From a virus, in the IMG/VR virus record IMGVR_UViG_3300022907_000005, positions 1-64,000 of that record: a DNA stretch of 64,000 nucleotides. One strand, written 5' to 3'. The position numbers were made by a program, and so were the translations under genes. Positions 1 to 64,000 of this stretch are shown here, piece by piece (position 1 is the stretch's first letter; every line of letters starts with the position of its first letter). Under the pieces are notes generated by a model. The model did no database searches. It was not told the origin of the DNA and worked only from the letters and a program-made list of their open reading frames with translations.

Positions 1-6
1 CTATGC

Positions 7-19
7 GGGCAAAAGGCCC
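7..19 (-). terminator. Small GC hairpin after the first gene
   Basis: GGGC (7-10) pairs with GCCC (16-19) across a 5-nt loop, just downstream of the stop of the 56-aa gene on the minus strand. The window edge hides whether a T-run follows, so terminator activity is only a guess. Confidence 0.3.
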
Positions 20-23
20 AGTG

Positions 24-194
24 TTACCACCAGACCTCTTTTACTTTCTTATCGCTTTTGACAACAAGAACTGGCTTGTCTTGAGCGATGTTATTTATAC
101 GCCGATAGTAGATTTTATCCATATCAGAGAATTTTACGCCGTCAAAATCAGACTTTAGATTTAAGACGGCGAAGTCACCCTTAGCTTGGTTCAT
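24..194 (-). CDS. Small hypothetical protein, 56 aa
   Basis: A short minus-strand frame begins MNQAKGDFAVLN and ends KKVKEVWW. Its ATG (192-194) lies inside the last codons of the 111-aa gene upstream, a 14-nt overlap of the kind used throughout this genome. A purine-rich GAAGAGG sits about 12 nt before the start. The product is basic, with no recognised domain and no membrane segment. It reads as a real small phage gene because of the overlap and because it fills the space, but no family is recognised. Confidence 0.5.
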   Translation of the reverse strand: MNQAKGDFAVLNLKSDFDGVKFSDMDKIYYRRINNIAQDKPVLVVKSDKKVKEVWW

Positions 195-516
195 TGATTA
201 CTGGAGCCTCTTCAGTTTGAGTAGGGATAGCAGACACAACCGTGACTGCTGGTTTACGAGGACGCGCACTAGTGACACCACGATACGCAACACGGGCAAC
301 CGCCTCACGCTCTTCAGGAGTCTTGGGGAGTCCTTGTTCTAACATCCACGCAGCAGCTTCAATGCGCGTCATGGGTGATGGGAGTGCAACAAAGTTGACA
401 CCTGTGTTGCTCTTTAGCTTTTTGATACGACCTATAAGATCGTTGCCGAAACGTGCCTTAGTGACACCTTTTTCAGTTACTGACAAGCCTGCGACTGTGA
501 ATGTTTGATTTGACAT
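181..516 (-). CDS. Hypothetical protein, 111 aa
   Basis: This protein of unknown function is first behind a strong sigma70 promoter (549-577), so it is probably expressed early. The central part (about residues 25-80) is basic, with KARFGNDLIGRIKKLKS and EEREAVARVAYRG. The C-terminal 25 residues are Pro/Thr/Val-rich and look disordered. No catalytic motif, signal peptide or transmembrane segment is visible. It could be a small host-takeover protein of the early class, but that is inference from promoter and position only. Confidence 0.65.
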   Translation of the reverse strand: MSNQTFTVAGLSVTEKGVTKARFGNDLIGRIKKLKSNTGVNFVALPSPMTRIEAAAWMLEQGLPKTPEEREAVARVAYRGVTSARPRKPAVTVVSAIPTQTEEAPVINEPS

Positions 517-548
517 AATGTTTTACTCTCAATTGTTTAATATAGTAT

Positions 549-577
549 ATTATAAGCGATTTTGGTGATTAAAGCAA
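549..577 (-). promoter_or_regulatory. Early-type sigma70 promoter, cassette copy 1
   Basis: On the minus strand, TTGCTT (572-577), a 17-nt spacer and a perfect TATAAT (549-554) precede the 111-aa gene. GGTGA and TCACC flank the -35 region and could pair. The sequence closely matches the second cassette at 1006-1034 and shares the same upstream repeat. Confidence 0.8.
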
Positions 578-592
578 CCTTTTTTTCACCCG

Positions 593-613
593 TTTTTAGA
601 ACCTTTTGTTATA
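593..613 (-). repeat. 21-nt direct repeat upstream of early promoter, copy 1
   Basis: The 21 nt here are identical to 1060-1080. On the minus strand both read TATAACAAAAGG then TTCTAAAAA. Copy 1 overlaps the last codons and the stop of the 65-aa gene; copy 2 is intergenic. Confidence 0.8.
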
Positions 614-793
614 AGAATCTGACCCGTTATACTCAATATAATCGATAAATCCTCTCCCAAATAACGACAGGGTGTACTCGGAATGAATACCTGTAACGAT
701 AGAAGTGCCTTCTTCATCACCGAAGAAGTCCAGGATCTCTTGTATAGCTACAAATTCGACGATAAACCCCTTGCTATTACTGACTTCCATCAT
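596..793 (-). CDS. Hypothetical protein, 65 aa
   Basis: This small acidic protein starts MMEVSNSKGFIVEF. Its ATG overlaps the TGA of the 61-aa gene (ATGA), with AGGAGAG a few bases before, so the two are translationally coupled. No known domain, signal or membrane segment is seen. Its final codons lie inside the repeated promoter-cassette sequence (593-613), so the C-terminal residues NKRF may have been supplied by cassette insertion. Function is unknown; early expression is inferred from the promoter at 1006-1034. Confidence 0.6.
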   Translation of the reverse strand: MMEVSNSKGFIVEFVAIQEILDFFGDEEGTSIVTGIHSEYTLSLFGRGFIDYIEYNGSDSYNKRF

Positions 794-975
794 GCATACT
801 CTCCTAGATACTGACGGGTGATCTCTTCCAAGGTCTTTTCAAACCCAACCAATTCAAGCCTTGATAGACTCGGCGGTCCTGCAGCAACCTCAAAGTTGCC
901 TATTTTCGACATTAGTGCCTGGCGCACAAATCTTAGCTGACTTTCAGACAGGGATAACTCTATTTGCTCTTCCAA
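790..975 (-). CDS. Hypothetical protein, 61 aa, TTG start
   Basis: This frame starts with TTG (973-975), 7 nt after a good AAAAAGGA ribosome site. It is the first gene behind the promoter at 1006-1034. The product is mostly helical by composition (LSESQLRFVRQALMSKI, then LEEITRQYLGEYA) and acidic, with no recognised domain. It overlaps the next gene by 4 nt (ATGA). It may be a small protein-protein regulator; that is a guess from size and timing. Confidence 0.6.
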   Translation of the reverse strand: MEEQIELSLSESQLRFVRQALMSKIGNFEVAAGPPSLSRLELVGFEKTLEEITRQYLGEYA

Positions 976-1005
976 AACGATTCCTTTTTCTCAATTTCAG
1001 AGTAC

Positions 1006-1034
1006 ATTATAAGCGGTATTGGAGCTTAACGCAA
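1006..1034 (-). promoter_or_regulatory. Early-type sigma70 promoter, cassette copy 2
   Basis: TTGCGT (1029-1034), a 17-nt spacer and TATAAT (1006-1011) on the minus strand. The -35 box is one arm of a perfect 7-bp inverted repeat (1028-1034 with 1042-1048), so the promoter sits at the foot of a stem-loop, like the promoter early stem-loops described in T4-type phages. Confidence 0.85.
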
Positions 1035-1048
1035 CCTTTTTTTGCGTT
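1028..1048. repeat. Inverted repeat containing a -35 box
   Basis: AACGCAA (1028-1034) and TTGCGTT (1042-1048) form a 7-bp stem with a 7-nt loop. The right arm on the minus strand is the TTGCGT -35 box. It could terminate transcripts from upstream or modulate the promoter. Confidence 0.75.
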
Positions 1049-1059
1049 ATTTTCGATGT

Positions 1060-1080
1060 TTTTTAGAACCTTTTGTTATA
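1060..1080 (-). repeat. 21-nt direct repeat upstream of early promoter, copy 2
   Basis: Identical to 593-613. Here it is non-coding, 36 nt after the stop of the 254-aa gene. With 1031-1043 (also repeated at 574-586) and the promoter core, it defines a duplicated promoter cassette of roughly 75 nt. Confidence 0.8.
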
Positions 1081-1115
1081 TGCTTATAACCTAATAGAAT
1101 CAATAACTTAGGTGT

Positions 1116-1880
1116 TTAGTACCCGCTAGACCACTCAGAAAACTCATTTTCCTTGACCAAAACAAGGTTAAATGTGCCAGTGATAACCGCCGCACCAGTA
1201 CCAGCAGTAACTCTTAGGTCAACATCAGTCTTCTCCGCGAGTGTGACTGGGATACCAAAGATATATTCATACTGACCGCCATATGTTGCGCCCTTGTGCA
1301 TTGTTCTGAATACACCATTTGGTTCTCGCATGAGCAATCTAGATTTGATAGGAGAGTTAGCACTACCAGCGAATTCATAATGCATCACTAGCCCTAGGTA
1401 TCCTGCTGGAACAGTATAGACACCCATAAGTGTCTGCCCCTCACCCGCATTGATCTGAGCGACTTTGATCCCTACAGCAGAGCCGTAATGTGCTGAAACA
1501 TCCCCTACTTCTTGTTGTGAAGAAGTGTTGTACATTCTAAACAATCTAATATAAGTGTTTTGAGATGCTACAGCGGTTATTGTTGGGTCAGTAGCGTCAA
1601 GGGTGACTGTCTCTGATTGTATATTGAAGTCTGCATCAAGACCCTCAATAAAGAGTGTAATGCCCGCATCATCTGCATCATCTGATTTGAGATATACATT
1701 TGCGGCACCGAGATCCCATGTAGTAGCCCACGGATATAAAGAAGAACCGTCCCAAACAGTTTCTTCTACGCCATTTGCCGGAGCAGTGTTTCCGGCAAAT
1801 TTGTGAATGTGGATGGCATTGCGGAGTTTACCTCTCGCAAGGTGTACTCTCCAATCGTCACCAAATAGAAACGTAGACAT
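1116..1880 (-). CDS. Virion-type beta-rich protein, 254 aa
   Basis: The product is beta-strand rich, low in Cys and full of Gly/Thr/Val, as phage structural proteins are. Motifs such as YTVPAGYLGLVMHYEFAG (about residues 157-174) and GTGAAVITGTFNLVLVKENE near the end resemble repetitive beta-sandwich proteins of marine myovirus virions. Its start overlaps the stop of the EF-hand gene (TAATG), so it shares the late promoter at 2246-2253. No enzyme motif is visible. A structural or head-decoration role is inferred, not shown. Confidence 0.6.
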   Translation of the reverse strand: MSTFLFGDDWRVHLARGKLRNAIHIHKFAGNTAPANGVEETVWDGSSLYPWATTWDLGAANVYLKSDDADDAGITLFIEGLDADFNIQSETVTLDATDPTITAVASQNTYIRLFRMYNTSSQQEVGDVSAHYGSAVGIKVAQINAGEGQTLMGVYTVPAGYLGLVMHYEFAGSANSPIKSRLLMREPNGVFRTMHKGATYGGQYEYIFGIPVTLAEKTDVDLRVTAGTGAAVITGTFNLVLVKENEFSEWSSGY

Positions 1881-2221
1881 TAGTTTTTACCGTTTTGATA
1901 TGCATTCGCACCGAAGAATGCGGAGACTAATGCTGCAATAGCAACAAAGTAGGTAGGTGCTATGTCACCTATGATCTTAGCCGCAGAATCTAGGCCGAAC
2001 AGTGAGGTGCAGAAGATGCCGAATGGGTAGAGTAGCATGCCAAATAGAGCGAACCAAGTCATCTTACGCATCGCATCCCGTTGTGCGTCTTCGTCTTCTA
2101 GCCGCTTTTTCTTGGCGTCTAAATCTAGCGCATACTCTTCAGCAGAAATATGTCCGTCGCCATTAATATCAATCTTATCGGCGACTGCTTTATCTACTGT
2201 GACTTGTGTTTCTTCTGACAT
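1880..2221 (-). CDS. EF-hand membrane protein, holin candidate, 113 aa
   Basis: Residues 18-29 read DINGDGHISAEE, a canonical 12-residue calcium-binding EF-hand loop with acidic residues at positions 1, 3, 5 and 12. A charged helix (about 30-50) leads to two hydrophobic segments (about 52-75 and 83-105), predicted to span the inner membrane. Small two-helix membrane proteins beside spanins are often holins, and this gene lies directly in the lysis region, so a holin or holin regulator is plausible. The gene follows a late promoter (2246-2253) with AGGAG before ATG. The calcium motif is unusual for a holin; an alternative is an unrelated virion or membrane protein. Confidence 0.6.
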   Translation of the reverse strand: MSEETQVTVDKAVADKIDINGDGHISAEEYALDLDAKKKRLEDEDAQRDAMRKMTWFALFGMLLYPFGIFCTSLFGLDSAAKIIGDIAPTYFVAIAALVSAFFGANAYQNGKN

Positions 2222-2245
2222 GCTACTCTCCTAAAATAGTTTAAC

Positions 2246-2253
2246 TATTTATA
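2246..2253 (-). promoter_or_regulatory. T4-type late promoter
   Basis: Exact TATAAATA on the minus strand. Using T4 spacing, transcription starts near 2240, giving a leader of about 19 nt that contains AGGAG before the EF-hand gene at 2221. Confidence 0.85.
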
Positions 2254-2833
2254 AAATTTGAGAGTTTACCTTTCGATGTCCGTTCCATGCAGCGAAGCCG
2301 CCGATTCGCAGTGCCCAATATGCAAGATTGTTCAGGAAGTGAAATCCATTCTGTTCAATACCGATGTCACGGAACAGCGCGTCAGCCTCTTTCTGTGTCA
2401 TTGGCGCAGAAGTTTCTTTCTTACCTTTCTTCAGAAGCACGGTGTATTTGTAAACATAGTCATGCACTAAGCCGCCTATGAGCAACACGCCTGTGGGTGA
2501 CAACCAAGATGCTAGAAACTTGGGAACAGAGGCACCGTCGAATACGAAGCCCTTAGGCACTACATAGTTTTCACCGTTGACTGAGAAGTTCCAGTCTTTA
2601 GCAATTTCCCACTTGCGAGTACCAAGAAGCCATAGCTTAATCGCACCCCAGAATCCTTTACCTGCTGTCTCAATTGTGACAGGTTTCATACTAGGCATTT
2701 CTTTAAATGATAACCCTACAATATCTTCTTCTTGGTCAACACCAAATAAGTTGATAACCCAGCCCGTTAAAATCAGGACTCCTGCGATGGTGAATTGCCA
2801 CCATGTTACTAATTGATCGACGATGAATTCCAT
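2249..2833 (-). CDS. DUF1353-type protein with N-terminal membrane helix, 194 aa
   Basis: Residues about 14-32 form one hydrophobic helix. The downstream domain carries FVFDGASVPKFLASWL and GLVHDYVYKY, which match the DUF1353 family found in many phages. The conserved Asp, His-Asp and Tyr suggest an active or metal site, but the family's function is unknown. It sits between the o-spanin gene and the EF-hand protein with TAATG coupling to the o-spanin stop, so it is likely expressed late and may act at the envelope. A lysis or superinfection role is inference. Confidence 0.7.
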   Translation of the reverse strand: MEFIVDQLVTWWQFTIAGVLILTGWVINLFGVDQEEDIVGLSFKEMPSMKPVTIETAGKGFWGAIKLWLLGTRKWEIAKDWNFSVNGENYVVPKGFVFDGASVPKFLASWLSPTGVLLIGGLVHDYVYKYTVLLKKGKKETSAPMTQKEADALFRDIGIEQNGFHFLNNLAYWALRIGGFAAWNGHRKVNSQIL

Positions 2834-3234
2834 TATTGCTTCTCCTCTATTGTTTCAGTTTCTTTTGGTTTGCGTTCAATTGCACCTTCGTAGTATGCTA
2901 TGATCGATTTTTGCTGTTCCATATATCGTCGGATCTCGGCAATATTCAGAGCCAGAGTTTCATACGATCTTACACTGAAGGCGTAGAACACCCACTCTTG
3001 TCCGTTATCTTTCTTATATGTTTTTAGGAATTCGTCCCAGTTTTCTTCAGTCACCACATAGATTTGTGGGTGATTAAGATCTACTGGCTTAGGAGAAACT
3101 TGTAGAGGAATCTTGTTCTCGACAAACTTAGTCTGGATGACAACCTCTGGTTCAGGTGGTTGTCTATTTAGAAGTGAGCAGCCGCTAATTACTGGTAGTA
3201 GTAGAAACAGCGCCGCTGATAGTTTCAATGTCAT
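2833..3234 (-). CDS. Outer-membrane spanin lipoprotein (Rz1-like), 133 aa
   Basis: The chosen start (3232-3234) begins MTLKLSAALFLLLPVISGC, a lipoprotein signal with lipobox VISGC. AAGG stands upstream of that ATG. After cleavage the Cys would be acylated and anchored in the outer membrane, leaving a roughly 114-aa periplasmic domain. The gene start lies inside the i-spanin gene in another frame (3185-3234), the classic embedded or overlapping Rz/Rz1 arrangement. With the i-spanin it would bridge and fuse the two membranes at lysis. It is longer than lambda Rz1, as in other T4-like marine phages, and has an acidic tail. Confidence 0.75.
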   Translation of the reverse strand: MTLKLSAALFLLLPVISGCSLLNRQPPEPEVVIQTKFVENKIPLQVSPKPVDLNHPQIYVVTEENWDEFLKTYKKDNGQEWVFYAFSVRSYETLALNIAEIRRYMEQQKSIIAYYEGAIERKPKETETIEEKQ

Positions 3235-3583
3235 CCCATACCTTCTTTGTAGCGTTGTTGACTCGCTTTTCAATCATCCCAGGCTTCTTCAGACTGAGTA
3301 GTGAGAGATCATGCCGTTGTAGTTTGCCTCGAAGTTTATCAGTATATACTTCAGCTTCTTGTAAATTCACTTGCAATTCAGAATTACGCTCACCCATTTC
3401 AACAGCGAATTCCTGCGCTTGCTCTAATGCTTTTTGATTTTCTTCGGCAACAATCTTCAGCTTCACATTGTTCTCGCGTAGAGTTTCAATGCGTTGTTTC
3501 ATATCATTGTACTCCCGATACACGCCGAAGCCGACGGTACCGAGTAAGCCGAATATTAAAATGAATGCATAAAGTTTAATCAT
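3185..3583 (-). CDS. Inner-membrane spanin (Rz-like), 132 aa
   Basis: One N-terminal transmembrane helix (about residues 3-22, FILIFGLLGTVGFGVY) is followed by a long charged coiled coil (about 25-100, with IETLRENNVKLKIVAEENQK). This is the layout of an i-spanin: anchored in the inner membrane with a periplasmic coiled coil that joins the o-spanin. The overlap with the lipoprotein gene supports the call. The late promoter TATAAATA at 3589-3596 places the predicted +1 on or next to the ATG, so a nearly leaderless late mRNA is possible; otherwise the gene depends on read-through from gp41. Confidence 0.8.
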   Translation of the reverse strand: MIKLYAFILIFGLLGTVGFGVYREYNDMKQRIETLRENNVKLKIVAEENQKALEQAQEFAVEMGERNSELQVNLQEAEVYTDKLRGKLQRHDLSLLSLKKPGMIEKRVNNATKKVWDDIETISGAVSTTTSN

Positions 3584-3588
3584 GACTG

Positions 3589-3596
3589 TATTTATA
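3589..3596 (-). promoter_or_regulatory. T4-type late promoter before the spanins
   Basis: Exact TATAAATA on the minus strand, ending 5 nt before the ATG of the i-spanin gene. By T4 geometry the start site coincides with the A of ATG. Confidence 0.75.
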
Positions 3597-3600
3597 ACTG

Positions 3601-4989
3601 CTAAACTTTGATACTCGAAAAATCGCCTAACCGACTTCCGAATGCGCCTTTGTCAAAAGCAGGACCTGGATCAGGCTGACCAGAGTCATGTATTGTCTGT
3701 TGAACCGATTCATCTAAGTCATACAGTCGCATTTTTCCTCTATCAATGCCTAGCATGAACCGCTTGTTTGTCGTAGGATCGCTGTATCGATTCTTCAATT
3801 GCTTGACCATTAACTGATTCATCTGCTCCAATTCTTCAGTGCTTATCAGAGCGAACATCAAGTCAGCAGTAGCAGGCAATCCGAATGATTCAGATGTATC
3901 TGTCAGTTCCACGTCACTATTAGCGTAACCGCTGCGTGTAGTCTGTGTAGCAGTCACTATAGGCACATTCGCCTCTACAGCAAGCCCTCTAAGCTCTTCA
4001 GCAATCGATTTGATGATAGTATAGCTGTTCGCAGCAGTACCCGCTCTGAACCTACTACTCGCGCAGATATTCAGATAGTCAATAAAGATTATATCAGGCG
4101 TGAAATTTCGCTTGATCTTTAACTCATTAAGTAAAGCCTTGAAGTGCCCTGCGTGTGCTGATGCAGTAGGGTATTCTTTGATCACTAAACGCCCATCGAT
4201 CTTACCGCTAATCTTACTGATTCGATCATCGAACATTTTCTTCGGCATATCTTTGAGATCCTGAATCGGGATGTTCATCATGTTCGCATCGATACGTTCA
4301 GCGATTCTTTCTTCTGCCATTTCTAATGTAATGTAAAGTACGTTCTTGCTTGCCGAGATTGCAGCCGCTGCCATATGACACATGAACAATGACTTACCCA
4401 CACCAGTGCCTGCAAGTGCTACGTTTAACGTCTTATTAGATAACCCACCCTCAGTGATCTTGTTGAAGTACTCTAAGTCAAAAGGAACTTTCTCCTCCAG
4501 CCTATGATAGAAATCATATCGATCATCAGCATTTTCAATGTAGTCATGACCTACGTTTGTGTCAAAGCCTACTTGCAATGCCTTTTGAAGCAAGCTAGGT
4601 AATGCATCAGGACCCATCTCTTTGTTTGTGCCATCGATAATTTGAATGCTGTCCATGATAGCATTGTAGATCGCTTTGTCTTTACAGAAGTTTTCAGTCT
4701 GATCCAAGAGCCAAGCCATGTCAGCTTCACGATCAACTTGAAGTCCATTGATTGTAGACTCACATTTCAAATAGATATCTTCAGACACCGATTTGTTATC
4801 TTGCAGGGCAATTAGCAGCGCACCTTTTGTCGGTGTGCCATTGTATTTCTCTACATACTCTGCGATAGTCTGGAATATCTTTCGATGCTCCATATCACTA
4901 AAGTATTCGTCGCGCATGAAAGGAATGACTTTCCTAACATACTCTTCATTGTCAATCAGATTCGCTAAAATCTGTGTCTCTATTCTCAT
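3601..4989 (-). CDS. 41: Replicative DNA helicase gp41 (DnaB-like)
   Basis: This is the DnaB-family hexameric helicase that unwinds the phage fork 5' to 3' on the lagging strand and works with primase gp61 (not in this window). The Walker A motif is GTGVGKSLF (about residue 194), and the Walker B region is DIIFIDYLNI. ATQTTRSGY and the Arg-rich segment near KNRYSDPT fit RecA-like helicase motifs. Length (462 aa) is close to T4 gp41 (475). Its start overlaps a 55-aa zinc protein, and it belongs to a minus-strand run with uvsX and gene 43. Confidence 0.93.
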   Translation of the reverse strand: MRIETQILANLIDNEEYVRKVIPFMRDEYFSDMEHRKIFQTIAEYVEKYNGTPTKGALLIALQDNKSVSEDIYLKCESTINGLQVDREADMAWLLDQTENFCKDKAIYNAIMDSIQIIDGTNKEMGPDALPSLLQKALQVGFDTNVGHDYIENADDRYDFYHRLEEKVPFDLEYFNKITEGGLSNKTLNVALAGTGVGKSLFMCHMAAAAISASKNVLYITLEMAEERIAERIDANMMNIPIQDLKDMPKKMFDDRISKISGKIDGRLVIKEYPTASAHAGHFKALLNELKIKRNFTPDIIFIDYLNICASSRFRAGTAANSYTIIKSIAEELRGLAVEANVPIVTATQTTRSGYANSDVELTDTSESFGLPATADLMFALISTEELEQMNQLMVKQLKNRYSDPTTNKRFMLGIDRGKMRLYDLDESVQQTIHDSGQPDPGPAFDKGAFGSRLGDFSSIKV

Positions 4990-5119
4990 ATGCCCACTGC
5001 TCTTTTATCTGTTCAATGCAAGGTTCGCACAAATATGTGCGAGCGTCTTCAATGTCATTATTAAAACACATTGCAGGATCATCTGCAAGTATTTCATTAC
5101 CGCAACGGTCACAGTGCAT
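4952..5119 (-). CDS. Small two-CxxC zinc-ribbon protein, 55 aa
   Basis: The frame starts MHCDRCGNEI and contains CDRC (residues 3-6) and CEPC (residues 31-34), the two knuckles of a zinc ribbon or rubredoxin-like site. The remaining residues are acidic. It overlaps both neighbours: its start lies in the end of the 112-aa gene and its stop inside gene 41. GGAGG precedes the ATG. Small zinc ribbons in phage replication clusters often bind nucleic acid or partner proteins, but no specific role can be given. Confidence 0.65.
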   Translation of the reverse strand: MHCDRCGNEILADDPAMCFNNDIEDARTYLCEPCIEQIKEQWAYENRDTDFSESD

Positions 5120-5447
5120 TATCTGCCTCCATCAGTGGAACATCGTCTCCCTCATCGTAATACAGTTTCGACCGTGAAACTAAAGTATCGTGTGCATCCA
5201 TCACAGAGTCCGTTGCAGGACTAAACTCTGTTGTGATGCAATCTTCAAATGTAGACCACAGTCTCTCAAATCGCATTTCATACAGCTCCTTCATTCCCAA
5301 CAGCATGTTGGCAATACGATCTGAATACTCTGCGGGCATATCAGAAAATCTAGGACTATCTAGAATAGCCTCTAACAACATATCAACATCAGAGGTGACG
5401 TTCCAACACTCCATGATGTGCTGTTCTAAATCAAACCTGTCCTTCAT
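5109..5447 (-). CDS. Conserved hypothetical protein, 112 aa
   Basis: The start MKDRFDLEQHIMECW at 5447 is preferred because GGAG stands 7 nt upstream; a longer start at 5462 lacks a good site. The product is helical and acidic, with LLEAILDSPRF and RIANMLLGMKELYEMRF. No known motif is found. It lies between uvsX and gene 41, overlapping both sides, which suggests a replication- or recombination-linked accessory role. In T4 the helicase loader or primase genes lie near here, but the sequence does not resemble them. Confidence 0.65.
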   Translation of the reverse strand: MKDRFDLEQHIMECWNVTSDVDMLLEAILDSPRFSDMPAEYSDRIANMLLGMKELYEMRFERLWSTFEDCITTEFSPATDSVMDAHDTLVSRSKLYYDEGDDVPLMEADNAL

Positions 5448-6519
5448 TTTCCATCTCCACATTTATGTTGTATGCATTATTGATATCGTCCGCACTTACT
5501 TCATCCGTCATTATATCACTACCTGAGATTAAGTATCGCCTCTCAATCCAAGCACTAAACGAAGAATCAGTCAATACAGGAAGCCAGAAGTCTTTGCTAT
5601 AAGTTTCCTTAGTTCTATACTTCTTGCTTTCAGCGCCGTCTCTTGCAATCTGATACCATCCATTGCTAGGCTTGACAACGTGACCTGACTCTAACGCCAT
5701 GTCCAACAAACCTGACCACTTGCTGATACCACCATCAAATTTCACCTCGACAGGGATCTTTGATTTCTCTCTGACAAACCTAGACTTTTCAACATTGATG
5801 ATGAAGTTGTAGCCTACTACATCAGCGCCTTGCTTCTCCTGCTGTCTACCTATGATGAAGATGTTATCCGCAGAGTAGTAGATACCTGTGCCACCTGATA
5901 CAATATCTTTAGGATACAAACCAATCTCTTTGTATGTGTGATTGATAACAACAGCAGGGATGTCCTTGATAGTCAAGTGAGGCGTGATCATTCTAAACAA
6001 AGATTTCATTTGCTTTGCGCGTGTCATATCTGCAACAGACTTACCTTCTAGCGCATCATCAACCTCTTTCTTAGATGCTAAGTTACCAACAGAGTCAATA
6101 ATTATAATCACACGGTCACCGCGCTCCAAGCCATTCAACTGCGACATTACATCGTGCTTTAGCTGTTCGATATCGGTAATAGGAGTATGTACAACACGAT
6201 CGGTGTCGATGCCAAAACTATTGAAGTAAGCCTGAGGTGCACCGAACTCAGAATCGTAAAAGAGAACGACTGAATCTTCATATTTCTCCATATAAGATTT
6301 TGCAAGCAGCATGGCAAATGCTGTCTTGAAGTGTTTAGAAGGACCTGCGAAAACCGTCAGACCTGGTACTAACCCGCCATCTAGTTTGCCACTCAATGCA
6401 ACATTAAGTGCAGGCACCGCAGTTTGAATCAAATCTTTCGTGCCGAAAAATTTAGATTGTGTTAGAATGCTCGACTCTTTGATTGTCGAATTGCTTTTTA
6501 ATTTATCTAATATACCCAT
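5431..6519 (-). CDS. uvsX: UvsX recombinase (RecA-like)
   Basis: UvsX coats ssDNA and drives strand exchange for recombination-dependent replication and repair. Walker A appears as GPSKHFKTAF (about residue 59), the variant typical of T4 UvsX, and Walker B as RVIIIIDSVGNL. Later RecA-core segments include VVINHTYKEIG and GGTGIYYSADN. Length 362 aa is slightly below T4 UvsX (391). Its mediator UvsY and helicase UvsW are in the window at 33043-34976. It abuts mazG (6519) and overlaps the next gene. Confidence 0.93.
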   Translation of the reverse strand: MGILDKLKSNSTIKESSILTQSKFFGTKDLIQTAVPALNVALSGKLDGGLVPGLTVFAGPSKHFKTAFAMLLAKSYMEKYEDSVVLFYDSEFGAPQAYFNSFGIDTDRVVHTPITDIEQLKHDVMSQLNGLERGDRVIIIIDSVGNLASKKEVDDALEGKSVADMTRAKQMKSLFRMITPHLTIKDIPAVVINHTYKEIGLYPKDIVSGGTGIYYSADNIFIIGRQQEKQGADVVGYNFIINVEKSRFVREKSKIPVEVKFDGGISKWSGLLDMALESGHVVKPSNGWYQIARDGAESKKYRTKETYSKDFWLPVLTDSSFSAWIERRYLISGSDIMTDEVSADDINNAYNINVEMENEGQV

Positions 6520-6896
6520 TAAGAATCTCCTTCTTTTACGAAAACACCATCGACCATCTTACCTCTACGGTCTTTGATGTCATTATACGCTACACTTAGA
6601 CAGTCTGTCAATGACACATTGTTCCGTTCGGCAATGTTAATCAGCACGACCATACAGTCACCGATGTCATCTCTAACATCATTACCTTTACATACATTGT
6701 CACTAAGTTCACCTACCTCTTGGATCAATTTACAGACTTGATCTTTGTCTGTAGCTCCGTCGATGAGATTTCTATCTCGGTGCCATTGTTTTGTTGCGCT
6801 CACTAGCGCGATTAATCTTTCACTTTCATTCATTTGAGCAAGTCCTTTTAAGTTGCCGCGAATCATCATCAAAATTCTACGTTCATCATTTGTCAT
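6519..6896 (-). CDS. mazG: MazG-type nucleotide pyrophosphohydrolase, 125 aa
   Basis: The motifs LIQEVGELSDNV and VRDDIGDCMVVLIN give the acidic Glu/Asp clusters that bind magnesium in the all-alpha NTP pyrophosphohydrolase family. Such enzymes hydrolyse (d)NTPs or (p)ppGpp-related nucleotides, and phage copies are thought to tune nucleotide pools. The start at 6896 is chosen because it overlaps the gene 43 stop as ATGA with AGGA upstream; the longer frame runs into the polymerase gene. Substrate cannot be read from sequence. Confidence 0.8.
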   Translation of the reverse strand: MTNDERRILMMIRGNLKGLAQMNESERLIALVSATKQWHRDRNLIDGATDKDQVCKLIQEVGELSDNVCKGNDVRDDIGDCMVVLINIAERNNVSLTDCLSVAYNDIKDRRGKMVDGVFVKEGDS

Positions 6897-9382
6897 GAGA
6901 ACAAATCCTCCAGTGATGCCACGGGTCGTGGGGTCCAATTGATTGCCGTTGCAATAGTATTCATAGGGTCGATAAATGCCTTCTGAAACATTAGTTCATA
7001 GTCCACATATCTATGTAAATCAAACTCCGGCGGTAGTTTAGCGTTGAATGCAATACAGTTCTCGCCAAGGTGATTAGGTTCCTTGAGATACAGAAACTTA
7101 ATCTTCTCGCCATCCTGAATGCGCTCATGCTTCATTGTCAGATTATCACGCTTCAATACATGATTGTACATCAAAGCGCCTCGTACCTGCATCGGAGTGC
7201 CTTTAGAATAGATAGAAGCAGCATCAGAATATTTCTCTAAGTTGTTGCATCCTCTAGGGAAAGCAATCTGCTCGGGAGACATTTTCTGAAAGTCTCGCCA
7301 TGTATTCTCTACGAAATCCTGCAACACACCTTCTTCAGATGTGAGACAAAGTTTCACCGCCTCGCGTAGACTGTCTCTAACAGGAGCAGGTGTAGATGAC
7401 CGAACGACCTCTAAGCCCATCACCTTCAATTTAGGTTCAGCATAACGCACACCTTCATTATCGTACACGTTCAGAGCATATCTTTTCTTCGCTACCCAGA
7501 TGCCTTTGTCAGCAATAACCTCGCGCTTGAAGTCCATCTTTTGTGCAAATGCATTTGTATAGTCAGCAATACTATCCATTGCCTTAGCAATCGTAGGCTC
7601 AATTTGATCTGAGCCAATCTTGTCAAGGGCAGTGATAATGTTTGACTTGCTTTTATTCTTGAGAAACTTCTGTACAACGCCATCCATTGTGATGTAGCAA
7701 GAGTCAGTGTCCGAATAAAACGAGTACATCTTATCCTCAGTGCCACAGACGTTGTTCAAGAAATCATCAAGTGCCTTCGCAGACTCTCGGATGACAAACT
7801 GACCTGTCATCGTGATCCCTTCAGCAATTCTGTCATCATAATACCTGAAGTACTGATTGCCCATTGCACCATAGAGTGAGTTCAATTGAATCTTTCTAGC
7901 CATCTGAAAGTTATTGTATTTAGCAATGTCCTTCTGATATTTAGGATCCTTTGTCTCCTCGTATTTGTTCTGTGCCTGAATCATCAGCTTCTTGTATTTC
8001 TGCCGATCATCAAAAAACTTTGAAACAATCTCAGGAAATAGACCTTGTTTGTCGCGTGTGAATCTAGCACCGTTAGCAGCAATAGCATAATCGCCATCAA
8101 GGTTGTACTTGCGTTCAAGCATACCCTCAACGTTTACATCAACCATACCTTGTACGAGTGTCTCAGGAGACATGTTGTATTGCATGATGATAGAAGGATA
8201 CAGAGATGTCGCGTCGAATGCCATCACCCACTTGTATTCACCTGGCTTAGGCTCTTGCACAAACGCGCCTTCAATAGAACGACCCTGCGTATCTTTACGA
8301 GCAGGAATCATAATATTTTTAGCCAGCAAGTGATTGTACAGCAAGCAGTCCCAGGTTCTTACAGGTGAAAATGTATCACGGAAGTTCGACTTCGCGTCAT
8401 ATGTCATTGTAGCAATAAGCTCAATCAATTTCATCTTTTCTTCCAAGTCATCAATCAACTTGGTGTCGATGATGTTATAGTCGATGAAACGATTCCAGTC
8501 CTTATCGTAAAACTCCTTGAAAGTATCGAAGCCGCTTTCAAGTTTACCATGACCAAGTTCTACAGATGCAATGTGATCTAGCTTGTAGGATTCTTGCGCA
8601 CTGTAGGTAAACTTTTTGTACAGATCCAGATAGTCAAGGACTGAGATGCCTTTGATATCGTAAGTTGTATCTTCACGATTGTTTCGCTTGACACCCTTGC
8701 GTCTTGTTAGGTTGTAAGGAGATAGAGAGTTCTTTGCGTCATTGCCAAACACCCTGTCCATACGAGAAACAAGATATGGTATGTCAAAAAACTCAACGTT
8801 CCAACCAGTAACGATATCAGGATACTCATTCGCCCACCATGTCCCAAATTTAGTAAGCAGTTCAGTTTCATCCTCACAAGGAACATAGTTGACACCTAGA
8901 TCTTTTGTTTCAGGACCTGGACTCCACTCACCTTCTCCCCATGTTATGATCTCCTTTGTGTCATTATTCATCAACGTGATTAGAAGAATCTTGTCAGTAG
9001 GATTGTCTACGCTAGGAAAGCCTGTCTCAGCAGTAGTCTCAATGTCCATCGACCAGATAGATAACTGAGACAAATCAAACTCGATATCGCCCTGATATTC
9101 AGTAGATAGAAATTGATATGTCAGGTCAGTCTGTCCATAGATAGGATAGTTCTGAACCTGAGAATAGCTATCTAAGAATTCTTTAGCATCTCGGTTATTG
9201 CCGAATTGAATCGGCTTGATGTTCTCCCCATACAGTCCTCTGTACGGAGAGTCGCCATCAGCACGAACATATAGCGTAGGCTTGAAGGTTCGCTTTTCAG
9301 TAAAGCGTTTGCCATCGCGCACACCACGCAAGAATACTTGGTTACCATACTGCCAAGCCCAGCTGTAAAATTCGTTTTTCAT
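6893..9382 (-). CDS. 43: DNA polymerase gp43 (family B)
   Basis: The N-terminal 3'-5' exonuclease carries WSMDIETTAE (Exo I), NVEFFDIPYL (Exo II) and YNIIDTKLIDDL (Exo III). The polymerase domain carries DATSLYPSII (motif A), QLNSLYGAMG (motif B) and YSDTDSCYI (motif C). The C-terminus ASLEDLFS resembles the gp45 clamp-binding tail of T4 gp43. The start at 9382 (MKNEFYSW) is preferred because the longer ATG at 9391 lies within the -10 box of a perfect promoter. That promoter would begin transcription at about this ATG, so the early mRNA may be leaderless; no ribosome site is visible. Confidence 0.95.
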   Translation of the reverse strand: MKNEFYSWAWQYGNQVFLRGVRDGKRFTEKRTFKPTLYVRADGDSPYRGLYGENIKPIQFGNNRDAKEFLDSYSQVQNYPIYGQTDLTYQFLSTEYQGDIEFDLSQLSIWSMDIETTAETGFPSVDNPTDKILLITLMNNDTKEIITWGEGEWSPGPETKDLGVNYVPCEDETELLTKFGTWWANEYPDIVTGWNVEFFDIPYLVSRMDRVFGNDAKNSLSPYNLTRRKGVKRNNREDTTYDIKGISVLDYLDLYKKFTYSAQESYKLDHIASVELGHGKLESGFDTFKEFYDKDWNRFIDYNIIDTKLIDDLEEKMKLIELIATMTYDAKSNFRDTFSPVRTWDCLLYNHLLAKNIMIPARKDTQGRSIEGAFVQEPKPGEYKWVMAFDATSLYPSIIMQYNMSPETLVQGMVDVNVEGMLERKYNLDGDYAIAANGARFTRDKQGLFPEIVSKFFDDRQKYKKLMIQAQNKYEETKDPKYQKDIAKYNNFQMARKIQLNSLYGAMGNQYFRYYDDRIAEGITMTGQFVIRESAKALDDFLNNVCGTEDKMYSFYSDTDSCYITMDGVVQKFLKNKSKSNIITALDKIGSDQIEPTIAKAMDSIADYTNAFAQKMDFKREVIADKGIWVAKKRYALNVYDNEGVRYAEPKLKVMGLEVVRSSTPAPVRDSLREAVKLCLTSEEGVLQDFVENTWRDFQKMSPEQIAFPRGCNNLEKYSDAASIYSKGTPMQVRGALMYNHVLKRDNLTMKHERIQDGEKIKFLYLKEPNHLGENCIAFNAKLPPEFDLHRYVDYELMFQKAFIDPMNTIATAINWTPRPVASLEDLFS

Positions 9383-9389
9383 AGCACAC

Positions 9390-9418
9390 ATTATATATCA
9401 TAATAAGGGGGGTGTCAA
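9390..9418 (-). promoter_or_regulatory. Consensus sigma70 promoter for gene 43
   Basis: On the minus strand, TTGACA (9413-9418), a 17-nt spacer and TATAAT (9390-9395): a perfect match to the bacterial housekeeping consensus. It begins immediately after the stop of the LSm-like gene. Seven nt separate the -10 box from the gene 43 ATG. Confidence 0.92.
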
Positions 9419-9751
9419 CTACTTTGTAGCCAAAGGAGTCACAATTTCTTTATTCGGTGTGATGATAGGTGAATTGGTGCCGTAGAGTTTCTCATATTCT
9501 ACAATGAGTTCCTTCTTAGGATTTACTACAGCAGTTACCGCTGCGGGCATGATATGAGCAGTTGCGTTTTCAGCGTACGGTACCCAAGGAGCAAGCCCAA
9601 TTTGCGCTTGATTCGGGTTGTCATCATTCGGCATCAATATGATAATCGCTGGCTGATTGACTTGAATTAAGTCTCTACCTTCAATTTGAATATCAGTTAC
9701 CTTTGCGATAATTTCTTCGCCAGTGATCAGTTTTATTACTTGTATTGACAT
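9419..9751 (-). CDS. LSm/Hfq-like small beta-barrel protein A, 110 aa
   Basis: The product starts MSIQVIKLITGEEIIAKVTD, the strand-turn-strand pattern (xxLxxGexixAkv) typical of small LSm-like beta-barrels. It continues with GLAPWVPYAENAT and LIVEYEKLYG. A second protein at 31779-32153 has the same layout, including an aligned LKPW and a final EY segment, so the two are paralogues. Homologues are widespread in marine T4-like phages without assigned function; RNA binding or oligomerisation is inference. A TAGGA site precedes the ATG, and the strong hairpin 9769-9786 lies upstream. Confidence 0.6.
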   Translation of the reverse strand: MSIQVIKLITGEEIIAKVTDIQIEGRDLIQVNQPAIIILMPNDDNPNQAQIGLAPWVPYAENATAHIMPAAVTAVVNPKKELIVEYEKLYGTNSPIITPNKEIVTPLATK

Positions 9752-9768
9752 AATATATTCCTAAAGTT

Positions 9769-9786
9769 GGGGGCGTTACCGCCCCC
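9769..9786 (-). terminator. GC-rich hairpin after hsp20
   Basis: GGGGGCG (9769-9775) and CGCCCCC (9780-9786) form a 7-bp GC-only stem with a 4-nt loop, just after the hsp20 stop and before the LSm-like gene. There is no clear T-run, so it may be an mRNA-stabilising hairpin or a weak terminator. Confidence 0.6.
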
Positions 9787-9792
9787 GTTGTG

Positions 9793-10269
9793 TTAGTCTT
9801 GAATGAATTCGGGTTCACTCTTTTTACTGCCTACTTTAATTTCGACAGGTCTTTTTTCTTCTGGTACTACATGCTCCAGTGAAATGTAAAGAATACCATC
9901 CCTAAAGTCTGCGCCAGTTACCTTTACATCATCCGTCAAAGCGAATGTGCGTGTAAAGTTTCTAGCACCGATACCTTTATATAGATAGCTTCTATCATCC
10001 TCACCGCGTTCTTGTACACCCTGGACAACAAGTTTGTTGACATCGGGCACAACATGAATATTGAATTCATCGTCAGTGAATCCTGCACAAGCCATTTCAA
10101 TGGTGTACAAGCCTTCGCCTGACTCGACAATATTATACGGGGGATAATTATTTGATGTGTCTGGGATTGTATTTAAACTTTCAAACATTTTTTCAAAACC
10201 AATCGTGAATGGTTTCATGTCGTTTGCGAGTTCGTTTAAATTAGCCGCAGTGAATCTTCGGGTTACCAT
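9793..10269 (-). CDS. Small heat-shock protein Hsp20 family, 158 aa
   Basis: An alpha-crystallin domain spans about residues 40-140: NIVESGEGLYTIEMACAG, LVVQGVQERG, KGIGARNFTRTFALTDDVKV, GILYISLEHVVPEEKRP. Hsp20 proteins are ATP-independent holdases, and phage copies are common in marine T4-like genomes. The start is ATG 10269 (MVTRRFTA) with GGAG 7 nt upstream; a TTG further out is less likely. A late promoter at 10326-10333 suggests late expression, so a role in virion assembly or host-stress tolerance is plausible. Confidence 0.9.
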   Translation of the reverse strand: MVTRRFTAANLNELANDMKPFTIGFEKMFESLNTIPDTSNNYPPYNIVESGEGLYTIEMACAGFTDDEFNIHVVPDVNKLVVQGVQERGEDDRSYLYKGIGARNFTRTFALTDDVKVTGADFRDGILYISLEHVVPEEKRPVEIKVGSKKSEPEFIQD

Positions 10270-10325
10270 GTGTTTCTCCAATTAAGCGAGTTTATGTTAT
10301 TGAAGCCCTTTCGGCACTTCAAACG

Positions 10326-10333
10326 TATTTATA
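10326..10333 (-). promoter_or_regulatory. T4-type late promoter before hsp20
   Basis: Exact TATAAATA on the minus strand, between the stop of the 2OG-oxygenase-like gene (10335) and hsp20. The predicted leader is about 50 nt. Confidence 0.8.
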
Positions 10334-10334
10334 A

Positions 10335-10958
10335 TCAAATAGCCGATAATTTAGATTTTATTTTGTTATATGGTTCAGTGAAATATAGTTGAAAATTTAT
10401 TCTGTCCTCAGTAGATACACTGACGTTATGTGGTTGTTGAACATTTAATAAATGAGGAGTAGTGTAGCAGTAGGAAAACTTAGGCTTCTCAGAGTTGACG
10501 CTTTCATAAAAATTTATTGGTGTCACATGTCCTTGTAACGGAATAGATAGAACACAGTTTCGATACATAAGAGTATCAACATGTACTGGGACTTTTTCAT
10601 TAGCACGAATGAATGTTAGACCTGCAGTAAGACACGCGGTGTCACCTTCGCAATAACGCCACATCAAATCCATAGCCAGCTTTCGGTGTTCAAGTTTCCA
10701 AAAATTGTATACCGACAATCTTACTAGATAATCGCCGTCAGTTCTATCACCAAGTTCAGATTTATTTTGATCATAGAAATCAGATGCTGCCTGTTTTAAT
10801 TCAGGATCATCAACGTAGTCTTCGATATGTGCAACATCAGAAGAACCACCTCTAACGTAATTCTCTGATTGTTTTACTTCATGAAATATATTTAGAAGTT
10901 CAATTTTTTCTTCTGTGTGTAGAAGATCTGCAACAGGCCACAAGTAATTGAATTTCAC
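10335..10958 (-). CDS. 2OG-Fe(II) oxygenase-like protein, 207 aa, GTG start
   Basis: The central segment has VPVHVDTLMYRNCVLSIPL followed by PHLLNVQQPHNVSVSTED and RINFQLYF. The spacing HxD ... H ... R fits the iron and 2-oxoglutarate sites of double-stranded beta-helix dioxygenases. Such enzymes hydroxylate proteins, nucleic acids or small molecules; the substrate is unknown. The start is GTG (10956-10958) with GAGG 5 nt upstream. It sits between hsp20 and regA. A second, unrelated-looking 2OG-type gene is at 62117-62749. Confidence 0.6.
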   Translation of the reverse strand: MKFNYLWPVADLLHTEEKIELLNIFHEVKQSENYVRGGSSDVAHIEDYVDDPELKQAASDFYDQNKSELGDRTDGDYLVRLSVYNFWKLEHRKLAMDLMWRYCEGDTACLTAGLTFIRANEKVPVHVDTLMYRNCVLSIPLQGHVTPINFYESVNSEKPKFSYCYTTPHLLNVQQPHNVSVSTEDRINFQLYFTEPYNKIKSKLSAI

Positions 10959-10968
10959 GTTTACCTCA

Positions 10969-11382
10969 CTATGGTTTTTTACCTATGTTATATTTAGTAA
11001 CAAGGTCCCATTCATCTTTATCTTTATATGAGATGATTTTAATTTGACTCATCTCTGCCACATTTTCATGTAACGCTGGCTGTAAAATTTCTAACAGCCC
11101 CCAATCTGAAAGTAACTTAGCAATTATATTTCTTCGCATCAAATCCTCATCATCAATATTCGCTAACTTACCATCTAAAGCAAAAAGTTCTTTGAAGTGT
11201 GTGATGAAGTATTGCCCTCGCTTGTGCAAGATATGACAAGATTGATACAAAATTTTCTCTTTACGAGAGACAACACCGATACGAGATAAAGTTTCTCTGA
11301 TCTTTAAAAAGTCATCGGGTTCAGCGAGTTTGATTTCCAATGGAGCATAGCCAGGATAATCAATGTTAAAAAATTCACTCAT
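10969..11382 (-). CDS. regA: Translational repressor RegA
   Basis: RegA binds ribosome-site regions of early phage mRNAs and represses their translation. The sequence matches T4 RegA through EPDDFLKIRETLSRIG, KILYQSCHILHKRGQYF, HFKELFALDGK and KHEW-like DEWDLVTKYNIGKKP. Length is 137 aa against about 122 in T4, the excess being an N-terminal extension (MSEFFNIDYPGYAPLE). It keeps the T4 neighbourhood regA-62-44-45. A late promoter lies upstream (11420-11427). Confidence 0.92.
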   Translation of the reverse strand: MSEFFNIDYPGYAPLEIKLAEPDDFLKIRETLSRIGVVSRKEKILYQSCHILHKRGQYFITHFKELFALDGKLANIDDEDLMRRNIIAKLLSDWGLLEILQPALHENVAEMSQIKIISYKDKDEWDLVTKYNIGKKP

Positions 11383-11419
11383 TATTTTATTCCTATTGAT
11401 ACATAATGTTTCGTACCAA

Positions 11420-11427
11420 TATTTATA
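11420..11427 (-). promoter_or_regulatory. T4-type late promoter before regA
   Basis: Exact TATAAATA on the minus strand between genes 62 and regA; predicted leader about 32 nt with AGGA before the ATG. Late transcription of a repressor of early genes would help to shut them off. Confidence 0.75.
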
Positions 11428-11438
11428 AAAAAGAGTAT

Positions 11439-11891
11439 TTAACGCCCCCCTTTGTTCAACCTCTGCTTGATAACCTCGATATTTTTGTCAGTCAATATGC
11501 GTAATGCATCAGCCGCTTTAGTATTGCTGTAGCCATAATACTCTTTTAAGATATCAATCAACTCTTCCTTTTCAGGCTTCATCCATTTGTTATATCTTTT
11601 CTTAGGGCGAACAACATTCAAAAGAAAATCATATTGTAGTTTTTTGTCAAGATGCGGACGAGAGTTCATTTCATTCGCAGCAATCACCGTGTCAGGGCCA
11701 TAGCTCATAGCCTTATTGACGATGAAAGGATTGTATTGCCTTTCACTCCAATCATCGACGATAAGATTTTCTTTGCTATGATTAATCGTGTTCGCAAAAT
11801 CGAAAGGACTAATTGCCTTTTTCTTTTCCTTGAAAGACTCCTCGTCGTACTGCTCGGTAGGCTTACCTAACTCTTCAAGATAGCTCGACAT
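11439..11891 (-). CDS. 62: Clamp loader small subunit gp62
   Basis: gp62 joins a gp44 tetramer to load the gp45 clamp. The protein is 150 aa (T4: 187) and shows the family pattern SPFDFANTINHSKEN, YNPFIVNKAMSYGPDTV, LQYDFLLNVVRPKKRYNKW and a C-terminal helical part. It has no ATPase motif, as expected. Its start overlaps the 3' end of gene 44, which should keep the two subunits coupled. Confidence 0.88.
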   Translation of the reverse strand: MSSYLEELGKPTEQYDEESFKEKKKAISPFDFANTINHSKENLIVDDWSERQYNPFIVNKAMSYGPDTVIAANEMNSRPHLDKKLQYDFLLNVVRPKKRYNKWMKPEKEELIDILKEYYGYSNTKAADALRILTDKNIEVIKQRLNKGGR

Positions 11892-12807
11892 TCGCCATGA
11901 TCTCCGTTAGACAAGCAGTAAGATTGATCTCTTGGTCAGCACAAAACGCAGCCTTATACTGATAGTCAGCAATGATTAGCACTAACTGCGGGACTTGCTT
12001 GACCTTAGGAATCAGAGTATCATATACCTTACGATACACTGACTGCGGGTCAGAGTCTACACTATTAGCGACCCACTGTCGCATCTTCTTGAAGTCCTTG
12101 TCTCTAAGGGCGTCTACGAGAGCCTTAGTGCTAAGTTCTGCTAGATTACTCAGTACACCCTCGTCAATCACACCACCAGCACCATAGCGTTGTAGCTCGT
12201 TCAGAACCCTACGATAGTCAGGGAAATGCTTCATCAGCAGTTCAGCAAGAACCTTATCATTGTAATCTACCTTCTCTTTCTTGAGAATATCCATCATTCG
12301 TTTGTGAAACAGCCCAGCCATCTTTTTCTTCTGACCGTTCACAAGTTTGAATTCAACCACAGTAGTTCTACTGTGAAGAGGAGCAATGATTCGATTCTTG
12401 AAGTTACAAGTAAAGATAAACCTACAGTTCTTAGAAAACTCCTCGATGAATGCACGAAGAGCAGGCTGTGTAGAGTTCGGATTCAGATAATCAGCCTCGT
12501 CTAAGATGACAACCTTAGGCTTACCTTCAAATGAAACTGTACTAGCAAAGCCTTTGATCTTTGTCCTGAGAACATCGATGCCTGATTCTTCAGACCCGTT
12601 GATTACAATGTAATCGCAGCCGAGTTCATTGCAGAGAGCGCGGGCAACAGTAGTCTTACCTGTACCCGCTGTCCCGCAGAGAAGCATGTTAGGAATTTCT
12701 CCAGCCTCGATAAACTGTTGAAATACTTGTTTCTGCGCGTCAGGCAAAATACATTCTTCCAACGTCCGTGGTCGATATTTTTCAACCCACAAGAATTCAT
12801 CTGACAT
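11875..12807 (-). CDS. 44: Clamp loader ATPase gp44 (AAA+)
   Basis: This is the AAA+ clamp-loader subunit. Walker A is GTAGTGKTTVAR (about residue 45), Walker B is VVILDEADYLN, sensor 1 is RFIFTCNFKNR, and the arginine-finger SRC-like region is LHSRTTVVEF. Length is 310 aa (T4: 319). GAGAGG precedes the ATG. It works with gp62 to open and load gp45, and it is separated from gene 45 here by a peroxiredoxin gene, unlike in T4. Confidence 0.95.
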   Translation of the reverse strand: MSDEFLWVEKYRPRTLEECILPDAQKQVFQQFIEAGEIPNMLLCGTAGTGKTTVARALCNELGCDYIVINGSEESGIDVLRTKIKGFASTVSFEGKPKVVILDEADYLNPNSTQPALRAFIEEFSKNCRFIFTCNFKNRIIAPLHSRTTVVEFKLVNGQKKKMAGLFHKRMMDILKKEKVDYNDKVLAELLMKHFPDYRRVLNELQRYGAGGVIDEGVLSNLAELSTKALVDALRDKDFKKMRQWVANSVDSDPQSVYRKVYDTLIPKVKQVPQLVLIIADYQYKAAFCADQEINLTACLTEIMANVELS

Positions 12808-12835
12808 AAAAACCTCTCATAATAAAAAACACAGT

Positions 12836-13480
12836 TTAACTCATTGTTGCTTTGGAGTCAATACCGTCAGACAAGTTTAGGGTCAATTGCCTACCACCTT
12901 CTTTCGATTGCTCCTTTAGCCAAGCCAGGATGTTTTGCGGTGTCGTTTCTCCATAAGGATCATCGTCTACATTATCACCGTAACCTGGTTCAACAAAAGC
13001 CTTCTCAACACGCATATCGTCTACGATCATTGCATACCGCCAAGAGCGAACACCAAAACCGAAGTTGTCTTTTTTCACATCCATATGCTGGAATGTAGTG
13101 AACAAAGCAGAGCCATCAGGAATAACCTTGACGTTCTTTAGCCCTGAAGCCTTAGCCCAAGCATTCATTACGAATGCGTCATTTACTGATAGACAAAAGA
13201 TTTCATCGATTCCTTCTGCTTTGAATTCATCGTACATCCTTTCAAAATCAGGTAGTTGATGAATTGAGCAAGTAGGTGTGAATGCACCAGGCAACGAGAA
13301 TATGATTACTCGTTTACCTGCTACTAGATCAGCGGTTGTGACATTTTCCCATCGAAAGGGATTGCCCTCAGTGATAGTGTCATCTCGCACTCGCATGCGA
13401 AAAATTACATTCGCAATAAGCATATTATCTGGAGTGTTTCCCGATAGATCCGACTTAAACATATCTGCATTACCTGGCAT
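12836..13480 (-). CDS. Peroxiredoxin (Prx5/AhpC-TSA type), 214 aa
   Basis: The thioredoxin-fold peroxidase motif PGAFTPTCS holds the peroxidatic Cys, and GVRSWRYAMIVDD holds the conserved Arg and strand of the Prx5 group. VSVNDAFVMNAW-type residues (seen as LSVNDAFVMNAWAKASG) also match. It would reduce hydrogen peroxide or alkyl hydroperoxides in the host cytoplasm. The start at 13480 (MPGNADMFKS) has AGGAG upstream; the longer frame overlaps gene 45. Position between genes 44 and 45 inside the conserved replisome cluster suggests insertion of a host-derived gene. Confidence 0.9.
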   Translation of the reverse strand: MPGNADMFKSDLSGNTPDNMLIANVIFRMRVRDDTITEGNPFRWENVTTADLVAGKRVIIFSLPGAFTPTCSIHQLPDFERMYDEFKAEGIDEIFCLSVNDAFVMNAWAKASGLKNVKVIPDGSALFTTFQHMDVKKDNFGFGVRSWRYAMIVDDMRVEKAFVEPGYGDNVDDDPYGETTPQNILAWLKEQSKEGGRQLTLNLSDGIDSKATMS

Positions 13481-13490
13481 AATTTTTCTC

Positions 13491-14147
13491 CTAAATAACT
13501 GAGCTAGGTTCAAGTGCTAACCAATACTTCATATCAGATGAAGTGCTAGATAAGTACATGAATTTTTTCTTTGAAAGCGTAACATCATATTCGCCCGTGA
13601 TCACCTTGAAGTTCTCCACTGCGAGGCGGCAATCAAAGTCAAGATCGCTTTCACCTATGACATGCCTGAAAGTGTTGCTCTTAGGAGTTGAGGGGTCGCC
13701 GACTGATAACGTCACCGTGCCGCCCTTAGCAACTACACTCAGCATTGGCGCAGATACAATTGCAGCAGCCTTCATTATCATATTCACTTCTTCAGAAGTC
13801 AAAGTAAACTTATAATGCTCATCAACCTCAATCGTTTTGTCTGGTGCTGCGACAACAATGCTAGGATCAGCATAGTAGTATTCAAATTGACTTTGATCCT
13901 TGCCTACTGTCATACTACTCTCACCGAATGCAACATCAGTATCATCCATCAGAGTGAGAAGTGCCAACAGACTATTGAGATCATAAATCGCAAACTCACG
14001 ATCAAATGTCTCAGAGATTGTAGTGCGAGAAAAAATGTTTTTCCCCGTGCTAATCGTCGCTAGAGTGTTACCCTCACGAACAAGGATGTTCGTGTTGATA
14101 CTAGCATAGTTTTTTAGAATGTCCAGGGTGGACTTCGATATTTTCAT
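13491..14147 (-). CDS. 45: Sliding clamp gp45
   Basis: gp45 is the trimeric processivity clamp and, in T4, also the mobile activator of late transcription through gp33 and gp55. The N-terminus MKISKSTLDILKNYASIN, the segment FAIYDLNSLLALL and the end YWLALEPS match T4 gp45, and length (218 aa) is close (T4: 228). A sigma70 promoter with its -35 box in a hairpin lies upstream (14179-14207). Proteins ending in gp43-like tails in this window are candidate partners. Confidence 0.93.
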   Translation of the reverse strand: MKISKSTLDILKNYASINTNILVREGNTLATISTGKNIFSRTTISETFDREFAIYDLNSLLALLTLMDDTDVAFGESSMTVGKDQSQFEYYYADPSIVVAAPDKTIEVDEHYKFTLTSEEVNMIMKAAAIVSAPMLSVVAKGGTVTLSVGDPSTPKSNTFRHVIGESDLDFDCRLAVENFKVITGEYDVTLSKKKFMYLSSTSSDMKYWLALEPSSVI

Positions 14148-14178
14148 AAGATAGCTCCATACTATAATTTGTCGTCAC

Positions 14179-14207
14179 ATTGTACATAATATTCAAGTAG
14201 AAGTCAA
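14179..14207 (-). promoter_or_regulatory. Early-type sigma70 promoter for gene 45
   Basis: TTGACT (14202-14207), 17-nt spacer, TACAAT (14179-14184) on the minus strand. The -35 hexamer is exactly the loop of a 7-bp inverted repeat (14195-14201 with 14208-14214). Confidence 0.8.
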
Positions 14208-14214
14208 TCTACTT
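14195..14214. repeat. Palindrome with a -35 box as its loop
   Basis: AAGTAGA (14195-14201) and TCTACTT (14208-14214) are perfect reverse complements; the 6 nt between them are the -35 hexamer of the gene 45 promoter. This could be an operator or a short hairpin in read-through RNA. Confidence 0.75.
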
Positions 14215-14528
14215 TATTCAGAAAAGGTCAACTGAATCTTTCCACTACTTTTAGACGCATCGATTATTTCACGATCTGTTGTAGTCTCATTCAAAGCAGC
14301 AGTAAATGCTGCGGATACAGTTTCAAGGTCAACATCATCAGGGAATCTAATTTGAATTGTAGATGTCAACCCGTCATCAGAAGTTATCTGAGAAAAGATG
14401 CCGTTGTAATCATCACATATGGTAGTGATCGCAGCACTGTAGTTGTCAGTTACTGATGTTGAAATGCCTTCCCAAAAAACATCGGTTAATGAATCTCGGG
14501 TAGAAGTTAGTTCGTAAATGTTTGCCAT
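14214..14528 (-). CDS. Hypothetical protein, 104 aa
   Basis: A soluble, acidic, Thr/Ser-rich protein with alternating beta pattern (STIQIRFPDDVDLETV and SGKIQLTFSE). No known family, signal peptide or membrane helix. It stands alone behind an exact late promoter (14555-14562) with GAGG before the ATG, so late expression is likely, and it may be a minor virion or assembly protein. Its stop abuts the palindrome of the gene 45 promoter. Confidence 0.65.
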   Translation of the reverse strand: MANIYELTSTRDSLTDVFWEGISTSVTDNYSAAITTICDDYNGIFSQITSDDGLTSTIQIRFPDDVDLETVSAAFTAALNETTTDREIIDASKSSGKIQLTFSE

Positions 14529-14547
14529 TTGTCAATCCTCAAAGTTA

Positions 14548-14569
14548 CTTCTCTTATTTATAAGAGAAG
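14548..14569. repeat. 22-nt perfect palindrome over a late promoter
   Basis: CTTCTCTTAT (14548-14557), TT, ATAAGAGAAG (14560-14569). The TATAAATA late promoter occupies the centre. It can form a 10-bp hairpin in RNA or bind a dimeric protein. Confidence 0.85.
14555..14562 (-). promoter_or_regulatory. T4-type late promoter inside a palindrome
   Basis: Exact TATAAATA on the minus strand; predicted leader about 21 nt with GAGG before the ATG at 14528. Confidence 0.8.
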
Positions 14570-14626
14570 AGACGCAGCGGCCGTCTGAGGAGAGAAGTTT
14601 CAATAGGAAAATCGCCGCTGCGCCTC
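14569..14626 (-). terminator. Long GC-rich stem-loop (13-bp stem, 32-nt loop)
   Basis: 14569-14581 pairs with 14614-14626; on the minus-strand RNA the only non-Watson-Crick position is a G-U pair. The core GCAGCGGC/GCCGCTGC is far more GC-rich than its surroundings. It lies after the stop of the SaV-like gene (14635) and before the late promoter, so it may end early transcripts; a small structured RNA is also possible. Confidence 0.65.
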
Positions 14627-14634
14627 TAATTCTG

Positions 14635-14910
14635 TTACTCGGTATGTACCCTGTCGTGCTCGTAAAGAGCTAAAAATCCATAGTGGATAATCTTCACAAT
14701 GTCCTTACGCCATACATCAGGGGTCTCGCCCTTCTTGCCGTATCGCCCATTATACTTGTCAATGTTTCCATGAAAGAAGCCTGGGCCATGTCCTCGGTCT
14801 ATAATAATCTCAGCAGACTGTAGACCTCCTTGTCCATAATGACCCTCGTAAGTAGAGTCAATGTAGTTTTTGAATTCTTGAATCAATTCGTCTTCGCGGA
14901 ACTTGTACAT
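14635..14910 (-). CDS. SaV-like/DUF3310-type protein, 91 aa
   Basis: The segment FFHGNIDKYNGRYGKKG then VWRKDIVKIIHYGFLALYEHDR matches the short DUF3310 (SaV-like) family common in phages, whose function is not settled. The start is ATG 14910 (MYKFREDE), which overlaps the upstream TGA (TGATG) with GGAGG 7 nt before; an alternative TTG start lies 6 nt upstream. It is the last gene of the CobS operon before the GC stem-loop. Confidence 0.7.
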   Translation of the reverse strand: MYKFREDELIQEFKNYIDSTYEGHYGQGGLQSAEIIIDRGHGPGFFHGNIDKYNGRYGKKGETPDVWRKDIVKIIHYGFLALYEHDRVHTE

Positions 14911-15068
14911 CAACAACCCTCCGTTGGCGGAAACTCTGAGAACACTGGCGGTACCTTCCGCAGTGCAATCAACAGGTCAACGACCTCTACCAATCGAGCA
15001 GTATCTGCATCGATACTCTCAGTCAACTGTCTGGCTTCTTTAATTAGTGATTGTATCTGAGTAGTCAT
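14910..15068 (-). CDS. Small hypothetical protein, 52 aa
   Basis: The frame starts MTTQIQSLIKEARQLTESI and ends PPTEGC. It begins at TAATG on the stop of the CobS-like gene and ends at TGATG on the next start, so it is tightly coupled on both sides. The first 38 residues look like one or two amphipathic helices (DADTARLVEVVDLLIALRK). No domain is recognised. The double stop-start coupling is the main evidence that it is real. Confidence 0.6.
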   Translation of the reverse strand: MTTQIQSLIKEARQLTESIDADTARLVEVVDLLIALRKVPPVFSEFPPTEGC

Positions 15069-16258
15069 TATGAGAAATCCTCATCCATAACAACATCGAG
15101 GGTTACTTCATCTGACTCAGCAGTCATAGACTCTAGAGTAGCACCAGCATCTACCTTAGTGTAGAGATCGCTGAATGCCTGTCGCGTGTCCTCGTCAAAG
15201 CGATTGACGCAGAGTTCGATAGACTTCATACGGTCATCAAACATAGCGTATGCATTGACAATGTGCTCCAAGCGGCGTGTTGATACCAACTCATCGATAG
15301 CACCCTCGCGGAATGTTTTACGAATGATGTCAGCCCAAGTGACTAGCTTGTCAGCAAAGTCCTCGTCAACCTTGTTGACCTTGCCCATCTTACCGAGAAT
15401 GATTTTCTTCTCAGTAGCTGGAGAGGGATACTCCTGATCAACGGTTATTGCAAAACGCTCAAGGAAAGCCTCGTCTAGGATCTGAGCCGACATAAACTTG
15501 CCGTCATCCGAGCCGCGTCCTTTAGTGTTTGCGGTTGCAATGATGTTGAAACCAGAAGCAGGAGTAATCACCTCTCCAGTCTTTTTGTTGAAGTAGGGCT
15601 TGCCCTCCAAGATAGCTTGAAGACACATAAGTTTGTTGGATCCTCGGTCCAACTCGTCCAAGATGCAGACTGCACCTCGCTTCATCGCCGTCAGCACAGG
15701 GCCCTCACGGTAGACTACGTTGCCATCGACTAGTGTATTCCCACCAATCAAATCGTCCTCATCAGTCTCAATAGAGATATTGATTCGGATAGCCTCGCGA
15801 CCTAGCTTTGCGCAGGTCTGCTCAACCATTGTAGTCTTGCCGTTTCCTGACAGACCAGAGATAAATGTCGGATAGAAAATCCGAGACTTAAGGATCTTGG
15901 TTAGATCGCGGCTGAATCCAAACGCAACATACGTTGGGTCAGTAGCGGGAACCAAGTCATCCACTTCAACCGTCAACTTAGCCTGAGTAACAACCTTCGC
16001 CTCGGGAACGGGTGTCGGTGCTACTGTCATAATAGGCTTTCGTTTAACTATGACGGGAGCGGGGGTAGATGCTGCAAGAGCAACACCTTCCATGTTGAGC
16101 GCGTATTGATTACGACCAATTTTGCGCTCAGTAAAGAACCACTTAGGAGCTGGGAGACCAGCACCTTTAGCAGCATCGAGGACTTGAATGCGGGAGAAAA
16201 CTCCTGATCCATTGTCCAATGTTGATAAAACTTCAATTAACTTTGTTCGATTTTCCAT
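15068..16258 (-). CDS. cobS: CobS-like MoxR-family AAA+ ATPase, 396 aa
   Basis: The AAA+ core shows Walker A GLSGNGKTTMVEQ (about residue 140), Walker B GAVCILDELDRG and sensor GFNIIATANTKGRG, with the MoxR/CobS-type spacing. In cobaltochelatase, CobS works with CobT; in phages such ATPases pair with VWA proteins, here the adjacent gene at 16380. No cobalamin genes are present, so metal chelation is unproven and a MoxR-VWA chaperone or remodelling role is as likely. Residues 1-100 may hold a small winged-helix-like part. The start at 16258 has GGAGAG upstream; a sigma70 promoter lies at 16302-16330. Confidence 0.8.
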   Translation of the reverse strand: MENRTKLIEVLSTLDNGSGVFSRIQVLDAAKGAGLPAPKWFFTERKIGRNQYALNMEGVALAASTPAPVIVKRKPIMTVAPTPVPEAKVVTQAKLTVEVDDLVPATDPTYVAFGFSRDLTKILKSRIFYPTFISGLSGNGKTTMVEQTCAKLGREAIRINISIETDEDDLIGGNTLVDGNVVYREGPVLTAMKRGAVCILDELDRGSNKLMCLQAILEGKPYFNKKTGEVITPASGFNIIATANTKGRGSDDGKFMSAQILDEAFLERFAITVDQEYPSPATEKKIILGKMGKVNKVDEDFADKLVTWADIIRKTFREGAIDELVSTRRLEHIVNAYAMFDDRMKSIELCVNRFDEDTRQAFSDLYTKVDAGATLESMTAESDEVTLDVVMDEDFS

Positions 16259-16301
16259 AGTATATCTCTCCACAAGACTAATTTTTCTAAACTATGCGAC
16301 T

Positions 16302-16330
16302 ATTATAGTCGGTTTTACTGCCTAAGTCAA
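16302..16330 (-). promoter_or_regulatory. Early-type sigma70 promoter for the CobS-like gene
   Basis: TTGACT (16325-16330), 17-nt spacer, TATAAT (16302-16307) on the minus strand. TTGAC of the -35 can pair with GTCAA lying 7 nt further upstream (16338-16342), the same geometry as the cassette at 1006. Confidence 0.85.
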
Positions 16331-16379
16331 CCTTTAATTGACCAAAAAGCAACTTTTTTTCTTGTTATTAATCAGCAAC

Positions 16380-18623
16380 TTACGCTACCAGATCAATAAA
16401 TTTACCAAGAAACAGTGAATTTCCTGACTTTTTAGACTGAAATTTCTTGAATCCTCGCAAAATATCACCCTTTTTATCAGATTTCACTTCCATCTCCAGA
16501 TCTTCCTGCGAGAGGTTGTCACCGTTCTTAATCAAGTAAGACAGATCAAATCCGTCAGTATCCCGTATTATAGCGAACTTCTGCTGACGATACGATTTTA
16601 AAGCCGCTTGAGCACCTGCATCATTCTCATATCTTCCAGCTCGACTAGTAATTGCATACGAATTGAAGTTGCCTATGTGAAAGTTCACAAGCGTGGTGTC
16701 AACACTAGCCTTAAAGTGCTTCAGCAATGCATTGTACATTATAGTGCGAGAAGAATCCCGTCGGTTCACTTTGTACTGCGTGGTCACACCGTTATCGGTG
16801 ATATAAACATTTTCAGTATCACGCTGCCATGCCCAGCCCTGAAACTGAGAACCTAAATGCAACTCACCAGTAGGATCGCCGTCAGTCAAAAAGAGTGTAT
16901 TCATCTTTTCGATTTTGTGATTACGTTTGAAACGTTTCACAAGTTCACGGGCAACCAACATAGCTTCTAGCAAGGGAGTGCCACCGAGCTGCAAACACCC
17001 AGGTAATGAGTGAATGCTAGTCCAGTATTCAGAATCTTTACTAGGGTTTCTATTGTAAACCTCAGCCAGCAGCAACATGTTGGTGAAAGTTTTCTTGTAC
17101 ATGTTATGTGACAAGTCGGAACTCATCAACTGAACAACATAGAAACTATCATCCTTGATGCAAGTGGTGCCATCTTTCCAATTGTTGCTTATGCTAGTCA
17201 TTTGATCCCAACTACGGCTGGGCATGTTATCATCAACAGCGTTGGTGAATGAGTAGATCTCAAACGGGATATCAACTTTTTTGCAAAACTCAGCCATGAC
17301 CAACGTTTGCAGAATTGTTGCAGTAATGTCATTGCACATTGAGCCAGAGAAATCAATAAACATCATCATACCGTGATTGGTGCCGTTGGGTACAACCGTG
17401 TTAGACAGGAATACATCCTCAGTCAACTTGGTAGCCCACAGCTTTTTCATATTCAACTCACCAGTCTTATTAGTCCTAGCGCGAGAAAGAGTAGATGCTT
17501 TACGCTTCATTTCAAAACGCTGCACTAACTGGTTGATGACTGCCTTGTTTTTAGAGTCAAAGTTTTTGCGCATTTTTTGCGCGACTGCCGTTTGTGATAC
17601 ATCAAAACTGTTTTCTCTTGAGCGAAAACAATATTCCCACTTGACGTTTGCCCAAGTTTTATGGATAGGAAACACCCAGTTCTCAATCTTAGGAGATACC
17701 CATTCAACATACGCATTTTCTTTTGCAGTATCAGAAACTAGCGAGCCTTCATTTTCACGGAACGCAGTGTCAGTCTCAGATATTGGATCTTGAGAACCAT
17801 TGTCTTCCGTAGCATCAGTGTTTGCAACGCCGCCTGATGTAGATTCTTGCTCAGGAGATTCTTGCTCAGGAGACTCAGAATTATCCTCGCCTTTACCGCC
17901 TGATTCAGAATCTGATTCAGACTCCTCGTCACCAGCAGCATCGCCAGACTCTTCAGACTGAGACTCTTCGGAATTTTCTTCACCAGCGTCAGCCGATTCT
18001 CCTTGCTCACCCTCATCTGAATCACCGAAGTTTGGATCAGTTTGAGTTTGTGCCTTCTCAGGTTCTTGCTGAGAAGTCTTGGCTTCAGCAAATATTTCCT
18101 CAGCAAGAACCACAACATCTTCCCAAGATTCAGCAGCCTCGATACGAGGAATATACTGTTGCTCAGTGTCACTAAACGGAACGCCTAACAACCCACCGAT
18201 TTTAAAATGCAAGTTGATGCGGTCGATCAAACCCAGTGTGCCAATGTCACGTTGAGCGACACCGAAGAAATCCTTCTCAAACAATTCACGATAGCCAGCG
18301 TAGAAACTTCTAACTAGCCCAGGAAATTTTGATTTGATCTTGCGCTCAATACGAGCATCCTCAATTACATTGAGAAATGATTTGAAAGCAGGGCCGTAAT
18401 CCATTATATTATCATGCCAGCCCATCATTGGGGTGAATAGAGCATGCCCGACTTCGTGACCGATGAATAGATCGTAAAGCTCAACACTCATTTCTTCCCA
18501 TATAGGCAGAGTAAGAGTGCGAGACTTTAGATCAAACGATGCAGTAGCTACATTGCGATGCTCCAGAGTAACGTTCTCCGCAGCAAGCAACTTAGCTAGA
18601 ATTGATTTGTTTTGTATATTCAA
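16380..18623 (-). CDS. cobT: CobT-like VWA protein with zincin-like N-terminus, 747 aa, TTG start
   Basis: The N-terminal part holds FIGHEVGHALFTPM (about residues 50-63), an HExxH metal site as in gluzincin peptidases. Residues about 185-300 form a highly acidic Ser/Glu/Asp-rich linker, as in CobT. A C-terminal von Willebrand A domain starts near MMMFIDFSGSM, with the MIDAS pattern DxSxS, and continues through FLTDGDPTG. The start is TTG (18621-18623) with GAGGAG 7 nt before, behind a perfect promoter. It pairs with the CobS-like ATPase downstream. True cobaltochelatase activity is doubtful without cobalamin genes; a protein-remodelling or protease function is an open alternative. Confidence 0.8.
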   Translation of the reverse strand: MNIQNKSILAKLLAAENVTLEHRNVATASFDLKSRTLTLPIWEEMSVELYDLFIGHEVGHALFTPMMGWHDNIMDYGPAFKSFLNVIEDARIERKIKSKFPGLVRSFYAGYRELFEKDFFGVAQRDIGTLGLIDRINLHFKIGGLLGVPFSDTEQQYIPRIEAAESWEDVVVLAEEIFAEAKTSQQEPEKAQTQTDPNFGDSDEGEQGESADAGEENSEESQSEESGDAAGDEESESDSESGGKGEDNSESPEQESPEQESTSGGVANTDATEDNGSQDPISETDTAFRENEGSLVSDTAKENAYVEWVSPKIENWVFPIHKTWANVKWEYCFRSRENSFDVSQTAVAQKMRKNFDSKNKAVINQLVQRFEMKRKASTLSRARTNKTGELNMKKLWATKLTEDVFLSNTVVPNGTNHGMMMFIDFSGSMCNDITATILQTLVMAEFCKKVDIPFEIYSFTNAVDDNMPSRSWDQMTSISNNWKDGTTCIKDDSFYVVQLMSSDLSHNMYKKTFTNMLLLAEVYNRNPSKDSEYWTSIHSLPGCLQLGGTPLLEAMLVARELVKRFKRNHKIEKMNTLFLTDGDPTGELHLGSQFQGWAWQRDTENVYITDNGVTTQYKVNRRDSSRTIMYNALLKHFKASVDTTLVNFHIGNFNSYAITSRAGRYENDAGAQAALKSYRQQKFAIIRDTDGFDLSYLIKNGDNLSQEDLEMEVKSDKKGDILRGFKKFQSKKSGNSLFLGKFIDLVA

Positions 18624-18648
18624 CAGAATCTCCTCGATTTGAAGTACT

Positions 18649-18677
18649 ATTATAGTGCCTTAGCGCCTCTATGTCAA
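18649..18677 (-). promoter_or_regulatory. Consensus sigma70 promoter for the CobT-like gene
   Basis: TTGACA (18672-18677), 17-nt spacer, TATAAT (18649-18654), a perfect match on the minus strand, about 19 nt of leader with GAGGAG. Its upstream flank (TAGTTCTTGACATA) is shared with the queE promoter. Confidence 0.92.
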
Positions 18678-18729
18678 GAACTATTTCACAACCTAAGTCA
18701 TTGATTTTGTTGGATATTCAAAAATAATG

Positions 18730-19320
18730 CTATTTTTTTGTCCTTTTGGTACTCTTTTTAGGAGGATTTTCGTACAAATCCTTCCTTTTTTGCAGTCTTT
18801 CGATCACTTCAGGTGACTCCATCCAGTAGTCCTTACCGTCTAGCAATGATGTGAGTTCATCATCTTCCATGAATCCTTCATAAGTCTGCCGTACCAGCTT
18901 CTCACCCCACGATCTTTCCATTGTGACTTGGGCAAACATTTCGCTGCTCTTGCCATATGAGAAAGAGGAAAAGGTGTGAAACATAAACACTGTATGATCT
19001 GAGACTTCACATTGGTCGCCACACAAAAATAGCATGGTCGCTGCCGATGCAACAAAGCCTTCAGCCGAAGTGATCACTGTCGCTTCAGTCTCAGATAACA
19101 CCCGCATAAATTGTATTGCAGTGAATGCATCACCACCAGGCGAGTTCAAATGTATATACAATATGTCATTGGGACCTGCTGATCGAATGATATTAAACCA
19201 CTCGATGTACTTTGCTGGTTCTTCAATTTCACCAGATACATAAAAATGATGCACCTTGGTCATGATCTGATCTATGTAACCTGCAGGTCTTTGTACTAGC
19301 CCATCAATTAACTCGTTCAT
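18730..19320 (-). CDS. ClpP-like serine protease, 196 aa
   Basis: The ClpP/crotonase-like fold is indicated by ILYIHLNSPGGDAFTAIQF (oxyanion-loop region), GFVASAATMLFLC with the candidate nucleophile Ser, and HTVFMFHTFS with the catalytic His. The third residue cannot be fixed by eye. The C-terminus is Lys-rich (KKSTKRTKK). T4 head proteins are processed by gp21, present elsewhere, so this is an extra protease, perhaps aimed at host or phage proteins. It overlaps the next gene by 17 nt. A weak AT-rich hairpin follows its stop. Confidence 0.82.
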   Translation of the reverse strand: MNELIDGLVQRPAGYIDQIMTKVHHFYVSGEIEEPAKYIEWFNIIRSAGPNDILYIHLNSPGGDAFTAIQFMRVLSETEATVITSAEGFVASAATMLFLCGDQCEVSDHTVFMFHTFSSFSYGKSSEMFAQVTMERSWGEKLVRQTYEGFMEDDELTSLLDGKDYWMESPEVIERLQKRKDLYENPPKKSTKRTKK

Positions 19321-19672
19321 AATATCTTGTTACCGCCTTAATTTTTTCAATTTGTTTGTCAATGATAGCCGTTCGATTAGGCCAATGAATGTAATCCTTT
19401 TCAGGATTCTTTTTCAAATTAGTAAGTAGCGGCATGATTAGATCTTCGAGGTCACGCAACTTAGTCGCAACATCTTGTTCTACCAAAGCACGATGCTCAT
19501 TAATCATTCCTGAGTTATCAGCAGAGAGAACCCTGCTTTCAATTTCATATAGTTTAGATAGGACTTCATCTTTAAAATCTTCCGAGACTGCTGCTGTTGC
19601 AGGAGCTGCGGTAGTGGGGGTCATGTCCTCACTGTCAACAATAGTAAAGCCGAAATCGAAATCGTCTGCCAT
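19304..19672 (-). CDS. Conserved hypothetical protein, 122 aa
   Basis: The N-terminal 35 residues are acidic and Thr/Ala-rich (DFDFGFTIVDSEDM then TPTTAAPATAA) and likely unstructured. Residues about 35-122 form helices (FKDEVLSKLYEIESRVLSA, ATKLRDLEDLIMPLLTNLKK), ending YYERVN. No enzymatic motif. It is coupled to the ClpP-like gene downstream by overlap and follows the 69-aa gene by 1 nt. An adaptor for the protease is possible from the pairing, but that is inference. Confidence 0.6.
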   Translation of the reverse strand: MADDFDFGFTIVDSEDMTPTTAAPATAAVSEDFKDEVLSKLYEIESRVLSADNSGMINEHRALVEQDVATKLRDLEDLIMPLLTNLKKNPEKDYIHWPNRTAIIDKQIEKIKAVTRYYERVN

Positions 19673-19673
19673 A

Positions 19674-19883
19674 TTAGTCTTCTTCTGTAAAGTACTTATC
19701 GAGTACTGCTAGTTTTTCTTCGTACTCAGCAACCTTAGCAAGCTGAATTTCAAGCTCTGCCATGATGTCACTGTGTTCTCCGATACCAACAGGGTTAGTG
19801 AGCATGTTGTCCGCATTCAAAAGATGCTTGCCAATTTGCCCAGAGAAGTAGCCACGCGCTACTTTAATCATCTTATCTTTCAT
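19674..19883 (-). CDS. Hypothetical protein, 69 aa
   Basis: A small helical protein starting MKDKMIKVARGYFSG and ending LAVLDKYFTEED. GAGGAG precedes the ATG. The acidic second half looks like a coiled coil. No known family or signal. It is cotranscribed with the 122-aa gene and ClpP-like gene, separated by 1 to 2 nt. Confidence 0.6.
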   Translation of the reverse strand: MKDKMIKVARGYFSGQIGKHLLNADNMLTNPVGIGEHSDIMAELEIQLAKVAEYEEKLAVLDKYFTEED

Positions 19884-19885
19884 AT

Positions 19886-20317
19886 TTATGTCTCCTCTTT
19901 AACACGATTTCTTAGGGTTGTACTACTGAAAGAATGCTTTCTAGAATTGTACACAATTTCTATTGGCAATTCTTTACCAGTAAATTCTTTGTCTCGGTAT
20001 TCTTCACCGATGACTCGCACATCTATAGGCAATGCGAGTAAGATATCAACTAAATCTGCCTCAGTATTGTAAACGATGATTTCATCTACATATTTTACCG
20101 CAGCTAACTGCAACTGCCTTTCTACAATACTCTGCACTGGCTTATTCTTATCACACCTATCTATAGTAGGATCATTTTGCAAACCTACAATAAGATGTTC
20201 ACAATGTCGCTTTGCTTCTTCTAACATCACGATATGTCCTGCATGTAACAGGTCAAAGGTAGAACAAGTGAAACCTATTCTAGAGAAGCCGATTTGCTTT
20301 TTGTAATCTAAGACCAT
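19886..20317 (-). CDS. Cytidylyltransferase-like nucleotidyltransferase, 143 aa
   Basis: The HxGH signature occurs in GFTCSTFDLLHAGHIVML (residues about 15-32), and SSTTLRNRV near the end matches the second nucleotide-binding motif of small cytidylyltransferases such as glycerol-3-phosphate cytidylyltransferase. The Rossmann-like core includes HLIVGLQNDPTIDR and DVRVIGEEYRDKEF. The enzyme should transfer CMP (or AMP) from a nucleotide to a phosphorylated acceptor. With the many glycosyltransferases here it might supply an activated donor, but the acceptor is unknown. It overlaps the def gene. Confidence 0.8.
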   Translation of the reverse strand: MVLDYKKQIGFSRIGFTCSTFDLLHAGHIVMLEEAKRHCEHLIVGLQNDPTIDRCDKNKPVQSIVERQLQLAAVKYVDEIIVYNTEADLVDILLALPIDVRVIGEEYRDKEFTGKELPIEIVYNSRKHSFSSTTLRNRVKEET

Positions 20318-20816
20318 TATTTTTCACCTTTGTCTTAATGCGCTTTAACGCCATGTCCAATTTCAACTTCGACGCCCGCTGCGTAAAGTTTTGCCCTAGC
20401 ATATGATCATACTCATGCAAGAAAACTCTCGCAGCCAATTCAGTAAATGTTTCTGTAGCCCAACTACCGTCTGTTCGTTGATACCTTGCAGTGACAGAAG
20501 TTGGTCTTTTCAAGTTTAGCCACACTCCAGGCAAACTCAAGCAACCTTCTCTCATTGTAACAGTTTCATCTGATAAGTCAACTACTTCAGGGTTTATGAT
20601 GTACCGAACTAAGTCTTTTCCATCACCGAATGTGAATACTTGCATGTCTAGCCCAACCTGATTGGCAGATAAGCCAGCGCCATTCAATTCCAATTGCTTC
20701 TTCATAAGCGCCTTACCGACTTCTTCTGCATTGTACTTTTCAAAGTCAAATGGAGCGGGCTGCCTTTTCAGCATATCATTGCCAAATTCTACTAGTTGTA
20801 AATTCTTTAGATCCAT
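20280..20816 (-). CDS. def: Peptide deformylase
   Basis: All three family motifs are present: GAGLSANQVG (motif 1), EGCLSLPG with the metal-binding Cys (motif 2) and HEYDHMLG with two metal-binding His and the catalytic Glu (motif 3). The enzyme removes the formyl group from new polypeptides. Phage copies are frequent in marine phages and may support rapid synthesis of host or phage proteins. Length 178 aa is normal and the gene appears intact. It starts at the TAATG of gene 46's stop. Confidence 0.95.
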   Translation of the reverse strand: MDLKNLQLVEFGNDMLKRQPAPFDFEKYNAEEVGKALMKKQLELNGAGLSANQVGLDMQVFTFGDGKDLVRYIINPEVVDLSDETVTMREGCLSLPGVWLNLKRPTSVTARYQRTDGSWATETFTELAARVFLHEYDHMLGQNFTQRASKLKLDMALKRIKTKVKNNGLRLQKANRLL

Positions 20817-22486
20817 TATGTCATTACCGAATAGTTTTGTTTCTTTTGAAATTTGATCACGCTTCTGAATTTATCAAATAGTACATCACCTTTATGTGAT
20901 ATGACAAATACATGTGTTTCATCACCAATAGTATTTAACAGGTTCATAACGTAGTCCGTTCCATTATTATCTAAGCTACTGTCAAACACCTCGTCAAGTA
21001 TCAGCAAGTTTGTTGCTGCCGAGTTTTTCATCTTTGCTATTGTTCTCCAGGTGAATAGCAAGGCTAAATCAATTCGCTGCTTCTCTCCTTCACTGAAACT
21101 AGCATACGAAAACTTGTCTCGATGTCTAGACTTAATCGTCTCGTTAAATTTCTCATCCAGATTAAACTGAACAAAGAAGTCCATAGACGCTAAGTATTTA
21201 TTGACAAGTTTATTTATCGCAGGAAGAAATTGCTTTATCACGCGAGTTTTGATGCCTGTATCTTTCAACAACGAGCCACATGCTGATAGATAGTGTTGCT
21301 CTTCATTTTTCTCTGACCTAGTTTTGTTACTCGCTACGACATCTTTAGCCAGAGTTTTTAACTTTGCAGTTTCTTCATCGATGTCTGCAACGTTACTTTT
21401 AGCGTCGTGGAGCTCCAGATTTAACCTCTGTAGCTGTCTTTGATTAAGTATGATGTCATTGTTAGCATCGGATATCTGAGTCATCAGTCTAGCCCACTCT
21501 TTAAGAGTAACCTCTACTTCATCCATCTGCGCATCTAATTCTAAGGTAGCTGCCTCTAACTCCTCTAGCTTAGAAGTTCGCGCTTCCTGCATCCCCGTTT
21601 TGAATTCATGAGGAATGCCCTGCTTACATGTAGGGCAATCATCATGATCCTGATAGAAGTCTAACTCGGTTTTAATTTTTCGGAGTTGTTGTGTGAATCG
21701 ATCTCGGTATCGAGCAAGGTCGGTTCTTTTTCCTTCTGGATCTCCAAGATTCGTCTTCTGCTCTGTGAGCGCAACTGCTGTTGTTTCCGCATCATTAATC
21801 GTCTTGTCGATTTCAAGTATTTGCTCCTTTATCTCTGTTATTTTATTGGCTTTGCTTTGCTCTAACGTTTCAATAAATTTCTTTTGCAATTCAGCCTTCT
21901 GTTTTGCAACTTCCATTTTGGTTTCTACGTCACGAATTGTGTCTTTGAGAATGTTTTGTTTTTCTTTAAGTACAGTATTCATCACAGTGAAGATTTTGAT
22001 ATCTAGGATGTCTTCGATAATTTCTCTGCGCTGACCCAGTGGTAGCTGCATAAAAGGAGTGAAGGACGCGGAGCCTAGTATCACAATCTGTGTGAACGAT
22101 TTGTAATTTAACTTTAGAACTACCTCCTCTAGGTACTTCTGAGAGTCTCTCGCCGCAGCGTCCTGGTCTACTAGAACATCATCGCAATATATTTCAAAGA
22201 TATTAGGCTTAGTGCCTCGTCGCACAAGATAATTATGTGTGCCGATCCTGAATTCGATTTCAACTACTAGTGACTTGTTATTTATAGTATTGAGTAGTTG
22301 AGGTTTAGTTATGTTTCTGAATGGCTTGTTGAATAGCACATAGCATAGTGCATCAAGCATTGTAGATTTGCCGCTGCCGTTCTCACCTACAATAAGAGTA
22401 GACGGGCTGCGAGTGAATTGCATTTCAGTAAATGCGTTTCCTGTTGACAGGAAGTTTTTCCATCGAAGTTTCTCAAAATATATCAT
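20816..22486 (-). CDS. 46: Recombination nuclease ATPase gp46 (SbcC/Rad50-like)
   Basis: gp46 with gp47 resects DNA ends for recombination and recombination-primed replication. Walker A is VGENGSGKSTMLDAL (about residue 34). Two coiled coils flank a zinc-hook CPTCKQG near residue 280, the ABC signature is FSEGEKQRIDLAL, and Walker B is LLILDEVFDSSLD. Length 556 aa matches T4 gp46 (560). It overlaps the SGNH-like gene, which in turn separates it from gene 47, a break in the usual 46-47 pair. Confidence 0.94.
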   Translation of the reverse strand: MIYFEKLRWKNFLSTGNAFTEMQFTRSPSTLIVGENGSGKSTMLDALCYVLFNKPFRNITKPQLLNTINNKSLVVEIEFRIGTHNYLVRRGTKPNIFEIYCDDVLVDQDAAARDSQKYLEEVVLKLNYKSFTQIVILGSASFTPFMQLPLGQRREIIEDILDIKIFTVMNTVLKEKQNILKDTIRDVETKMEVAKQKAELQKKFIETLEQSKANKITEIKEQILEIDKTINDAETTAVALTEQKTNLGDPEGKRTDLARYRDRFTQQLRKIKTELDFYQDHDDCPTCKQGIPHEFKTGMQEARTSKLEELEAATLELDAQMDEVEVTLKEWARLMTQISDANNDIILNQRQLQRLNLELHDAKSNVADIDEETAKLKTLAKDVVASNKTRSEKNEEQHYLSACGSLLKDTGIKTRVIKQFLPAINKLVNKYLASMDFFVQFNLDEKFNETIKSRHRDKFSYASFSEGEKQRIDLALLFTWRTIAKMKNSAATNLLILDEVFDSSLDNNGTDYVMNLLNTIGDETHVFVISHKGDVLFDKFRSVIKFQKKQNYSVMT

Positions 22487-23135
22487 AAGTTCTCTTCAAC
22501 CAAGGCATGATAACTTGCCGTGTAAATGTTTTATGTTGCACATCGTCGGGATGACAGTGATAGCCCTCAGACTCTCTCTTTGTAAACACTGTGTCAGAAT
22601 ACGCTTCTAACCAATCAAATTCACCTTCGACAGGCAGCCAGTTTTTTCTACTCGCTTTCAATAATTTATACTCGGCATTATCAGTACCCTCTAGACTCAG
22701 TTCGCTAGGATATGCTGACATACGAGTCATAAAATATTTCACACCTTTGTTTTGCAGATACTGTTCAGTTAGAAACTGCCAGTATGCGGTAGTCAGGGCA
22801 GCACCTGTTAAGTCATGTAAGTTATTATAGTACACTGTTGACAATGGATCATCCCAATGAGCATTGAGAGTTTGCCAGTCATCGCCTTGATAAACTTCGT
22901 GACGATCAATGCCTGTCCACATTACACCTACAAGCAGATCTTCGGCTGACAGTTCTTCTAACAATCGCTCAACGCCTTGAACAACAGTTCGCGCAATGTA
23001 CTGATTACCTACAGATGATTTAGCATAATTTACTAGTGGCACATTTAAAATTTCAGACAGAGGTAAAGGCCAACAACGGGTGTGACCTTCTTCTGTTTCA
23101 GTAAAGCTACACCCTGAAGTTAGTAATACCTTCAT
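22473..23135 (-). CDS. SGNH/GDSL-hydrolase-like protein A, 220 aa
   Basis: The N-terminal LLTSGCSFTE fits block I of the SGNH hydrolase fold (Ser nucleophile in a GxS context), NYAKSSVGN supplies the Gly/Asn block, and YHCHPDDVQH near the end has the Asp-xx-His-like terminal pair. Such enzymes cleave esters or acetyl groups on sugars and lipids. It is wedged between genes 46 and 47, which suggests a later insertion. A second SGNH-like gene is at 29212-29793. Confidence 0.65.
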   Translation of the reverse strand: MKVLLTSGCSFTETEEGHTRCWPLPLSEILNVPLVNYAKSSVGNQYIARTVVQGVERLLEELSAEDLLVGVMWTGIDRHEVYQGDDWQTLNAHWDDPLSTVYYNNLHDLTGAALTTAYWQFLTEQYLQNKGVKYFMTRMSAYPSELSLEGTDNAEYKLLKASRKNWLPVEGEFDWLEAYSDTVFTKRESEGYHCHPDDVQHKTFTRQVIMPWLKRTYDIF

Positions 23136-24196
23136 TTAATATCTTGTGCTTCCACATATAGAGTTCGCAATTGTGTTTTCAACCTATCACGGTCAAGATC
23201 AGTATTGATATTATCCACATAATCTACAAGCAATGTCATCGTATCCTCTAGATCAATATTCTCTTCACCTACTGCCTCGTCTTCAAACTCAGAAAAGTCT
23301 TCGATGATTTTCAACTCATTGAGGTTACAAGTATACAACGTATCAACTAGCTTGTCAAATGCCGTGAAGTCCGTTTTGTTCACAACAATCAATTTGACAG
23401 ATCGGTTCTGTAACGTAGAGTAATCAAATTCCTCAATCTGTTTCATAACCTGTACATTAGTATCATCATAGTATACTTTATGAAACATTTTGTAGGGATT
23501 CTCATAAAATGTAAAGTCTACAGTTTCTGTCTCCATGATATGAAACCCTCTCGGATCATCGTAATCTGACCAAGTAATTTCGTATGGATTTCCGAGATAA
23601 AATATATTACCACTACGGTCACGATGATGAAAGTGCCCACTACAAACAAGGTCAAACTGATTAAAAATCTTAGAATCCATACCATGCTCATTTCTAACGC
23701 CTTTATACATCTGGAAACCAGCAAGTTCAAAATGACCAAAACAAATGGTAGCATCTGCATTCTCCAAAGCATCTTTTGATGCTGCATAATTCTCTGAACA
23801 GATCCAAGGCATCAGTAGAATATTAGTATTGCCGAACTTAACTTCAGTCGGATCTTGATACAAAATTATGTTGTCATACTCTGCGAGTAATAGGTTAGGT
23901 GAGTTTACTTCATTTGTATTTTTGAAATAGGTGTCGTGATTGCCTGGTATAAGATGTATGTCTATACCTCTGCGGCGTGCCGCATCAAAAAAATATTTCT
24001 TGCAACTCGCTAAGGTGTTGAAATTGATGTACTTCCGTCGATCAAAAATATCACCCAAGTGAATGATTGTCTTTACACCCTGTTTCTCTATCTCAGGGAA
24101 AAACGAATCATTGTAGAAACTCTCAAAGAAATTGTCAAACGGAATAGAATCCGATCTAGCACCGAAGTGCGTGTCCGTGATGATTGCTACCTTCAT
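23132..24196 (-). CDS. 47: Recombination nuclease gp47 (SbcD/Mre11-like)
   Basis: A metallophosphoesterase with IITDTHFGA, LGDIFDRRKY, IPGNHDTYF and CSGHFHHRD, the four metal-binding motifs of the Mre11/SbcD nuclease family. It forms the end-resection complex with gp46. The start at 24196 (MKVAIITDTH) overlaps the queD stop as ATGA; the longer frame runs back into queD and lacks homology. 354 aa against about 339 in T4. Confidence 0.93.
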   Translation of the reverse strand: MKVAIITDTHFGARSDSIPFDNFFESFYNDSFFPEIEKQGVKTIIHLGDIFDRRKYINFNTLASCKKYFFDAARRRGIDIHLIPGNHDTYFKNTNEVNSPNLLLAEYDNIILYQDPTEVKFGNTNILLMPWICSENYAASKDALENADATICFGHFELAGFQMYKGVRNEHGMDSKIFNQFDLVCSGHFHHRDRSGNIFYLGNPYEITWSDYDDPRGFHIMETETVDFTFYENPYKMFHKVYYDDTNVQVMKQIEEFDYSTLQNRSVKLIVVNKTDFTAFDKLVDTLYTCNLNELKIIEDFSEFEDEAVGEENIDLEDTMTLLVDYVDNINTDLDRDRLKTQLRTLYVEAQDIK

Positions 24197-24636
24197 GCGT
24201 AAAAGACACCGGAGTTTGCGCCGTGTTCCATACACTCAACTTCGGTCACCCAACAGCGATTGTCTGTCATGTTTCTAACCATTTCATCAGTATATATGAA
24301 TGCGTGTTCAGCAAACTTTTCACACCCCACGCCATCAAGTACAGTAAGTGATGCGAGTCCAGATTCTTCTAACTCTTCAAACATATCCATTGCGGGGTCG
24401 TTAACATCGACAACAAGTTTGTGGTCAAAGTGATCTTCAAGCCAATATTTAAGGTCCTTCAGACCGCCGAAATCTACAACCCAGTTCTTATCATCTAAAC
24501 TTTCACAAGCAAAAGTAAACTTGAATCCTAGAGAATACCCATGCAACAAAGAGCAATGACTATGCGTTGCGTTAGGCTGTCTGAAAGTACACGAAAGTCC
24601 TCTCTCATGTCCATATGTTTTTGTAGATAAATGCAT
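24193..24636 (-). CDS. queD: 6-carboxytetrahydropterin synthase QueD
   Basis: QueD converts dihydroneopterin triphosphate to 6-carboxy-tetrahydropterin, step two of 7-deazaguanine synthesis. The sequence shows the zinc and Cys region THSHCSLLHGYSLGFKF, the core WVVDFGGLKDLK, a DH pair in LEDHFDHKL and a Glu/His near VECMEHGANSG. The usual HGH is HGY here, so one metal ligand is moved or replaced. Length 147 aa is normal. The start at 24636 forms TGATG with the glycosyltransferase stop. It pairs with folE (28548) and queE (30173) in the same locus. Confidence 0.85.
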   Translation of the reverse strand: MHLSTKTYGHERGLSCTFRQPNATHSHCSLLHGYSLGFKFTFACESLDDKNWVVDFGGLKDLKYWLEDHFDHKLVVDVNDPAMDMFEELEESGLASLTVLDGVGCEKFAEHAFIYTDEMVRNMTDNRCWVTEVECMEHGANSGVFYA

Positions 24637-25682
24637 CACTCTTCACCCTTTAGTACGTTGATTAAACCGTCAGCAGAAAAATATTCTTCTGTTAGAAACT
24701 TATAATTCTTATCTATACTATGTAACATCAAACCATCATCATAGAATGTCATCATCTGTCGAATACGGGCAAGCAACTCTTCTCGGTGCTTTTCATATTG
24801 AGCAAAAGATGCTGTCCAATCAGATGGATATTTGAATTCGTGACTGTACATTTCGCTGTACGATAGAGCATCCGGCACTAACGGCATGCCGCCTGCACAT
24901 AGAATTTCATAGCAACCTATACCTAGAGTCTCCTGTAAGTTTGCAGAGAACACCATCTTAGCTGAACCAAGCAACTTATGATACTCTGCTTTAGTGAGAG
25001 ATTCATCTTGTGCTACAACCAGTGTGTACTCAGGTAAATGTTTCTGCATATCTCTGAATATTTCAGGCTGTTTCTCGACAGCTAATCGATGTGGGAATAG
25101 TATCACATCCTCTTTATCGATACCACGTGTGTCATGCGCAATCTCATGGATCAAATAATCCATAGGCCAGCCTGTTCGATACGTTCTATCAGTGCCAAAG
25201 CAGACATTGAACATACCCTTGTGATCATGCGATGCAAACCAATTGTAGTCGTATGCATGATAAAAACTTTTCTCGGCATGTTGCAACCATCGCTGATCAC
25301 CATGCGCGCCGAGAAAATCATTAGGGTCATACGAACCGGCATGCCAAAGACCGTGAGTTTCTACAGGTACACCTAGCAACTGTGACATGTATTTTAAGTT
25401 GATGATACCTGGATGCCACGCATCAGCGAACACGAACTTGTCGCCTGGTTGGACTTTGTTTGCATGAAACAACTCAGCAATTTTCCTAACTTGCTCAGAC
25501 TTGTAGATGTTCGTACCAGAGAAATTTAGAAATGCACCAGGTGTTGCGCACTCAGCAATGTTATTAGGACCGTCAATGACAGTCACAGCCGCACCCGCAT
25601 TTCTAATAGCCTCAGGGAAATGTACTTTCCACTGTGCTGTGTAGCGAGTCTCTACATATTCTAGATCAACTAAATAGATCAT
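24636..25682 (-). CDS. GT-B glycosyltransferase (GT4-like), 348 aa
   Basis: The C-terminal half has FPHRLAVEKQPEIFRDM, KLLGSAKMVFSANLQETLG and CYEILCAGGMPLVPD, which fit the nucleotide-sugar-binding half of GT-B enzymes of the GT4 type (Glu-containing EX7E region). The N-terminal half includes TVIDGPNNIAECATPG and KFVFADAWHPGI. The start at 25682 (MIYLVDLEYVETRY) is preferred; a longer frame overlaps the upstream gene without support. It lies inside the QueD-DpdA operon, so a role in decorating the modified base is possible, but protein or surface glycan targets cannot be excluded. Confidence 0.72.
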   Translation of the reverse strand: MIYLVDLEYVETRYTAQWKVHFPEAIRNAGAAVTVIDGPNNIAECATPGAFLNFSGTNIYKSEQVRKIAELFHANKVQPGDKFVFADAWHPGIINLKYMSQLLGVPVETHGLWHAGSYDPNDFLGAHGDQRWLQHAEKSFYHAYDYNWFASHDHKGMFNVCFGTDRTYRTGWPMDYLIHEIAHDTRGIDKEDVILFPHRLAVEKQPEIFRDMQKHLPEYTLVVAQDESLTKAEYHKLLGSAKMVFSANLQETLGIGCYEILCAGGMPLVPDALSYSEMYSHEFKYPSDWTASFAQYEKHREELLARIRQMMTFYDDGLMLHSIDKNYKFLTEEYFSADGLINVLKGEE

Positions 25683-26022
25683 TCTGTACAATACCCCCAT
25701 TCTCATCGTCTTCGTAAACTTCAACCTTGCAAGCTCTGTCAGGGTAATATGCTTCCATGTAATCAAGCAGACTATCTGCAAGCATTTCACATGATTGATT
25801 GTTTAACTGCAAAGTCCCGCCATCATATAACGCTTCAAGTTCACGCTTCAATAGTATGAATTCAACATCTCTGTCATCATGAAACACTCCAAGAGTCACA
25901 TAGAAGTGAAACATATGCCGATGTGGGTATTGCAAAAATTCTACACCAGGTAGATTTGCAGCGGCAGGGTATTTGTGAATGCCTTCTTTCTGAAAACTAA
26001 CCTGAATAAAACTTTTTCTCAT
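25666..26022 (-). CDS. QueD/T-fold-like small protein, 118 aa
   Basis: Residues about 31-65 (LQYPHRHMFHFYVTLGVF, then DVEFILLKRELEAL) and 77-105 (SCEMLADSLLDYM, ACKVEVYEDDENGG) follow the order of a T-fold (QueD-like) domain: His-rich strand, D/E-F..LK helix, then a Cys/Glu segment. Some metal ligands seem changed. It may be a diverged QueD/QueF-fold enzyme supplying a missing step, or a partner of DpdA. It ends QNDLFS, loosely like the clamp tail of gp43. It overlaps dpdA by ATGA with AGAGGA upstream. The family call is tentative. Confidence 0.5.
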   Translation of the reverse strand: MRKSFIQVSFQKEGIHKYPAAANLPGVEFLQYPHRHMFHFYVTLGVFHDDRDVEFILLKRELEALYDGGTLQLNNQSCEMLADSLLDYMEAYYPDRACKVEVYEDDENGGIVQNDLFS

Positions 26023-27284
26023 AAAAACAAATCCTCTAATGACGGCGGTGCGTCTGTTCGTACAGGGGTAGATTTCATACTACCTCCCAGATACTGGTCA
26101 GATTCCCATCTACGGAAATCGTCAACAGATTTGATATTATACAAGTTTCTGAATTGATGTTCAAGCCGCATCTTGACCGAATACTTCAATAAAGCATCTT
26201 TGTCAGTCAGCATGGTTTGCATAGTTCGCATGAAGTTTCGAGTACTACCTGCAACAACCATAGTCCTAACACGCATCCACATATACAGATCGCCGCCTAG
26301 TTTCTTATAGTCACCTACGCCGTTGTTTAGCACATTGTAGAAGTCTTCAATAGTAGTACCTACATCCATAACTGTATTGAGATCGTTGTAAATTAATTCA
26401 TAGTTAGGACCCCATGCTCTACCTATGGACATAGTTCTGCCATTGATAAAGTACAATCCATTCTCTGCTGCTCTTGCATGCGAGGTACTATCATATGAAA
26501 TTTCAACGTGATCATACAGCCCATTCTGACAAAAGATTAGATAAGGAATCATGCGTCGAACACTGCCGACTCCTAGAACGTGAAGATGTAATTTGCCTTC
26601 TGCATTTCTAAAAGGAAGCTGACTAGCAATAAATGCACGTTTCACATCTTCAAGTGGTCCTGTTCCGAGTGCAGCCGCACCCATAGCAACGCCTCCAATG
26701 TAGCCGTGTCCGCTCTGTGGGACCTCAGATAGCATCCTATCAAACCAAGTCATGTATGTGTCATAGCAATTTCCTTGTAAAATTGCAAATGATTTACAGG
26801 AGCTTGATTTCTCATCAAATATCTCTACTTGCTTTCTGATATTATTGCCTGTTTTTCTAGCAAGTGCCTCGTAGTTTTCAAAGTCAAAGTATCTACCTGA
26901 AACATCGTTTCTATCTGACTTGCCACTTGGCATGATGATAGGTATCTCATCAAAGCACATACCAACATCAGCAAATTCCGCTTGATTGTGATATACCTTT
27001 TCTTTCAACTCTTCAGTGATAGTCTTACCTTGTGTGACTATCTGCAATCCACCAGAGTCTGCGTGAATGTTTTTGATATGATCTCTGTAAGGTTCAAATC
27101 GTCCTCCATAGTCTGCTTCTTGATATGCATTATACAAGATAGAATAATTGTGACTATAATGATTGTTGACAAAATTATCAAAGATTTGATTTATCACGCC
27201 AGCAGTATCAGGATCATTAGCCGCAAGAGGGTTTGCGATCCGCATATAGCTTGTCCCTGATACTACATACTCTAGCTTATGCAT
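26019..27284 (-). CDS. dpdA: DpdA-like DNA 7-deazaguanine transglycosylase, 421 aa
   Basis: The TGT-like barrel is visible: IHADSGGLQIVTQG (base-binding Asp and SGG), AILQGNCYDTY, GYIGGVAMGAAALG, LHVLGVGSVRRMIPYL and HVEISYDSTSHARAAENG with the likely nucleophilic Asp. The zinc site CxCxxC of tRNA-guanine transglycosylases is absent, as expected for phage DpdA, which swaps guanine in DNA for a 7-deazaguanine base. The C-terminus PSLEDLFL nearly equals that of gp43 (SLEDLFS), so docking on gp45 is inferred. It is flanked by queD, folE and queE. Confidence 0.85.
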   Translation of the reverse strand: MHKLEYVVSGTSYMRIANPLAANDPDTAGVINQIFDNFVNNHYSHNYSILYNAYQEADYGGRFEPYRDHIKNIHADSGGLQIVTQGKTITEELKEKVYHNQAEFADVGMCFDEIPIIMPSGKSDRNDVSGRYFDFENYEALARKTGNNIRKQVEIFDEKSSSCKSFAILQGNCYDTYMTWFDRMLSEVPQSGHGYIGGVAMGAAALGTGPLEDVKRAFIASQLPFRNAEGKLHLHVLGVGSVRRMIPYLIFCQNGLYDHVEISYDSTSHARAAENGLYFINGRTMSIGRAWGPNYELIYNDLNTVMDVGTTIEDFYNVLNNGVGDYKKLGGDLYMWMRVRTMVVAGSTRNFMRTMQTMLTDKDALLKYSVKMRLEHQFRNLYNIKSVDDFRRWESDQYLGGSMKSTPVRTDAPPSLEDLFL

Positions 27285-27816
27285 TCATGAAGTCCGGGGT
27301 AGCTCTGTTAGTCCACTTAGAGAAATGTGCCTTGTATTGTCGATAATATTTTTGATATGCCAACACAGCATCATCACCCTTGACATCATCAGGCATTGCT
27401 TGCGGCAATACAGTAAGATTGCCTTCAGGGATATTCTTAGGTGAGTCAACAACAAGTGCGTGTAGTTTTGTATAGGAACCATGCTCTTTGCCATAGCGAA
27501 AGGTATACTCGTTGCATGTTTCAATCCAGAGTGTGTGCAACCATCGATAGTTCGCAGACGTTTCGCGTGTCCATATGTTAGAAGGATGGTTGATATGACT
27601 AGCTTTGTACAGCGTAGACTCCATTACATCATCAGACATGCGCCAACGCTTGATGCGTCGATTGTTTGCAGTTTTATCGATATACATTTCACCGTCAAGT
27701 ACACGGTGAGCAGTAGAAAGTAACTGAGCATATTCTGTAGCCATCTTCACAACATGCTTGTCGTTTTGTAGCATTGCGGCAACAGCAGGATCTTCGTTTA
27801 GTTTGAATACATTCAT
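27277..27816 (-). CDS. Conserved phage protein (CDKHVVKM-type family), 179 aa
   Basis: The N-terminus follows the pattern MNVFKLNEDPAVAA then NDKHVVKMATEYAQLLSTAHR, and later parts read HPSNIWTRETSANYRWL, CNEYTFRYGKEH and KWTNRATPDF. This family is widespread in tailed phages, but its function has not been established to my knowledge. Conserved His, Arg and Tyr residues suggest nucleic-acid or nucleotide binding. It is coupled to dpdA by an 8-nt overlap, so a link to DNA modification is possible. Confidence 0.7.
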   Translation of the reverse strand: MNVFKLNEDPAVAAMLQNDKHVVKMATEYAQLLSTAHRVLDGEMYIDKTANNRRIKRWRMSDDVMESTLYKASHINHPSNIWTRETSANYRWLHTLWIETCNEYTFRYGKEHGSYTKLHALVVDSPKNIPEGNLTVLPQAMPDDVKGDDAVLAYQKYYRQYKAHFSKWTNRATPDFMNA

Positions 27817-28025
27817 AGACCTAACACCTTTTTGATTTCATTACTCTGCTCAATCTTACCTAGATAGTAAGCATCAATAATAATATTATAGATGGTTTCT
27901 CTGTCCATGTCAAGCAATTTATGATCTTCTTTTTGACCAAGTCCGTCACGAAGACTCACAACCAAATCGCCTTGGTAGGTCATCTTGATGTCTGTTACAT
28001 CACGAAGGATTTTAGGCTTCTTCAT
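27813..28025 (-). CDS. Hypothetical protein, 70 aa
   Basis: A small basic protein: MKKPKILRDVTDIKMTYQG, LVVSLRDGLG and a helical C-terminus with ETIYNIIIDAYYLG. Its stop overlaps the next gene start by 4 nt. No family recognised. Its constant placement in the modification operon between the exonuclease and the CDKHVVKM-type gene is the only functional hint. Confidence 0.55.
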   Translation of the reverse strand: MKKPKILRDVTDIKMTYQGDLVVSLRDGLGQKEDHKLLDMDRETIYNIIIDAYYLGKIEQSNEIKKVLGL

Positions 28026-28026
28026 A

Positions 28027-28551
28027 CTAACTCCTGAGTATAGTCAATAAGGTTCGCGTTTGACTCATTGCATCGTCAAGTGCATTATGATGAGTGTCAG
28101 CCTCTGCCTTTCGTATCTTAACATTACTAACGCCTACTAGATTCAACACTGTCCTGTAGCACTGCACTTTCCATGCTGACCATGGGATAGTCCTATCAGT
28201 GTTCCAGTATGCTGATTCTAATATCGATATGTCAAACGCGGCACCGTTGCCCCAGATGACAGTATTCTTTCGGTCAGTCCCATACCATTCAGCAAACATA
28301 TCCAATGCATCACCAATTGGTTTAGGATCAACAGTCAATGCTTTCCTAGCATCCGGTGACTGCCTTGACCACCACTCAACCGTTTCTTTGGATACATGCA
28401 ACCCAACATCTTTACATGATTGACCATCAACATTAACATAGAATGTATCAAGTACCCCATCTTCGACATTAAAAGCCACTGCACCGATAGAAAGAATTGC
28501 CGCATAAGGTCTGACGCTAAGAGTTTCGATGTCTACCATTATATGTTTCAT
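28027..28551 (-). CDS. DEDDh 3'-5' exonuclease (DexA-like), 174 aa
   Basis: Exonuclease motifs are MVDIETLSVRP (Exo I, D and E), VIWGNGAAFDISILE (Exo II, D) and THHNALDDAMSQTR (Exo III, H and D), giving a complete DEDDh set. It resembles T4 DexA, which degrades DNA from 3' ends, and the small size fits a bare exonuclease domain. It may degrade unmodified host DNA or act in repair; that is inferred from its place in the DNA-modification locus. Confidence 0.82.
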   Translation of the reverse strand: MKHIMVDIETLSVRPYAAILSIGAVAFNVEDGVLDTFYVNVDGQSCKDVGLHVSKETVEWWSRQSPDARKALTVDPKPIGDALDMFAEWYGTDRKNTVIWGNGAAFDISILESAYWNTDRTIPWSAWKVQCYRTVLNLVGVSNVKIRKAEADTHHNALDDAMSQTRTLLTILRS

Positions 28552-29234
28552 GATCTAGGTGCAAACTCCTGTTGTAATTTGATGTTGTCGAAAAATTCTT
28601 TCTTTAGGTCTGGCTTTTTAAAGCCCCCTCTTAATACAGTTGTCTGTGTTAAGGAACTGTGTGCTTTAATACCTCTGTTCTCGCAACAACCATGCGTTGC
28701 TTGCACATACACCCCTACATGCTCTGCGCCTGAGTGTTCTTGTATCTCATTAGCGATCATAACATTGAGTTCTTCTTGTAATGTACCACGCATAGCACAC
28801 CACTGTGCGATCCGCGTGTACTTACTTAGACCTAAGAGCTTGTCACCCGCAATGATTCCTATGTATGCAACGCCTGAGACTGGCTGATGATGATGCGAAC
28901 AAATACTTTTCAATTCACTTCTGACAACCAGCATACCCTCATAACCGTCTTCTACATAATTGGGAAAACTGTTGGGGTCTGGCATTGGATAATATCTGCC
29001 ACTCATGATTTCATGCACATACATTTTAGCCATTCGCCTTGCTGTACCAATGCTATTAGGATCTTCTTCCGTGTCAATTATCAGAGATTGCAACACGCTT
29101 TCAAATTTATCTGAGACTTCATCGACTAGCAAGTCAAGTTCATCATCTTCAATAAATCCTGAGATGTTATCTGCCGCATAGTATCGAGAACCAGAACGTT
29201 CAATTCGATCTCTAATTGTTTGGCTTATGCTCAT
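28548..29234 (-). CDS. folE: GTP cyclohydrolase I (FolE)
   Basis: FolE opens GTP to dihydroneopterin triphosphate, the first step of both folate and 7-deazaguanine synthesis. Motifs: SICSHHHQPVSGVAYIGI (zinc Cys and His), GLSKYTRIAQW, and HGCCENRGIKAHSSLTQT (second zinc Cys and catalytic His region). Length 228 aa is typical. Its position between dpdA and queE indicates that it feeds the DNA-modification pathway. Confidence 0.92.
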   Translation of the reverse strand: MSISQTIRDRIERSGSRYYAADNISGFIEDDELDLLVDEVSDKFESVLQSLIIDTEEDPNSIGTARRMAKMYVHEIMSGRYYPMPDPNSFPNYVEDGYEGMLVVRSELKSICSHHHQPVSGVAYIGIIAGDKLLGLSKYTRIAQWCAMRGTLQEELNVMIANEIQEHSGAEHVGVYVQATHGCCENRGIKAHSSLTQTTVLRGGFKKPDLKKEFFDNIKLQQEFAPRS

Positions 29235-29793
29235 TTGTTCTTTCCTTCACATCATCTAGTATTGAATATGCAATTTTTCTATGTCCTTCTGCATTAGGAT
29301 GCTGACATAGTTCCATATCATCTTCACATAATTCTTTCAAAGTGCCTGGTATAAAATTATCCCACTGTTCCATCTGAATTAACATGTGTTCAACAAATCC
29401 TGCATACATTATAGATGGAACTGAATTCTTTGTCAAGTAGTTTTCTGCCGATCTGATAGAAATTTCTGACATGTAATAGCAGATATCTAGTTCTCTTGGT
29501 TTGCGTACCCTAAGATTCGCTTTCTTGAATCTCAAACGTTCTGGGTCCCAGTCCCAATCTCTAGTATGTCCACTCCATGTTACAAGTGCAAATTGATCTT
29601 CTGTGAAATCGTGTGCTAATATCTGACTAGCGATTGCAGGATTTGAGTTTCCATCTATACCGTAATTTATTAGATCAAATCCCAACTCATTGGCGACATG
29701 CTCGACGAACGGTGTGACATAGTAACGATTGTTCGGGTCTGGTTTATTTAGACCTGAAGTGTAGCTGTCACCAAATGCTACTATTGTTCCCAT
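29212..29793 (-). CDS. SGNH/GDSL-hydrolase-like protein B, 193 aa
   Basis: Block I is IVAFGDSYTSG with the nucleophilic Ser, block II NYGIDGNSNP, block III LVTWSGHTRDW (Gly and His or Asn), and block V HPNAEGHRKIA with the terminal His. This is a more typical SGNH hydrolase than the copy at 22473. It could de-esterify a carbohydrate or an ester intermediate. Its start lies on the phosphoribosyltransferase stop, and it overlaps folE by 23 nt, so it is part of the modification operon. Confidence 0.72.
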   Translation of the reverse strand: MGTIVAFGDSYTSGLNKPDPNNRYYVTPFVEHVANELGFDLINYGIDGNSNPAIASQILAHDFTEDQFALVTWSGHTRDWDWDPERLRFKKANLRVRKPRELDICYYMSEISIRSAENYLTKNSVPSIMYAGFVEHMLIQMEQWDNFIPGTLKELCEDDMELCQHPNAEGHRKIAYSILDDVKERTNEHKPNN

Positions 29794-30173
29794 GGGAAAA
29801 CTACCCAGTCATCAGCCTCAAAATACTCTGCTCTATATTTTGCCATACTATCGCCTGTCTTGTCTATTAGAACGGCAAAATCGGTGTTCTTAAATACTTC
29901 AGATAATCCTCTTATTGTATCACCTGTGTCACAGATGTCATCTACAATCAAAGCCTTTTGGTAACTTTGCTGTGAGATGATGTGCATTGAGCCGTTACCA
30001 TCTCTTAATTGGTATTGAACAGTAGCCATTGGTACGCCTAGCAAGTGCGACAGTTGAACAGCAGGAACTAAACCGCCTCTTGTGACACCTATGATGATGT
30101 CGTAATTTTGATCTTGTACGCGGCGATATAGTTTATTGATCATCGCATCATACTGTTCCCATGTTATATGCAT
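29781..30173 (-). CDS. Type I phosphoribosyltransferase, 130 aa
   Basis: The PRPP-binding loop is ALIVDDICDTGDTIRG and an N-terminal pattern IIIGVTRGGLVPAVQLSHLLG matches xanthine/guanine/hypoxanthine phosphoribosyltransferases. It would join a purine base to PRPP. In this locus it could raise GMP/GTP for FolE, or convert a 7-deazaguanine base to a nucleotide; the second idea is speculative. It starts on the queE stop region and overlaps the SGNH gene. Confidence 0.85.
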   Translation of the reverse strand: MHITWEQYDAMINKLYRRVQDQNYDIIIGVTRGGLVPAVQLSHLLGVPMATVQYQLRDGNGSMHIISQQSYQKALIVDDICDTGDTIRGLSEVFKNTDFAVLIDKTGDSMAKYRAEYFEADDWVVFPWEQ

Positions 30174-31060
30174 TATGTACCTATCGCGTTGCCGAAAACG
30201 TAGCTATGATTTCTCGTAGCTACTTTATAACCACGACACATCGCTTCCATGCAGATGTCAGCAACTTCTTCTTGCTCTTCTTTTGTCGCACCTGCAGGCA
30301 TTATCCAAACTTCTGGGTGCGGAATCTCGTTTGAATCAGCCAGAGCATTTGTTTCTCTACACCAGTAATCAATCTCGTTCCAAGAATTCTCTGTGCCGTT
30401 ACACACAAATTTTATGATGCCTGTGCTTCGTGTTGCCTGTAAGTAATCGACGTAGATATCTGGCATAATTTTGTCTTTCTCGCCAGCAGTGAACAGCGTC
30501 TTAGGACTAATAGCCCAATGCCAACGTATTCCCATATCAGCAAGATATACGTTGATGAAATCTCGCAGTTCAGGATTCAATGGTTTTGTACCGTTTGTTT
30601 CTACGGTGATTATTTTAGGTGGGTTGCCGCGAATCAGAAACTCATTGACAATTGCCTTCATTTGTTTCTGTCGCAACATGGGTTCGCCACCTGTAAAAGC
30701 AAGCATATTTTCTTGACCAGTTACAGGATGCGTAAATTTGTTGAAAGGTAAACTTAATTCTATTCTGTCACAAACTTCTTCAACATCACAGTCTTGCGCC
30801 AAATGCTTATACTTCTTTGACCATGAGTAGGAGCTGTCACATCCATACTGCCATACAGGAAGATCTTCAACCTTTTTCACATTGATCAGGTCATAGTCTT
30901 TGTATGGCAATATCCATGTGCTTTCATCTTCAGGATTCTTTTGACCGAAGCCATTGCATTCTAAGTTGCAACCAAAGAATCGAAGCCATGCAGTAGGTGT
31001 GCCAGCTAGTTCTGCTTCACCTTGGAAGCTATAAAAAATCTCGGAGTATCTAATATTCAT
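30173..31060 (-). CDS. queE: 7-carboxy-7-deazaguanine synthase QueE (radical SAM)
   Basis: QueE converts 6-carboxytetrahydropterin to 7-carboxy-7-deazaguanine with a [4Fe-4S] cluster and SAM. Motifs: IFYSFQGEAELAGTPTAWLR, GCNLEC with the first two Cys, a roughly 50-residue insertion, then YGCDSSYSWSKK with the third Cys, and LAFTGGEPMLRQ. The start at 31060 (MNIRYSEIFYSFQGE) follows a perfect promoter by 6 nt, so the early mRNA may be leaderless; an upstream TTG lies inside the -10 region and is rejected. Confidence 0.88.
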   Translation of the reverse strand: MNIRYSEIFYSFQGEAELAGTPTAWLRFFGCNLECNGFGQKNPEDESTWILPYKDYDLINVKKVEDLPVWQYGCDSSYSWSKKYKHLAQDCDVEEVCDRIELSLPFNKFTHPVTGQENMLAFTGGEPMLRQKQMKAIVNEFLIRGNPPKIITVETNGTKPLNPELRDFINVYLADMGIRWHWAISPKTLFTAGEKDKIMPDIYVDYLQATRSTGIIKFVCNGTENSWNEIDYWCRETNALADSNEIPHPEVWIMPAGATKEEQEEVADICMEAMCRGYKVATRNHSYVFGNAIGT

Positions 31061-31066
31061 ACGCGC

Positions 31067-31095
31067 ATTATACAAGTATTCAAATGTTATGTCAA
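31067..31095 (-). promoter_or_regulatory. Consensus sigma70 promoter for queE
   Basis: TTGACA (31090-31095), 17-nt spacer, TATAAT (31067-31072), a perfect match on the minus strand, with only GCGCGT between the -10 box and the ATG. It can feed the whole queE-to-gp47 run. Confidence 0.92.
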
Positions 31096-31098
31096 GAA

Positions 31099-31686
31099 CT
31101 AATCAGCCAAATCTTTAAGTTGTTCGACCTTTTCTTTCGCTAACTTGAGTGCTTCAGCATCATCAAAGTATTTCGGTCTACGCTTAGCCAGCTTCTGATC
31201 CTTGTGTTTTTCATTTAGCATTGCAGCATCATCAGCTTGCTTGCGAATGAAATCCAGATATTCGGTGTTGCCCGATCCTTCTTCATCTGCAATCAGCCCT
31301 TCTATGTCAACACTCTTGATATATTTTTGCTTGATGTCTAGCTGTTTCTTTTCTTTCTGAATTCTACGCAGAAAAGCATAGTAGGTAATTTGCGTGAAAT
31401 ATGCAAACGGGTTCTTAGATTTTTCAGGATTGAAGTTGTCAATATAGGTGATGCAGTTTTCAATGCCATCCAGAATCATTTCATCTCGAAAGGTATAATT
31501 GACAAAATTGGATTTGTATGCCAAATGGTTTGCAATCTTGACCATGCATTCACCAAGATAATGGGTGACGCGAGGCTTCGGTTCGTCTGCTTCTTTTGCT
31601 GCCAACACCTTTTCTCGATACTCAGAAATTTGTTTTAGAAATTCCTTGTTATCGATATAGTGAGCAGTCTTTGTTTTTGTCTTCAC
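31099..31686 (-). CDS. 55: Late sigma factor gp55
   Basis: gp55 directs host RNA polymerase to TATAAATA late promoters, many of which are present here. The centre NPFAYFTQITYYAFLRRIQKEKKQ (residues about 91-114) is the sigma-region-2-like core of T4 gp55. The length is 195 aa (T4: 185). The C-terminus EKVEQLKDLAD is not an obvious clamp-binding tail, unlike T4 gp55, so the contact with gp45 may differ. The 92-nt gap upstream holds a plus-strand promoter. Confidence 0.9.
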   Translation of the reverse strand: MKTKTKTAHYIDNKEFLKQISEYREKVLAAKEADEPKPRVTHYLGECMVKIANHLAYKSNFVNYTFRDEMILDGIENCITYIDNFNPEKSKNPFAYFTQITYYAFLRRIQKEKKQLDIKQKYIKSVDIEGLIADEEGSGNTEYLDFIRKQADDAAMLNEKHKDQKLAKRRPKYFDDAEALKLAKEKVEQLKDLAD

Positions 31687-31720
31687 TTTAGGTCTCCATA
31701 ATAAAAATAAAAAATAACGC

Positions 31721-31749
31721 TTGACAACGTATTTAGTTTGCTGTATACT
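31721..31749 (+). promoter_or_regulatory. Plus-strand sigma70 promoter, antisense to its surroundings
   Basis: TTGACA (31721-31726), 17-nt spacer, TATACT (31744-31749) on the plus strand, while all genes around are on the minus strand. A start near 31756 would give an RNA antisense to the LSm-like gene at 31779-32153. Confidence 0.8.
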
Positions 31750-31778
31750 TCGCTATGTTGCGATTGAAAGGAATAATA

Positions 31779-32153
31779 TCAATGTATCTTTGTTACACTA
31801 TCAGATGGGATAAGATTTGGTAGCTCATCTTCTAGCTCTCCCTCGTCATCTCCTCCCAAGTAAAAATGTTCAACTGTTGCCATATATTCTGACGCATACT
31901 CTGTTTTTAGTTCAGTAATATAAAGTATTACACTACTATTTATAGTGATTGAATCCGCGCTTGAGAGAGTTTGCCAAGGCTTCAAGTTAAATCTCTCACG
32001 CATGTCCTTCCCTGCTTCTTTGTATAATGTGATAACTTCAACAGGAAAAGTGAGATTGATAGTATCATTCAAATTTTGTGTATACGCATTATCAATCATA
32101 GCAATAACTATATCACCTGTTTTCAGTTTAAAAATTCTTATTGTATCACTCAT
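31779..32153 (-). CDS. LSm/Hfq-like small beta-barrel protein B, 124 aa
   Basis: Paralogue of the protein at 9419-9751: IRIFKLKTGDIVIAMID aligns with its IKLITGEEIIAKVTD, INLTFPVEVITLY with the NQPAIIIL strand, NLKPW with GLAPW, and the C-terminal EYASEYM with EYEKLYG. It has an extra acidic tail (GGDDEGELEDELPNL). Function unknown; a small oligomeric beta-barrel is inferred. It starts at the ATGA of the glycosyltransferase stop and is overlapped by the predicted antisense RNA from 31721. Confidence 0.6.
   Translation of the reverse strand: MSDTIRIFKLKTGDIVIAMIDNAYTQNLNDTINLTFPVEVITLYKEAGKDMRERFNLKPWQTLSSADSITINSSVILYITELKTEYASEYMATVEHFYLGGDDEGELEDELPNLIPSDSVTKIH
31782..31823 (+). CDS. Possible 13-codon ORF behind the antisense promoter
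   Basis: ATG at 31782 follows GAAAGGA by 9 nt, within the RNA predicted from the promoter at 31721-31749. It encodes MYLCYTIRWDKIW and a stop. The arrangement promoter, ribosome site, ATG looks deliberate, but such a short frame in antisense to a gene end may be chance, or mark a decayed gene. Confidence 0.3.
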   Translation: MYLCYTIRWDKIW

Positions 32154-33046
32154 GCAAAAAGAGACTCCAATGTGTTAACTACATAATCTTTTGTGTATGG
32201 TCTTGTTATTCTCTTATCAAGATATATACCATATCGTCTTCCTACATATTTATACCACTGCCCGCGACTAGCAGGTAAGCCATAGATTCTACTAAAGATC
32301 TTATCACCTTTATCCATCTCTGCTTTACGAGTGTTTTGTGCTCCAGCGTGTGTACTAGGAGAGGTAAACTCTTTCAACATAATGTTTCTTAGAATGTAAG
32401 TGCCATAACCATTCATCGCACATTCAAGTGCAAAGAAATCATCTTCACCTACTACTAATTGTCCATCTACATAATCAAACTCTTCGTTGAACATAACCTT
32501 GGCATCATTTTTTCTTAGAAAGAACATCGTACCTTTCATAGAGCCAAACTTTCTATCAAAGCACAACTCATCGTCCCATTTAACATTGAGATAATTTTTA
32601 TCAAGATTGCTGTACTTGTCTTTGAATGCGCCGTCTCCCGGTCTACCGTCCCAGTGAGGGAAGAACAGATCAACACCCTCAAAATTCTCTGGGTATTCTG
32701 TGAGTACGTCACATATGTTGATACCTGTGTGTGAGAATTCTGCGTGTTCTTTTAGTATAGCATCGTTGTCCATAAACAACGCCCACTCATGTGTGCTATC
32801 TGCATAGAAAGCCTCAAGCAATACGTTTCTCGCTTTCCCAGGCGGTACCAAAGCATGCGGTAAATACTGAACGCCAGGTATATACTCATCTGCGTAATAG
32901 TCTTGTGCTAAAACTTTAATTTCCATATTAGGACAAGTCTTTCGCCAGAATTCAATTTGCTGTTTGTGATTTTCTACCCGGATGCTTCTCGCTTCTGGTT
33001 CATCCTTACTGCCAAAGTAAGATATGATGTATGCTTTCACGTTCAT
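32150..33046 (-). CDS. GT-A glycosyltransferase with clamp-like tail, 298 aa
   Basis: ALFMDNDAIL (about residue 90) supplies the DxD metal and nucleotide-sugar site of GT-A enzymes. GSMKGTMFFLRKNDA and VVGEDDFFALECAMNG form the acceptor side. The last residues VNTLESLFA resemble the gp43 clamp tail (SLEDLFS) and the DpdA tail. T4 alpha-glucosyltransferase, which acts on DNA, is reported to bind gp45, so this enzyme is a candidate DNA glucosyltransferase. The gene lies beside uvsW and gp55, not in the fibre region. Target and donor remain unknown. Confidence 0.72.
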   Translation of the reverse strand: MNVKAYIISYFGSKDEPEARSIRVENHKQQIEFWRKTCPNMEIKVLAQDYYADEYIPGVQYLPHALVPPGKARNVLLEAFYADSTHEWALFMDNDAILKEHAEFSHTGINICDVLTEYPENFEGVDLFFPHWDGRPGDGAFKDKYSNLDKNYLNVKWDDELCFDRKFGSMKGTMFFLRKNDAKVMFNEEFDYVDGQLVVGEDDFFALECAMNGYGTYILRNIMLKEFTSPSTHAGAQNTRKAEMDKGDKIFSRIYGLPASRGQWYKYVGRRYGIYLDKRITRPYTKDYVVNTLESLFA

Positions 33047-34533
33047 TTCTTTTCCCCATAAACATCAAGATTTACTATCTTGTAGTCAAAACTTTCTTCG
33101 TTGTACAGCTTGATTCGTTCAATCATGTGGTTCAGTGTGTAGTTCTTCTTAGACTTCCAAGACAGATCATCGCCAACATCATATAGGTTGCATGTAGTTT
33201 TGTCGTCACCTTTCCTAAGCCCTCTACCAATAGACTGTAAGTTTCTTATTCGGGACTTGCTAGGTGATGCGAAGATAACATTGTGCAGGTTTCTTATGTT
33301 GATACCTGTAGAGAATGTACCATATGATGCAACAATTATAGCATCATTTGCTTTCTCTGTCAATGCTCTAATCTGCTCACGCTGATCAGTATCAGTGCCG
33401 CCGTATACGAAATACACGGGGCGACCATCAGATACTTTGCGTCTAATCATATCGTACAATATTGCGCCATGCTTTTCAACATACTGAAATAGTACGAGAG
33501 AGTTCCCTTTTTGTGTAGTTGCTAGATTTCTGAGAATCACATTTCTCTTGTCATTAGATACGAGATAATCCATCTCTTCTTGATATGACATTCCCTTGAC
33601 TTTTTTCCTTTCTTCGTCAGGGTATTGTAGGACGATGCAGTTCACTTTTAATTTAGCGATGCTACCTTCGTCCATGAGTTTTTTTGTGGTAGTGACATTT
33701 ATCACTGGTCCGAAGCAGCCTTCTAATACCAGTTTATGTGTCTTTGTTCCGTCAAGCGTACCAGTAGCACCGAAGCGATAAGGCGCATTCTCACATTTAT
33801 TCATAATGCTAGTTAGTGATTTTGCTTTAAATAAATGCGCCTCGTCTCCATATACAACATCAAATTTCTCAAACCATTTCTTTGGAAACTTGTATACAGA
33901 TTGCCACGTTGTTACTGTGATTGGAAATTCATTTGATTTTTCTTTACCACCGTATATACGATGGACATTTTCAGATGCTTGCCAATCTGTTTCTGATGCA
34001 TAGTCTTGAAAGTCCCCGTACATTTGCTCCACTAATGAAGTGGTCGGGACAACCAAGAGTTGCTTTTTTCCTAGGCGCTGATAATAACGAACCAGGGTAA
34101 AAAGAATGAGAGACTTACCACTGCTAGTGGGGCTAAGTAAGAGTTGGCGTCCTGAGCGAATTGCAGTAGACGCGGCTTCAATTTGATAATCACGGGCTTC
34201 AATTGGTTTGCCATTAGTGTGTAGATTTAACTCCTTTGTAAAGTTTTCGATATATGAATTTGATACCGGGTCGCCGATAACGTCGATATTTATACTTATG
34301 GTGTATTCTAGCTGCTTTGCGAATCCTTCTAGATATGATAGCAAGCCTACTGGTAATTCTTTCGCATAGATGTTAAACAGTCTAGCTTTGCCGTCCCACA
34401 TGCGTGACTTGTACGCTGGCATAAATCGTGCGCCTGGTACTTCAAAAGTAAAGAAGTCATTGATCTCTTGTAGAGTGCTAACATCGCAGTCTACAATCAA
34501 ATATACTTCATTCTTTTTAGTCACTGTTATCAT
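33043..34533 (-). CDS. uvsW: Recombination DNA-RNA helicase UvsW
   Basis: UvsW is a superfamily 2 helicase that reverses forks, unwinds R-loops and switches replication modes in T4. The N-terminal FTFEVPGARFMPAYKSRMWD segment is specific to UvsW. Helicase motifs follow: SPTSSGKSLI (motif I), YGDEAHLFKA (II), FGATGTLDG (III) and QSIGRGLRKGDDK (VI). 496 aa against about 503 in T4. It follows uvsY by TAATG, forming the recombination pair. Confidence 0.93.
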   Translation of the reverse strand: MITVTKKNEVYLIVDCDVSTLQEINDFFTFEVPGARFMPAYKSRMWDGKARLFNIYAKELPVGLLSYLEGFAKQLEYTISINIDVIGDPVSNSYIENFTKELNLHTNGKPIEARDYQIEAASTAIRSGRQLLLSPTSSGKSLILFTLVRYYQRLGKKQLLVVPTTSLVEQMYGDFQDYASETDWQASENVHRIYGGKEKSNEFPITVTTWQSVYKFPKKWFEKFDVVYGDEAHLFKAKSLTSIMNKCENAPYRFGATGTLDGTKTHKLVLEGCFGPVINVTTTKKLMDEGSIAKLKVNCIVLQYPDEERKKVKGMSYQEEMDYLVSNDKRNVILRNLATTQKGNSLVLFQYVEKHGAILYDMIRRKVSDGRPVYFVYGGTDTDQREQIRALTEKANDAIIVASYGTFSTGINIRNLHNVIFASPSKSRIRNLQSIGRGLRKGDDKTTCNLYDVGDDLSWKSKKNYTLNHMIERIKLYNEESFDYKIVNLDVYGEKK

Positions 34534-34976
34534 TACAAAAGTCCGTTAGTGAATTTAGTCCACTCTATACTGTTTTTGATGTCCCACGTTCTACTATTTA
34601 GATTGCGTAAAACTCGCTCTAAAAAATCACCGACAGTTGCAATGTACTCAACCTTGTTTGTTTGTTCAATCACATCATCATCTGAATCGAGCATTTCATT
34701 CATATCAGATTTTAGCGGCTTGGGTCCTAGCCATTGGTCCCATCCTAGTGCAACGAGTTCTTCTCTAGACAGTTCACCGCGAAAGTACGATGTCTTTACC
34801 TTGCGCAATTTGTATAGAGCAGCCTGTGATCTGCGCAAATGCAAACGCACATCTGACATGTGATTTAGGTATTTTGAGTGTAGCTCAGGCGTGCGTGTAG
34901 ACTCTTTGCCAAGTGATAGTTCATCAATCTTACAGTCTACAGCCCAAGAGTCTTGGAGTTCTTTCAATGTTATCAT
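34533..34976 (-). CDS. uvsY: Recombination mediator UvsY
   Basis: UvsY loads UvsX onto gp32-covered ssDNA. The 147-aa protein has the UvsY layout: an N-terminal LKELQDSWAVDCKID, HSKYLNHMSDVRLHLRR, and C-terminal SRTWDIKNSIEWTKFTNG. It is directly upstream of uvsW as in T4 relatives. Dual control is likely: a perfect-10 sigma70 promoter (35004-35032) and an exact late promoter (34993-35000) lie just upstream. Confidence 0.88.
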   Translation of the reverse strand: MITLKELQDSWAVDCKIDELSLGKESTRTPELHSKYLNHMSDVRLHLRRSQAALYKLRKVKTSYFRGELSREELVALGWDQWLGPKPLKSDMNEMLDSDDDVIEQTNKVEYIATVGDFLERVLRNLNSRTWDIKNSIEWTKFTNGLL

Positions 34977-34992
34977 AATAATCTCGAGGTCT

Positions 34993-35000
34993 TATTTATA
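34993..35000 (-). promoter_or_regulatory. T4-type late promoter before uvsY
   Basis: Exact TATAAATA on the minus strand, just downstream of an early promoter; predicted start near 34987, leader about 11 nt. Confidence 0.75.
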
Positions 35001-35003
35001 CAT

Positions 35004-35032
35004 ATTATACCGCATTACGGTATAGAAGTCAA
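35004..35032 (-). promoter_or_regulatory. Early-type sigma70 promoter before uvsY
   Basis: TTGACT (35027-35032), 17-nt spacer, TATAAT (35004-35009) on the minus strand. A palindrome (TATACCG, 5 nt, CGGTATA) covers most of the spacer and the start of the -10 box, a plausible operator. Confidence 0.82.
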
Positions 35033-35035
35033 GTA

Positions 35036-35623
35036 CTATTTGACCGATTCTACTGTAAACAGTCGATATCTGAATGCTGCGACACCAACAAAGTAGTTTT
35101 GATCACCAGAGCTAATGTCGAAATCTAGACCTTCCAAGCTAATCGGGAAGCAGTCTACAAAAGAAATACGATTTGAAGGATTATTATTACTATCAAGAAC
35201 GAAAAGATCAGCATCACTGAACTGACCAAGGTCTTTAGCTCTTTGATTTTGATTCGGAAATCGGTATCGTTGTCCATCTATATACTTTGTAAATTGTTTA
35301 TGGTCTTCAGGAGAACCCAAGCCTATCATCCAGTCGTACAATTCTTTGTAATTAGCCATATCTTCTTGTACGAGGAATCTAATAACTAGCTCACCGAATC
35401 TCAGCTTGTCACCGGGAAACGCAAGAGTTGATAGTGGAGTCTCTACTTCAGGAGAACCAATAGACATCTGTGGCAAGTTAGCTGCCTGACAAAAGAAGGA
35501 TACATTTGGAATGTTGTGTATCTGAAACTTGAACCCAGTAGGTCTAAGAAAATCTAATTCATCTGGATTCGATGCGCCGGTATATCCTGCTTCTGCTACA
35601 TTTGTTATTGGATTGTATGCCAT
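35036..35623 (-). CDS. Tail-tube-fold protein, probable gp3 tail terminator, 195 aa
   Basis: The protein follows the tail-tube pattern FKFQIHNIPNVSFFCQAA, LPQMSIGSPEVETPLSTLA and LRFGELVIRFLVQEDMANYK, ending in beta strands. A separate gp19 tube gene lies at 41603 next to the sheath, so this is a second tube-fold protein. In related marine T4-like phages the gene between 23 and uvsY is annotated as gp3 (tail completion), and that is the likeliest role. It has its own late promoter (35645-35652) with AGGAG. Confidence 0.62.
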   Translation of the reverse strand: MAYNPITNVAEAGYTGASNPDELDFLRPTGFKFQIHNIPNVSFFCQAANLPQMSIGSPEVETPLSTLAFPGDKLRFGELVIRFLVQEDMANYKELYDWMIGLGSPEDHKQFTKYIDGQRYRFPNQNQRAKDLGQFSDADLFVLDSNNNPSNRISFVDCFPISLEGLDFDISSGDQNYFVGVAAFRYRLFTVESVK

Positions 35624-35644
35624 GATAGCTCCTAGTTACTGTAT

Positions 35645-35652
35645 TATTTATA
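35645..35652 (-). promoter_or_regulatory. T4-type late promoter
   Basis: Exact TATAAATA on the minus strand, between the gene 23 terminator and the tube-fold gene; leader about 16 nt with AGGAG. Confidence 0.85.
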
Positions 35653-35656
35653 AGGC

Positions 35657-35681
35657 AAAAAAAAGCGCACCGAAGTGCGCT
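35657..35681 (-). terminator. Rho-independent terminator after gene 23
   Basis: On the minus strand, AGCGCAC, loop TTCG, GTGCGCT then a run of T (35657-35664). The C(UUCG)G tetraloop with a 7-bp GC-rich stem and a U-tract is a textbook intrinsic terminator. It ends transcripts of the major capsid gene, as happens after gene 23 in T4. Confidence 0.93.
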
Positions 35682-35730
35682 CTTAAAATTGTCCTAAGGA
35701 AAATTAATTGTCCTTTACGGATTCTTTTTC

Positions 35731-37002
35731 TTACATCAAATTGGTTACCTTAACGGCTCGGTAATATTGATTACGATCAGCAGTGAACGTATCAGCATCA
35801 GTTGTGCCATTGGCTTGTGTTACGAACGGGTTAGCGATCATACCGTAGCGAGTCTTGAAGCCGATCTTTGGCTGGAATGTCGCTGGGTCGATTGCACGAA
35901 CCATCTGTAAAGGAACATATGGGCAGTAGAAAATACCTGCGTCATAAGCACTAGAACCTTTGTATCCTGCAACGTAGAACTGACTAGCAGCGCCTGTGTT
36001 AGCTGAATAAGGATCGATGAATACTTTGTAACGACCGTTCAATGTACCAGCAAATGTGTTGCCAGTGTCATCAACGTTTAAGTCTGTAGACAAAGCAGGA
36101 GTATAGTCAAGAACGCCTGACATAGCTAAAGCACTTGCAACGTCTGCTGAACAGATGATGAAGTTACCTTTTCCACGCCTTGTGTCTTGTGCGATTACGT
36201 TTGCATCACGCTCGATGTTGAACAACAAGCCTTTGAAACGCTCTACAGACCAACGACCGTTAGAGTCAACGTCCAAGTCGAAAGTACCAGGAGTTGCAGT
36301 AGATGCAGCACCAGGCTTAGCGACTTTGTAGATTGTGCGAATTACTTCGCGGTTAATTTCAGCAAGAATTTCTTGAGACAAGATGTTGCTCAACTCGCCT
36401 TCTGCGTCAAGACCGTGTACTGCTTTCAAGTCTTGTGCAAGTTCTACTGTGTACTCAGCTTTCAACGCGCGGGTCTTAGCAGTAACAGTTGTCTTTTCGA
36501 TGCTGAATGCCATCTCATTAAGAGTAACACTGTCACCGAAGTCCTCGCCAGTTGCTGTTGCAACGCCAGTACCTGTTGTGTAAGCACCATCTACTGGGTT
36601 AGAACCGTCATGAGCACCAGCGCCAGAGAAGTCAGTATCGGCTTCGTTGAACAGTGCTTCAGCGCCGGCCTGTGTGCCGTAGTGTGACTTCATAGCAAAG
36701 ATAAGACCAGTAGGTCCAGTCATTGGCTGAACGCCAGCGACATCATATGCCATAAGGTTAGGAAGTGCGCGTCTTACCAATGAGATAAGAATCGGATCGT
36801 AGTTGTCGATTCCGCCACCAGTTACGCTGTTGCTAGGTGCTGCTTCTGAAAACAGAGCTTGCTTTTCTTCACGAAGAGCTTTCTCTTGGTTTTCCAGAAT
36901 AACAGTAGTAACGGCGCGCTTGTGCGGGTCTTTAATGGCAGGCAAGTCAGCGTGTTCGAGGACAGGACTCCATTTCTGTTGTAATTGCTCTGAAAGATAC
37001 AT
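35731..37002 (-). CDS. 23: Major capsid protein gp23
   Basis: The HK97-fold major head protein. Characteristic segments are DPILISLVRRALPNLMAYD, GVQPMTGPTGLIFAMKSHYG, KAEYTVELAQDLKAVHGLD and IDPATFQPKIGFKTRYGM. Length is 423 aa (T4: 521). gp21 is expected to remove an N-terminal part near residue 65. It has its own late promoter (37044-37051) and an intrinsic terminator, allowing high-level expression. Confidence 0.95.
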   Translation of the reverse strand: MYLSEQLQQKWSPVLEHADLPAIKDPHKRAVTTVILENQEKALREEKQALFSEAAPSNSVTGGGIDNYDPILISLVRRALPNLMAYDVAGVQPMTGPTGLIFAMKSHYGTQAGAEALFNEADTDFSGAGAHDGSNPVDGAYTTGTGVATATGEDFGDSVTLNEMAFSIEKTTVTAKTRALKAEYTVELAQDLKAVHGLDAEGELSNILSQEILAEINREVIRTIYKVAKPGAASTATPGTFDLDVDSNGRWSVERFKGLLFNIERDANVIAQDTRRGKGNFIICSADVASALAMSGVLDYTPALSTDLNVDDTGNTFAGTLNGRYKVFIDPYSANTGAASQFYVAGYKGSSAYDAGIFYCPYVPLQMVRAIDPATFQPKIGFKTRYGMIANPFVTQANGTTDADTFTADRNQYYRAVKVTNLM

Positions 37003-37043
37003 TTAAGTTTCTCCTTACTTGGTTGTGTATATAATATTATTAC

Positions 37044-37051
37044 TATTTATA
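37044..37051 (-). promoter_or_regulatory. T4-type late promoter before gene 23
   Basis: Exact TATAAATA on the minus strand; predicted leader about 36 nt. Confidence 0.85.
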
Positions 37052-37056
37052 AAAAA

Positions 37057-38211
37057 TTACTTTTTGACTGCTTTGCTAATAGACTGCGTGTATATAGCCA
37101 TTGCATTGTTTTCGGTAATGAATTCTTCTTCTACCGTATCTTGCATTTTGTCTTCGGTTGTAGCCTTAACCTTAGGGAAATAATTCTCTTTGATTACAGA
37201 TACTTTCTCAGCAAACATGTCTTCAGTATCAAACTCAACGTTCTCAACCAATTTAGCAAGTTTTTCGGCTTCTGTTACGGTCAGATCAGTAGACGCTTCA
37301 GTTAGTGCCTGTTGACGTTGAAGTGCTACTTTTTCAGAAACCATTGCAATTTTCTCTGCAACGTTCTCGTCCAACTTAGTCTTCAGTTCATCAATTTGAG
37401 TCTGCATTTCACCTAGTACGTCATACTTCTCAGCAGGTACTTCGATGTAATGATCTTCAAACAAGCCCTTCATGCCTTTGATAAAGTCTTCAGTAATTTC
37501 TGTCCTGAGTCCTCGCTCAATTGCAAGTTCGTTTTCCTTCATCCAATTTTCAGCAACATATGAAAGATACGCATCGATCTTCTCGACCATATCAGTACGG
37601 AACTCTTCTTCCGCTAATTTTGCTTCTTCTCGAATGTCAGATTCAATAGCGTCAATTTCTGATGCTACTCTAGCAGTTAGTACTGCTTCAAAGATAGATG
37701 CAGCTTTTACTTTGAAGTCTTCGCTTAGATGTTCTTCGTCAGCAAATAGTGAAGCGATATCATGCTCTACTAGTTCACTTTCGTCTTCAGCGGAAATTTC
37801 TTCTACTTCATCTTCAGCGATAACTTCCTGATCTTCTTCAACTTCTACTTCTTCCTCTTCGCGGACGCCAGCAGATGTTGGGTTGTTTACAACAGACGCA
37901 GAGTCTGTGCCACTGTCATAGTTTGGAGCTTGTCCAGCGCCGTTACCTTTAGGCAGTGTTGTGTCTTTGGATGCTTTTGCAGATGCAGCTTTTCCAACAG
38001 GTGAAGTTAATCCACCTTTGTCATCTGATCCTGATAAGTCTTCCTGTTCTGGATTAGCATTTGAGTCACCCTGTGTAGGGATAGTCTTGTCACCAACATC
38101 TTTCGAGTTTGGTAAACCAGCCTTTTCCTCAATGCTTTGAGCTTCTTCAACAAGGGTGTCTACTTCACCGACCTTGCCAAGGAGCTCTCTGATTTTGGAT
38201 TCAACAGCCAT
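37057..38211 (-). CDS. 22: Prohead core scaffold protein gp22
   Basis: An acidic, coiled-coil-rich 384-aa protein. A long Glu/Asp-rich region (about residues 120-160, EEEEVEVEEDQEVIAEDEV) precedes a helical segment that continues to the end (GLFEDHYIEVPAEKYDVLG is conserved in gp22-like scaffolds). gp22 forms the inner core around which gp23 assembles and is degraded by gp21. Longer than T4 gp22 (269 aa), mainly in the N-terminal low-complexity part. Position 21-22-23 confirms it. Confidence 0.88.
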   Translation of the reverse strand: MAVESKIRELLGKVGEVDTLVEEAQSIEEKAGLPNSKDVGDKTIPTQGDSNANPEQEDLSGSDDKGGLTSPVGKAASAKASKDTTLPKGNGAGQAPNYDSGTDSASVVNNPTSAGVREEEEVEVEEDQEVIAEDEVEEISAEDESELVEHDIASLFADEEHLSEDFKVKAASIFEAVLTARVASEIDAIESDIREEAKLAEEEFRTDMVEKIDAYLSYVAENWMKENELAIERGLRTEITEDFIKGMKGLFEDHYIEVPAEKYDVLGEMQTQIDELKTKLDENVAEKIAMVSEKVALQRQQALTEASTDLTVTEAEKLAKLVENVEFDTEDMFAEKVSVIKENYFPKVKATTEDKMQDTVEEEFITENNAMAIYTQSISKAVKK

Positions 38212-38242
38212 TTAATGTCTCCTTAAAGTTTGTTAACTTGTT

Positions 38243-38250
38243 TATTTATA
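38243..38250 (-). promoter_or_regulatory. T4-type late promoter before gene 22
   Basis: Exact TATAAATA on the minus strand; predicted leader about 26 nt. Confidence 0.85.
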
Positions 38251-38255
38251 TAAAT

Positions 38256-38912
38256 TTAAATTTTGGATAACTTGTTCAAGAATGAGCTAAACACCTGAAT
38301 CTTCGCTTCTTCTAGTTCACGGCTAGATGCTTTGCGAATTGTTTGTTGTGCCTGTTCCATATCCCTTGCAGTCCAGATACCGTCAACCATTACCCATTCT
38401 CTATTTTCCATAATACCTTCAACATATGCATCTGGTGCAGAAGGATCTGCTACGATGTCAGCGGCTGTTGCCAGCATAAAATCGTTTTGGACTTCATTGA
38501 TTCCATTCTTTTCTTTAATGGATCCAAGCCCTCTTGAACTGACGCCTAACTGAGCGCCTGCTTCAATTAAATTAGCTGCGATTTTTCCCATTGGAGTGTC
38601 TAAAATCTTAGCTTTACCTATCCAGTTATCGCCGTCTTCTTTCAATGATACGATCATGTGTGACACGCGATCAAGATTAAGTGACGGTCCTTCTGGGTGA
38701 CCAAGTTCGCCTAATGCTCTCTTCTTGTCAATACTTTCGGCGGTGTATCGTGCGACTTCATTTCGCATAACTTCTTTAGGGTATACTCTGCCGTTACGAT
38801 TTTTTAAATTTGATTGTAGGAAAACGCCCTCGATGAAAAGATTCTTCTTTCCATCTTTGCTTTCTTCTAAAAAGTATTGAACGTCTTCATTTAATTCTTT
38901 GATTAATCTCAT
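38256..38912 (-). CDS. 21: Prohead core protease gp21
   Basis: The serine-type (herpesvirus assemblin-like) prohead protease that cleaves gp23 and core proteins. Matches include FLQSNLKNRNGRVYPKEVM, LGELGHPEGPSLNLDRVSHM with the catalytic His, and LGVSSRGLGSI with the Ser. Length is 218 aa (T4: 212). It abuts gene 22 and the 131-aa gene. Confidence 0.92.
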   Translation of the reverse strand: MRLIKELNEDVQYFLEESKDGKKNLFIEGVFLQSNLKNRNGRVYPKEVMRNEVARYTAESIDKKRALGELGHPEGPSLNLDRVSHMIVSLKEDGDNWIGKAKILDTPMGKIAANLIEAGAQLGVSSRGLGSIKEKNGINEVQNDFMLATAADIVADPSAPDAYVEGIMENREWVMVDGIWTARDMEQAQQTIRKASSRELEEAKIQVFSSFLNKLSKI

Positions 38913-39307
38913 TAGCCTAGATCTCCATCAGCGCCTTGGTGTTGTTGTGAGCCGTAACCTGCAATCTTTGCTGCCTGTACAATTACTGTACCACCAGCGC
39001 CAGTGACACTAACGACAATATCAGACTCGTTCTCTCTGTTATCAGAGAAGCCGAAAAATTCTAATTTTCCTGACATGTGTAAAGTATGCAGCAAGACACT
39101 GTTTCTTGTGATAGTAGCAGTCGCACCATCACCGAGTGTCCAATAAATGGCACTAATATCTACAACCGGGGTACCTACAGTTTCTGTTGATTTTTTAAGT
39201 TCATTATTCAAACGAATTGTCTGAGCAGCAGGTGTACTGCCATCTTCAGAGACAACAGTAACACCTTGAACCTGTGTTAATTTAAGATTTGCTTGAGTAG
39301 ATGCCAT
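38912..39307 (-). CDS. Virion-type hypothetical protein, 131 aa
   Basis: A beta-rich protein with LKLTQVQGVTVVSEDGST, IYWTLGDGATATITRN and VSVTGAGGTVIVQAAKIAG, ending in a Gln/Gly-rich tail. No enzyme motif. It lies between the protease and core genes, where related marine phages carry extra head genes, so a small head-decoration or core component is plausible. It abuts gene 21. Confidence 0.6.
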   Translation of the reverse strand: MASTQANLKLTQVQGVTVVSEDGSTPAAQTIRLNNELKKSTETVGTPVVDISAIYWTLGDGATATITRNSVLLHTLHMSGKLEFFGFSDNRENESDIVVSVTGAGGTVIVQAAKIAGYGSQQHQGADGDLG

Positions 39308-39320
39308 TTAGTTTTATCCC

Positions 39321-39758
39321 CTACTTCTTTTTCTTGTGATTCATATGGGAACCTTCTTCTAGCACTTCCATGCTATAAGTCTCACACGTTTCGATTCCAT
39401 GTTCAAACATAACTTTATACCACCAGACGGTGCCATTTGCATCTGGTTCAGCATGCTCACCCATGATCGGCTTACCTTCACCAAACTTAGGATGCACTAC
39501 TTTAGTTGCGCAATTGTGTGTCAACTTAGGATCTTCAGAGTCACCCTGCTTTGGAGGTGTAGTATCACCTTCAGTGCTAGGCGCTTGGGGGTGCGCGGCA
39601 GTTGGCTTTTCTTTAGAAGTTTTAGCAACTGGCATCGCTTCTTCTGCTGCCATCTTTGCTAGTTGCTTTTGCTTTCTAGCGGCTCGACGTTCTGCTTTTG
39701 CGCGAATATCTCCCGCATCGTCTGCGGCAGATTCTCTAAACTCGTTAAATTTTTTCAT
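39321..39758 (-). CDS. Basic head-region protein, possible gp68-like, 145 aa
   Basis: The start at 39758 (MKKFNEFRESAADDAG) has AAGGA 5 nt upstream; the longer frame has no such site. The first third is a charged Lys/Arg/Ala helix (ERRAARKQKQLAKM), the middle is Pro/Thr-rich, and residues about 80-140 (ATKVVHPKFGEG, WWYKVMFEHGIETCETYSM) form a small beta domain common at the ends of phage proteins. Position between gp67-like and gp21 fits T4 gene 68 (prohead core), but no clear sequence match is seen. Confidence 0.6.
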   Translation of the reverse strand: MKKFNEFRESAADDAGDIRAKAERRAARKQKQLAKMAAEEAMPVAKTSKEKPTAAHPQAPSTEGDTTPPKQGDSEDPKLTHNCATKVVHPKFGEGKPIMGEHAEPDANGTVWWYKVMFEHGIETCETYSMEVLEEGSHMNHKKKK

Positions 39759-40077
39759 CTGATCCTTGACCCTGTTGGGGTTCCTCCGATTCTGTTTCCG
39801 GTAGTTCATCGTCCTCCACCTCTACTTGAGTTTCATCGTTATCCATCTCTGCATATTCAACGTCGGTTTCAATCGCATCGTTGTATATAGCAGCGGCTAT
39901 ATCTGCTTTTTTATCAGCAACTAAATCGTCAGCGCGTACATTCATGATCCCATTAAAAGAATCTTGTGCGTCTGTCAGTTCTCCGTTAGCCCACTTGTCC
40001 ATCATATCTCTGATGGCATCCTGTCTAGCATCTTCTGGGCTAACTTCTAATTCGATTTCTGTTTCAACTTCACTCAT
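39745..40077 (-). CDS. 67: Prohead core protein gp67-like, 110 aa
   Basis: The start at 40077 (MSEVETEIELEVSPEDARQD) has GAAGG upstream and overlaps gene 20. The protein is very acidic, with a helical middle (DAIRDMMDKWANGELTDA, DKKADIAAAIYND) and a Glu/Asp/Gln C-terminus. This composition and the order 20-67-68-21 match T4 gp67 (PIP). Function is to build the prohead core and it is probably cleaved by gp21. Confidence 0.7.
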   Translation of the reverse strand: MSEVETEIELEVSPEDARQDAIRDMMDKWANGELTDAQDSFNGIMNVRADDLVADKKADIAAAIYNDAIETDVEYAEMDNDETQVEVEDDELPETESEEPQQGQGSDEKI

Positions 40078-41575
40078 TATTATCACCTTCTGGTTTTGGT
40101 TCGCTTGCAATCTGAGAATTAATCTCTGTTATTTCTTCATCACTGAGCATAAGAATTTTCTTCTGAACATACTCTCGACTGAAGAATTGTCCTACGAATG
40201 GCGCAACACCATTCAATACTTCTGTTCTACTTCTAAGAATTTCCTGATCTTTCGATTCAGTGTAGTAGGCATCTGAGGCAAACTTATATATGATTGTCTC
40301 TCTAATATCAGCCCATTCATCTTCTTTGATGACCCCTTTTAATACTAACTGAGTCTTTAACAAGTCATCAAAAAGTACACTGAACCTACGTCTTAGCTTA
40401 GAAATAAATTTAACAAACTTCAATTCATCTCTATTTATCTCGGCGCTACGACCGAAATTTAAACCTGCTTGCTGTTCTAAACGAGAGACAGGCACGTTCA
40501 AAGATTGGTATAACTTTCTTTGGAAGTACTCTATGTCGCCTGTCTCACCTAGATTTGAACCTCCAGGTAATGTCTGAATCTCTGTGCCTCTGCCACCCTC
40601 TCTTCGTGGTAACCAGAAGTCTTCAAGCATAGACATGAATTTCTTATCATCGCGGATCTCGCCAGTAGAGGCATCGTATACTAATTTGTTACGATAGCGA
40701 TCCATAATATCTTTTAAGTATTGCTCTGCTTTCATTCTAGGCAGATTGCCTGTATCTACATAAAAGATTCTTCGTTCTGGTGCGCGAGTGATACGATAGA
40801 TCACCGCAGCGTTTTCCATCATTCTTAACTGATTCGCTGGACGAATCGCTTTATGTAAGAATGACAAAGGAATATTTTTATCTTGATCTACTAGTCCTGA
40901 TGGGCAGTATGCAATTGCATCTTTAGTAATACGCAACGCTTTGCTATCATGCAATGCATTATTTGACTGTATTTGCCCAGGCTTACTAGCAATTCCTTTA
41001 TCATCGTATACAAAATATTCTTTAATTTCTTTAATGAAATTGACGCCTGTATTCGGATCCTTTTCCTTTTTAACATCTCGTATTAAACGTATTTTTCTAG
41101 GGTCGATATATCTAATATCAGTAATGCCCTGCTTTGGCTTTTGCATGTCAATCACTTTGTGAAAGTAGATTAGACCGTCAATATACCAACGTCTAAAATA
41201 ATCTTGCGCTCTATTGTTAAAGTCAAACAATTTCAGCACTTCATTGAATTCATCGTGTATTGCTTTTTTTACAGCGGCAGAAACATTCACCGAATCAGTA
41301 TCAACTGAGACGGGTCTCTCATCATCTAGATTTGAAATAGTGTCGTTGACGATATCTTCAATAGCAGTATCTACATCTGCCATCATAGAGATGTCACGAT
41401 ATCTTTTTATCAATTGCTCTTGAGTGTTTGCAACACCGTCGATGTCCAAGTAAGTGCCATAGTGTCCGCCAGCATTGCGAACGGTATCTATAGCACCGTC
41501 TTCAGAAGGAGGCACAAACGACTTTTCAGACGCGAGTGCCTTTTTCCTGTTTATTTCAAACCCAAATATTTCCAT
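40070..41575 (-). CDS. 20: Portal vertex protein gp20
   Basis: The dodecameric portal through which DNA is packaged. Typical segments: NAGGHYGTYLDIDGVANTQE, YRDISMMADVDTAIEDIVND, RPANQLRMMENAAVIYRITR, PERRIFYVDTGNLPRMKAEQ and EDFWLPRREGGRGTEIQTLP. Length 501 aa (T4: 524). It follows a variant late promoter (41600-41607). Confidence 0.95.
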   Translation of the reverse strand: MEIFGFEINRKKALASEKSFVPPSEDGAIDTVRNAGGHYGTYLDIDGVANTQEQLIKRYRDISMMADVDTAIEDIVNDTISNLDDERPVSVDTDSVNVSAAVKKAIHDEFNEVLKLFDFNNRAQDYFRRWYIDGLIYFHKVIDMQKPKQGITDIRYIDPRKIRLIRDVKKEKDPNTGVNFIKEIKEYFVYDDKGIASKPGQIQSNNALHDSKALRITKDAIAYCPSGLVDQDKNIPLSFLHKAIRPANQLRMMENAAVIYRITRAPERRIFYVDTGNLPRMKAEQYLKDIMDRYRNKLVYDASTGEIRDDKKFMSMLEDFWLPRREGGRGTEIQTLPGGSNLGETGDIEYFQRKLYQSLNVPVSRLEQQAGLNFGRSAEINRDELKFVKFISKLRRRFSVLFDDLLKTQLVLKGVIKEDEWADIRETIIYKFASDAYYTESKDQEILRSRTEVLNGVAPFVGQFFSREYVQKKILMLSDEEITEINSQIASEPKPEGDNNE

Positions 41576-41599
41576 TATAATCTCCTAATCCACACTATG

Positions 41600-41607
41600 T
41601 ATTTATC
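41600..41607 (-). promoter_or_regulatory. Variant late promoter before gene 20
   Basis: GATAAATA on the minus strand, one mismatch to the late consensus; AGGAG precedes the gp20 ATG at 41575. Confidence 0.55.
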
Positions 41608-42118
41608 TTACATCGTAGTGGGTGTATTGGAATGTCACTGTAAATTCTTCAAGGACGTCGTTCTGTGCATATTGCAATGCGATTTCAGACATGTTGATAG
41701 GGAAAGCATTGTTTAATGTGTAAGTGCCACCTGGCAATACGTCATTGTTTCTATCCAAATGCTTCACTACTATGTCTGCTTGATATTCACTTGGTGTAAG
41801 AACACCTGTGTTATCTTCACGACCGTTCATGCCGTTCATCCATTCTTCAAAGGGTTGACGTAAAGAAAATCCTGAATCGTTAACAATCGTAATTGTCCAC
41901 GGATCAAAAATTCTTTCGCCAGCTAGTTTGATCTCACGACCTCTGTACTGAATGATAGCTGGGTTTACGTTAGAAGCGGGCAATGCAGCACCCGTAACCA
42001 GAAGACTGTAAGACGGATCAACACCGCCTACATATCCTGGGAACGTTAAGTCCACTTCAAATTGATTGGGTCTCGCTCCACCAGCGCCCAATCTTGCTTT
42101 AAAATCTTCAATATTCAT
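41603..42118 (-). CDS. 19: Tail tube protein gp19
   Basis: The tail tube monomer: NIEDFKARLGAGGARPNQFE, a VDLTFPG strand, IKLAGERIFDPWTITIVND, FRQPFEEWMN-like LRQPFEEWMNGMNGREDN and a C-terminal LEEFTVTFQYTHYDV, all typical of gp19. Length 171 aa (T4: 163). It sits just after the sheath gene. Confidence 0.93.
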   Translation of the reverse strand: MNIEDFKARLGAGGARPNQFEVDLTFPGYVGGVDPSYSLLVTGAALPASNVNPAIIQYRGREIKLAGERIFDPWTITIVNDSGFSLRQPFEEWMNGMNGREDNTGVLTPSEYQADIVVKHLDRNNDVLPGGTYTLNNAFPINMSEIALQYAQNDVLEEFTVTFQYTHYDVR

Positions 42119-42140
42119 TGAATTGTTCTCCTGTTGATTC

Positions 42141-42148
42141 TATTTATT
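42141..42148 (-). promoter_or_regulatory. Variant late promoter before gene 19
   Basis: AATAAATA on the minus strand, one mismatch to the late consensus, spanning the gp18 stop; leader about 17 nt. Confidence 0.5.
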
Positions 42149-44054
42149 AGGCGCCTAACTCTTCAAAACTGATGCCTGTGCGTGTTGCAACAAACGTCAG
42201 AGTGATGAAGTTGATAGATTTAGCAGGCTTCAAGAAGATGTCTGCTCTGAATTGGTTTTGATCAATAACTTCAGCAGTGTTATTAGTTTCATCACACACT
42301 ACTCGGAAGTCATAGACACCTCTTCGACCTTGCACATCGCGCAAGAAAGGGCTAACCAATGAACGGAACTGGGCTCTTGTGAAACCATCGTTAAATTCAA
42401 ATAGTTGGAATTTAGCTGCTGTTGCAATTGCCTTTTCAACTGTAATAAACAATCTACGAACATTGATTCTGTTGAATGCGCTGTTCTTGTTAAGCAGCGT
42501 CTTGTCACCGAATAAGATGATACCTTGTCCTTGTGAACCAACTACTGGGTTGATGCCTGCTTTATAAAGCGTATCTCGGTCTGCTTTGCTTGGGCTATAC
42601 GCGAGTTTAACCGCATTCTTGATAGAACCACGTGATGCGCCTGCAGGAGAGAACCAAGGATCAGCCGTTGCGTCAGCCGTAACACATGCACCAGCAATAT
42701 CACCACTGCAAGGTACCCAACGATACTTGTCGTTATACTTGTCGTACATGTACTTCCAACCGCTGTCCATTGAAGCGTAAGAAGATCTTGTGTAGTTAGA
42801 CAATTCAGCAACAAGTGCTGTAGTTTCACTGCCTGCGTTGTTCACTACAGATGCTGACTGCGGTGATACAAACACCATGCAGTCTTTGCGTACTTCAGCA
42901 ACGTTATCAATGATAGCGTCTTGTACTATTGCACTGTGCCGACCGCCGATAAGAAGGTTTACGTCAACCAATTCATCGTTAGCAAAAAGATCGTATCCAG
43001 ATGTCAACTGACCGTCACTTGGTGCAGCATCTGCGCCTGCGCTTAGAGAATTATCTAAGTCGCTGTCACTTGAAAGCAAAGTAACAAATGCTGCGTTACC
43101 TACTGTAGATGTGTCCCAATCCGTGCCATTGCTTGGTTTCGTAACAGCCCAAATCCACTTAGAACGATTGTTGATTACATCTTTGTAGAAATTAGACTGA
43201 TTAGAATCATCTTTAGCGTCTGATGCTTTAGAGACGCCTGCGAATTTTTCTAGTACTGTTCCTGCACGACCTGTGATTGCGCCGTCTTCGTCGATAACAA
43301 TAACGTGTATCTCATCTAGTGATGTGCTGTTATTAGCAGCGTATGCAGATGTTCCTGGAGCACTATCAAACTGATTTGCGTAAGTCCAAGCTGTAACCAT
43401 TGTTGCTGTAGCCGCTGCACCGGTGCCGCCGCCGCCAGTAAATGTTATAGCAGGAGCACTTGTGTATCCTAAGCCAGCAAACGAAACGATTATCGAACCT
43501 ACTGTATCGCCGGCAAGTACCGCTGTAGCTGTAGCAGTAACACCGCCAGCTGGCGCGGCGTCCACTACCACATCAGGAACAGTTGTGTAGCCTGAACCAG
43601 CAGTATCAACTGCAATAGAAGCAATAGATCCACTACTGAATGTAGTAGAGTCTGCCATTGCTACTTTGAGACTGTTACCCAAAGAACCTGGGTACTTAGC
43701 TGCAAAGACACCTACAGTCTGGGCACCGAGTGCTTCAAAAGCATCTTCGTTTTTGACTAGCAACGCGCCGCCGTTTGCAGTTGCGTTAGCAGCAGCACCC
43801 ACTGTTCGTACTACTTTAAGAGCCGATCCATATGCAAGAAAACTTGCGGCTGTTAAAAAGTCTACATTTGCTGTTGTGTTTGGTTTACCGAATCTCTCTA
43901 CCAGTTGATTTTCACTTGCAACTGTGATGATCTCATCTGCAGGACCCCAATTGAAGTCGCCTACAAAACCACCGATAGTGGTTGCGACTGCGGGAACTAC
44001 GTTTGAGGCATCTTGTTCCTGTACGAGAACGCCAGGGGAAAGCTGAAAAGCCAT
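42147..44054 (-). CDS. 18: Tail sheath protein gp18
   Basis: The contractile sheath. N-terminal LSPGVLVQEQDASNVVPAV and FVGDFNWGPADEI, and the C-terminal core with KTLLNKNSAFNRINVRRLF, FNDGFTRAQFRSLV and VRADIFLKPAKSINFITLTF-like LFLKPAKS region (FRADIFLKPAKSINFITLTF), match gp18. Length 635 aa (T4: 659). Residues about 140-230 hold an added module with repeated AGSGYT/AGLGYT motifs, also present in gp15. Late promoter at 44101-44108. Confidence 0.94.
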   Translation of the reverse strand: MAFQLSPGVLVQEQDASNVVPAVATTIGGFVGDFNWGPADEIITVASENQLVERFGKPNTTANVDFLTAASFLAYGSALKVVRTVGAAANATANGGALLVKNEDAFEALGAQTVGVFAAKYPGSLGNSLKVAMADSTTFSSGSIASIAVDTAGSGYTTVPDVVVDAAPAGGVTATATAVLAGDTVGSIIVSFAGLGYTSAPAITFTGGGGTGAAATATMVTAWTYANQFDSAPGTSAYAANNSTSLDEIHVIVIDEDGAITGRAGTVLEKFAGVSKASDAKDDSNQSNFYKDVINNRSKWIWAVTKPSNGTDWDTSTVGNAAFVTLLSSDSDLDNSLSAGADAAPSDGQLTSGYDLFANDELVDVNLLIGGRHSAIVQDAIIDNVAEVRKDCMVFVSPQSASVVNNAGSETTALVAELSNYTRSSYASMDSGWKYMYDKYNDKYRWVPCSGDIAGACVTADATADPWFSPAGASRGSIKNAVKLAYSPSKADRDTLYKAGINPVVGSQGQGIILFGDKTLLNKNSAFNRINVRRLFITVEKAIATAAKFQLFEFNDGFTRAQFRSLVSPFLRDVQGRRGVYDFRVVCDETNNTAEVIDQNQFRADIFLKPAKSINFITLTFVATRTGISFEELGA

Positions 44055-44100
44055 ATTATTCTCCTCGAATTAAGTTAGCGTTATATTATATTACTTTGTT

Positions 44101-44108
44101 TATTTATA
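44101..44108 (-). promoter_or_regulatory. T4-type late promoter before gene 18
   Basis: Exact TATAAATA on the minus strand; predicted leader about 41 nt with GAGGAG before the ATG. Confidence 0.85.
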
Positions 44109-45753
44109 AATCTAGTAATTTAGGTTCTTCAAATAACCACAAATCTCCACCCATCACTTCCATTTCCTGCTGTTGTCCATCATCAATAATTCCAAAAGGT
44201 GTCAAATCGTTTTCAATTGCCCGCATTTCTGAATTATACAGACCTTCTCTAACATTAACATTTGTCAAGTCCGAGAAAAATGTGTTGGTTGTAACCCAGC
44301 CAAACAAGACCAAGCACATTGCTAAATCATCGTTGTAACCTTCGTCAGCCTGATAAGAACCACTTCGTTCAATAAACGTTGATAGCTCTGATATAATTTC
44401 TGGGTCAAATAAAAGAAGTTTTCGTTCTTCCATCAAACTTTTGAAACTAAAACACCCCTGTCTCTTCACTGCTTTAGATGTAGTTACACCTAATCGCGCT
44501 GCTTTACCGAAGCCAGGAGTTATGTATTGTCTGTTGTTCTCTGTGACTGTTGTGAATATATTCTCATATTCATTTTCCTGATGCAGAATAGTGAGAACCT
44601 GTTGCCCAATATCATTTGCTTCTACTAGAATAAATGCATCATTATAGTCTTTACCTACTTTCTCTATAATATTTGGATATAATAACGGAGAAATCTTGTT
44701 GTGTCGATATTTACCTACGACGGTGTATGGCATCTGTGTCACATCGACAACAACAAACGCAGAGTAGTCACCACCAACGCCTCTAGCAACGTCAGCGACT
44801 AGTATGTAATAGTTATTTGCTTTCGGCTCTTCGTAAATATCTAAGCCATCTTTAGAGTATATTGGCACTTTAGCACTAAGAGATCCTAGTGTTTTGCCGT
44901 TGATAAGTGTATTAGAGGATCCTAAAAATTCACACAATACCTCTTGGTTGAATTTCAATTCACCTAATAGCTGTAACTGTTGTTCTGCCCATGCATCATC
45001 TCTGCCAGGAATCTCACTGTAATGAATGAACATGTGCTCAAACCCGTTACGCTTCTCTACAGAATCGTTCCAAAACTTCCAGAAGTGATTATAACCTAAC
45101 GGCGTAGATGTCAAAAGAATCTTTGTCGTTTTACCAGCAGAAATCGTAGGATATACAGAAGTAAAAAATTGTTCTGCTACATTGTTAGGAATGATTGCAG
45201 CCTCGTCAATGTATAGCCAGTTTACAGATTTGCCTCGAATACCAGAAGCAGTTGTTGCCGCAGTGAATACTCTAGATCCGTTTTCTAAATCAACATCACC
45301 CTTGTTCCAAGTCTTTACGCCTTGTTGCATCCATATAGGCAAATTTTCATACATGATTTGATAACGAGCAAGTACTTCCATCGCCGCCTTACTTTTATTC
45401 GCCATGATAGCAACAGTCTTGCTGTCTTGAAATATAGTGTAATGAAGAATACACGCAGCCGCAGTTACTGTTTTACCTTGCTGCCTTCCTTCCATAAGAA
45501 TGCAGCGTCGATTGTCCATAATAAATTTGACTTTTTCTTTCTGACAATCGTACAATTTGAATGGCTGCAACCCTGTATCTAGCGTGACAATCATACAATA
45601 GGTTTCAATAAAATATATAGGGTCTCCCATACATTTTTGATATTCTATAATCTGCTCAGGCGTCCACTCATGATTATGCCCGATTGATTTTAGATTTGGA
45701 TTACCGTGGTAAGAAGTTGCTTCTTGATTAGTCAGTTGCGGAATCATGCTCAA
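44104..45753 (-). CDS. 17: Terminase large subunit gp17
   Basis: The packaging motor. The ATPase domain has Walker A MEGRQQGKTVTAA, Walker B WLYIDEAAIIP and coupling motif LLTSTPLG. The RNase H-like nuclease domain has ILVADVARGVGGDYSAFVVV, ILVEANDIGQQV and YNDDLAMCLVL. Length 549 aa (T4: 610). It cuts concatemers and pumps DNA into the prohead through gp20. It overlaps gene 16. Confidence 0.95.
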   Translation of the reverse strand: MSMIPQLTNQEATSYHGNPNLKSIGHNHEWTPEQIIEYQKCMGDPIYFIETYCMIVTLDTGLQPFKLYDCQKEKVKFIMDNRRCILMEGRQQGKTVTAAACILHYTIFQDSKTVAIMANKSKAAMEVLARYQIMYENLPIWMQQGVKTWNKGDVDLENGSRVFTAATTASGIRGKSVNWLYIDEAAIIPNNVAEQFFTSVYPTISAGKTTKILLTSTPLGYNHFWKFWNDSVEKRNGFEHMFIHYSEIPGRDDAWAEQQLQLLGELKFNQEVLCEFLGSSNTLINGKTLGSLSAKVPIYSKDGLDIYEEPKANNYYILVADVARGVGGDYSAFVVVDVTQMPYTVVGKYRHNKISPLLYPNIIEKVGKDYNDAFILVEANDIGQQVLTILHQENEYENIFTTVTENNRQYITPGFGKAARLGVTTSKAVKRQGCFSFKSLMEERKLLLFDPEIISELSTFIERSGSYQADEGYNDDLAMCLVLFGWVTTNTFFSDLTNVNVREGLYNSEMRAIENDLTPFGIIDDGQQQEMEVMGGDLWLFEEPKLLDL

Positions 45754-46174
45754 TCACTTCTTTTTTTGCACTCAATGCTTTTAACAAGTCAGAGGTGCTA
45801 CCATTAAATAAAATGTTTGTTTGATTTTCTATTTTCGATGCTTGCTTAGGATCTGTGAGATCGATCTTCTGTTTCTTTTCTTGTATTTCCATAGCATCTT
45901 TTGCTTGATCAGACATCAACTTGATAGCTTGCACTGCAACCTCAAATGCTCTTGGGTTGTCGCTATTTTGCGCGACTTCTAATATACTTTGTACAGCAGA
46001 TTCACTGTAAGCCATTGCGCGTTTTAAACTACTCCTAGCTTCCTGAAAATCATGTTCTAGTTGTTCGTCTTTTTTACCAACAGGAACAATAGGCCTAGAA
46101 ATTTCTTCAGCCTCAGTCATTGTGCCAAAAGTTTTATCTAACGCATCAAATACTTTATTAGACATAGGTTTCAT
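45728..46174 (-). CDS. 16: Terminase small subunit gp16
   Basis: A 148-aa helical protein with the gp16 core ARSSLKRAMAYSESAVQSIL and NPRAFEVAVQAIKLMSDQAK, and C-terminal FNGSTSDLLKAL. It regulates gp17 in packaging start. The start at 46174 (MKPMSNKVFDALDKTFG) follows GGAGGAG; the longer frame reads into gene 15. It overlaps both genes 15 and 17, as in other T4 relatives. Confidence 0.9.
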   Translation of the reverse strand: MKPMSNKVFDALDKTFGTMTEAEEISRPIVPVGKKDEQLEHDFQEARSSLKRAMAYSESAVQSILEVAQNSDNPRAFEVAVQAIKLMSDQAKDAMEIQEKKQKIDLTDPKQASKIENQTNILFNGSTSDLLKALSAKKEVIEHDSATD

Positions 46175-47147
46175 CAAACTCCTCCAAGAATCGATATGCA
46201 TCATCTATTGTTTGTGACCCTGCATCTGGTCCCTCTATAGTAACTGTTGGCGCACTAACATATCCAGATCCAGCATCGTCAATAACAATGCTGCCTATCT
46301 TATCACCATCCATAACTGCGTGTGCCCTTGCGTTTCCTGTAAGAGTAACGTTAGGTTCTGTTGTATATTTTGTACCTGCATAAGTAAGCGTAATTGCGTT
46401 TACCGCATCACCTGAAATTGTAGCAGTAGCGGTTGCTCTTGCATCTTCTACACTATACGTCTGTCTGACAAATGCCCCCTGAAAGTCTGGGTTCTGATAT
46501 ATTGTAGAAATAGCCTCTCGTATAACACTTTGATTTGATACATAACCGTAAAAATTTAATTTCATGTTAAAATTCAAAGTCCAGATTATACTCTGTCGAT
46601 CTGCAAATGTTCCAGCAGTGTTATCTTCATACGAGATACCATCTAAGACAATCTTTATGTCTCGTTTTATATCCATTTCAGGCAAATCATTCAATGTGAT
46701 ATTAAAATCAGGATTGAAGTATGGTAAAATTTGTTCTAATATTTGAAGCCCGTCTTCTTGGTTCTTAGCAAAGATATACAATGCAAGATTCATATCATAT
46801 GGTGTTGATACGAATTGACGAGTGACATTCAATGCATCCGAGCTTATCGTCTTTCGATGTTTTTGTATCTGTGATATTTTTCTACTAGGATCATATTGCA
46901 GCCCTAGAATTTCAAATCCCATTCTAGGTAGAATAATTGCAACATCGCCTCTTGATTCTACTGTCGGTGTCTGCTCAATGCGAGTTAAGAATTTTTGTTT
47001 TGTAGAGTATGCTAAAGGCACTCTAAGATTCTGTACCGCTACATCCGATGTATTCTTTCTTTCAATATTAATACCATTGAAAATTGTGCCAAAAGCAATT
47101 ATTGCTTTGCGTACATGCTCATGGTAAAACTGCTTGCCTTTAAACAT
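46158..47147 (-). CDS. 15: Tail terminator gp15 (proximal sheath stabiliser)
   Basis: gp15 caps the tail and joins it to the neck. MFKGKQFYHEHVRKAIIAFG, NLRVPLAYSTKQKFLTRIEQ and VAIILPRMGFEILGLQYDP are strong family matches. The T4 protein is 272 aa; here it is 329 because residues about 238-315 form an extra module (YAGTKYTTEPNVTLTG, DDAGSGYVSAPTVTIEG) like the one in gp18. Confidence 0.92.
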   Translation of the reverse strand: MFKGKQFYHEHVRKAIIAFGTIFNGINIERKNTSDVAVQNLRVPLAYSTKQKFLTRIEQTPTVESRGDVAIILPRMGFEILGLQYDPSRKISQIQKHRKTISSDALNVTRQFVSTPYDMNLALYIFAKNQEDGLQILEQILPYFNPDFNITLNDLPEMDIKRDIKIVLDGISYEDNTAGTFADRQSIIWTLNFNMKLNFYGYVSNQSVIREAISTIYQNPDFQGAFVRQTYSVEDARATATATISGDAVNAITLTYAGTKYTTEPNVTLTGNARAHAVMDGDKIGSIVIDDAGSGYVSAPTVTIEGPDAGSQTIDDAYRFLEEFDETYV

Positions 47148-47895
47148 CTAATTCACCAAATGGGTTTAATTCTGAGAAGTCTAAAATGTCACCTGCAGTT
47201 TCTTCATTGGTGAAATCTTGATTATCGCCTGCAACACCTGGTTTGACTGAGAAGTCTTCTTTGATTATAGCACCACCAGATTCAAGCAACAGTCTGTCAC
47301 CATCTTCTTTCTGCAATTCAAACAACCGCTGATCCAATGAATTGTCATCTTCAATCTGATCAATCGCGCCAATACCTGTAGTAATCTCCTCTGAACTATA
47401 TTCAAACAATTCAGCGGTTATTCTAAACGTGTAAATTTTACCTAGCTGATAGAAAGGATTCTGAAACTCTACAAACTTAATTTCAAACAGTGAACGAGTT
47501 TTGCCAAAGTAAAGTAGATCGCCTTCCATTGGTCTAGCGCCATCTTGCACAAAATCGCCACCAGTACTATTACTAACAACCAATTCATCCCATCTACGTC
47601 TCGCAAGAATGAAAGTTGCTTGGTCGCGAGTCTCCAATCCAAAGCGACTGAATAACTCACCATCGCCTTCGTAGCCAGCAACGTTTTCCATATACATTTC
47701 TAGTGGATATGCTTGTGTAAATTTAGATAGAGAATCTTCATCAAAGATTGTATCTCTATTTACAAAAGTTCTAGGCAAGTAATAGACATCGTGTCCGTAA
47801 ATCTTTAAGGATTCGATTACTAGGTCTTCTACAAGTAACTGCTCACTTGTGGTACCCGATGTGTCTCCACTTTGAAAATAGAAATTTGTTGGCAC
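47140..47895 (-). CDS. 14: Neck protein gp14
   Basis: Matches gp14 in EQLLVEDLVIESLKIYGHDV, YLPRTFVNRDTIFDEDSLSK, YPLEMYMENVAGYEGDGELF and RFGLETRDQATFILARRRWD. Length 251 aa (T4: 256). Together with gp13 it forms the neck that closes the portal and receives the tail. It overlaps gene 15 by 8 nt. Confidence 0.92.
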   Translation of the reverse strand: MPTNFYFQSGDTSGTTSEQLLVEDLVIESLKIYGHDVYYLPRTFVNRDTIFDEDSLSKFTQAYPLEMYMENVAGYEGDGELFSRFGLETRDQATFILARRRWDELVVSNSTGGDFVQDGARPMEGDLLYFGKTRSLFEIKFVEFQNPFYQLGKIYTFRITAELFEYSSEEITTGIGAIDQIEDDNSLDQRLFELQKEDGDRLLLESGGAIIKEDFSVKPGVAGDNQDFTNEETAGDILDFSELNPFGELDV

Positions 47896-47896
47896 G

Positions 47897-48871
47897 TTAG
47901 CCTACCATAAATGCGGGAGGAAGTTCGTACTTAGATTGCATTTCTTCTTCAGTCTGTTGAATTTCTGCAACCGCTTCTTGAAATATCTGATCTCCGTTGA
48001 GTATCACACCACCTGGCAATTGAATGCCGCCAAACTTTTTCATGTTCTCTCCCCACTGTCTTTTAATAAGTGCAGTAGTGTATTTCTTTAAAAACATGTC
48101 GTTATACACTTCAGCGTAATCGGTGCCTGCAATCATAGCCTGACCTTCAGCAATCACATAGTCGCCAACATCGAATGTCTTATCAAAGTCTGTGTCAATG
48201 TAAAGTCTATTAGTTTTTCGATTGAATCGTATTTGTCTTTCAGTAACGAAAATGCTTTCTAGTGTAGATAAGTGAGTTTTCACCATAGAGTAATATGTCA
48301 AGTCTGCACTGAGTAAATTGTACAAGTCATTCAATGCAAATTGATAATCAACATCAAACAAGCCGTCTGACTTGCCGCCAGTTGTCGCGCCAAACTTAAA
48401 CATTCTAGTAACGCCAAGAATATTGTCACCTATAGGAATGTAGCCGTTTTCTAAGTCGCCTTTAGAGTATGCGGTAGACGAAGATGTGGTTGTAGCATAT
48501 CCAGACTGATTGCCTGTAATGGTTTCAGATAAAGAAAAAGTTGCGCCACCAGGCTTTACATTATCTACGGTGATTTCTGCACCATCTGTACTGACAACAA
48601 TCGCGGTTGTTCCCGAAGTACCACCAGTAACAGTTTCACCAACAGTAAAGTTGTTAGCCAAGGATGCTTGTAATGTGATCTTTGACCCTGTAAGTTTGTG
48701 TTTGATGTAGGCTCTTTCGGTACCATCAAAGTGATACTCTTGCCAAAATTGGATTGCGTCATCTACGCGATCACTTACCTGATCGTCATCCACATTGATT
48801 TCAATAACAGGAAAGCCCAGTCTGCGTAAGCTATAATCAATCAACTCTTGTCTTGATGCTAGTACAGCCAT
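47897..48871 (-). CDS. 13: Neck protein gp13
   Basis: The head-completion protein starts ASRQELIDYSLRRLGFPVIE and VDDAIQFWQEYHFDGTERAY, and has LTYYSMVKTHLSTLESIFV and KTNRLYIDTDFDKTFDVGDY, as in gp13. Residues about 65-130 are an insertion not typical of T4 gp13, with NFTVGETVTGGTSGTTAIVV and SLSETITGNQSGY repeats. Length 324 aa (T4: 309). Confidence 0.9.
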   Translation of the reverse strand: MAVLASRQELIDYSLRRLGFPVIEINVDDDQVSDRVDDAIQFWQEYHFDGTERAYIKHKLTGSKITLQASLANNFTVGETVTGGTSGTTAIVVSTDGAEITVDNVKPGGATFSLSETITGNQSGYATTTSSSTAYSKGDLENGYIPIGDNILGVTRMFKFGATTGGKSDGLFDVDYQFALNDLYNLLSADLTYYSMVKTHLSTLESIFVTERQIRFNRKTNRLYIDTDFDKTFDVGDYVIAEGQAMIAGTDYAEVYNDMFLKKYTTALIKRQWGENMKKFGGIQLPGGVILNGDQIFQEAVAEIQQTEEEMQSKYELPPAFMVG

Positions 48872-48887
48872 CAGTATCTCCTAGTTA

Positions 48888-49490
48888 TTATGGATCGTAA
48901 GCGTATAGTTCTGCTCTGAGTGCAGTCAATTCCGCTTGTACATAAGCCGTAGTAGCAATCTGCGTGGTGTTTGTACCTGCAGATGCTGTTGGTGCAGCAG
49001 GAGTTCCAGTCAACGTGGGGCTTGCTAATGGAGCCTTTGCTGCCAATGCGTTTGTTGTCGTTGTCGCATAGTTCGCGTCATCACCAAGTGCTGCTGCTAA
49101 TTCGTTCAGCGTATCTAATGCACCAGGAGCAGAGTCAACTAAATTCCCTACCGCAGTATCAACATAACTTCTTGTCGCAATTGTGCTAGTATCAACCGTA
49201 AGTGTACCCGACGAAATGCCTATGCCAGTACCTGCTGTCAAATATGAATCGATTTCACTGTCTACCCTAGCGTTAGTAAAGTACAGATTGGTGCTACCTT
49301 CACCAATATCATCAGTATCTCCAGTGACATTAGTTAAATCGGCAAGCAATAAAGATTTACCGCCCTGTGTTGAGCCATCATGCACTCGCAAATGGTAATC
49401 TGTGGTGCTGACGGATAGTTCTCCCTGAGCACCGGTAAACACATTATTCTGAGTAGTTGTCCCTCTTCTAAATTGTACTTGTTTAGGCAT
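48888..49490 (-). CDS. Tail fibre protein, 200 aa
   Basis: Starts MPKQVQFRRGTTTQNNVFTG, GAQGELSVSTTDYHLRVHDG, the head fold shared by several fibre genes here. It has DIGEGSTNLYFTNARVDSEI, then APGALDTLNELAAALGDD and SPTLTGTPAAPTASAGTNTT with IATTAYV, a well-known phage tail-fibre repeat. The C-terminus ends ELYAYDP. It likely forms a short fibre or an adaptor on a longer one. Late promoter at 49516-49523. Confidence 0.75.
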   Translation of the reverse strand: MPKQVQFRRGTTTQNNVFTGAQGELSVSTTDYHLRVHDGSTQGGKSLLLADLTNVTGDTDDIGEGSTNLYFTNARVDSEIDSYLTAGTGIGISSGTLTVDTSTIATRSYVDTAVGNLVDSAPGALDTLNELAAALGDDANYATTTTNALAAKAPLASPTLTGTPAAPTASAGTNTTQIATTAYVQAELTALRAELYAYDP

Positions 49491-49515
49491 GTATCCTACT
49501 CCTATATATTACATC

Positions 49516-49523
49516 TATTTATA
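49516..49523 (-). promoter_or_regulatory. T4-type late promoter
   Basis: Exact TATAAATA on the minus strand before the 200-aa fibre gene; leader about 20 nt. Confidence 0.82.
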
Positions 49524-49541
49524 ATAAATTTTAAGACCAGT

Positions 49542-52376
49542 TTATTGGTAGAAAATATAAAATCTACCAGTGGTGTGATTGGTGTTCAGAACAACATTTT
49601 CTGATGAAAATTTTGTTGGCCCATACTCATAAAGCGATAAATTGTTGGTATCCCTATAAGCCATAAAACTATAATCGCTTCCAGTTAGAGTGGCACCTGA
49701 TGTTTCACTCCACCAATGTACTCTAAAGCTAGTAAAAAACCCAAAGTTATTTGGATTGATTGTTGTTGTAGGTGCAGGCTTAACGTTAGCACCCTCAATT
49801 GTCGAGCGAGCAACCATCGCATAATTCTCAAGATTATCTCCCCACACATACCAAACACGATTAGCTGTTGTGGCTGCTCGTACAGCTTGGAAAGCTGAGT
49901 CACTTAATATAACGTTAGTGGAATCTGAAGGAAGTGGATTACCTTCTGTAACACTGACTCCGCCAACTGGTTGCCAATCTGGTGAGTTAAACGTAGCAAC
50001 CAACGTTCCGTAGGTTGGATGAGTATAATTACCTACAGAAATCGCATCTGTACCTAATGACGTAACACTGCCAGACGTACCTCCGCCTTCTGTATAGTTA
50101 GCAGTGACGGTGATAACAGCGTCCAGATCTGCTTCTACTAGTGTATATGTAGTAGCGGTGGCACCTGTAATAGCTACCCCGTCTCGATTCCACTGATAAC
50201 TGATGGCACTGATGCCATCACCATCAGCCAGATTATTAGAAGCAGTTAGCGTTGAGCCTAGTATTGATTCACCATTAATAATCGCAGTGCCTGTTGTTAA
50301 GTAGTACGCCTCAGTTGGTCCTGGGCTATCATACATAAAATTCCCAACACTACTGCGTACTATCAATGTAAGCGCATCGCCAGATAAGTATACGCTGCTA
50401 AATTTAGTATACGATGAAACATCTGGTAATATTGGCACAGGATCTTGTGCCCAGGTTTCTCCTGTTTTAGTAAAGGATCGTACTATACCTGTGTTGTCAT
50501 CACCGACCGCGATATTGCTACCTGATACAATTCTGTCACCTGAGTTACTCATACTGTTGTATGTAAATATATTACCGTCAGGCGAAGTTATATCAGCTTG
50601 CTGCGTCCAGGTTGCGTCTGATCGAGTGAATAAGTTAAGCGCAGTAGAAGTAAAGTCCCGTGAGATTAAGGTATTTCCATCACCCGATAACTGGAGCCCG
50701 CCACCGAAATAAACATACGGGTCCGTGCCGTCGCTTATCTTGGCCTGGAAGTTGTATGTGTGAGGCCAGGAGAAACTGCCATCTACAGCTCTGTTTCGTG
50801 TATAGATATATATGGCACCAGCGGTGGAGTCGTCGGCAGTGGCACCGATGGCGAGGGTACTTGCATCATTAGAGATCTTAACATCAGATCCATACCGGGC
50901 TCCGGCTTCTTGTTGGCCTATAGTAGAAGCCAGCAGTTTGATCTGATTGCTAAATCCCTGGCCATGGGCGGCACGTTGATAAACATAAACAGCACCAGCA
51001 TCAGCGCCAGCTGCATCTTCCCACTGGGCACCGGCTATTAGAGTGTTACCATCACCAGATATACTGACTGTGCTGCCAAACTGATCACCATCCTGTTTAT
51101 CACTGGCTTGTAGATACTGCGTCAGTGACCAGGATGTACCATTTCTGCTATAAACATAAGCGGCGCCCGCGTTGGCAGGAGTCTCTCTTTGCCTTCTACT
51201 GCCTACAACAATGGTATTGCCATCATCAGAGATTGCGCAACTATATCCGTAGATATCACGGTCGCCTGACAGGTTGCCACTACCCTGATATGTAGCCTGT
51301 ATTGCCCAGCTTGAGCCTGTCCTAGCAAGGAACCATGCCTTTCCTGCATAATCTGCCGTGGTAGTCTGATATGCGTTAGTATAGACAGCAGTGTTGCCGT
51401 CGCCTGAAATAGCAAATGTTTCTTTAAGTGGGCCCACTGTGGTAGGCTGAATTAAAGTGCCTTCTTGTATGTAAATAGGATCCGGTAGAGGTTCTGGAGC
51501 TACCGTCGACCACATAGACTCACCCCAACTGTATGTACCTGAATGTACGCCATGAGTATTATTGTTAGCAGACAATTCATAAGTAGTAGCATCCATAGTC
51601 TGCGCTGTTACTGCATTAGTTAGCGTTGCACCGGTGGTGCCAGGAGCATATCTAAATGCATTATTATTCAGAATTAGACCTGACCCGCCAGCATAGTCGT
51701 TTGTACCATTTTCAGTAGTGTAAAAACTACAGTTGTTTAACACAGACGTGTTAACTTGACTATTGTCATACTGTAAAGCCCAGTTACCATTCGCATTGGT
51801 TTCTTGAAACACACAGTTGTAAAAGTCACCTTGGCTGTATGCCGTCGAACCGTTAAACATGCCTACAGAATAAGAGTTTGATTTTCCATTGTTGTTTCTT
51901 TTTAGAATTGCGCCATACACTGCGCTATTAGTGTTTTGTAAGTTTACCATAGCGGCATCACGTTGAGCAGTGGTAGCCGTCCACTGAAATACCACCTGTC
52001 CAGCTGCACAAAAGAAAGTTCTAGGTAAATTGCCATCGCTGAACCCAGCAGTAGTAAATTGTGGTACCTGTGGGCCTACTGTAACTGGTGTAAGATCATA
52101 AACGCCTGGCTTGATCACATACATTACAGCAGTGCCGATGGCAGCAGTCTGAGATTGAGCATAACTTAATGTCTGATAAGCAGTAGCATCAGTGTCTCCA
52201 TTATTACTGTCGGACCCATTGGTGATATCAATATACTTTTTATCACCTGAAAATGAATTGATAAAGCTAGTAGCCACCGAGCCAAAATTTGGGACAAACG
52301 GGATAACCGGATCTAAGAAACGTTTTAGTGTTTTACCTGCTAGAATTTTACCTGAAAATGATGTAATACGTGGCAT
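49542..52376 (-). CDS. Large tail-fibre or spike protein with beta-propeller and Ig-like domains, 944 aa
   Basis: Three parts are visible. Residues about 45-290 resemble a pectate-lyase-like beta-helix (YIDITNGSDSNNGDTDATAY, then a chain of Asn-rich turns). Residues about 300-690 repeat GSTVSISGDGNTLIAGA and CAISDDGNTIVVGS, FG-GAP-like blades of an integrin-type beta-propeller, with GAVYVYQR between them. Residues about 700-780 (ISYQWNRDGVAITGATATTY) are a bacterial Ig-like domain. It would bind a host surface glycan or protein. No catalytic residues are identified. Start MPRITSFSGKILAG. Confidence 0.75.
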   Translation of the reverse strand: MPRITSFSGKILAGKTLKRFLDPVIPFVPNFGSVATSFINSFSGDKKYIDITNGSDSNNGDTDATAYQTLSYAQSQTAAIGTAVMYVIKPGVYDLTPVTVGPQVPQFTTAGFSDGNLPRTFFCAAGQVVFQWTATTAQRDAAMVNLQNTNSAVYGAILKRNNNGKSNSYSVGMFNGSTAYSQGDFYNCVFQETNANGNWALQYDNSQVNTSVLNNCSFYTTENGTNDYAGGSGLILNNNAFRYAPGTTGATLTNAVTAQTMDATTYELSANNNTHGVHSGTYSWGESMWSTVAPEPLPDPIYIQEGTLIQPTTVGPLKETFAISGDGNTAVYTNAYQTTTADYAGKAWFLARTGSSWAIQATYQGSGNLSGDRDIYGYSCAISDDGNTIVVGSRRQRETPANAGAAYVYSRNGTSWSLTQYLQASDKQDGDQFGSTVSISGDGNTLIAGAQWEDAAGADAGAVYVYQRAAHGQGFSNQIKLLASTIGQQEAGARYGSDVKISNDASTLAIGATADDSTAGAIYIYTRNRAVDGSFSWPHTYNFQAKISDGTDPYVYFGGGLQLSGDGNTLISRDFTSTALNLFTRSDATWTQQADITSPDGNIFTYNSMSNSGDRIVSGSNIAVGDDNTGIVRSFTKTGETWAQDPVPILPDVSSYTKFSSVYLSGDALTLIVRSSVGNFMYDSPGPTEAYYLTTGTAIINGESILGSTLTASNNLADGDGISAISYQWNRDGVAITGATATTYTLVEADLDAVITVTANYTEGGGTSGSVTSLGTDAISVGNYTHPTYGTLVATFNSPDWQPVGGVSVTEGNPLPSDSTNVILSDSAFQAVRAATTANRVWYVWGDNLENYAMVARSTIEGANVKPAPTTTINPNNFGFFTSFRVHWWSETSGATLTGSDYSFMAYRDTNNLSLYEYGPTKFSSENVVLNTNHTTGRFYIFYQ

Positions 52377-52386
52377 ATATTTCGCC

Positions 52387-53832
52387 TTACACCGAACCGA
52401 ATGCTGTTACAGTTCCGAGAACCGTCCAAGCACCAGCAAACCTAATAAGGGTAAAACTAGCAATATCAGTAGCACTCGGAGTTGACGTAGGAGCTGATGC
52501 GCCTTGCCATAAAATTGTCTGAGCCGCACCATCAATCTGAACGGCAGTGGGTAAATACCCCGTGGCTCCTTGACTAATAATTAGTGCCGCAGAGAGAGTT
52601 CTATCATCAGTAGTCGGCACATTAGTAAAGTTAGCAGTGAAATCAGCAGCTACCGAACTATGTATAAACAACGATCTAGAAGTGATGTCATGAGTAACTA
52701 CACCGGTTGCACCAGTTAATGTTGTTGCTATTTCCGTAGTTGAACCAAAAGTTGTTAAAGCAGTAAATGATGTAGTAGCAGCAGGAGGTGTATATGTAAA
52801 CACACCAGTTGAGTTATCATAAGCAACAGCACCGTCACCTGATGCAGGTGCAGCGGCGCCTACTGAGATATCAGTTAGTGCTATTCCTCCGCCACTGCCG
52901 ATCTCAGTATAATTAGTACCGTCGTTTGTAAATGCCCAATAACCTTCGCTTTCGTCCCAAATTAACGCAACATCAGCAGCTGAGCCTCTGTTAACGCTTA
53001 TACCAGCATCTTCAGTTGGAGTGCCGGATGCATCTCTGTTCAATTCGATAATGTTGTCTGCTAAACTTGTAATCTGCGAGTTAACAATAGTTTGTGTGCC
53101 ACTGATTGTGACGTTGCCGTTAAACACTGCGTCATCGCTGTATGTTTTAGCACCTGCGATAGTTTGTGGACCACTGGTTCGGACCACTGTGCTGTCTGCT
53201 GTCAGGACGCCTGCACTGACGGACACACCATCGCTGCCGGTGAGATATGATGTACCATCAACATATGCTTTTACTGACTGTTGAGATGGCAATCTAGTAG
53301 CACTATTGGAAGAAAAGTTATCTTCGTCAATGAGTGCCGCGGTAATTCTTGCATCTGCTCTAGCATTTGTAAAGTATAGATTGCTTGACCCTTCACTCAA
53401 TTCATCAGTGTCTGCTGCTCCAGCAGTAATACTAGCAGTAGTAACAGCGGTCACTCTACCTTTCGCATCTACTGTGACAACAGGAATAGCCGTAGAGCTA
53501 CCATAACTAGCAGCGGTGACACCTGAATCAGGAGTTGATATTGTAACCGAGTCTGTGCCTACTGCAACATCAATTTGATTCGATGTGCCGTTGACTGTAA
53601 GAGGAGTATCAGTTCCTACAACAATGGTAAAAGTATTAGTACCGTCACTAACAGTCCAACCCGCTGTTGAGTTACTTAGGTCAGCCCTAGCAAATTCTAT
53701 TCCACCACTAGTAGATCCGTCATGCAAATGCAATGACTTATTAGTAGTGTTTACTGTCAGTTCACCTTCTGCTCCAGTGAACGAAGACATATCTGAATTG
53801 GAACCACGTCTTAACTGTAGTTGCGTAGGCAT
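52387..53832 (-). CDS. Tail fibre protein, 481 aa
   Basis: Begins MPTQLQLRRGSNSDMSSFTG and AEGELTVNTTNKSLHLHDG, the same start domain as the 200-aa fibre. A middle part repeats DELSEGSSNLYFTNARADAR and TIAGAKTYSDDAVFNGNVTI, motifs of long marine-phage fibres. The end VLGTVTAFGSV is beta-rich. Probably a trimeric fibre subunit. Weakly separated from the 944-aa gene by 10 nt and coupled to the 103-aa gene. Confidence 0.75.
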   Translation of the reverse strand: MPTQLQLRRGSNSDMSSFTGAEGELTVNTTNKSLHLHDGSTSGGIEFARADLSNSTAGWTVSDGTNTFTIVVGTDTPLTVNGTSNQIDVAVGTDSVTISTPDSGVTAASYGSSTAIPVVTVDAKGRVTAVTTASITAGAADTDELSEGSSNLYFTNARADARITAALIDEDNFSSNSATRLPSQQSVKAYVDGTSYLTGSDGVSVSAGVLTADSTVVRTSGPQTIAGAKTYSDDAVFNGNVTISGTQTIVNSQITSLADNIIELNRDASGTPTEDAGISVNRGSAADVALIWDESEGYWAFTNDGTNYTEIGSGGGIALTDISVGAAAPASGDGAVAYDNSTGVFTYTPPAATTSFTALTTFGSTTEIATTLTGATGVVTHDITSRSLFIHSSVAADFTANFTNVPTTDDRTLSAALIISQGATGYLPTAVQIDGAAQTILWQGASAPTSTPSATDIASFTLIRFAGAWTVLGTVTAFGSV

Positions 53833-53833
53833 T

Positions 53834-54145
53834 CTAGGTCAACCCTCCGAGATCTTCAATTTGAATAGAACCACTTGGAGTATCTAGCGCGTCAAAACTT
53901 TGACTTGTTGCTTGACCAAAAGCATCAACCGATAACGCACTGAGATCTCCATAATCTCCTATAGGGAAAACTAGATTGGGATCACTCGCAGAAAAGTTAG
54001 CAATAGTCTGGATTGCTCCAGACGAATCTCGCATGTACACTGTTTTGTCAGGTATATTTACCGCAATTTCGCCTATCGCAAGATCTGATGTACTAGGCGC
54101 TGAGTTTGCAGTGTTACTTCTTTTTGGCTTTATTATGTTCGACAT
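53834..54145 (-). CDS. Fibre-associated protein with shared N-terminal domain, 103 aa
   Basis: MSNIIKPKRSNTANSAPSTS then DLAIGEIAVNIPDKTVYMRD is the same attachment-type domain as in the 458-aa fibre (SDLAVGELAYAM). The rest is short (FGQATSQSFDALDTPSGSIQ). It may be a small fibre adaptor or a fibre gene whose distal part has been lost. It overlaps the 66-aa coiled-coil gene. Confidence 0.65.
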   Translation of the reverse strand: MSNIIKPKRSNTANSAPSTSDLAIGEIAVNIPDKTVYMRDSSGAIQTIANFSASDPNLVFPIGDYGDLSALSVDAFGQATSQSFDALDTPSGSIQIEDLGGLT

Positions 54146-54314
54146 CTGCTTCTACAAACTCGCTTTGTTGTGGTTCTACTTGCGCGTTGTCATACTCTGC
54201 CAATTTCTCATTTGCAATTGCAAGTTTAGATTTAAGCAGAATATTCTCTAAGTTTAAATCATTCATTTGAGATGCGAGTGCATTCACATAAGTATTTATT
54301 AATTTCTCATCCAT
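54114..54314 (-). CDS. Small coiled-coil protein, 66 aa
   Basis: MDEKLINTYVNALASQMNDL then NLENILLKSKLAIANEKLAE is a heptad-like helix, followed by an acidic and Lys tail (HNKAKKK). Its end overlaps the 103-aa fibre gene by 32 nt. Possibly a fibre chaperone or trimerisation helper; no family recognised. Confidence 0.55.
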   Translation of the reverse strand: MDEKLINTYVNALASQMNDLNLENILLKSKLAIANEKLAEYDNAQVEPQQSEFVEADVEHNKAKKK

Positions 54315-54331
54315 TTCATTATCTCAAAATT

Positions 54332-54353
54332 GAGAGGACTGTATTGTCCTCTC
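54332..54353 (-). terminator. 8-bp hairpin after the NVTG-repeat fibre gene
   Basis: GAGAGGAC (54332-54339), 6-nt loop, GTCCTCTC (54346-54353). On the minus strand it lies downstream of the 458-aa fibre stop and inside the leader of the late promoter at 54364-54371. Only a short T-rich tail follows. Confidence 0.6.
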
Positions 54354-54363
54354 TTCATAATTT

Positions 54364-54371
54364 TATTTATA
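54364..54371 (-). promoter_or_regulatory. T4-type late promoter
   Basis: Exact TATAAATA on the minus strand; predicted start near 54358, so its leader would contain the hairpin at 54332-54353. Confidence 0.75.
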
Positions 54372-54380
54372 CTAATTATA

Positions 54381-55757
54381 TTAGTAGGTTCCGCCATCAA
54401 TCGTAGCCGCATTAATTGTTTTAGCAGTGTTGCTAGTCAAGAATGTGCCTACTCTCGTATCTGTGTAATACAGATTAGTAGAACCTTCGCTAATGTCATC
54501 AGTATCATGATTTGATACATCGGAAACTGTGCCTGTAACGTTACCTGTAACGTTACCTGTAACATTGCCTGTTAAGTTGCCTTCAAATGCAGCGACAAGT
54601 GTAGCGACAGTGTACCCTGTTCCTGATTTATTTACTGTTGTGCCTGGAACTGCTTGCAGTGATTTAAATAAATGCCACTTATCATCAGATGCATCTCTGA
54701 ATAAACCAGAGTACAAATCTAGTGATCCAGATGTGTCGTAAAGTCCATAGAAACCTATGTCAACAGCATCAGATGAATCGTTGCCAGTTGCTAATGAAAA
54801 CAGCGGATCATTTACTGCTAAGTTTGTAGTATCAACAGTAGTTGTTGATCCACTTACTGTAAGATTTCCTGATACTGTCAAGTTACCTGATACAGTTGGG
54901 TTAGTTGCAAGACCTACTGTCATTGTATCAGTAGCACTTACAACAACATCGATTTCATTTGTTGTGCCACTTACTGTTAGCGTATCACCGCCTGCAACAG
55001 ACTGTGTGTTGGAACCGTCTGACAAAGTAAATGCAGTGCTGATAGCCGCAGTAGAAACCGCAGTTACAAGACCTTTAGCATTTACAGTAACAACAGGAAT
55101 AGCAGTTGTGCTACCGAAGTTACCTACGTTTGAGTTTACAGTAGCCAGTGTACCAGTACCCGTTACGCCGGCAGTACCATCAAAAGATGCTGATGTATAT
55201 GCTAGGTCGCCCGTAATGGCAATAGTTCTACCAGTTGCCAATGCAGTTGCAGTGTCGGCATTACCTGTAAGGTCACCAGTTACATCGCCAGTTACGTTAC
55301 CTGTTACATTACCTGTAAGGTCGCCAGTTACGTCACCAGTTACATTACCTGTAATGTTACCAGTGATATCGCCGATTAAATCGCCAGTTACGTTACCTGT
55401 GATATTACCCGTTACGTTACCAGTAAGGTCACCTGTAAGGTCACCAGTTACATCGCCAGTTACGTTACCTGTAAGATCAGCTGTAATTGTTCCTGCAGAG
55501 AAATCTCCACTTGCGTCTCTCTTAACAAGCTGTAAAGCTGTGTTAGAGGAAGAGGCACCGTCTACAATATCGGTGTAATACTTACCACCAATAGCATGAA
55601 TAGCAGCACCGCCGCTGTTTGTCGATTCGATGTAGAGTTTAGAGCCTACACCATCATTTGCGGTATCCATTGCATATGCAAGTTCACCTACTGCTAAGTC
55701 TGACGTAGTAGGGGCTGTTGCAGCAGACCCACGTTTAATTTGAATGGTCGAAGCCAT
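54381..55757 (-). CDS. Tail fibre with tetrapeptide (N/D)(V/L/I)TG repeats, 458 aa
   Basis: The start domain MASTIQIKRGSAATAPTTSD, LAVGELAYAMDTANDGVGS is shared with neighbours. Residues 94-165 are 18 tandem tetrapeptides such as NVTGDVTGDLTG, a likely beta-helical or beta-roll shaft, and a shorter array recurs near the C-terminus. Further motifs NAKGLVTAVSTAAIS and LFSLATGNDSSDAVDIGFYG are typical of marine fibres. Asn-Val-Thr units could be glycosylated at Thr or Asn, perhaps by the nearby glycosyltransferases; that is only a hypothesis. Confidence 0.78.
   Translation of the reverse strand: MASTIQIKRGSAATAPTTSDLAVGELAYAMDTANDGVGSKLYIESTNSGGAAIHAIGGKYYTDIVDGASSSNTALQLVKRDASGDFSAGTITADLTGNVTGDVTGDLTGDLTGNVTGNITGNVTGDLIGDITGNITGNVTGDVTGDLTGNVTGNVTGDVTGDLTGNADTATALATGRTIAITGDLAYTSASFDGTAGVTGTGTLATVNSNVGNFGSTTAIPVVTVNAKGLVTAVSTAAISTAFTLSDGSNTQSVAGGDTLTVSGTTNEIDVVVSATDTMTVGLATNPTVSGNLTVSGNLTVSGSTTTVDTTNLAVNDPLFSLATGNDSSDAVDIGFYGLYDTSGSLDLYSGLFRDASDDKWHLFKSLQAVPGTTVNKSGTGYTVATLVAAFEGNLTGNVTGNVTGNVTGTVSDVSNHDTDDISEGSTNLYYTDTRVGTFLTSNTAKTINAATIDGGTY
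55263..55478 (-). repeat. 12-bp coding tandem repeat, 18 units
   Basis: Eighteen 12-nt units encode the (N/D)(V/L/I)TG array, with one DLIG variant. A second cluster of about four units lies at 54530-54580. Unit sequences such as TTACCTGTAACG (plus strand) vary at wobble positions, so the array is not a recent expansion only. Confidence 0.88.
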
Positions 55758-55784
55758 TGTTCTCTCCTAAGTTTATTGAATTTA

Positions 55785-56117
55785 TTATGACCCGAATGTT
55801 CCACCGTCTAACGTTGCGCCTGCATCCAATGTAGCTTGAATTGCAGTAGCTACTGCGGAACTAGTTCCGACTGATTCATCGACCTTAGTTTGCAGTGATA
55901 CGGATTCCCATTTCTCAGTCTCAGCATTATAAACTAGAGTTTCCCCTGTAGCAATTACGCCATCTTCACCCTTATCTAAATTTCCTATATTGTCTTCTAA
56001 CTTCGCAATTTTAATCTTGGAAGCGGCTGTTGTAGTAGCGATGATTGTACTGCCGCCGACAGAAACTCTCGCTGAATTGCTACCACCTGTAACTCGTACT
56101 TGTACTTCATTAGCCAT
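55785..56117 (-). CDS. Small fibre-region protein, 110 aa
   Basis: A beta-rich N-terminus (MANEVQVRVTGGSNSARVSV) then NLDKGEDGVIATGETLVYN and EKWESVSL, ending DAGATLDGGTFGS. The last residues resemble the ends of fibre repeats (NAATIDGGTY in the neighbour). Likely a fibre adaptor or minor tip protein. No enzymatic motif. Confidence 0.6.
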   Translation of the reverse strand: MANEVQVRVTGGSNSARVSVGGSTIIATTTAASKIKIAKLEDNIGNLDKGEDGVIATGETLVYNAETEKWESVSLQTKVDESVGTSSAVATAIQATLDAGATLDGGTFGS

Positions 56118-56144
56118 GTTATTTCGCTACCTCTTGCTTCTGAA

Positions 56145-56480
56145 TTACTTTGTTGCTTCTGGGGTAACTGTTACGATACCTTCAATTACTCTAAGCGTTT
56201 CAGAGTCTGCAATTGAGACTACTTCTAAATCATACACATACCTACCTGCCTTCAATGTACTGGTCTGTGTTGCAGTTAAAGATAGCGTTATTACGCCTCC
56301 AGTAACATCAGTTTTTACTGCTGTAAATGCAGTATAAGTATTAGTGTAATAACTTTTACGAATGTGTGCAGTGGGTGTGTAGTTGGTCAGGTCTTTAGCT
56401 GTTCCATCTGGATTTGTCATGTTTACCACAATAGAAAACGTGGTACCCTGATCGATTAGCAAATTGTTGATAGTAGCCAT
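56145..56480 (-). CDS. Baseplate/fibre-type Ig-like protein, 111 aa
   Basis: MATINNLLIDQGTTFSIVVN then TNPDGTAKDLTNYTPTAHIR is a widespread phage beta-sandwich (BppU-like N-terminal type), with ITLSLTATQTSTLKAGRYVY and DSETLRVIEGIVTVTPE. Probably a baseplate or fibre-attachment component. It starts the minus-strand fibre run and shares an upstream region of only 44 nt with the divergent glycosyltransferase gene. Confidence 0.65.
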   Translation of the reverse strand: MATINNLLIDQGTTFSIVVNMTNPDGTAKDLTNYTPTAHIRKSYYTNTYTAFTAVKTDVTGGVITLSLTATQTSTLKAGRYVYDLEVVSIADSETLRVIEGIVTVTPEATK

Positions 56481-56502
56481 ACCGCACCCTTAAAGTTTAT
56501 AT

Positions 56503-56510
56503 TATTTATA
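56503..56510 (-). promoter_or_regulatory. T4-type late promoter, divergent
   Basis: Exact TATAAATA on the minus strand for the 111-aa gene; leader about 17 nt with AAGG. Confidence 0.8.
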
Positions 56511-56514
56511 ATAA
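56507..56514 (+). promoter_or_regulatory. Late-like promoter for the plus-strand operon
   Basis: TATAATAA on the plus strand, one change from the late consensus, overlapping the minus-strand late promoter by 4 nt. The predicted start is near 56520, 5 nt before the first plus-strand ATG, and no -35 box is visible. Confidence 0.45.
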
Positions 56515-56524
56515 CACGAAACTT

Positions 56525-57211
56525 ATGAAAACTATACTCACCCTGAAATATGGGAACAAGTACAGCGCGTCTGATGTAAACACTATTTATGACGCTACTG
56601 AGGGCGCATATAACTATGTTTGCTTGACTGACGATCCTATAGGACTTTACAGTGACATAAAAACAGTGCCCGTCGATGCTGAGTATGGTCATTGGAACAA
56701 GGTTCTAATGCTAGGTCTAAAGGATCTAGGTGACGTACTGTACTTAGATTTAGATGTCCATTTACAGCAATCAATTGTTGACATCTGGAAGCATTGTCAG
56801 TATACTGCGTCTGTCGCTTTCACATACTGGAAATCAGATACTTTTCCGACTAAGCGTTTAGAGTCTAATCCAGACCCTATGATGAGCTATCTCGGAAACT
56901 ACAATTCAAGCGTTATGCTATGGCGAAGTGGTCACTGCAATCACATAGTAGATAAATTTGTAGCAGATGAAGATTACTACATGGTTAAGTATTGCGGTGG
57001 CGATGATCGATTTCTTTGGCATGAATGCGAGTTGAATGCATTGCCTAAAGGATTGATATACTCATACGTCTATGGCGCAGACTATATATATGATAACAAA
57101 TCATTTGAATACCGACCTGACTATATGATCGCCTTGTTGAATGGGATTGATCGACACAAAAATGTGAGACAACGATACTATGATGCACTTTCTGTGCATG
57201 AAATGGGGTGA
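56525..57211 (+). CDS. GT-A glycosyltransferase-like protein 1, 228 aa
   Basis: The start MKTILTLKYGNKYSASDVN matches the other members (WGxKY-xVN pattern), followed by YNYVCLTDDPIGLYSDI and VLYLDLDVHLQQSIVDIW, where DLDV provides the DxD metal site. Later parts are NYNSSVMLWRSGHCN and GGDDRFLWHE. This is a phage-type GT-A family seen four times in this operon. Donor and acceptor are unknown; fibre or host-surface glycan modification is possible. There is no clear ribosome site, and the predicted leader is only about 5 nt. Confidence 0.75.
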   Translation: MKTILTLKYGNKYSASDVNTIYDATEGAYNYVCLTDDPIGLYSDIKTVPVDAEYGHWNKVLMLGLKDLGDVLYLDLDVHLQQSIVDIWKHCQYTASVAFTYWKSDTFPTKRLESNPDPMMSYLGNYNSSVMLWRSGHCNHIVDKFVADEDYYMVKYCGGDDRFLWHECELNALPKGLIYSYVYGADYIYDNKSFEYRPDYMIALLNGIDRHKNVRQRYYDALSVHEMG

Positions 57212-59387
57212 TAAGTATTCCCCTGATTATGTAAACAATCTTTACCACATGGTCAATAGAAATTATAGTAAGAGATTTAAATTCTTTTGCTATACTGACG
57301 ATGCCTCTGGATTAGAGAAAGGAATACAAGTCAGAGCGATTCCTGACATAAAGCCATTGCATCCCAAGCACTGGTTTGGCAGAGAAAATTACTGCTGGGA
57401 CAGAGCAAAGTTTCTACTGTTCAATTCTCACTACTGGCTAAAAACGAAAGGACCCTTTTGCTACTTTGATTTAGACGTTGTTATTCAAAATAACATCGAT
57501 GACTTTTTCGAGTTAGCAACCGCTGGTCCGCATATGGTTTACAGTAACTGGGATGACCCAGCAAATCTGAATCATAGAGCATTTAAAAATATCAAAGGCA
57601 CTCCTTATAATTCTAGCGTCATGCTATGGAATAGTGATCAGTGTGAAAAAATATACAATGATGTAATTAAGAATACAGATGTTGTATTTAAAACATTCTT
57701 CAAAGGATCTGATAATTATCACTACTGGCGTGAAGAACACGTTGTGGGTAAAAACTTTTGGAAGTTTCTATCTGATGATTCTGTCTACTCTTACAATAGG
57801 GGTAGAAAATTCCCTGAAGATATTGAAGAACATCTGTACAGAGAAGATGCGCAAATATGTCTGTTCAACACAGACTTAGTTCCAGGTGATCGCGTACAAT
57901 ACAAGCCGCACGAATTGCAGAAAGACTATGACTTGCTGATTCACTGGCATGGTAAAGATGACTTTGAAAGATTGTGGTTACCTAAGCTGCCTGAAAACTT
58001 CTTTGACTATACTACAAAAGACCTAAAAATAATTCAAGACATGGTTGATAGAGAAGACCATGTACAAATAGCAGATAAGTTTTTATCTGAGTTCCCTAGA
58101 TTCACGCGAGAATGGGGTAGATATCACAAAGACTACGACAAGATGAAAAACTGGTTGCAGTTTGAATGGTTGAAAGAACGAGCGATCACAGACCGGTATT
58201 TGAATTATGAAGCACATCAACTCATAAAAGAAAACTATGATTCTGGTGATCTTGTTTCTATGCATAAAACATTTGTCGATGCGTTTCCAGAAGATACTAC
58301 TATCAAAGAAGCTGATCAGAGTATGCTATGGAACATGTCATACGAAGAGATCTGTGAGACCTTCGATACACTGTATGCATATCAACGACAAGATTGGCTA
58401 ATGCAACAGTACAAAGAGAACGGACCGTCTGTTTTCTTTTGGCATGCGACTTATAATGAGCTTGCTGAGTTGTACAAAAAATACTACTTCCACAATCTGA
58501 CTGAGTTGTTTTACGATGAAAGATACGAAGAAGTATTTGAGAGACTCTACAACATCATGCCTAGAGAAGAGTTGCTGCGTGTTCTGAATCAACAGGGCGA
58601 TGATAATACGCTGTTTAAATATTTTCAGAGTTACGGCGAAGAGTTTAGCGACTTGTACAAAGGGCTGTATGATGAGAAGCCTGACGGTGCAATCATACAA
58701 ATGTCTACTGCTAGAAATGATACGGGCAACGAATTCAACGATATCTTTATTGATGGGCAAGAAATGTCTGCAAAGAAACTCGGTGAGATATTTGATGGGT
58801 ACGATGTAAATTGGATTACACTCTCATGCGAAATAGCAGAGCCTGTATTGTGCGACAATTTTACAGAGGTGTGTGAGTTCTTTAATAAGCGAAACATCCC
58901 TATAACTCTGCAAACTAGATTAAAAAATCTAGTATTAGATGTTGATGTCGCTGAAATAGTTTACCTCCCACCTGAAGAAATATCTGAAGAAGAACAGTCT
59001 GTGCAGGACACGATTGATAACAACAAGCCCGTCGATTTAGAAACTCTGCGTAAGTTCTATCACACTATAGAGACTCGCAATAGAAGAACAAAAGCAAAAG
59101 ACAAAGATCCTGTTTGGTGCGATGCAAGAAAGAGTTCATACTTCTACATAAACTCTGCGGGCAATACTTTCCCATGTGCATTCATTGCAAGAGATGTCAC
59201 CGAAAACAAATTATTTCCGTATCATCCTATTGACTACCCTTTCAATATGCAGTATAATGATAGTACAAAGTTTCCTATTGAAGAGATAATATATAATAGC
59301 GATATGCAAAACATAAGTGAACATTTAAAGAGAAATCCTTTGCCTATATGCAAGAAGAAGTGTGGAGATTGTAATGCGTCGTGTTAA
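57180..59387 (+). CDS. GT-A glycosyltransferase fused to a radical-SAM/SPASM-like region, 735 aa
   Basis: Residues 1 to about 285 are the GT-A domain: FLCMKWGDKYSPDYVNNL, FCYTDDASGLEKGIQVRAI, HPKHWFGRENYCWDRAKF and FCYFDLDVVIQNNIDDFFE (DxD). Residues about 290-520 are helical. Residues about 540-610 (WITLSCEIAEPVLCDNFTEV, RNIPITLQTRLKNL) resemble part of a radical-SAM barrel but lack the CxxxCxxC cluster motif. The end has WCDARKSSYFYINSAGNTFP, PCAFIARDV and CKKKCGDCNASC, a SPASM-like Cys pattern. It may be a broken or repurposed enzyme that binds metal through the C-terminal Cys. The domain reading of the second half is tentative. Confidence 0.7.
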   Translation: MMHFLCMKWGDKYSPDYVNNLYHMVNRNYSKRFKFFCYTDDASGLEKGIQVRAIPDIKPLHPKHWFGRENYCWDRAKFLLFNSHYWLKTKGPFCYFDLDVVIQNNIDDFFELATAGPHMVYSNWDDPANLNHRAFKNIKGTPYNSSVMLWNSDQCEKIYNDVIKNTDVVFKTFFKGSDNYHYWREEHVVGKNFWKFLSDDSVYSYNRGRKFPEDIEEHLYREDAQICLFNTDLVPGDRVQYKPHELQKDYDLLIHWHGKDDFERLWLPKLPENFFDYTTKDLKIIQDMVDREDHVQIADKFLSEFPRFTREWGRYHKDYDKMKNWLQFEWLKERAITDRYLNYEAHQLIKENYDSGDLVSMHKTFVDAFPEDTTIKEADQSMLWNMSYEEICETFDTLYAYQRQDWLMQQYKENGPSVFFWHATYNELAELYKKYYFHNLTELFYDERYEEVFERLYNIMPREELLRVLNQQGDDNTLFKYFQSYGEEFSDLYKGLYDEKPDGAIIQMSTARNDTGNEFNDIFIDGQEMSAKKLGEIFDGYDVNWITLSCEIAEPVLCDNFTEVCEFFNKRNIPITLQTRLKNLVLDVDVAEIVYLPPEEISEEEQSVQDTIDNNKPVDLETLRKFYHTIETRNRRTKAKDKDPVWCDARKSSYFYINSAGNTFPCAFIARDVTENKLFPYHPIDYPFNMQYNDSTKFPIEEIIYNSDMQNISEHLKRNPLPICKKKCGDCNASC

Positions 59388-60189
59388 TTATGTTTGCTCT
59401 AAGTGGGGTACGAAATACGGTCCGCATTTTGTGAACCGACTTAAAAATATGGCATTCAGAAATACTTCATCTGAGTTTGAAGCGCATTTCTATTGCTATA
59501 CCGATAATGCAGAGGGTTTAGATGCCGACATCAATGTTATCGATTTTCCTGATATTCCTAATATCCATCCTAAGTATTGGTTTGGTGCTGAAGATTTTAA
59601 GTATGGTATGGCTCGTTGTTGGGACAGGCCTAAGACTTTTGTTTTCAACACTCACAATTTTGCTCATGACAAGCCTACTGGTCGTTTTGTTTTTTTCGAT
59701 CTCGATGTTATCATCCAACGCGACCTTACTCCTATTATAACATATAACTTGGAGCGACCTACTAAGATGAAGTCTTGGTGGCAAGATCCTAGACCAATGA
59801 ATACGAGACGATTTAAACTTTCCCATGGTGCGTATACTAATGGTAGTTGCCAAGTCTGGAGTGACGATCAATGCGAACCTATTTGGAATGATGTATTAGA
59901 AAATCAAGAAAAGATATGGTTCACATTTACTGATGGTACCGACAATTATCATAGTTGGCGTTGGGGTAGATATGGCGCAGATCTCTGGGATCACTTTCCC
60001 AGCTGGATGGCATACTCTTACAATCGAGGCAGGTCGTGGGACGAAGATGATTTGAATGTAGGTATCTACAGGGACAATTGCATCGTATGTGTGTTCAATG
60101 TTGACTTACTTCCGTTTGAAGATGAAAGCAGAGGTAGCACGAAACAAGATGAATTGGTAGATCCAAATTTACTGGCACATTGGAAATGA
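59374..60189 (+). CDS. GT-A glycosyltransferase-like protein 3, 271 aa
   Basis: The start at 59374 (MRRVNYVCSKWGTKYGPHFV) has GGAGA 5 nt upstream inside the previous gene's Cys-rich end. HPKYWFGAEDFKYGMARCWD, FVFFDLDVIIQRDLTPII (DxD) and GSCQVWSDDQCEPIW match the GT domain of the 735-aa protein closely, so they are duplicates. Function as for the other members; specificity unknown. Confidence 0.78.
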   Translation: MRRVNYVCSKWGTKYGPHFVNRLKNMAFRNTSSEFEAHFYCYTDNAEGLDADINVIDFPDIPNIHPKYWFGAEDFKYGMARCWDRPKTFVFNTHNFAHDKPTGRFVFFDLDVIIQRDLTPIITYNLERPTKMKSWWQDPRPMNTRRFKLSHGAYTNGSCQVWSDDQCEPIWNDVLENQEKIWFTFTDGTDNYHSWRWGRYGADLWDHFPSWMAYSYNRGRSWDEDDLNVGIYRDNCIVCVFNVDLLPFEDESRGSTKQDELVDPNLLAHWK

Positions 60190-60767
60190 ACGAAATACGA
60201 GTTTGGAATAATCGAAACTGGCTTTGGCCTGTAGAAGATTATTTCTGCTGGAGAGACAACACACATTTCCATGCTACAATGCCGTATGATATTATTGATA
60301 CGATAGGCAATGTTTCAACAGTAGTCCACGCAGGAGGTAACTGCGGCATCTATACGTCAATGTATGCATCGCTTGCAAATGAAGTTATAACATTTGAGCC
60401 AGAGCTAAACAATTTTAAATGCCTGTTGCATAATGTGTATGAAGAGAATGTGATAATGCATAACGCAGCATTGGGTGATAAGACTACTGGTGTTAGTATT
60501 TCAATAGATCCAATAAACGCTGGCGCATCTTATGTAATAGGAGAGGGGCTTATACCTCAAGTTAGACTAGATGATTATAACTATGCTCCCGACTTGTTGC
60601 ATTTAGATGTAGAAGGGTACGAAGAGTATGCATTGTTAGGCGCACTTGAAACTATAGAAGAACATCGACCTGCCATTGTGCTTGAAAGAGGCAATGGTGA
60701 AGATATAATTTACGATTTAGGATATAAGAGCGTGAAAAAATTCGGTCTAGACTGGCTTTACATATGA
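60186..60767 (+). CDS. FkbM-family methyltransferase, 193 aa
   Basis: SAM-binding and FkbM motifs: TVVHAGGNCGIYTSMYASLA (motif I), VITFEPELNNFKCLLHNVY, MHNAALGDKTTG and LLHLDVEGYEEYALLGAL. FkbM enzymes commonly O-methylate sugars. Between glycosyltransferase genes it is likely to methylate the glycan being built. The start at 60186 overlaps the previous stop as ATGA; an upstream TTG is rejected. Confidence 0.85.
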   Translation: MNEIRVWNNRNWLWPVEDYFCWRDNTHFHATMPYDIIDTIGNVSTVVHAGGNCGIYTSMYASLANEVITFEPELNNFKCLLHNVYEENVIMHNAALGDKTTGVSISIDPINAGASYVIGEGLIPQVRLDDYNYAPDLLHLDVEGYEEYALLGALETIEEHRPAIVLERGNGEDIIYDLGYKSVKKFGLDWLYI

Positions 60768-61438
60768 ACATTTATACTGTGAAATGGGGCAGCAAATATG
60801 TTGCTTCTCATGTAAATCAGTTACTGGATAGCTGTAAGCAGCATCTGAGTTGCCCTTTTCAATTTCATTGCATCACTGAAGATGGTGAAGGATTGTCAGA
60901 AGAAATAAATGTTATTCCCATTCCAGAGAACAATCGTATGGAAAAGTGGTGGAATAAAATGTATCTGTTTGATGATTTGATTGTCACTCAGAAAGGTGAA
61001 AAAATGTTCTTTGACTTGGATGTAATCATACAGAAAAATATTGATGTGATTGCAGAATGGGAAACGGGTGACTGCTTGACATTCGTTAAGACATGGTGGC
61101 ATGACTTGGATGATTCGTATGAAAACACTCGCCACATCCCGCATAAATATACAGACTTAAACTCTAGTGTTCTACGTTGGAATGATTCACTTGATACTAG
61201 GGCAATCAAAGAATACTTTTTAAAGTATAAGAAGCAAATTTTATGGTATTATCGTGGGCTTGACAATTTCTTTTATAATAGAAGAGTAGTAAAGCAGAAA
61301 CTGTTTCCAATAGGTTGGGTGTATAGTTTCAATCAGGGCTTCTTGTTTCCGCAAGATACCGAAAAACATGTCTATAGGGAATTGCCCTATATTTGTATTT
61401 TTGACTCAATGGGAAAAAGTGAAGATGTCAAATTCTAA
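60764..61438 (+). CDS. GT-A glycosyltransferase-like protein 4, 224 aa
   Basis: MNIYTVKWGSKYVASHVNQL, FHCITEDGEGLSEEINVIP, KMFFDLDVIIQKNIDVIAEW (DxD) and DLNSSVLRWNDSLDTRAI follow the family. It lacks the HPKYWFG insertion of members 2 and 3, having RMEKWWNKMYLFDD instead, so it is nearer to member 1. ATGA overlap with the methyltransferase gene. Confidence 0.77.
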   Translation: MNIYTVKWGSKYVASHVNQLLDSCKQHLSCPFQFHCITEDGEGLSEEINVIPIPENNRMEKWWNKMYLFDDLIVTQKGEKMFFDLDVIIQKNIDVIAEWETGDCLTFVKTWWHDLDDSYENTRHIPHKYTDLNSSVLRWNDSLDTRAIKEYFLKYKKQILWYYRGLDNFFYNRRVVKQKLFPIGWVYSFNQGFLFPQDTEKHVYRELPYICIFDSMGKSEDVKF

Positions 61439-62120
61439 GTTGAACAGTAACTTTCTGAATAACTATAAAAACTGGGGTGAAGCGATGCATGTGATCGAAA
61501 GACGCATGCCGCACAAGCTGACAGATTTTCGTGAATCATTGTCTAATAATAACGTCGAAGCGAGTATATGGCTCGTTGAAGAACTGAAAGAATATCTTGA
61601 GGAGCATTATCTAAAGACAGGTAACTTGCGTGTACTGATATTGAATTCTTGGCTCGGCATTCCAATGGTACCATTGTTGTGTGAGAATCTAGATATTTCA
61701 CAGTTGCATTTGGTTGATATAGACGAAGAGGCAATTGAACTATCTAAGATTTTTCACAAGTACTACGCGCAAGAAAAGTTCATCAAGACTAGGCATCACA
61801 ACCTAGACATCCCGTTTGAATTTGACAATCTAAACAAGATTGAAGTTGATGTTGTAGTGTGCGTTCAGACTGAACAGATGTATCCTCTCAAAGATCTACG
61901 AACAAAGAATCCGCATGCTGTGTTCGCATTGCAAAATAGCAATGTCGTAGAAGAGATGTATGGCATAAATTGTGTTGATTCAATCGATGCACTTAAAGAT
62001 CAGATTGGATTGGATGAGGTGAACTACGAAGGCTCTAGACCGCAAAACTATTATGCTTGGGACGGTAAGAAAGAGTTTGAAAGGTATATGATTATCGGTC
62101 AACGAGACGGGCTGCTTTAA
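61425..62120 (+). CDS. SAM-dependent methyltransferase-like protein, 231 aa
   Basis: A class I methyltransferase core is suggested by LRVLILNSWLGIPMVPLLC (motif I region), LHLVDIDEEAIELSKIFHK (acidic residue for SAM ribose) and VDVVVCVQTEQMYPL. The usual GxG is altered to NSWLGI, so binding may be weaker or the fold diverged. The C-terminus reads PQNYYAWDGKKEFERYMIIG. The start at 61425 overlaps the previous gene. It ends the plus-strand operon and its TAA lies in a TTAA shared with the convergent gene. Confidence 0.65.
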   Translation: MSNSKLNSNFLNNYKNWGEAMHVIERRMPHKLTDFRESLSNNNVEASIWLVEELKEYLEEHYLKTGNLRVLILNSWLGIPMVPLLCENLDISQLHLVDIDEEAIELSKIFHKYYAQEKFIKTRHHNLDIPFEFDNLNKIEVDVVVCVQTEQMYPLKDLRTKNPHAVFALQNSNVVEEMYGINCVDSIDALKDQIGLDEVNYEGSRPQNYYAWDGKKEFERYMIIGQRDGLL

Positions 62121-62749
62121 CAACCCCCTATATCTTCCACCATCATTTCCCACATATCTTTGTCAGGAATGACCATACCAAAAGTGTGTCTAGGTGAATC
62201 AGATCCTGCGCAGTGCCAATAATGCAAATCTTCTGATTCATGCTTGCCGCCATAGTAGCCTACTTTAGCTGACCATCCAGGTGTATCATGTAATGTGATA
62301 ATTTCATCTTCTCGTTTGTCATAATATTTAAACCAACCTTTGCCTCGTGGATTATAGTTGATTAGAATATTGTAACCTGGGCAATCCCAGTTGTTATGCC
62401 ATCCCATGTAATCGCTTGGCATGTAGAATACATGTACAGCACTAAACTTAGCACCTAGAAACTTTACGAGTGCGTCATTAATTTCACTTGACTTTTTTCT
62501 GTGTTCGGCAGGTATATCTGGTCCCGCTTGCAAGTCTCGTATTTTAGATAACTCAGGGGGACCTTTATGTGATGCATCACTCATAACTTCTTGCAAGTAT
62601 TTTCTTGCTGATGCAGTCTCTGAGTTGTGTGCTATCCAGTCTCCGTTCTTATGTACTGGTAGATTCTCATAGTCCGTATCAAAGAACCATTGCATATATG
62701 GTTCTAAGATCTCAATTAATTCTGGATTAATTTTTTCTAATATCTTCAT
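62117..62749 (-). CDS. 2OG-Fe(II) oxygenase-like protein, 210 aa
   Basis: SAVHVFYMPSDYMGWHNNWD and CPGYNILINYNPRGKGWFKY, then WHCAGSDSPRHTFGMVIP, give His/Asp and a later His/Arg pattern like that of 2OG-dependent dioxygenases of marine phages. The substrate is unknown. It is transcribed towards the plus-strand operon and meets it at a shared TTAA. It overlaps the GT gene upstream. Confidence 0.58.
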   Translation of the reverse strand: MKILEKINPELIEILEPYMQWFFDTDYENLPVHKNGDWIAHNSETASARKYLQEVMSDASHKGPPELSKIRDLQAGPDIPAEHRKKSSEINDALVKFLGAKFSAVHVFYMPSDYMGWHNNWDCPGYNILINYNPRGKGWFKYYDKREDEIITLHDTPGWSAKVGYYGGKHESEDLHYWHCAGSDSPRHTFGMVIPDKDMWEMMVEDIGGC

Positions 62750-63458
62750 TACGTTCTAAATCACTTTTAGGTATCGTGTAATGAAAAATCACACGTTCAG
62801 TATCTTCTAACTCTTTGTCAAAATACCCTATAACAAAATTCCATCTTGCATCAGGCTTAGGAAACTCACCTACATTTATAATGTCTTTATACTCTGTCTT
62901 GTTCAACAGATACCACATTGAGAATGTATCCCAGCGTCTAACTTCCCACGGATAAGGATCAGAGTTCCAATCAGGTTCGAGTTGTTTCATATACTGCTCG
63001 TACCAAGCATCCATTAATTTAAAAGTATGTTCATTACTCTTATAAACAAAAAGACCACAGTGCCAAATCATTTCTTCGGTATCAGAAAGTTTAGTAATCT
63101 TAGCGTTGTATGGGCGATTGCGCGTGAAGACTATATCGTGGTCATCACAGAAATCAAACACGTCCGCAATATCTTCTGATTCAATTATTGTGTCCGCGTC
63201 TATGTATAAGGTTCTATCGTATGGAGTTTTTGATAGTGCCCATAGTTTTGCTCTGATATTTTTCGGCACATCTTCTGTAATGATTGTGTCGAATATCTCA
63301 TAGTCTTCTTCTTCAACCCACCATTCGTGCGTTGCTAAAGTTATCTTTGCTTCAGGATAAAAGTCTAACAGAGACTCGGCAGACTTCTTTGCTGCGTAGT
63401 AGTAAGATTTGTTTACTGAAGCGACATAGATGTAGCCGTTATTCAACATCTGCGGCAT
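62727..63458 (-). CDS. GT-A (GT8-like) glycosyltransferase, 243 aa
   Basis: Begins NNGYIYVASVNKSYYYAAKK, then RAKLWALSKTPYDRTLYIDA and DTII, where YIDADT supplies the DxD site in the GT8 style. MIWHCGLFVYKSNEH and WEVRRWDTFSMWYLL form the later core. It is a distinct GT-A family from the plus-strand set and might attach a sugar to a virion or host protein. The start MPQMLNNGYI lies inside the previous gene. Confidence 0.75.
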   Translation of the reverse strand: MPQMLNNGYIYVASVNKSYYYAAKKSAESLLDFYPEAKITLATHEWWVEEEDYEIFDTIITEDVPKNIRAKLWALSKTPYDRTLYIDADTIIESEDIADVFDFCDDHDIVFTRNRPYNAKITKLSDTEEMIWHCGLFVYKSNEHTFKLMDAWYEQYMKQLEPDWNSDPYPWEVRRWDTFSMWYLLNKTEYKDIINVGEFPKPDARWNFVIGYFDKELEDTERVIFHYTIPKSDLERNEDIRKN

Positions 63459-63873
63459 ACTCTGATTGCATCAGAATAGTAGCATATGCTTGTGCCTCAA
63501 TAGGAGACTTGGCTTTTCGGATAAGTTTTTTGAGTTCTTTGTTCTTGGACTTCTTGACTAAATCAATTTCAAAGATCTCTAGCTTCATGTTGAAAAGAAT
63601 CTCTTGCTTTTGACGTTGGAACTTTTGTTCTTCTTGTTCTCTTCGCCTGGCTTGCTGCTTCTTTTGACCATCTTTATGGATCTGAGTTCTTTGATCTAAG
63701 CCCTCGATACCAAATTGTTCAACGATAGCATCATAGTCTTGATTGACTCCGCCTTCACTTTCAGGTCCAGCAATAACATGCGCTACTGAATACTCGCCAT
63801 TGCCTTGCAGCATTTCACATACAAGATGTCTTCTCTTTTTATCCTGCCAGATAGGATTTCTATATTTTTCCAT
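63439..63873 (-). CDS. Charged hypothetical protein, 144 aa
   Basis: A beta-like N-terminus (KRRHLVCEMLQGNGEYSVAH) precedes a long basic-acidic helix (KKQQARRREQEEQKFQRQKQ, NKELKKLIRKAKSPIEAQAY). No enzymatic motif. In T4-like marine phages similar charged proteins lie in the baseplate region, so a structural or chaperone role is possible. CATAAATA (one off the late motif) lies upstream. Confidence 0.58.
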   Translation of the reverse strand: MEKYRNPIWQDKKRRHLVCEMLQGNGEYSVAHVIAGPESEGGVNQDYDAIVEQFGIEGLDQRTQIHKDGQKKQQARRREQEEQKFQRQKQEILFNMKLEIFEIDLVKKSKNKELKKLIRKAKSPIEAQAYATILMQSEYAADVE

Positions 63874-63909
63874 AATATAACTCCACTTGTTTTATAATTA
63901 TACAATTAT

Positions 63910-64000
63910 TTATGCGATTCGTAGGAACAGTTTCTTAGACTCTTGTGTTGAGGATGTCGCCTGAACAGTGGCACCTACATAAGTGCCAGTGAAACTTTGC
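63910..64000 (-). CDS. Partial CDS, C-terminus of a structural-type protein
   Basis: The window ends inside this frame; the visible C-terminus reads SFTGTYVGATVQATSSTQES then KKLFLRIA and a TAA at 63910-63912. The beta-rich Thr/Ser/Val composition fits a tail or fibre protein. The start lies beyond the window. Confidence 0.6.
   Translation of the reverse strand, partial: QSFTGTYVGATVQATSSTQESKKLFLRIA

Follow-up and report, generated by a model that had tools for sequence, protein, structure and literature searches.

A predicted clamp-interacting tail at the C-terminus of the phage DNA-guanine transglycosylase DpdA

The C-terminal peptide of DpdA in the phage studied here very probably tethers this enzyme to the sliding clamp gp45, so that base exchange would follow replication. 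In particular, within the window (the whole stretch of 64,000 nucleotides that was analysed) DpdA ends in PSLEDLFL and the DNA polymerase gp43 ends in ASLEDLFS, exactly as the original prediction had it. Docking of DpdA on gp45 is the most likely reading, supported by the likeness of the two peptides and by the distribution of the tail; the coupling of base exchange to newly made DNA we infer from that docking. It is already known that the tails by which gp43, gp55, and gp33 bind the clamp can replace one another (PMC2988020), and a clamp-bound alpha-glucosyltransferase has been described; what appears to be new here is a clamp-type tail on DpdA and on other putative DNA-modification enzymes.

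DpdA and the tail that it shares with gp43

The 421-amino acid ORF at 26019-27284 gives weak Tgt matches in NCBIfam, and a search of its profile against PDB sequences returned no match; its identity rested on fold comparison. The AlphaFold model of the protein (pLDDT 89.6) has the TGT fold, its top Foldseek matches being TGT (1pud, 1.1e-7) and the DNA preQ0 insertase DpdA (7ui4, 3.3e-6). Moreover, the protein is about 34-37% identical to the DpdA2 proteins of KVP40 and nt-1 across 275-294 residues (E 4e-39 or better), and its relatives comprise proteins of KVP40, nt-1, and Stenotrophomonas phages, some of which are annotated as queuine tRNA-ribosyltransferase. Judged by its kinship to nt-1 and KVP40, the ORF is DpdA, of the DpdA2 subfamily, this name having been given to the nt-1 type (PMC6884629). 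Of the preQ0 pathway, FolE, QueD, and QueE were identified near dpdA and QueC was not. The genes in question are as follows.

24193..24639, minus strand: QueD-like protein, 7-deazaguanine pathway
25666..26022, minus strand: gene after dpdA, PHROG 17812, 118 aa, ends GIVQNDLFS
26019..27284, minus strand: dpdA, DpdA2-type DNA-guanine transglycosylase, 421 aa (TGT-superfamily match, AF2 model, Foldseek)
28548..29234, minus strand: FolE, 7-deazaguanine pathway
30173..31075, minus strand: QueE-like radical SAM protein, 7-deazaguanine pathway

The PHROG 17812 protein encoded behind DpdA has a QNDLFS or VNDLFG/S end in some phages only (window 25666-26022; L019:11170-11529; L109:944-1303). It was rejected as a tail carrier, a QNDLFS-like end being present in 1/30 of its family.

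The last codons of dpdA encode ...DAPPSLEDLFL* and those of gene 43 encode ...RPVASLEDLFS*; the two ends are identical over SLEDLF and differ in the flanking residues (P or A before, L or S after). Positions 26019-26045 of the minus strand correspond to the last eight DpdA codons and the stop. The features that bear on the tail are these.

6893..9391, minus strand: gp43, family-B DNA polymerase, 832 aa (PHROG 262 DNA polymerase)
6896..6919, minus strand: gp43 tail ASLEDLFS, clamp-interacting peptide, counterpart of T4 gp43 ASLDFLFG
13491..14147, minus strand: gp45-type sliding clamp, presumed docking partner, 218 aa (PHROG 223, 3.7e-61; RB69 gp45 1b77/1b8h, E 1.6e-16)
26022..26045, minus strand: DpdA tail PSLEDLFL, of the clamp-interacting type, near-invariant S/T-L-E/D-x-L/M/F-F (stop at 26019-26021)
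26032..26036, minus strand: GAGGA among the tail codons, a Shine-Dalgarno-like site of the following gene, which starts (ATG, 26020-26022) in overlap with the stop of dpdA
32150..33046, minus strand: glycosyltransferase-2/GT-A-like protein, third tail carrier of the genome, 298 aa (weak Pfam Glyco_trans_2_3; phage relatives annotated as glycosyltransferase)
32153..32176, minus strand: GT-A tail NTLESLFA

The original prediction also held that the gp43 tail of T4 docks on gp45. This agrees with published work, in which T4 gp43 without its last six residues does not associate with the clamp and SLDFLF occupies the pocket of gp45 in the form of a one-turn helix (PMC12746103). The C-terminus of DpdA carries the T4-type CIP/SCBM pattern [ST]L[DE]x[LFM][FY], and in the DpdA model a short one-turn helix at residues 416-420 follows a stretch of falling confidence (pLDDT 86, 74, and 54 over the last three blocks). 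The linker before the tail is variable and flexible, as judged from column entropy and the drop in pLDDT. The phage that bears this tail encodes its own gp45-type clamp. In an alignment of 27% identity the hydrophobic RB69/T4 pocket residues Y39, I107, F109, W199, and V217 (PMC3012046) align with F, I, V, S, and W of the window gp45, and the basic R32 with I; this merely partial conservation of the pocket would weigh against docking. A peroxiredoxin-like gene (Redoxin 2.2e-24; window 12836-13513) adjoins the clamp gene.

The tail of the GT-A-like protein is kept in 13/13 homologues, which end in NTLESLFA, HTLESLFA, NTLEELFT, or NTLEGFFE; the structure prediction for this protein (pLDDT 53) gave a model that was too poor for a fold comparison. 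Note that in all three window tails (26019-26045, 6893-6919, and 32150-32176) the codons also hold a Shine-Dalgarno-like GGAG/GAGG, and the ATG of the next gene overlaps the stop (ATGA).

Distribution of the tail

A scan of IMG/VR for orthologues of DpdA yielded 58 loci. The C-terminus is complete at 57 of these, and every one of the 57 has the tail: 56 fit [ST]LE[DEG][LM]Fx and one (L053) ends SLDEDLFV. Four of six distant isolates (29-41% overall identity) carry it as well, namely BUCT-ZZ01 (ASLDSFFD), Moby (NSLDDLFG), ACP17 (TTLDELFE), and X1 (QSLEELFG); in the other two, DpdA2 of KVP40 has no tail and pf16 has the degenerate end VTLDLMCA. Thus, the loss of conservation that would have spoken against the original prediction was not seen, either in the IMG/VR orthologues or in these four isolates. 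The same prediction raised the question of whether the tail goes with gp45: it is widely kept among DpdA orthologues, but not every gp45 phage has it on DpdA, as KVP40 DpdA2 shows. The cases of KVP40 and pf16 therefore suggest that tethering is dispensable in some lineages. (The gp43 of nt-1, a relative of KVP40, has the tail TLESFFG.)

Within the motif, column entropies over 26 sequences were 0.93 bits for S415, 0.24 for L416, 0.85 for E417, 2.03 for D418, 0.89 for L419, and 0.47 for F420, and outside it they were mostly 2.1-2.7 bits in the linker 409-414 (P413, 0.9) and 2.8 bits at residue 421. Wherever both could be read, the tails of DpdA and gp43 from one phage are alike, including in the choice of LF versus FF. 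Thus gp43 and DpdA end in SLESLFG and SLEELFG in X1, in SLEDLFGW and SLDDLFG in Moby, and in SLDDLFE and TLDELFE in ACP17, and BUCT-ZZ01 has FF in all three of gp43 (TLDDFFS), DpdA (SLDSFFD), and a GT1 protein (SLEDFFND).

The tail is confined to few proteins. When the pooled motif [ST][LIMFV][DE]x(1,2)[LMF]Fx(0,2)-end was run against 1267 distinct proteins from DpdA loci, it gave 51 matches, in DpdA (38/40), gp43 (6/6), GT-A (4/4), GT1 (2/2), and FkbM (1/2), and none among the other 1213 proteins of these loci; on this ground a chance match of the DpdA and gp43 tails was rejected. In the window's own genome (about 114 ORFs) the strict tail is found only on gp43, DpdA, and the GT-A-like 298-amino acid protein, and in a 170-kb contig (223 ORFs) only on DpdA and gp43. 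It is carried by DpdA and gp43 in G002, and in G003 also by an FkbM methyltransferase encoded directly after gp43, so that in four genomes or contigs (114, 223, 107, and 112 ORFs) the strict tail is limited to gp43 and DpdA, with no more than one putative transferase besides. A 162-kb genome (G008, 217 ORFs) has it on gp43, DpdA, and a GT1 glycosyltransferase, together with two weak chance matches. A 236-amino acid protein of BUCT-ZZ01 ending TGLETFFA was rejected as a carrier and counted as chance, being a baseplate hub protein. Within the carrier families the tail is kept in 13/13 GT-A, 4/4 GT1, and 10/10 FkbM proteins, counts that are not independent because the members are often close relatives.

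The collection of 2.9 million viral contigs was scanned with two nucleotide patterns encoding [ST]LEDLFx-TGA at a C-terminus, with a minimum protein length of 25 aa; as these patterns fix some codons, the scan samples the tail and is no exhaustive count. Among the 84 distinct proteins recovered, 65 are gp43 and 11 are DpdA (some from divergent lineages), which makes DpdA second only to gp43 as a carrier. The others are three FkbM methyltransferases, two GT1-like glycosyltransferases, one TET/JBP oxygenase, one HNH/endonuclease-VII-like protein, and one unknown protein. The TET/JBP oxygenase (L282:4390-5682; Pfam Tet_JBP 1.6e-22) has the tail STLEDLFA, and gp45 is encoded at the same locus; its relatives in isolates end in ATLGDFFV (DLP_6), SLEEFFV (C48C1), and GATLF (Cr30). 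For those of DLP_6 and Cr30, the existing annotation (SNF2 DNA repair protein) looks mistaken. The unknown protein (PHROG 13881) is the middle one of three adjacent tailed genes (L284:1121-4515), flanked by a 5-hmdU DNA kinase-domain protein (STLDSFFV) and a C5-cytosine methyltransferase (NTLETFFE); this trio looks like a DNA hypermodification cluster.

DpdA1 (the 9g type, from siphophages without gp45, and distinct from DpdA2) has ends of another kind, such as QELF, QRRLF, QPGLF, and QDLF. Of 64 distinct viral sequences, 43 have a strict QxLF/QxxLF-type tail and 63 have one in a wider sense (59 have [LFM]F among their final few residues, and in four QELY, QDLF, or QDLY stands near the C-terminus; L232 is without). 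A 9g-type clamp gene lies at most 3.5 kb downstream of dpdA in 70/71 viral loci, often directly next to it, in counts that ignore relatedness. Two phage-like loci in metagenome-assembled genomes (L144 and L146) have both tail and clamp. In bacterial or archaeal DpdA-like loci without an adjacent 9g-type clamp, QxLF was found in 0/12 (one ends RLF), the DpdA proteins of the mycobacteriophages Typha and Lars have no such tail, and a search of plasmids for bacterial DpdA returned partial distant matches only. The bacterial beta-clamp motif is QL[SD]LF. The DpdA1 tails are like this motif, although they are often one residue shorter (QxLF) and stand at the extreme C-terminus, and their presumed partner is the phage's own clamp. 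(In 9g-like siphophages, L126:2006-3960 and L134-L140, the usual gene order is dpdA, immediately thereafter the phage clamp gene, and then the gene for DNA polymerase.)

Alternative accounts of the tail

We entertained the idea that the tail arose incidentally from gene overlap, the TTA/TTG-GAG-GAT codons carrying the Shine-Dalgarno sequence of the next gene and thereby forcing LED. The tail codons of dpdA do double in this way (TTAGAGGATTTGTTTTTATGA), all three window tails end TTRGAG...ATGA, and a Shine-Dalgarno-like sequence is present in the tail codons at 7/7 tail-bearing ATGA junctions examined. However, among 47 ATGA junctions there are 23 with Shine-Dalgarno-like codons, and these encode the tail at seven (gp43, DpdA, and GT-A) and unrelated C-termini at 16. 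Moreover, the tail is kept with TAA or TAG stops and no overlap (L019, L050, L051, L053, BUCT-ZZ01, Moby, and X1), the peptide is kept in spellings without GGAG/GAGG/AGGA, such as TTAGACAGT (BUCT-ZZ01), TTGGATGAC (Moby), CTCGAAGAG (X1), and CTTGAAGAT (L050), and the invariant L-F behind the Shine-Dalgarno sequence is not demanded by it. An origin of the tail in the overlap, highly improbable and largely refuted by the orthologues without overlap or Shine-Dalgarno spelling, was thus rejected; the overlap is a second use of the codons rather than the cause of the tail. We consider it very improbable that the tail is neutral and was acquired through recombination in the conserved 3' end of gene 43, as a shared block of tail, Shine-Dalgarno sequence, and ATGA. 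The tail blocks are alike at the DNA level, and the FkbM gene, with nearly the same end, directly follows gp43 in 6/6 loci checked; but neutral tails would decay, whereas L416 and F420 hardly vary even in DpdA sequences of only 27% identity, in contrast to the unconserved linker. In addition, dpdA and gp43 are not adjacent in the window, and the DpdA1 tail is of a different type.

The occurrence of an LF end in two DpdA families is what one might expect if this end were a structural or protein-stability feature of transglycosylases with no role at the clamp. The tail is nevertheless common to unrelated folds (gp43, glycosyltransferases, methyltransferases, and TET/JBP), it is missing from the mycobacteriophage and bacterial or archaeal DpdA-like proteins, and a low-confidence linker precedes it in the model, all of which makes a purely structural or stabilizing LF end extremely improbable. 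A further reading, that the tail binds gp45 for a purpose other than coupling to synthesis, for instance to keep DpdA off host DNA or to store it at the replisome, is unlikely but carries more weight, as clamp tethering alone is no proof of coupling and the interaction of T4 alpha-glucosyltransferase with gp45 did not set the share of modified bases (PMC13216743). Against it, tails on many different putative modification enzymes fit a shared need for replicated DNA; note that such a purpose and coupling are mutually compatible.

Proposed mechanism and known systems

According to the docking model, the SLEDLF end of DpdA would interact with the clamp in the manner of the T4 gp43 peptide: behind a variable linker, it would form a one-turn helix and dock in the hydrophobic pocket of gp45. 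Clamps behind the polymerase, left on new DNA, would hold DpdA on the fresh duplex, where guanines would be exchanged for a 7-deazaguanine soon after synthesis, and tailed glycosyl-, methyl-, and other transferases may take turns at the pockets of the clamp trimer. There is so far little molecular answer to how post-replicative modification keeps pace, or to why phage and not host DNA is marked, and a clamp-binding tail on DpdA would be a simple mechanism for both.

The DpdA tail matches the C-termini (SCBM/CIP) of T4/RB69 gp43, gp55, and gp33 in position, length, and pattern (compare SLDFLF-G of T4 gp43 and SLDFLYEAND of T4 gp55), and as in those proteins it is acidic and hydrophobic and stands behind a variable linker (PMC2988020, PMC12746103). 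Whereas the T4/RB69 carriers are the polymerase and late-transcription factors, the carrier here is a base-exchange enzyme. In contrast to T4 gp55, the late sigma factor gp55 of the window (31099-31686) ends ...KVEQLKDLAD with no T4-type clamp tail, as is the case for gp55 of BUCT-ZZ01 and X1, and late transcription may therefore be tied to the clamp in another way.

The closest precedent is the interaction of T4 alpha-glucosyltransferase with gp45 (Sommer 2004, as cited in PMC13216743 and PMC6024577), which has been confirmed by pull-down (PMC13216743). Like DpdA in our proposal, it is a phage DNA-modifying enzyme on the sliding clamp that is proposed to act with replication. Unlike DpdA, it glucosylates hmC without base exchange and ends FKEQFDIITK with no SLxxLF tail, and its mode of binding must thus differ. 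DNMT1 is tethered to PCNA by a PIP box and modifies DNA behind the fork. As proposed for DpdA, a DNA-modifying enzyme is here held at the clamp, although DNMT1 is a eukaryotic, unrelated enzyme and the position of its motif differs. The DpdA proteins of 9g and CAjan and DpdA2 of nt-1 (PMC6884629) combine TGT-superfamily base exchange with a preQ0 pathway, as here; the 9g type has a QxLF-type tail, DpdA2 of the nt-1 relative KVP40 has none, and no clamp link is described for either. A literature search on DpdA with the clamp, and on clamp-interacting with hypermodification, found no such link, subscription papers lying mostly outside its reach. The earlier statement that a clamp-tethered DpdA had gone unreported thus stands for the literature searched, but the T4 alpha-glucosyltransferase must be set beside it.

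Some published findings run counter to the proposal. When DpdA of 9g is combined with Gat-QueC in E. coli, plasmid DNA becomes modified in the absence of the phage clamp (PMC6884629); the host beta clamp might act as a stand-in there. The DNA of Rosebush is heavily modified (PMC6884629), with tail status in this group judged from the tail-less Typha and Lars, the latter in the Rosebush species. Expression of T4 alpha-glucosyltransferase, and not its binding to gp45, was judged to set the share of glucosylation (PMC13216743). In nt-1, dPreQ0 amounts to 0.11% of G, and CAjan has far more (PMC6884629). A rule linking presence of the tail to modification level was rejected, because Rosebush is heavily modified though Typha and Lars have no tail; nt-1 was judged via the tail-less KVP40.

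We think it reasonably likely that a clamp-docking tail is a portable module of phage DNA-(hyper)modification enzymes with unrelated folds (DpdA, TET/JBP oxygenase, 5-hmdU-kinase-like, C5-methyltransferase, glycosyl-, and FkbM methyltransferases), with independent origins in gp45 phages (SLEDLF) and in those that have a beta-like clamp (QELF). Should it have arisen separately with two types of clamp, then phage genome modification would in general be coupled to replication. The tailed phage DNA-modifying enzymes suggest that these phages mark their DNA during copying, and if the tail is general it could serve as a marker by which to recognize new DNA-modification enzymes in the unannotated part of phage genomes. 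The HNH/endonuclease-VII-like protein of the collection scan (L281:6664-7350) ends ATLEDLFT and is a possible clamp-tethered nuclease. Near the TET/JBP gene of DLP_6, a 287-amino acid protein that starts MNIVIPTYMRE and is perhaps a glycosyltransferase (L399:3057-3920) ends LSDLSSFFN.
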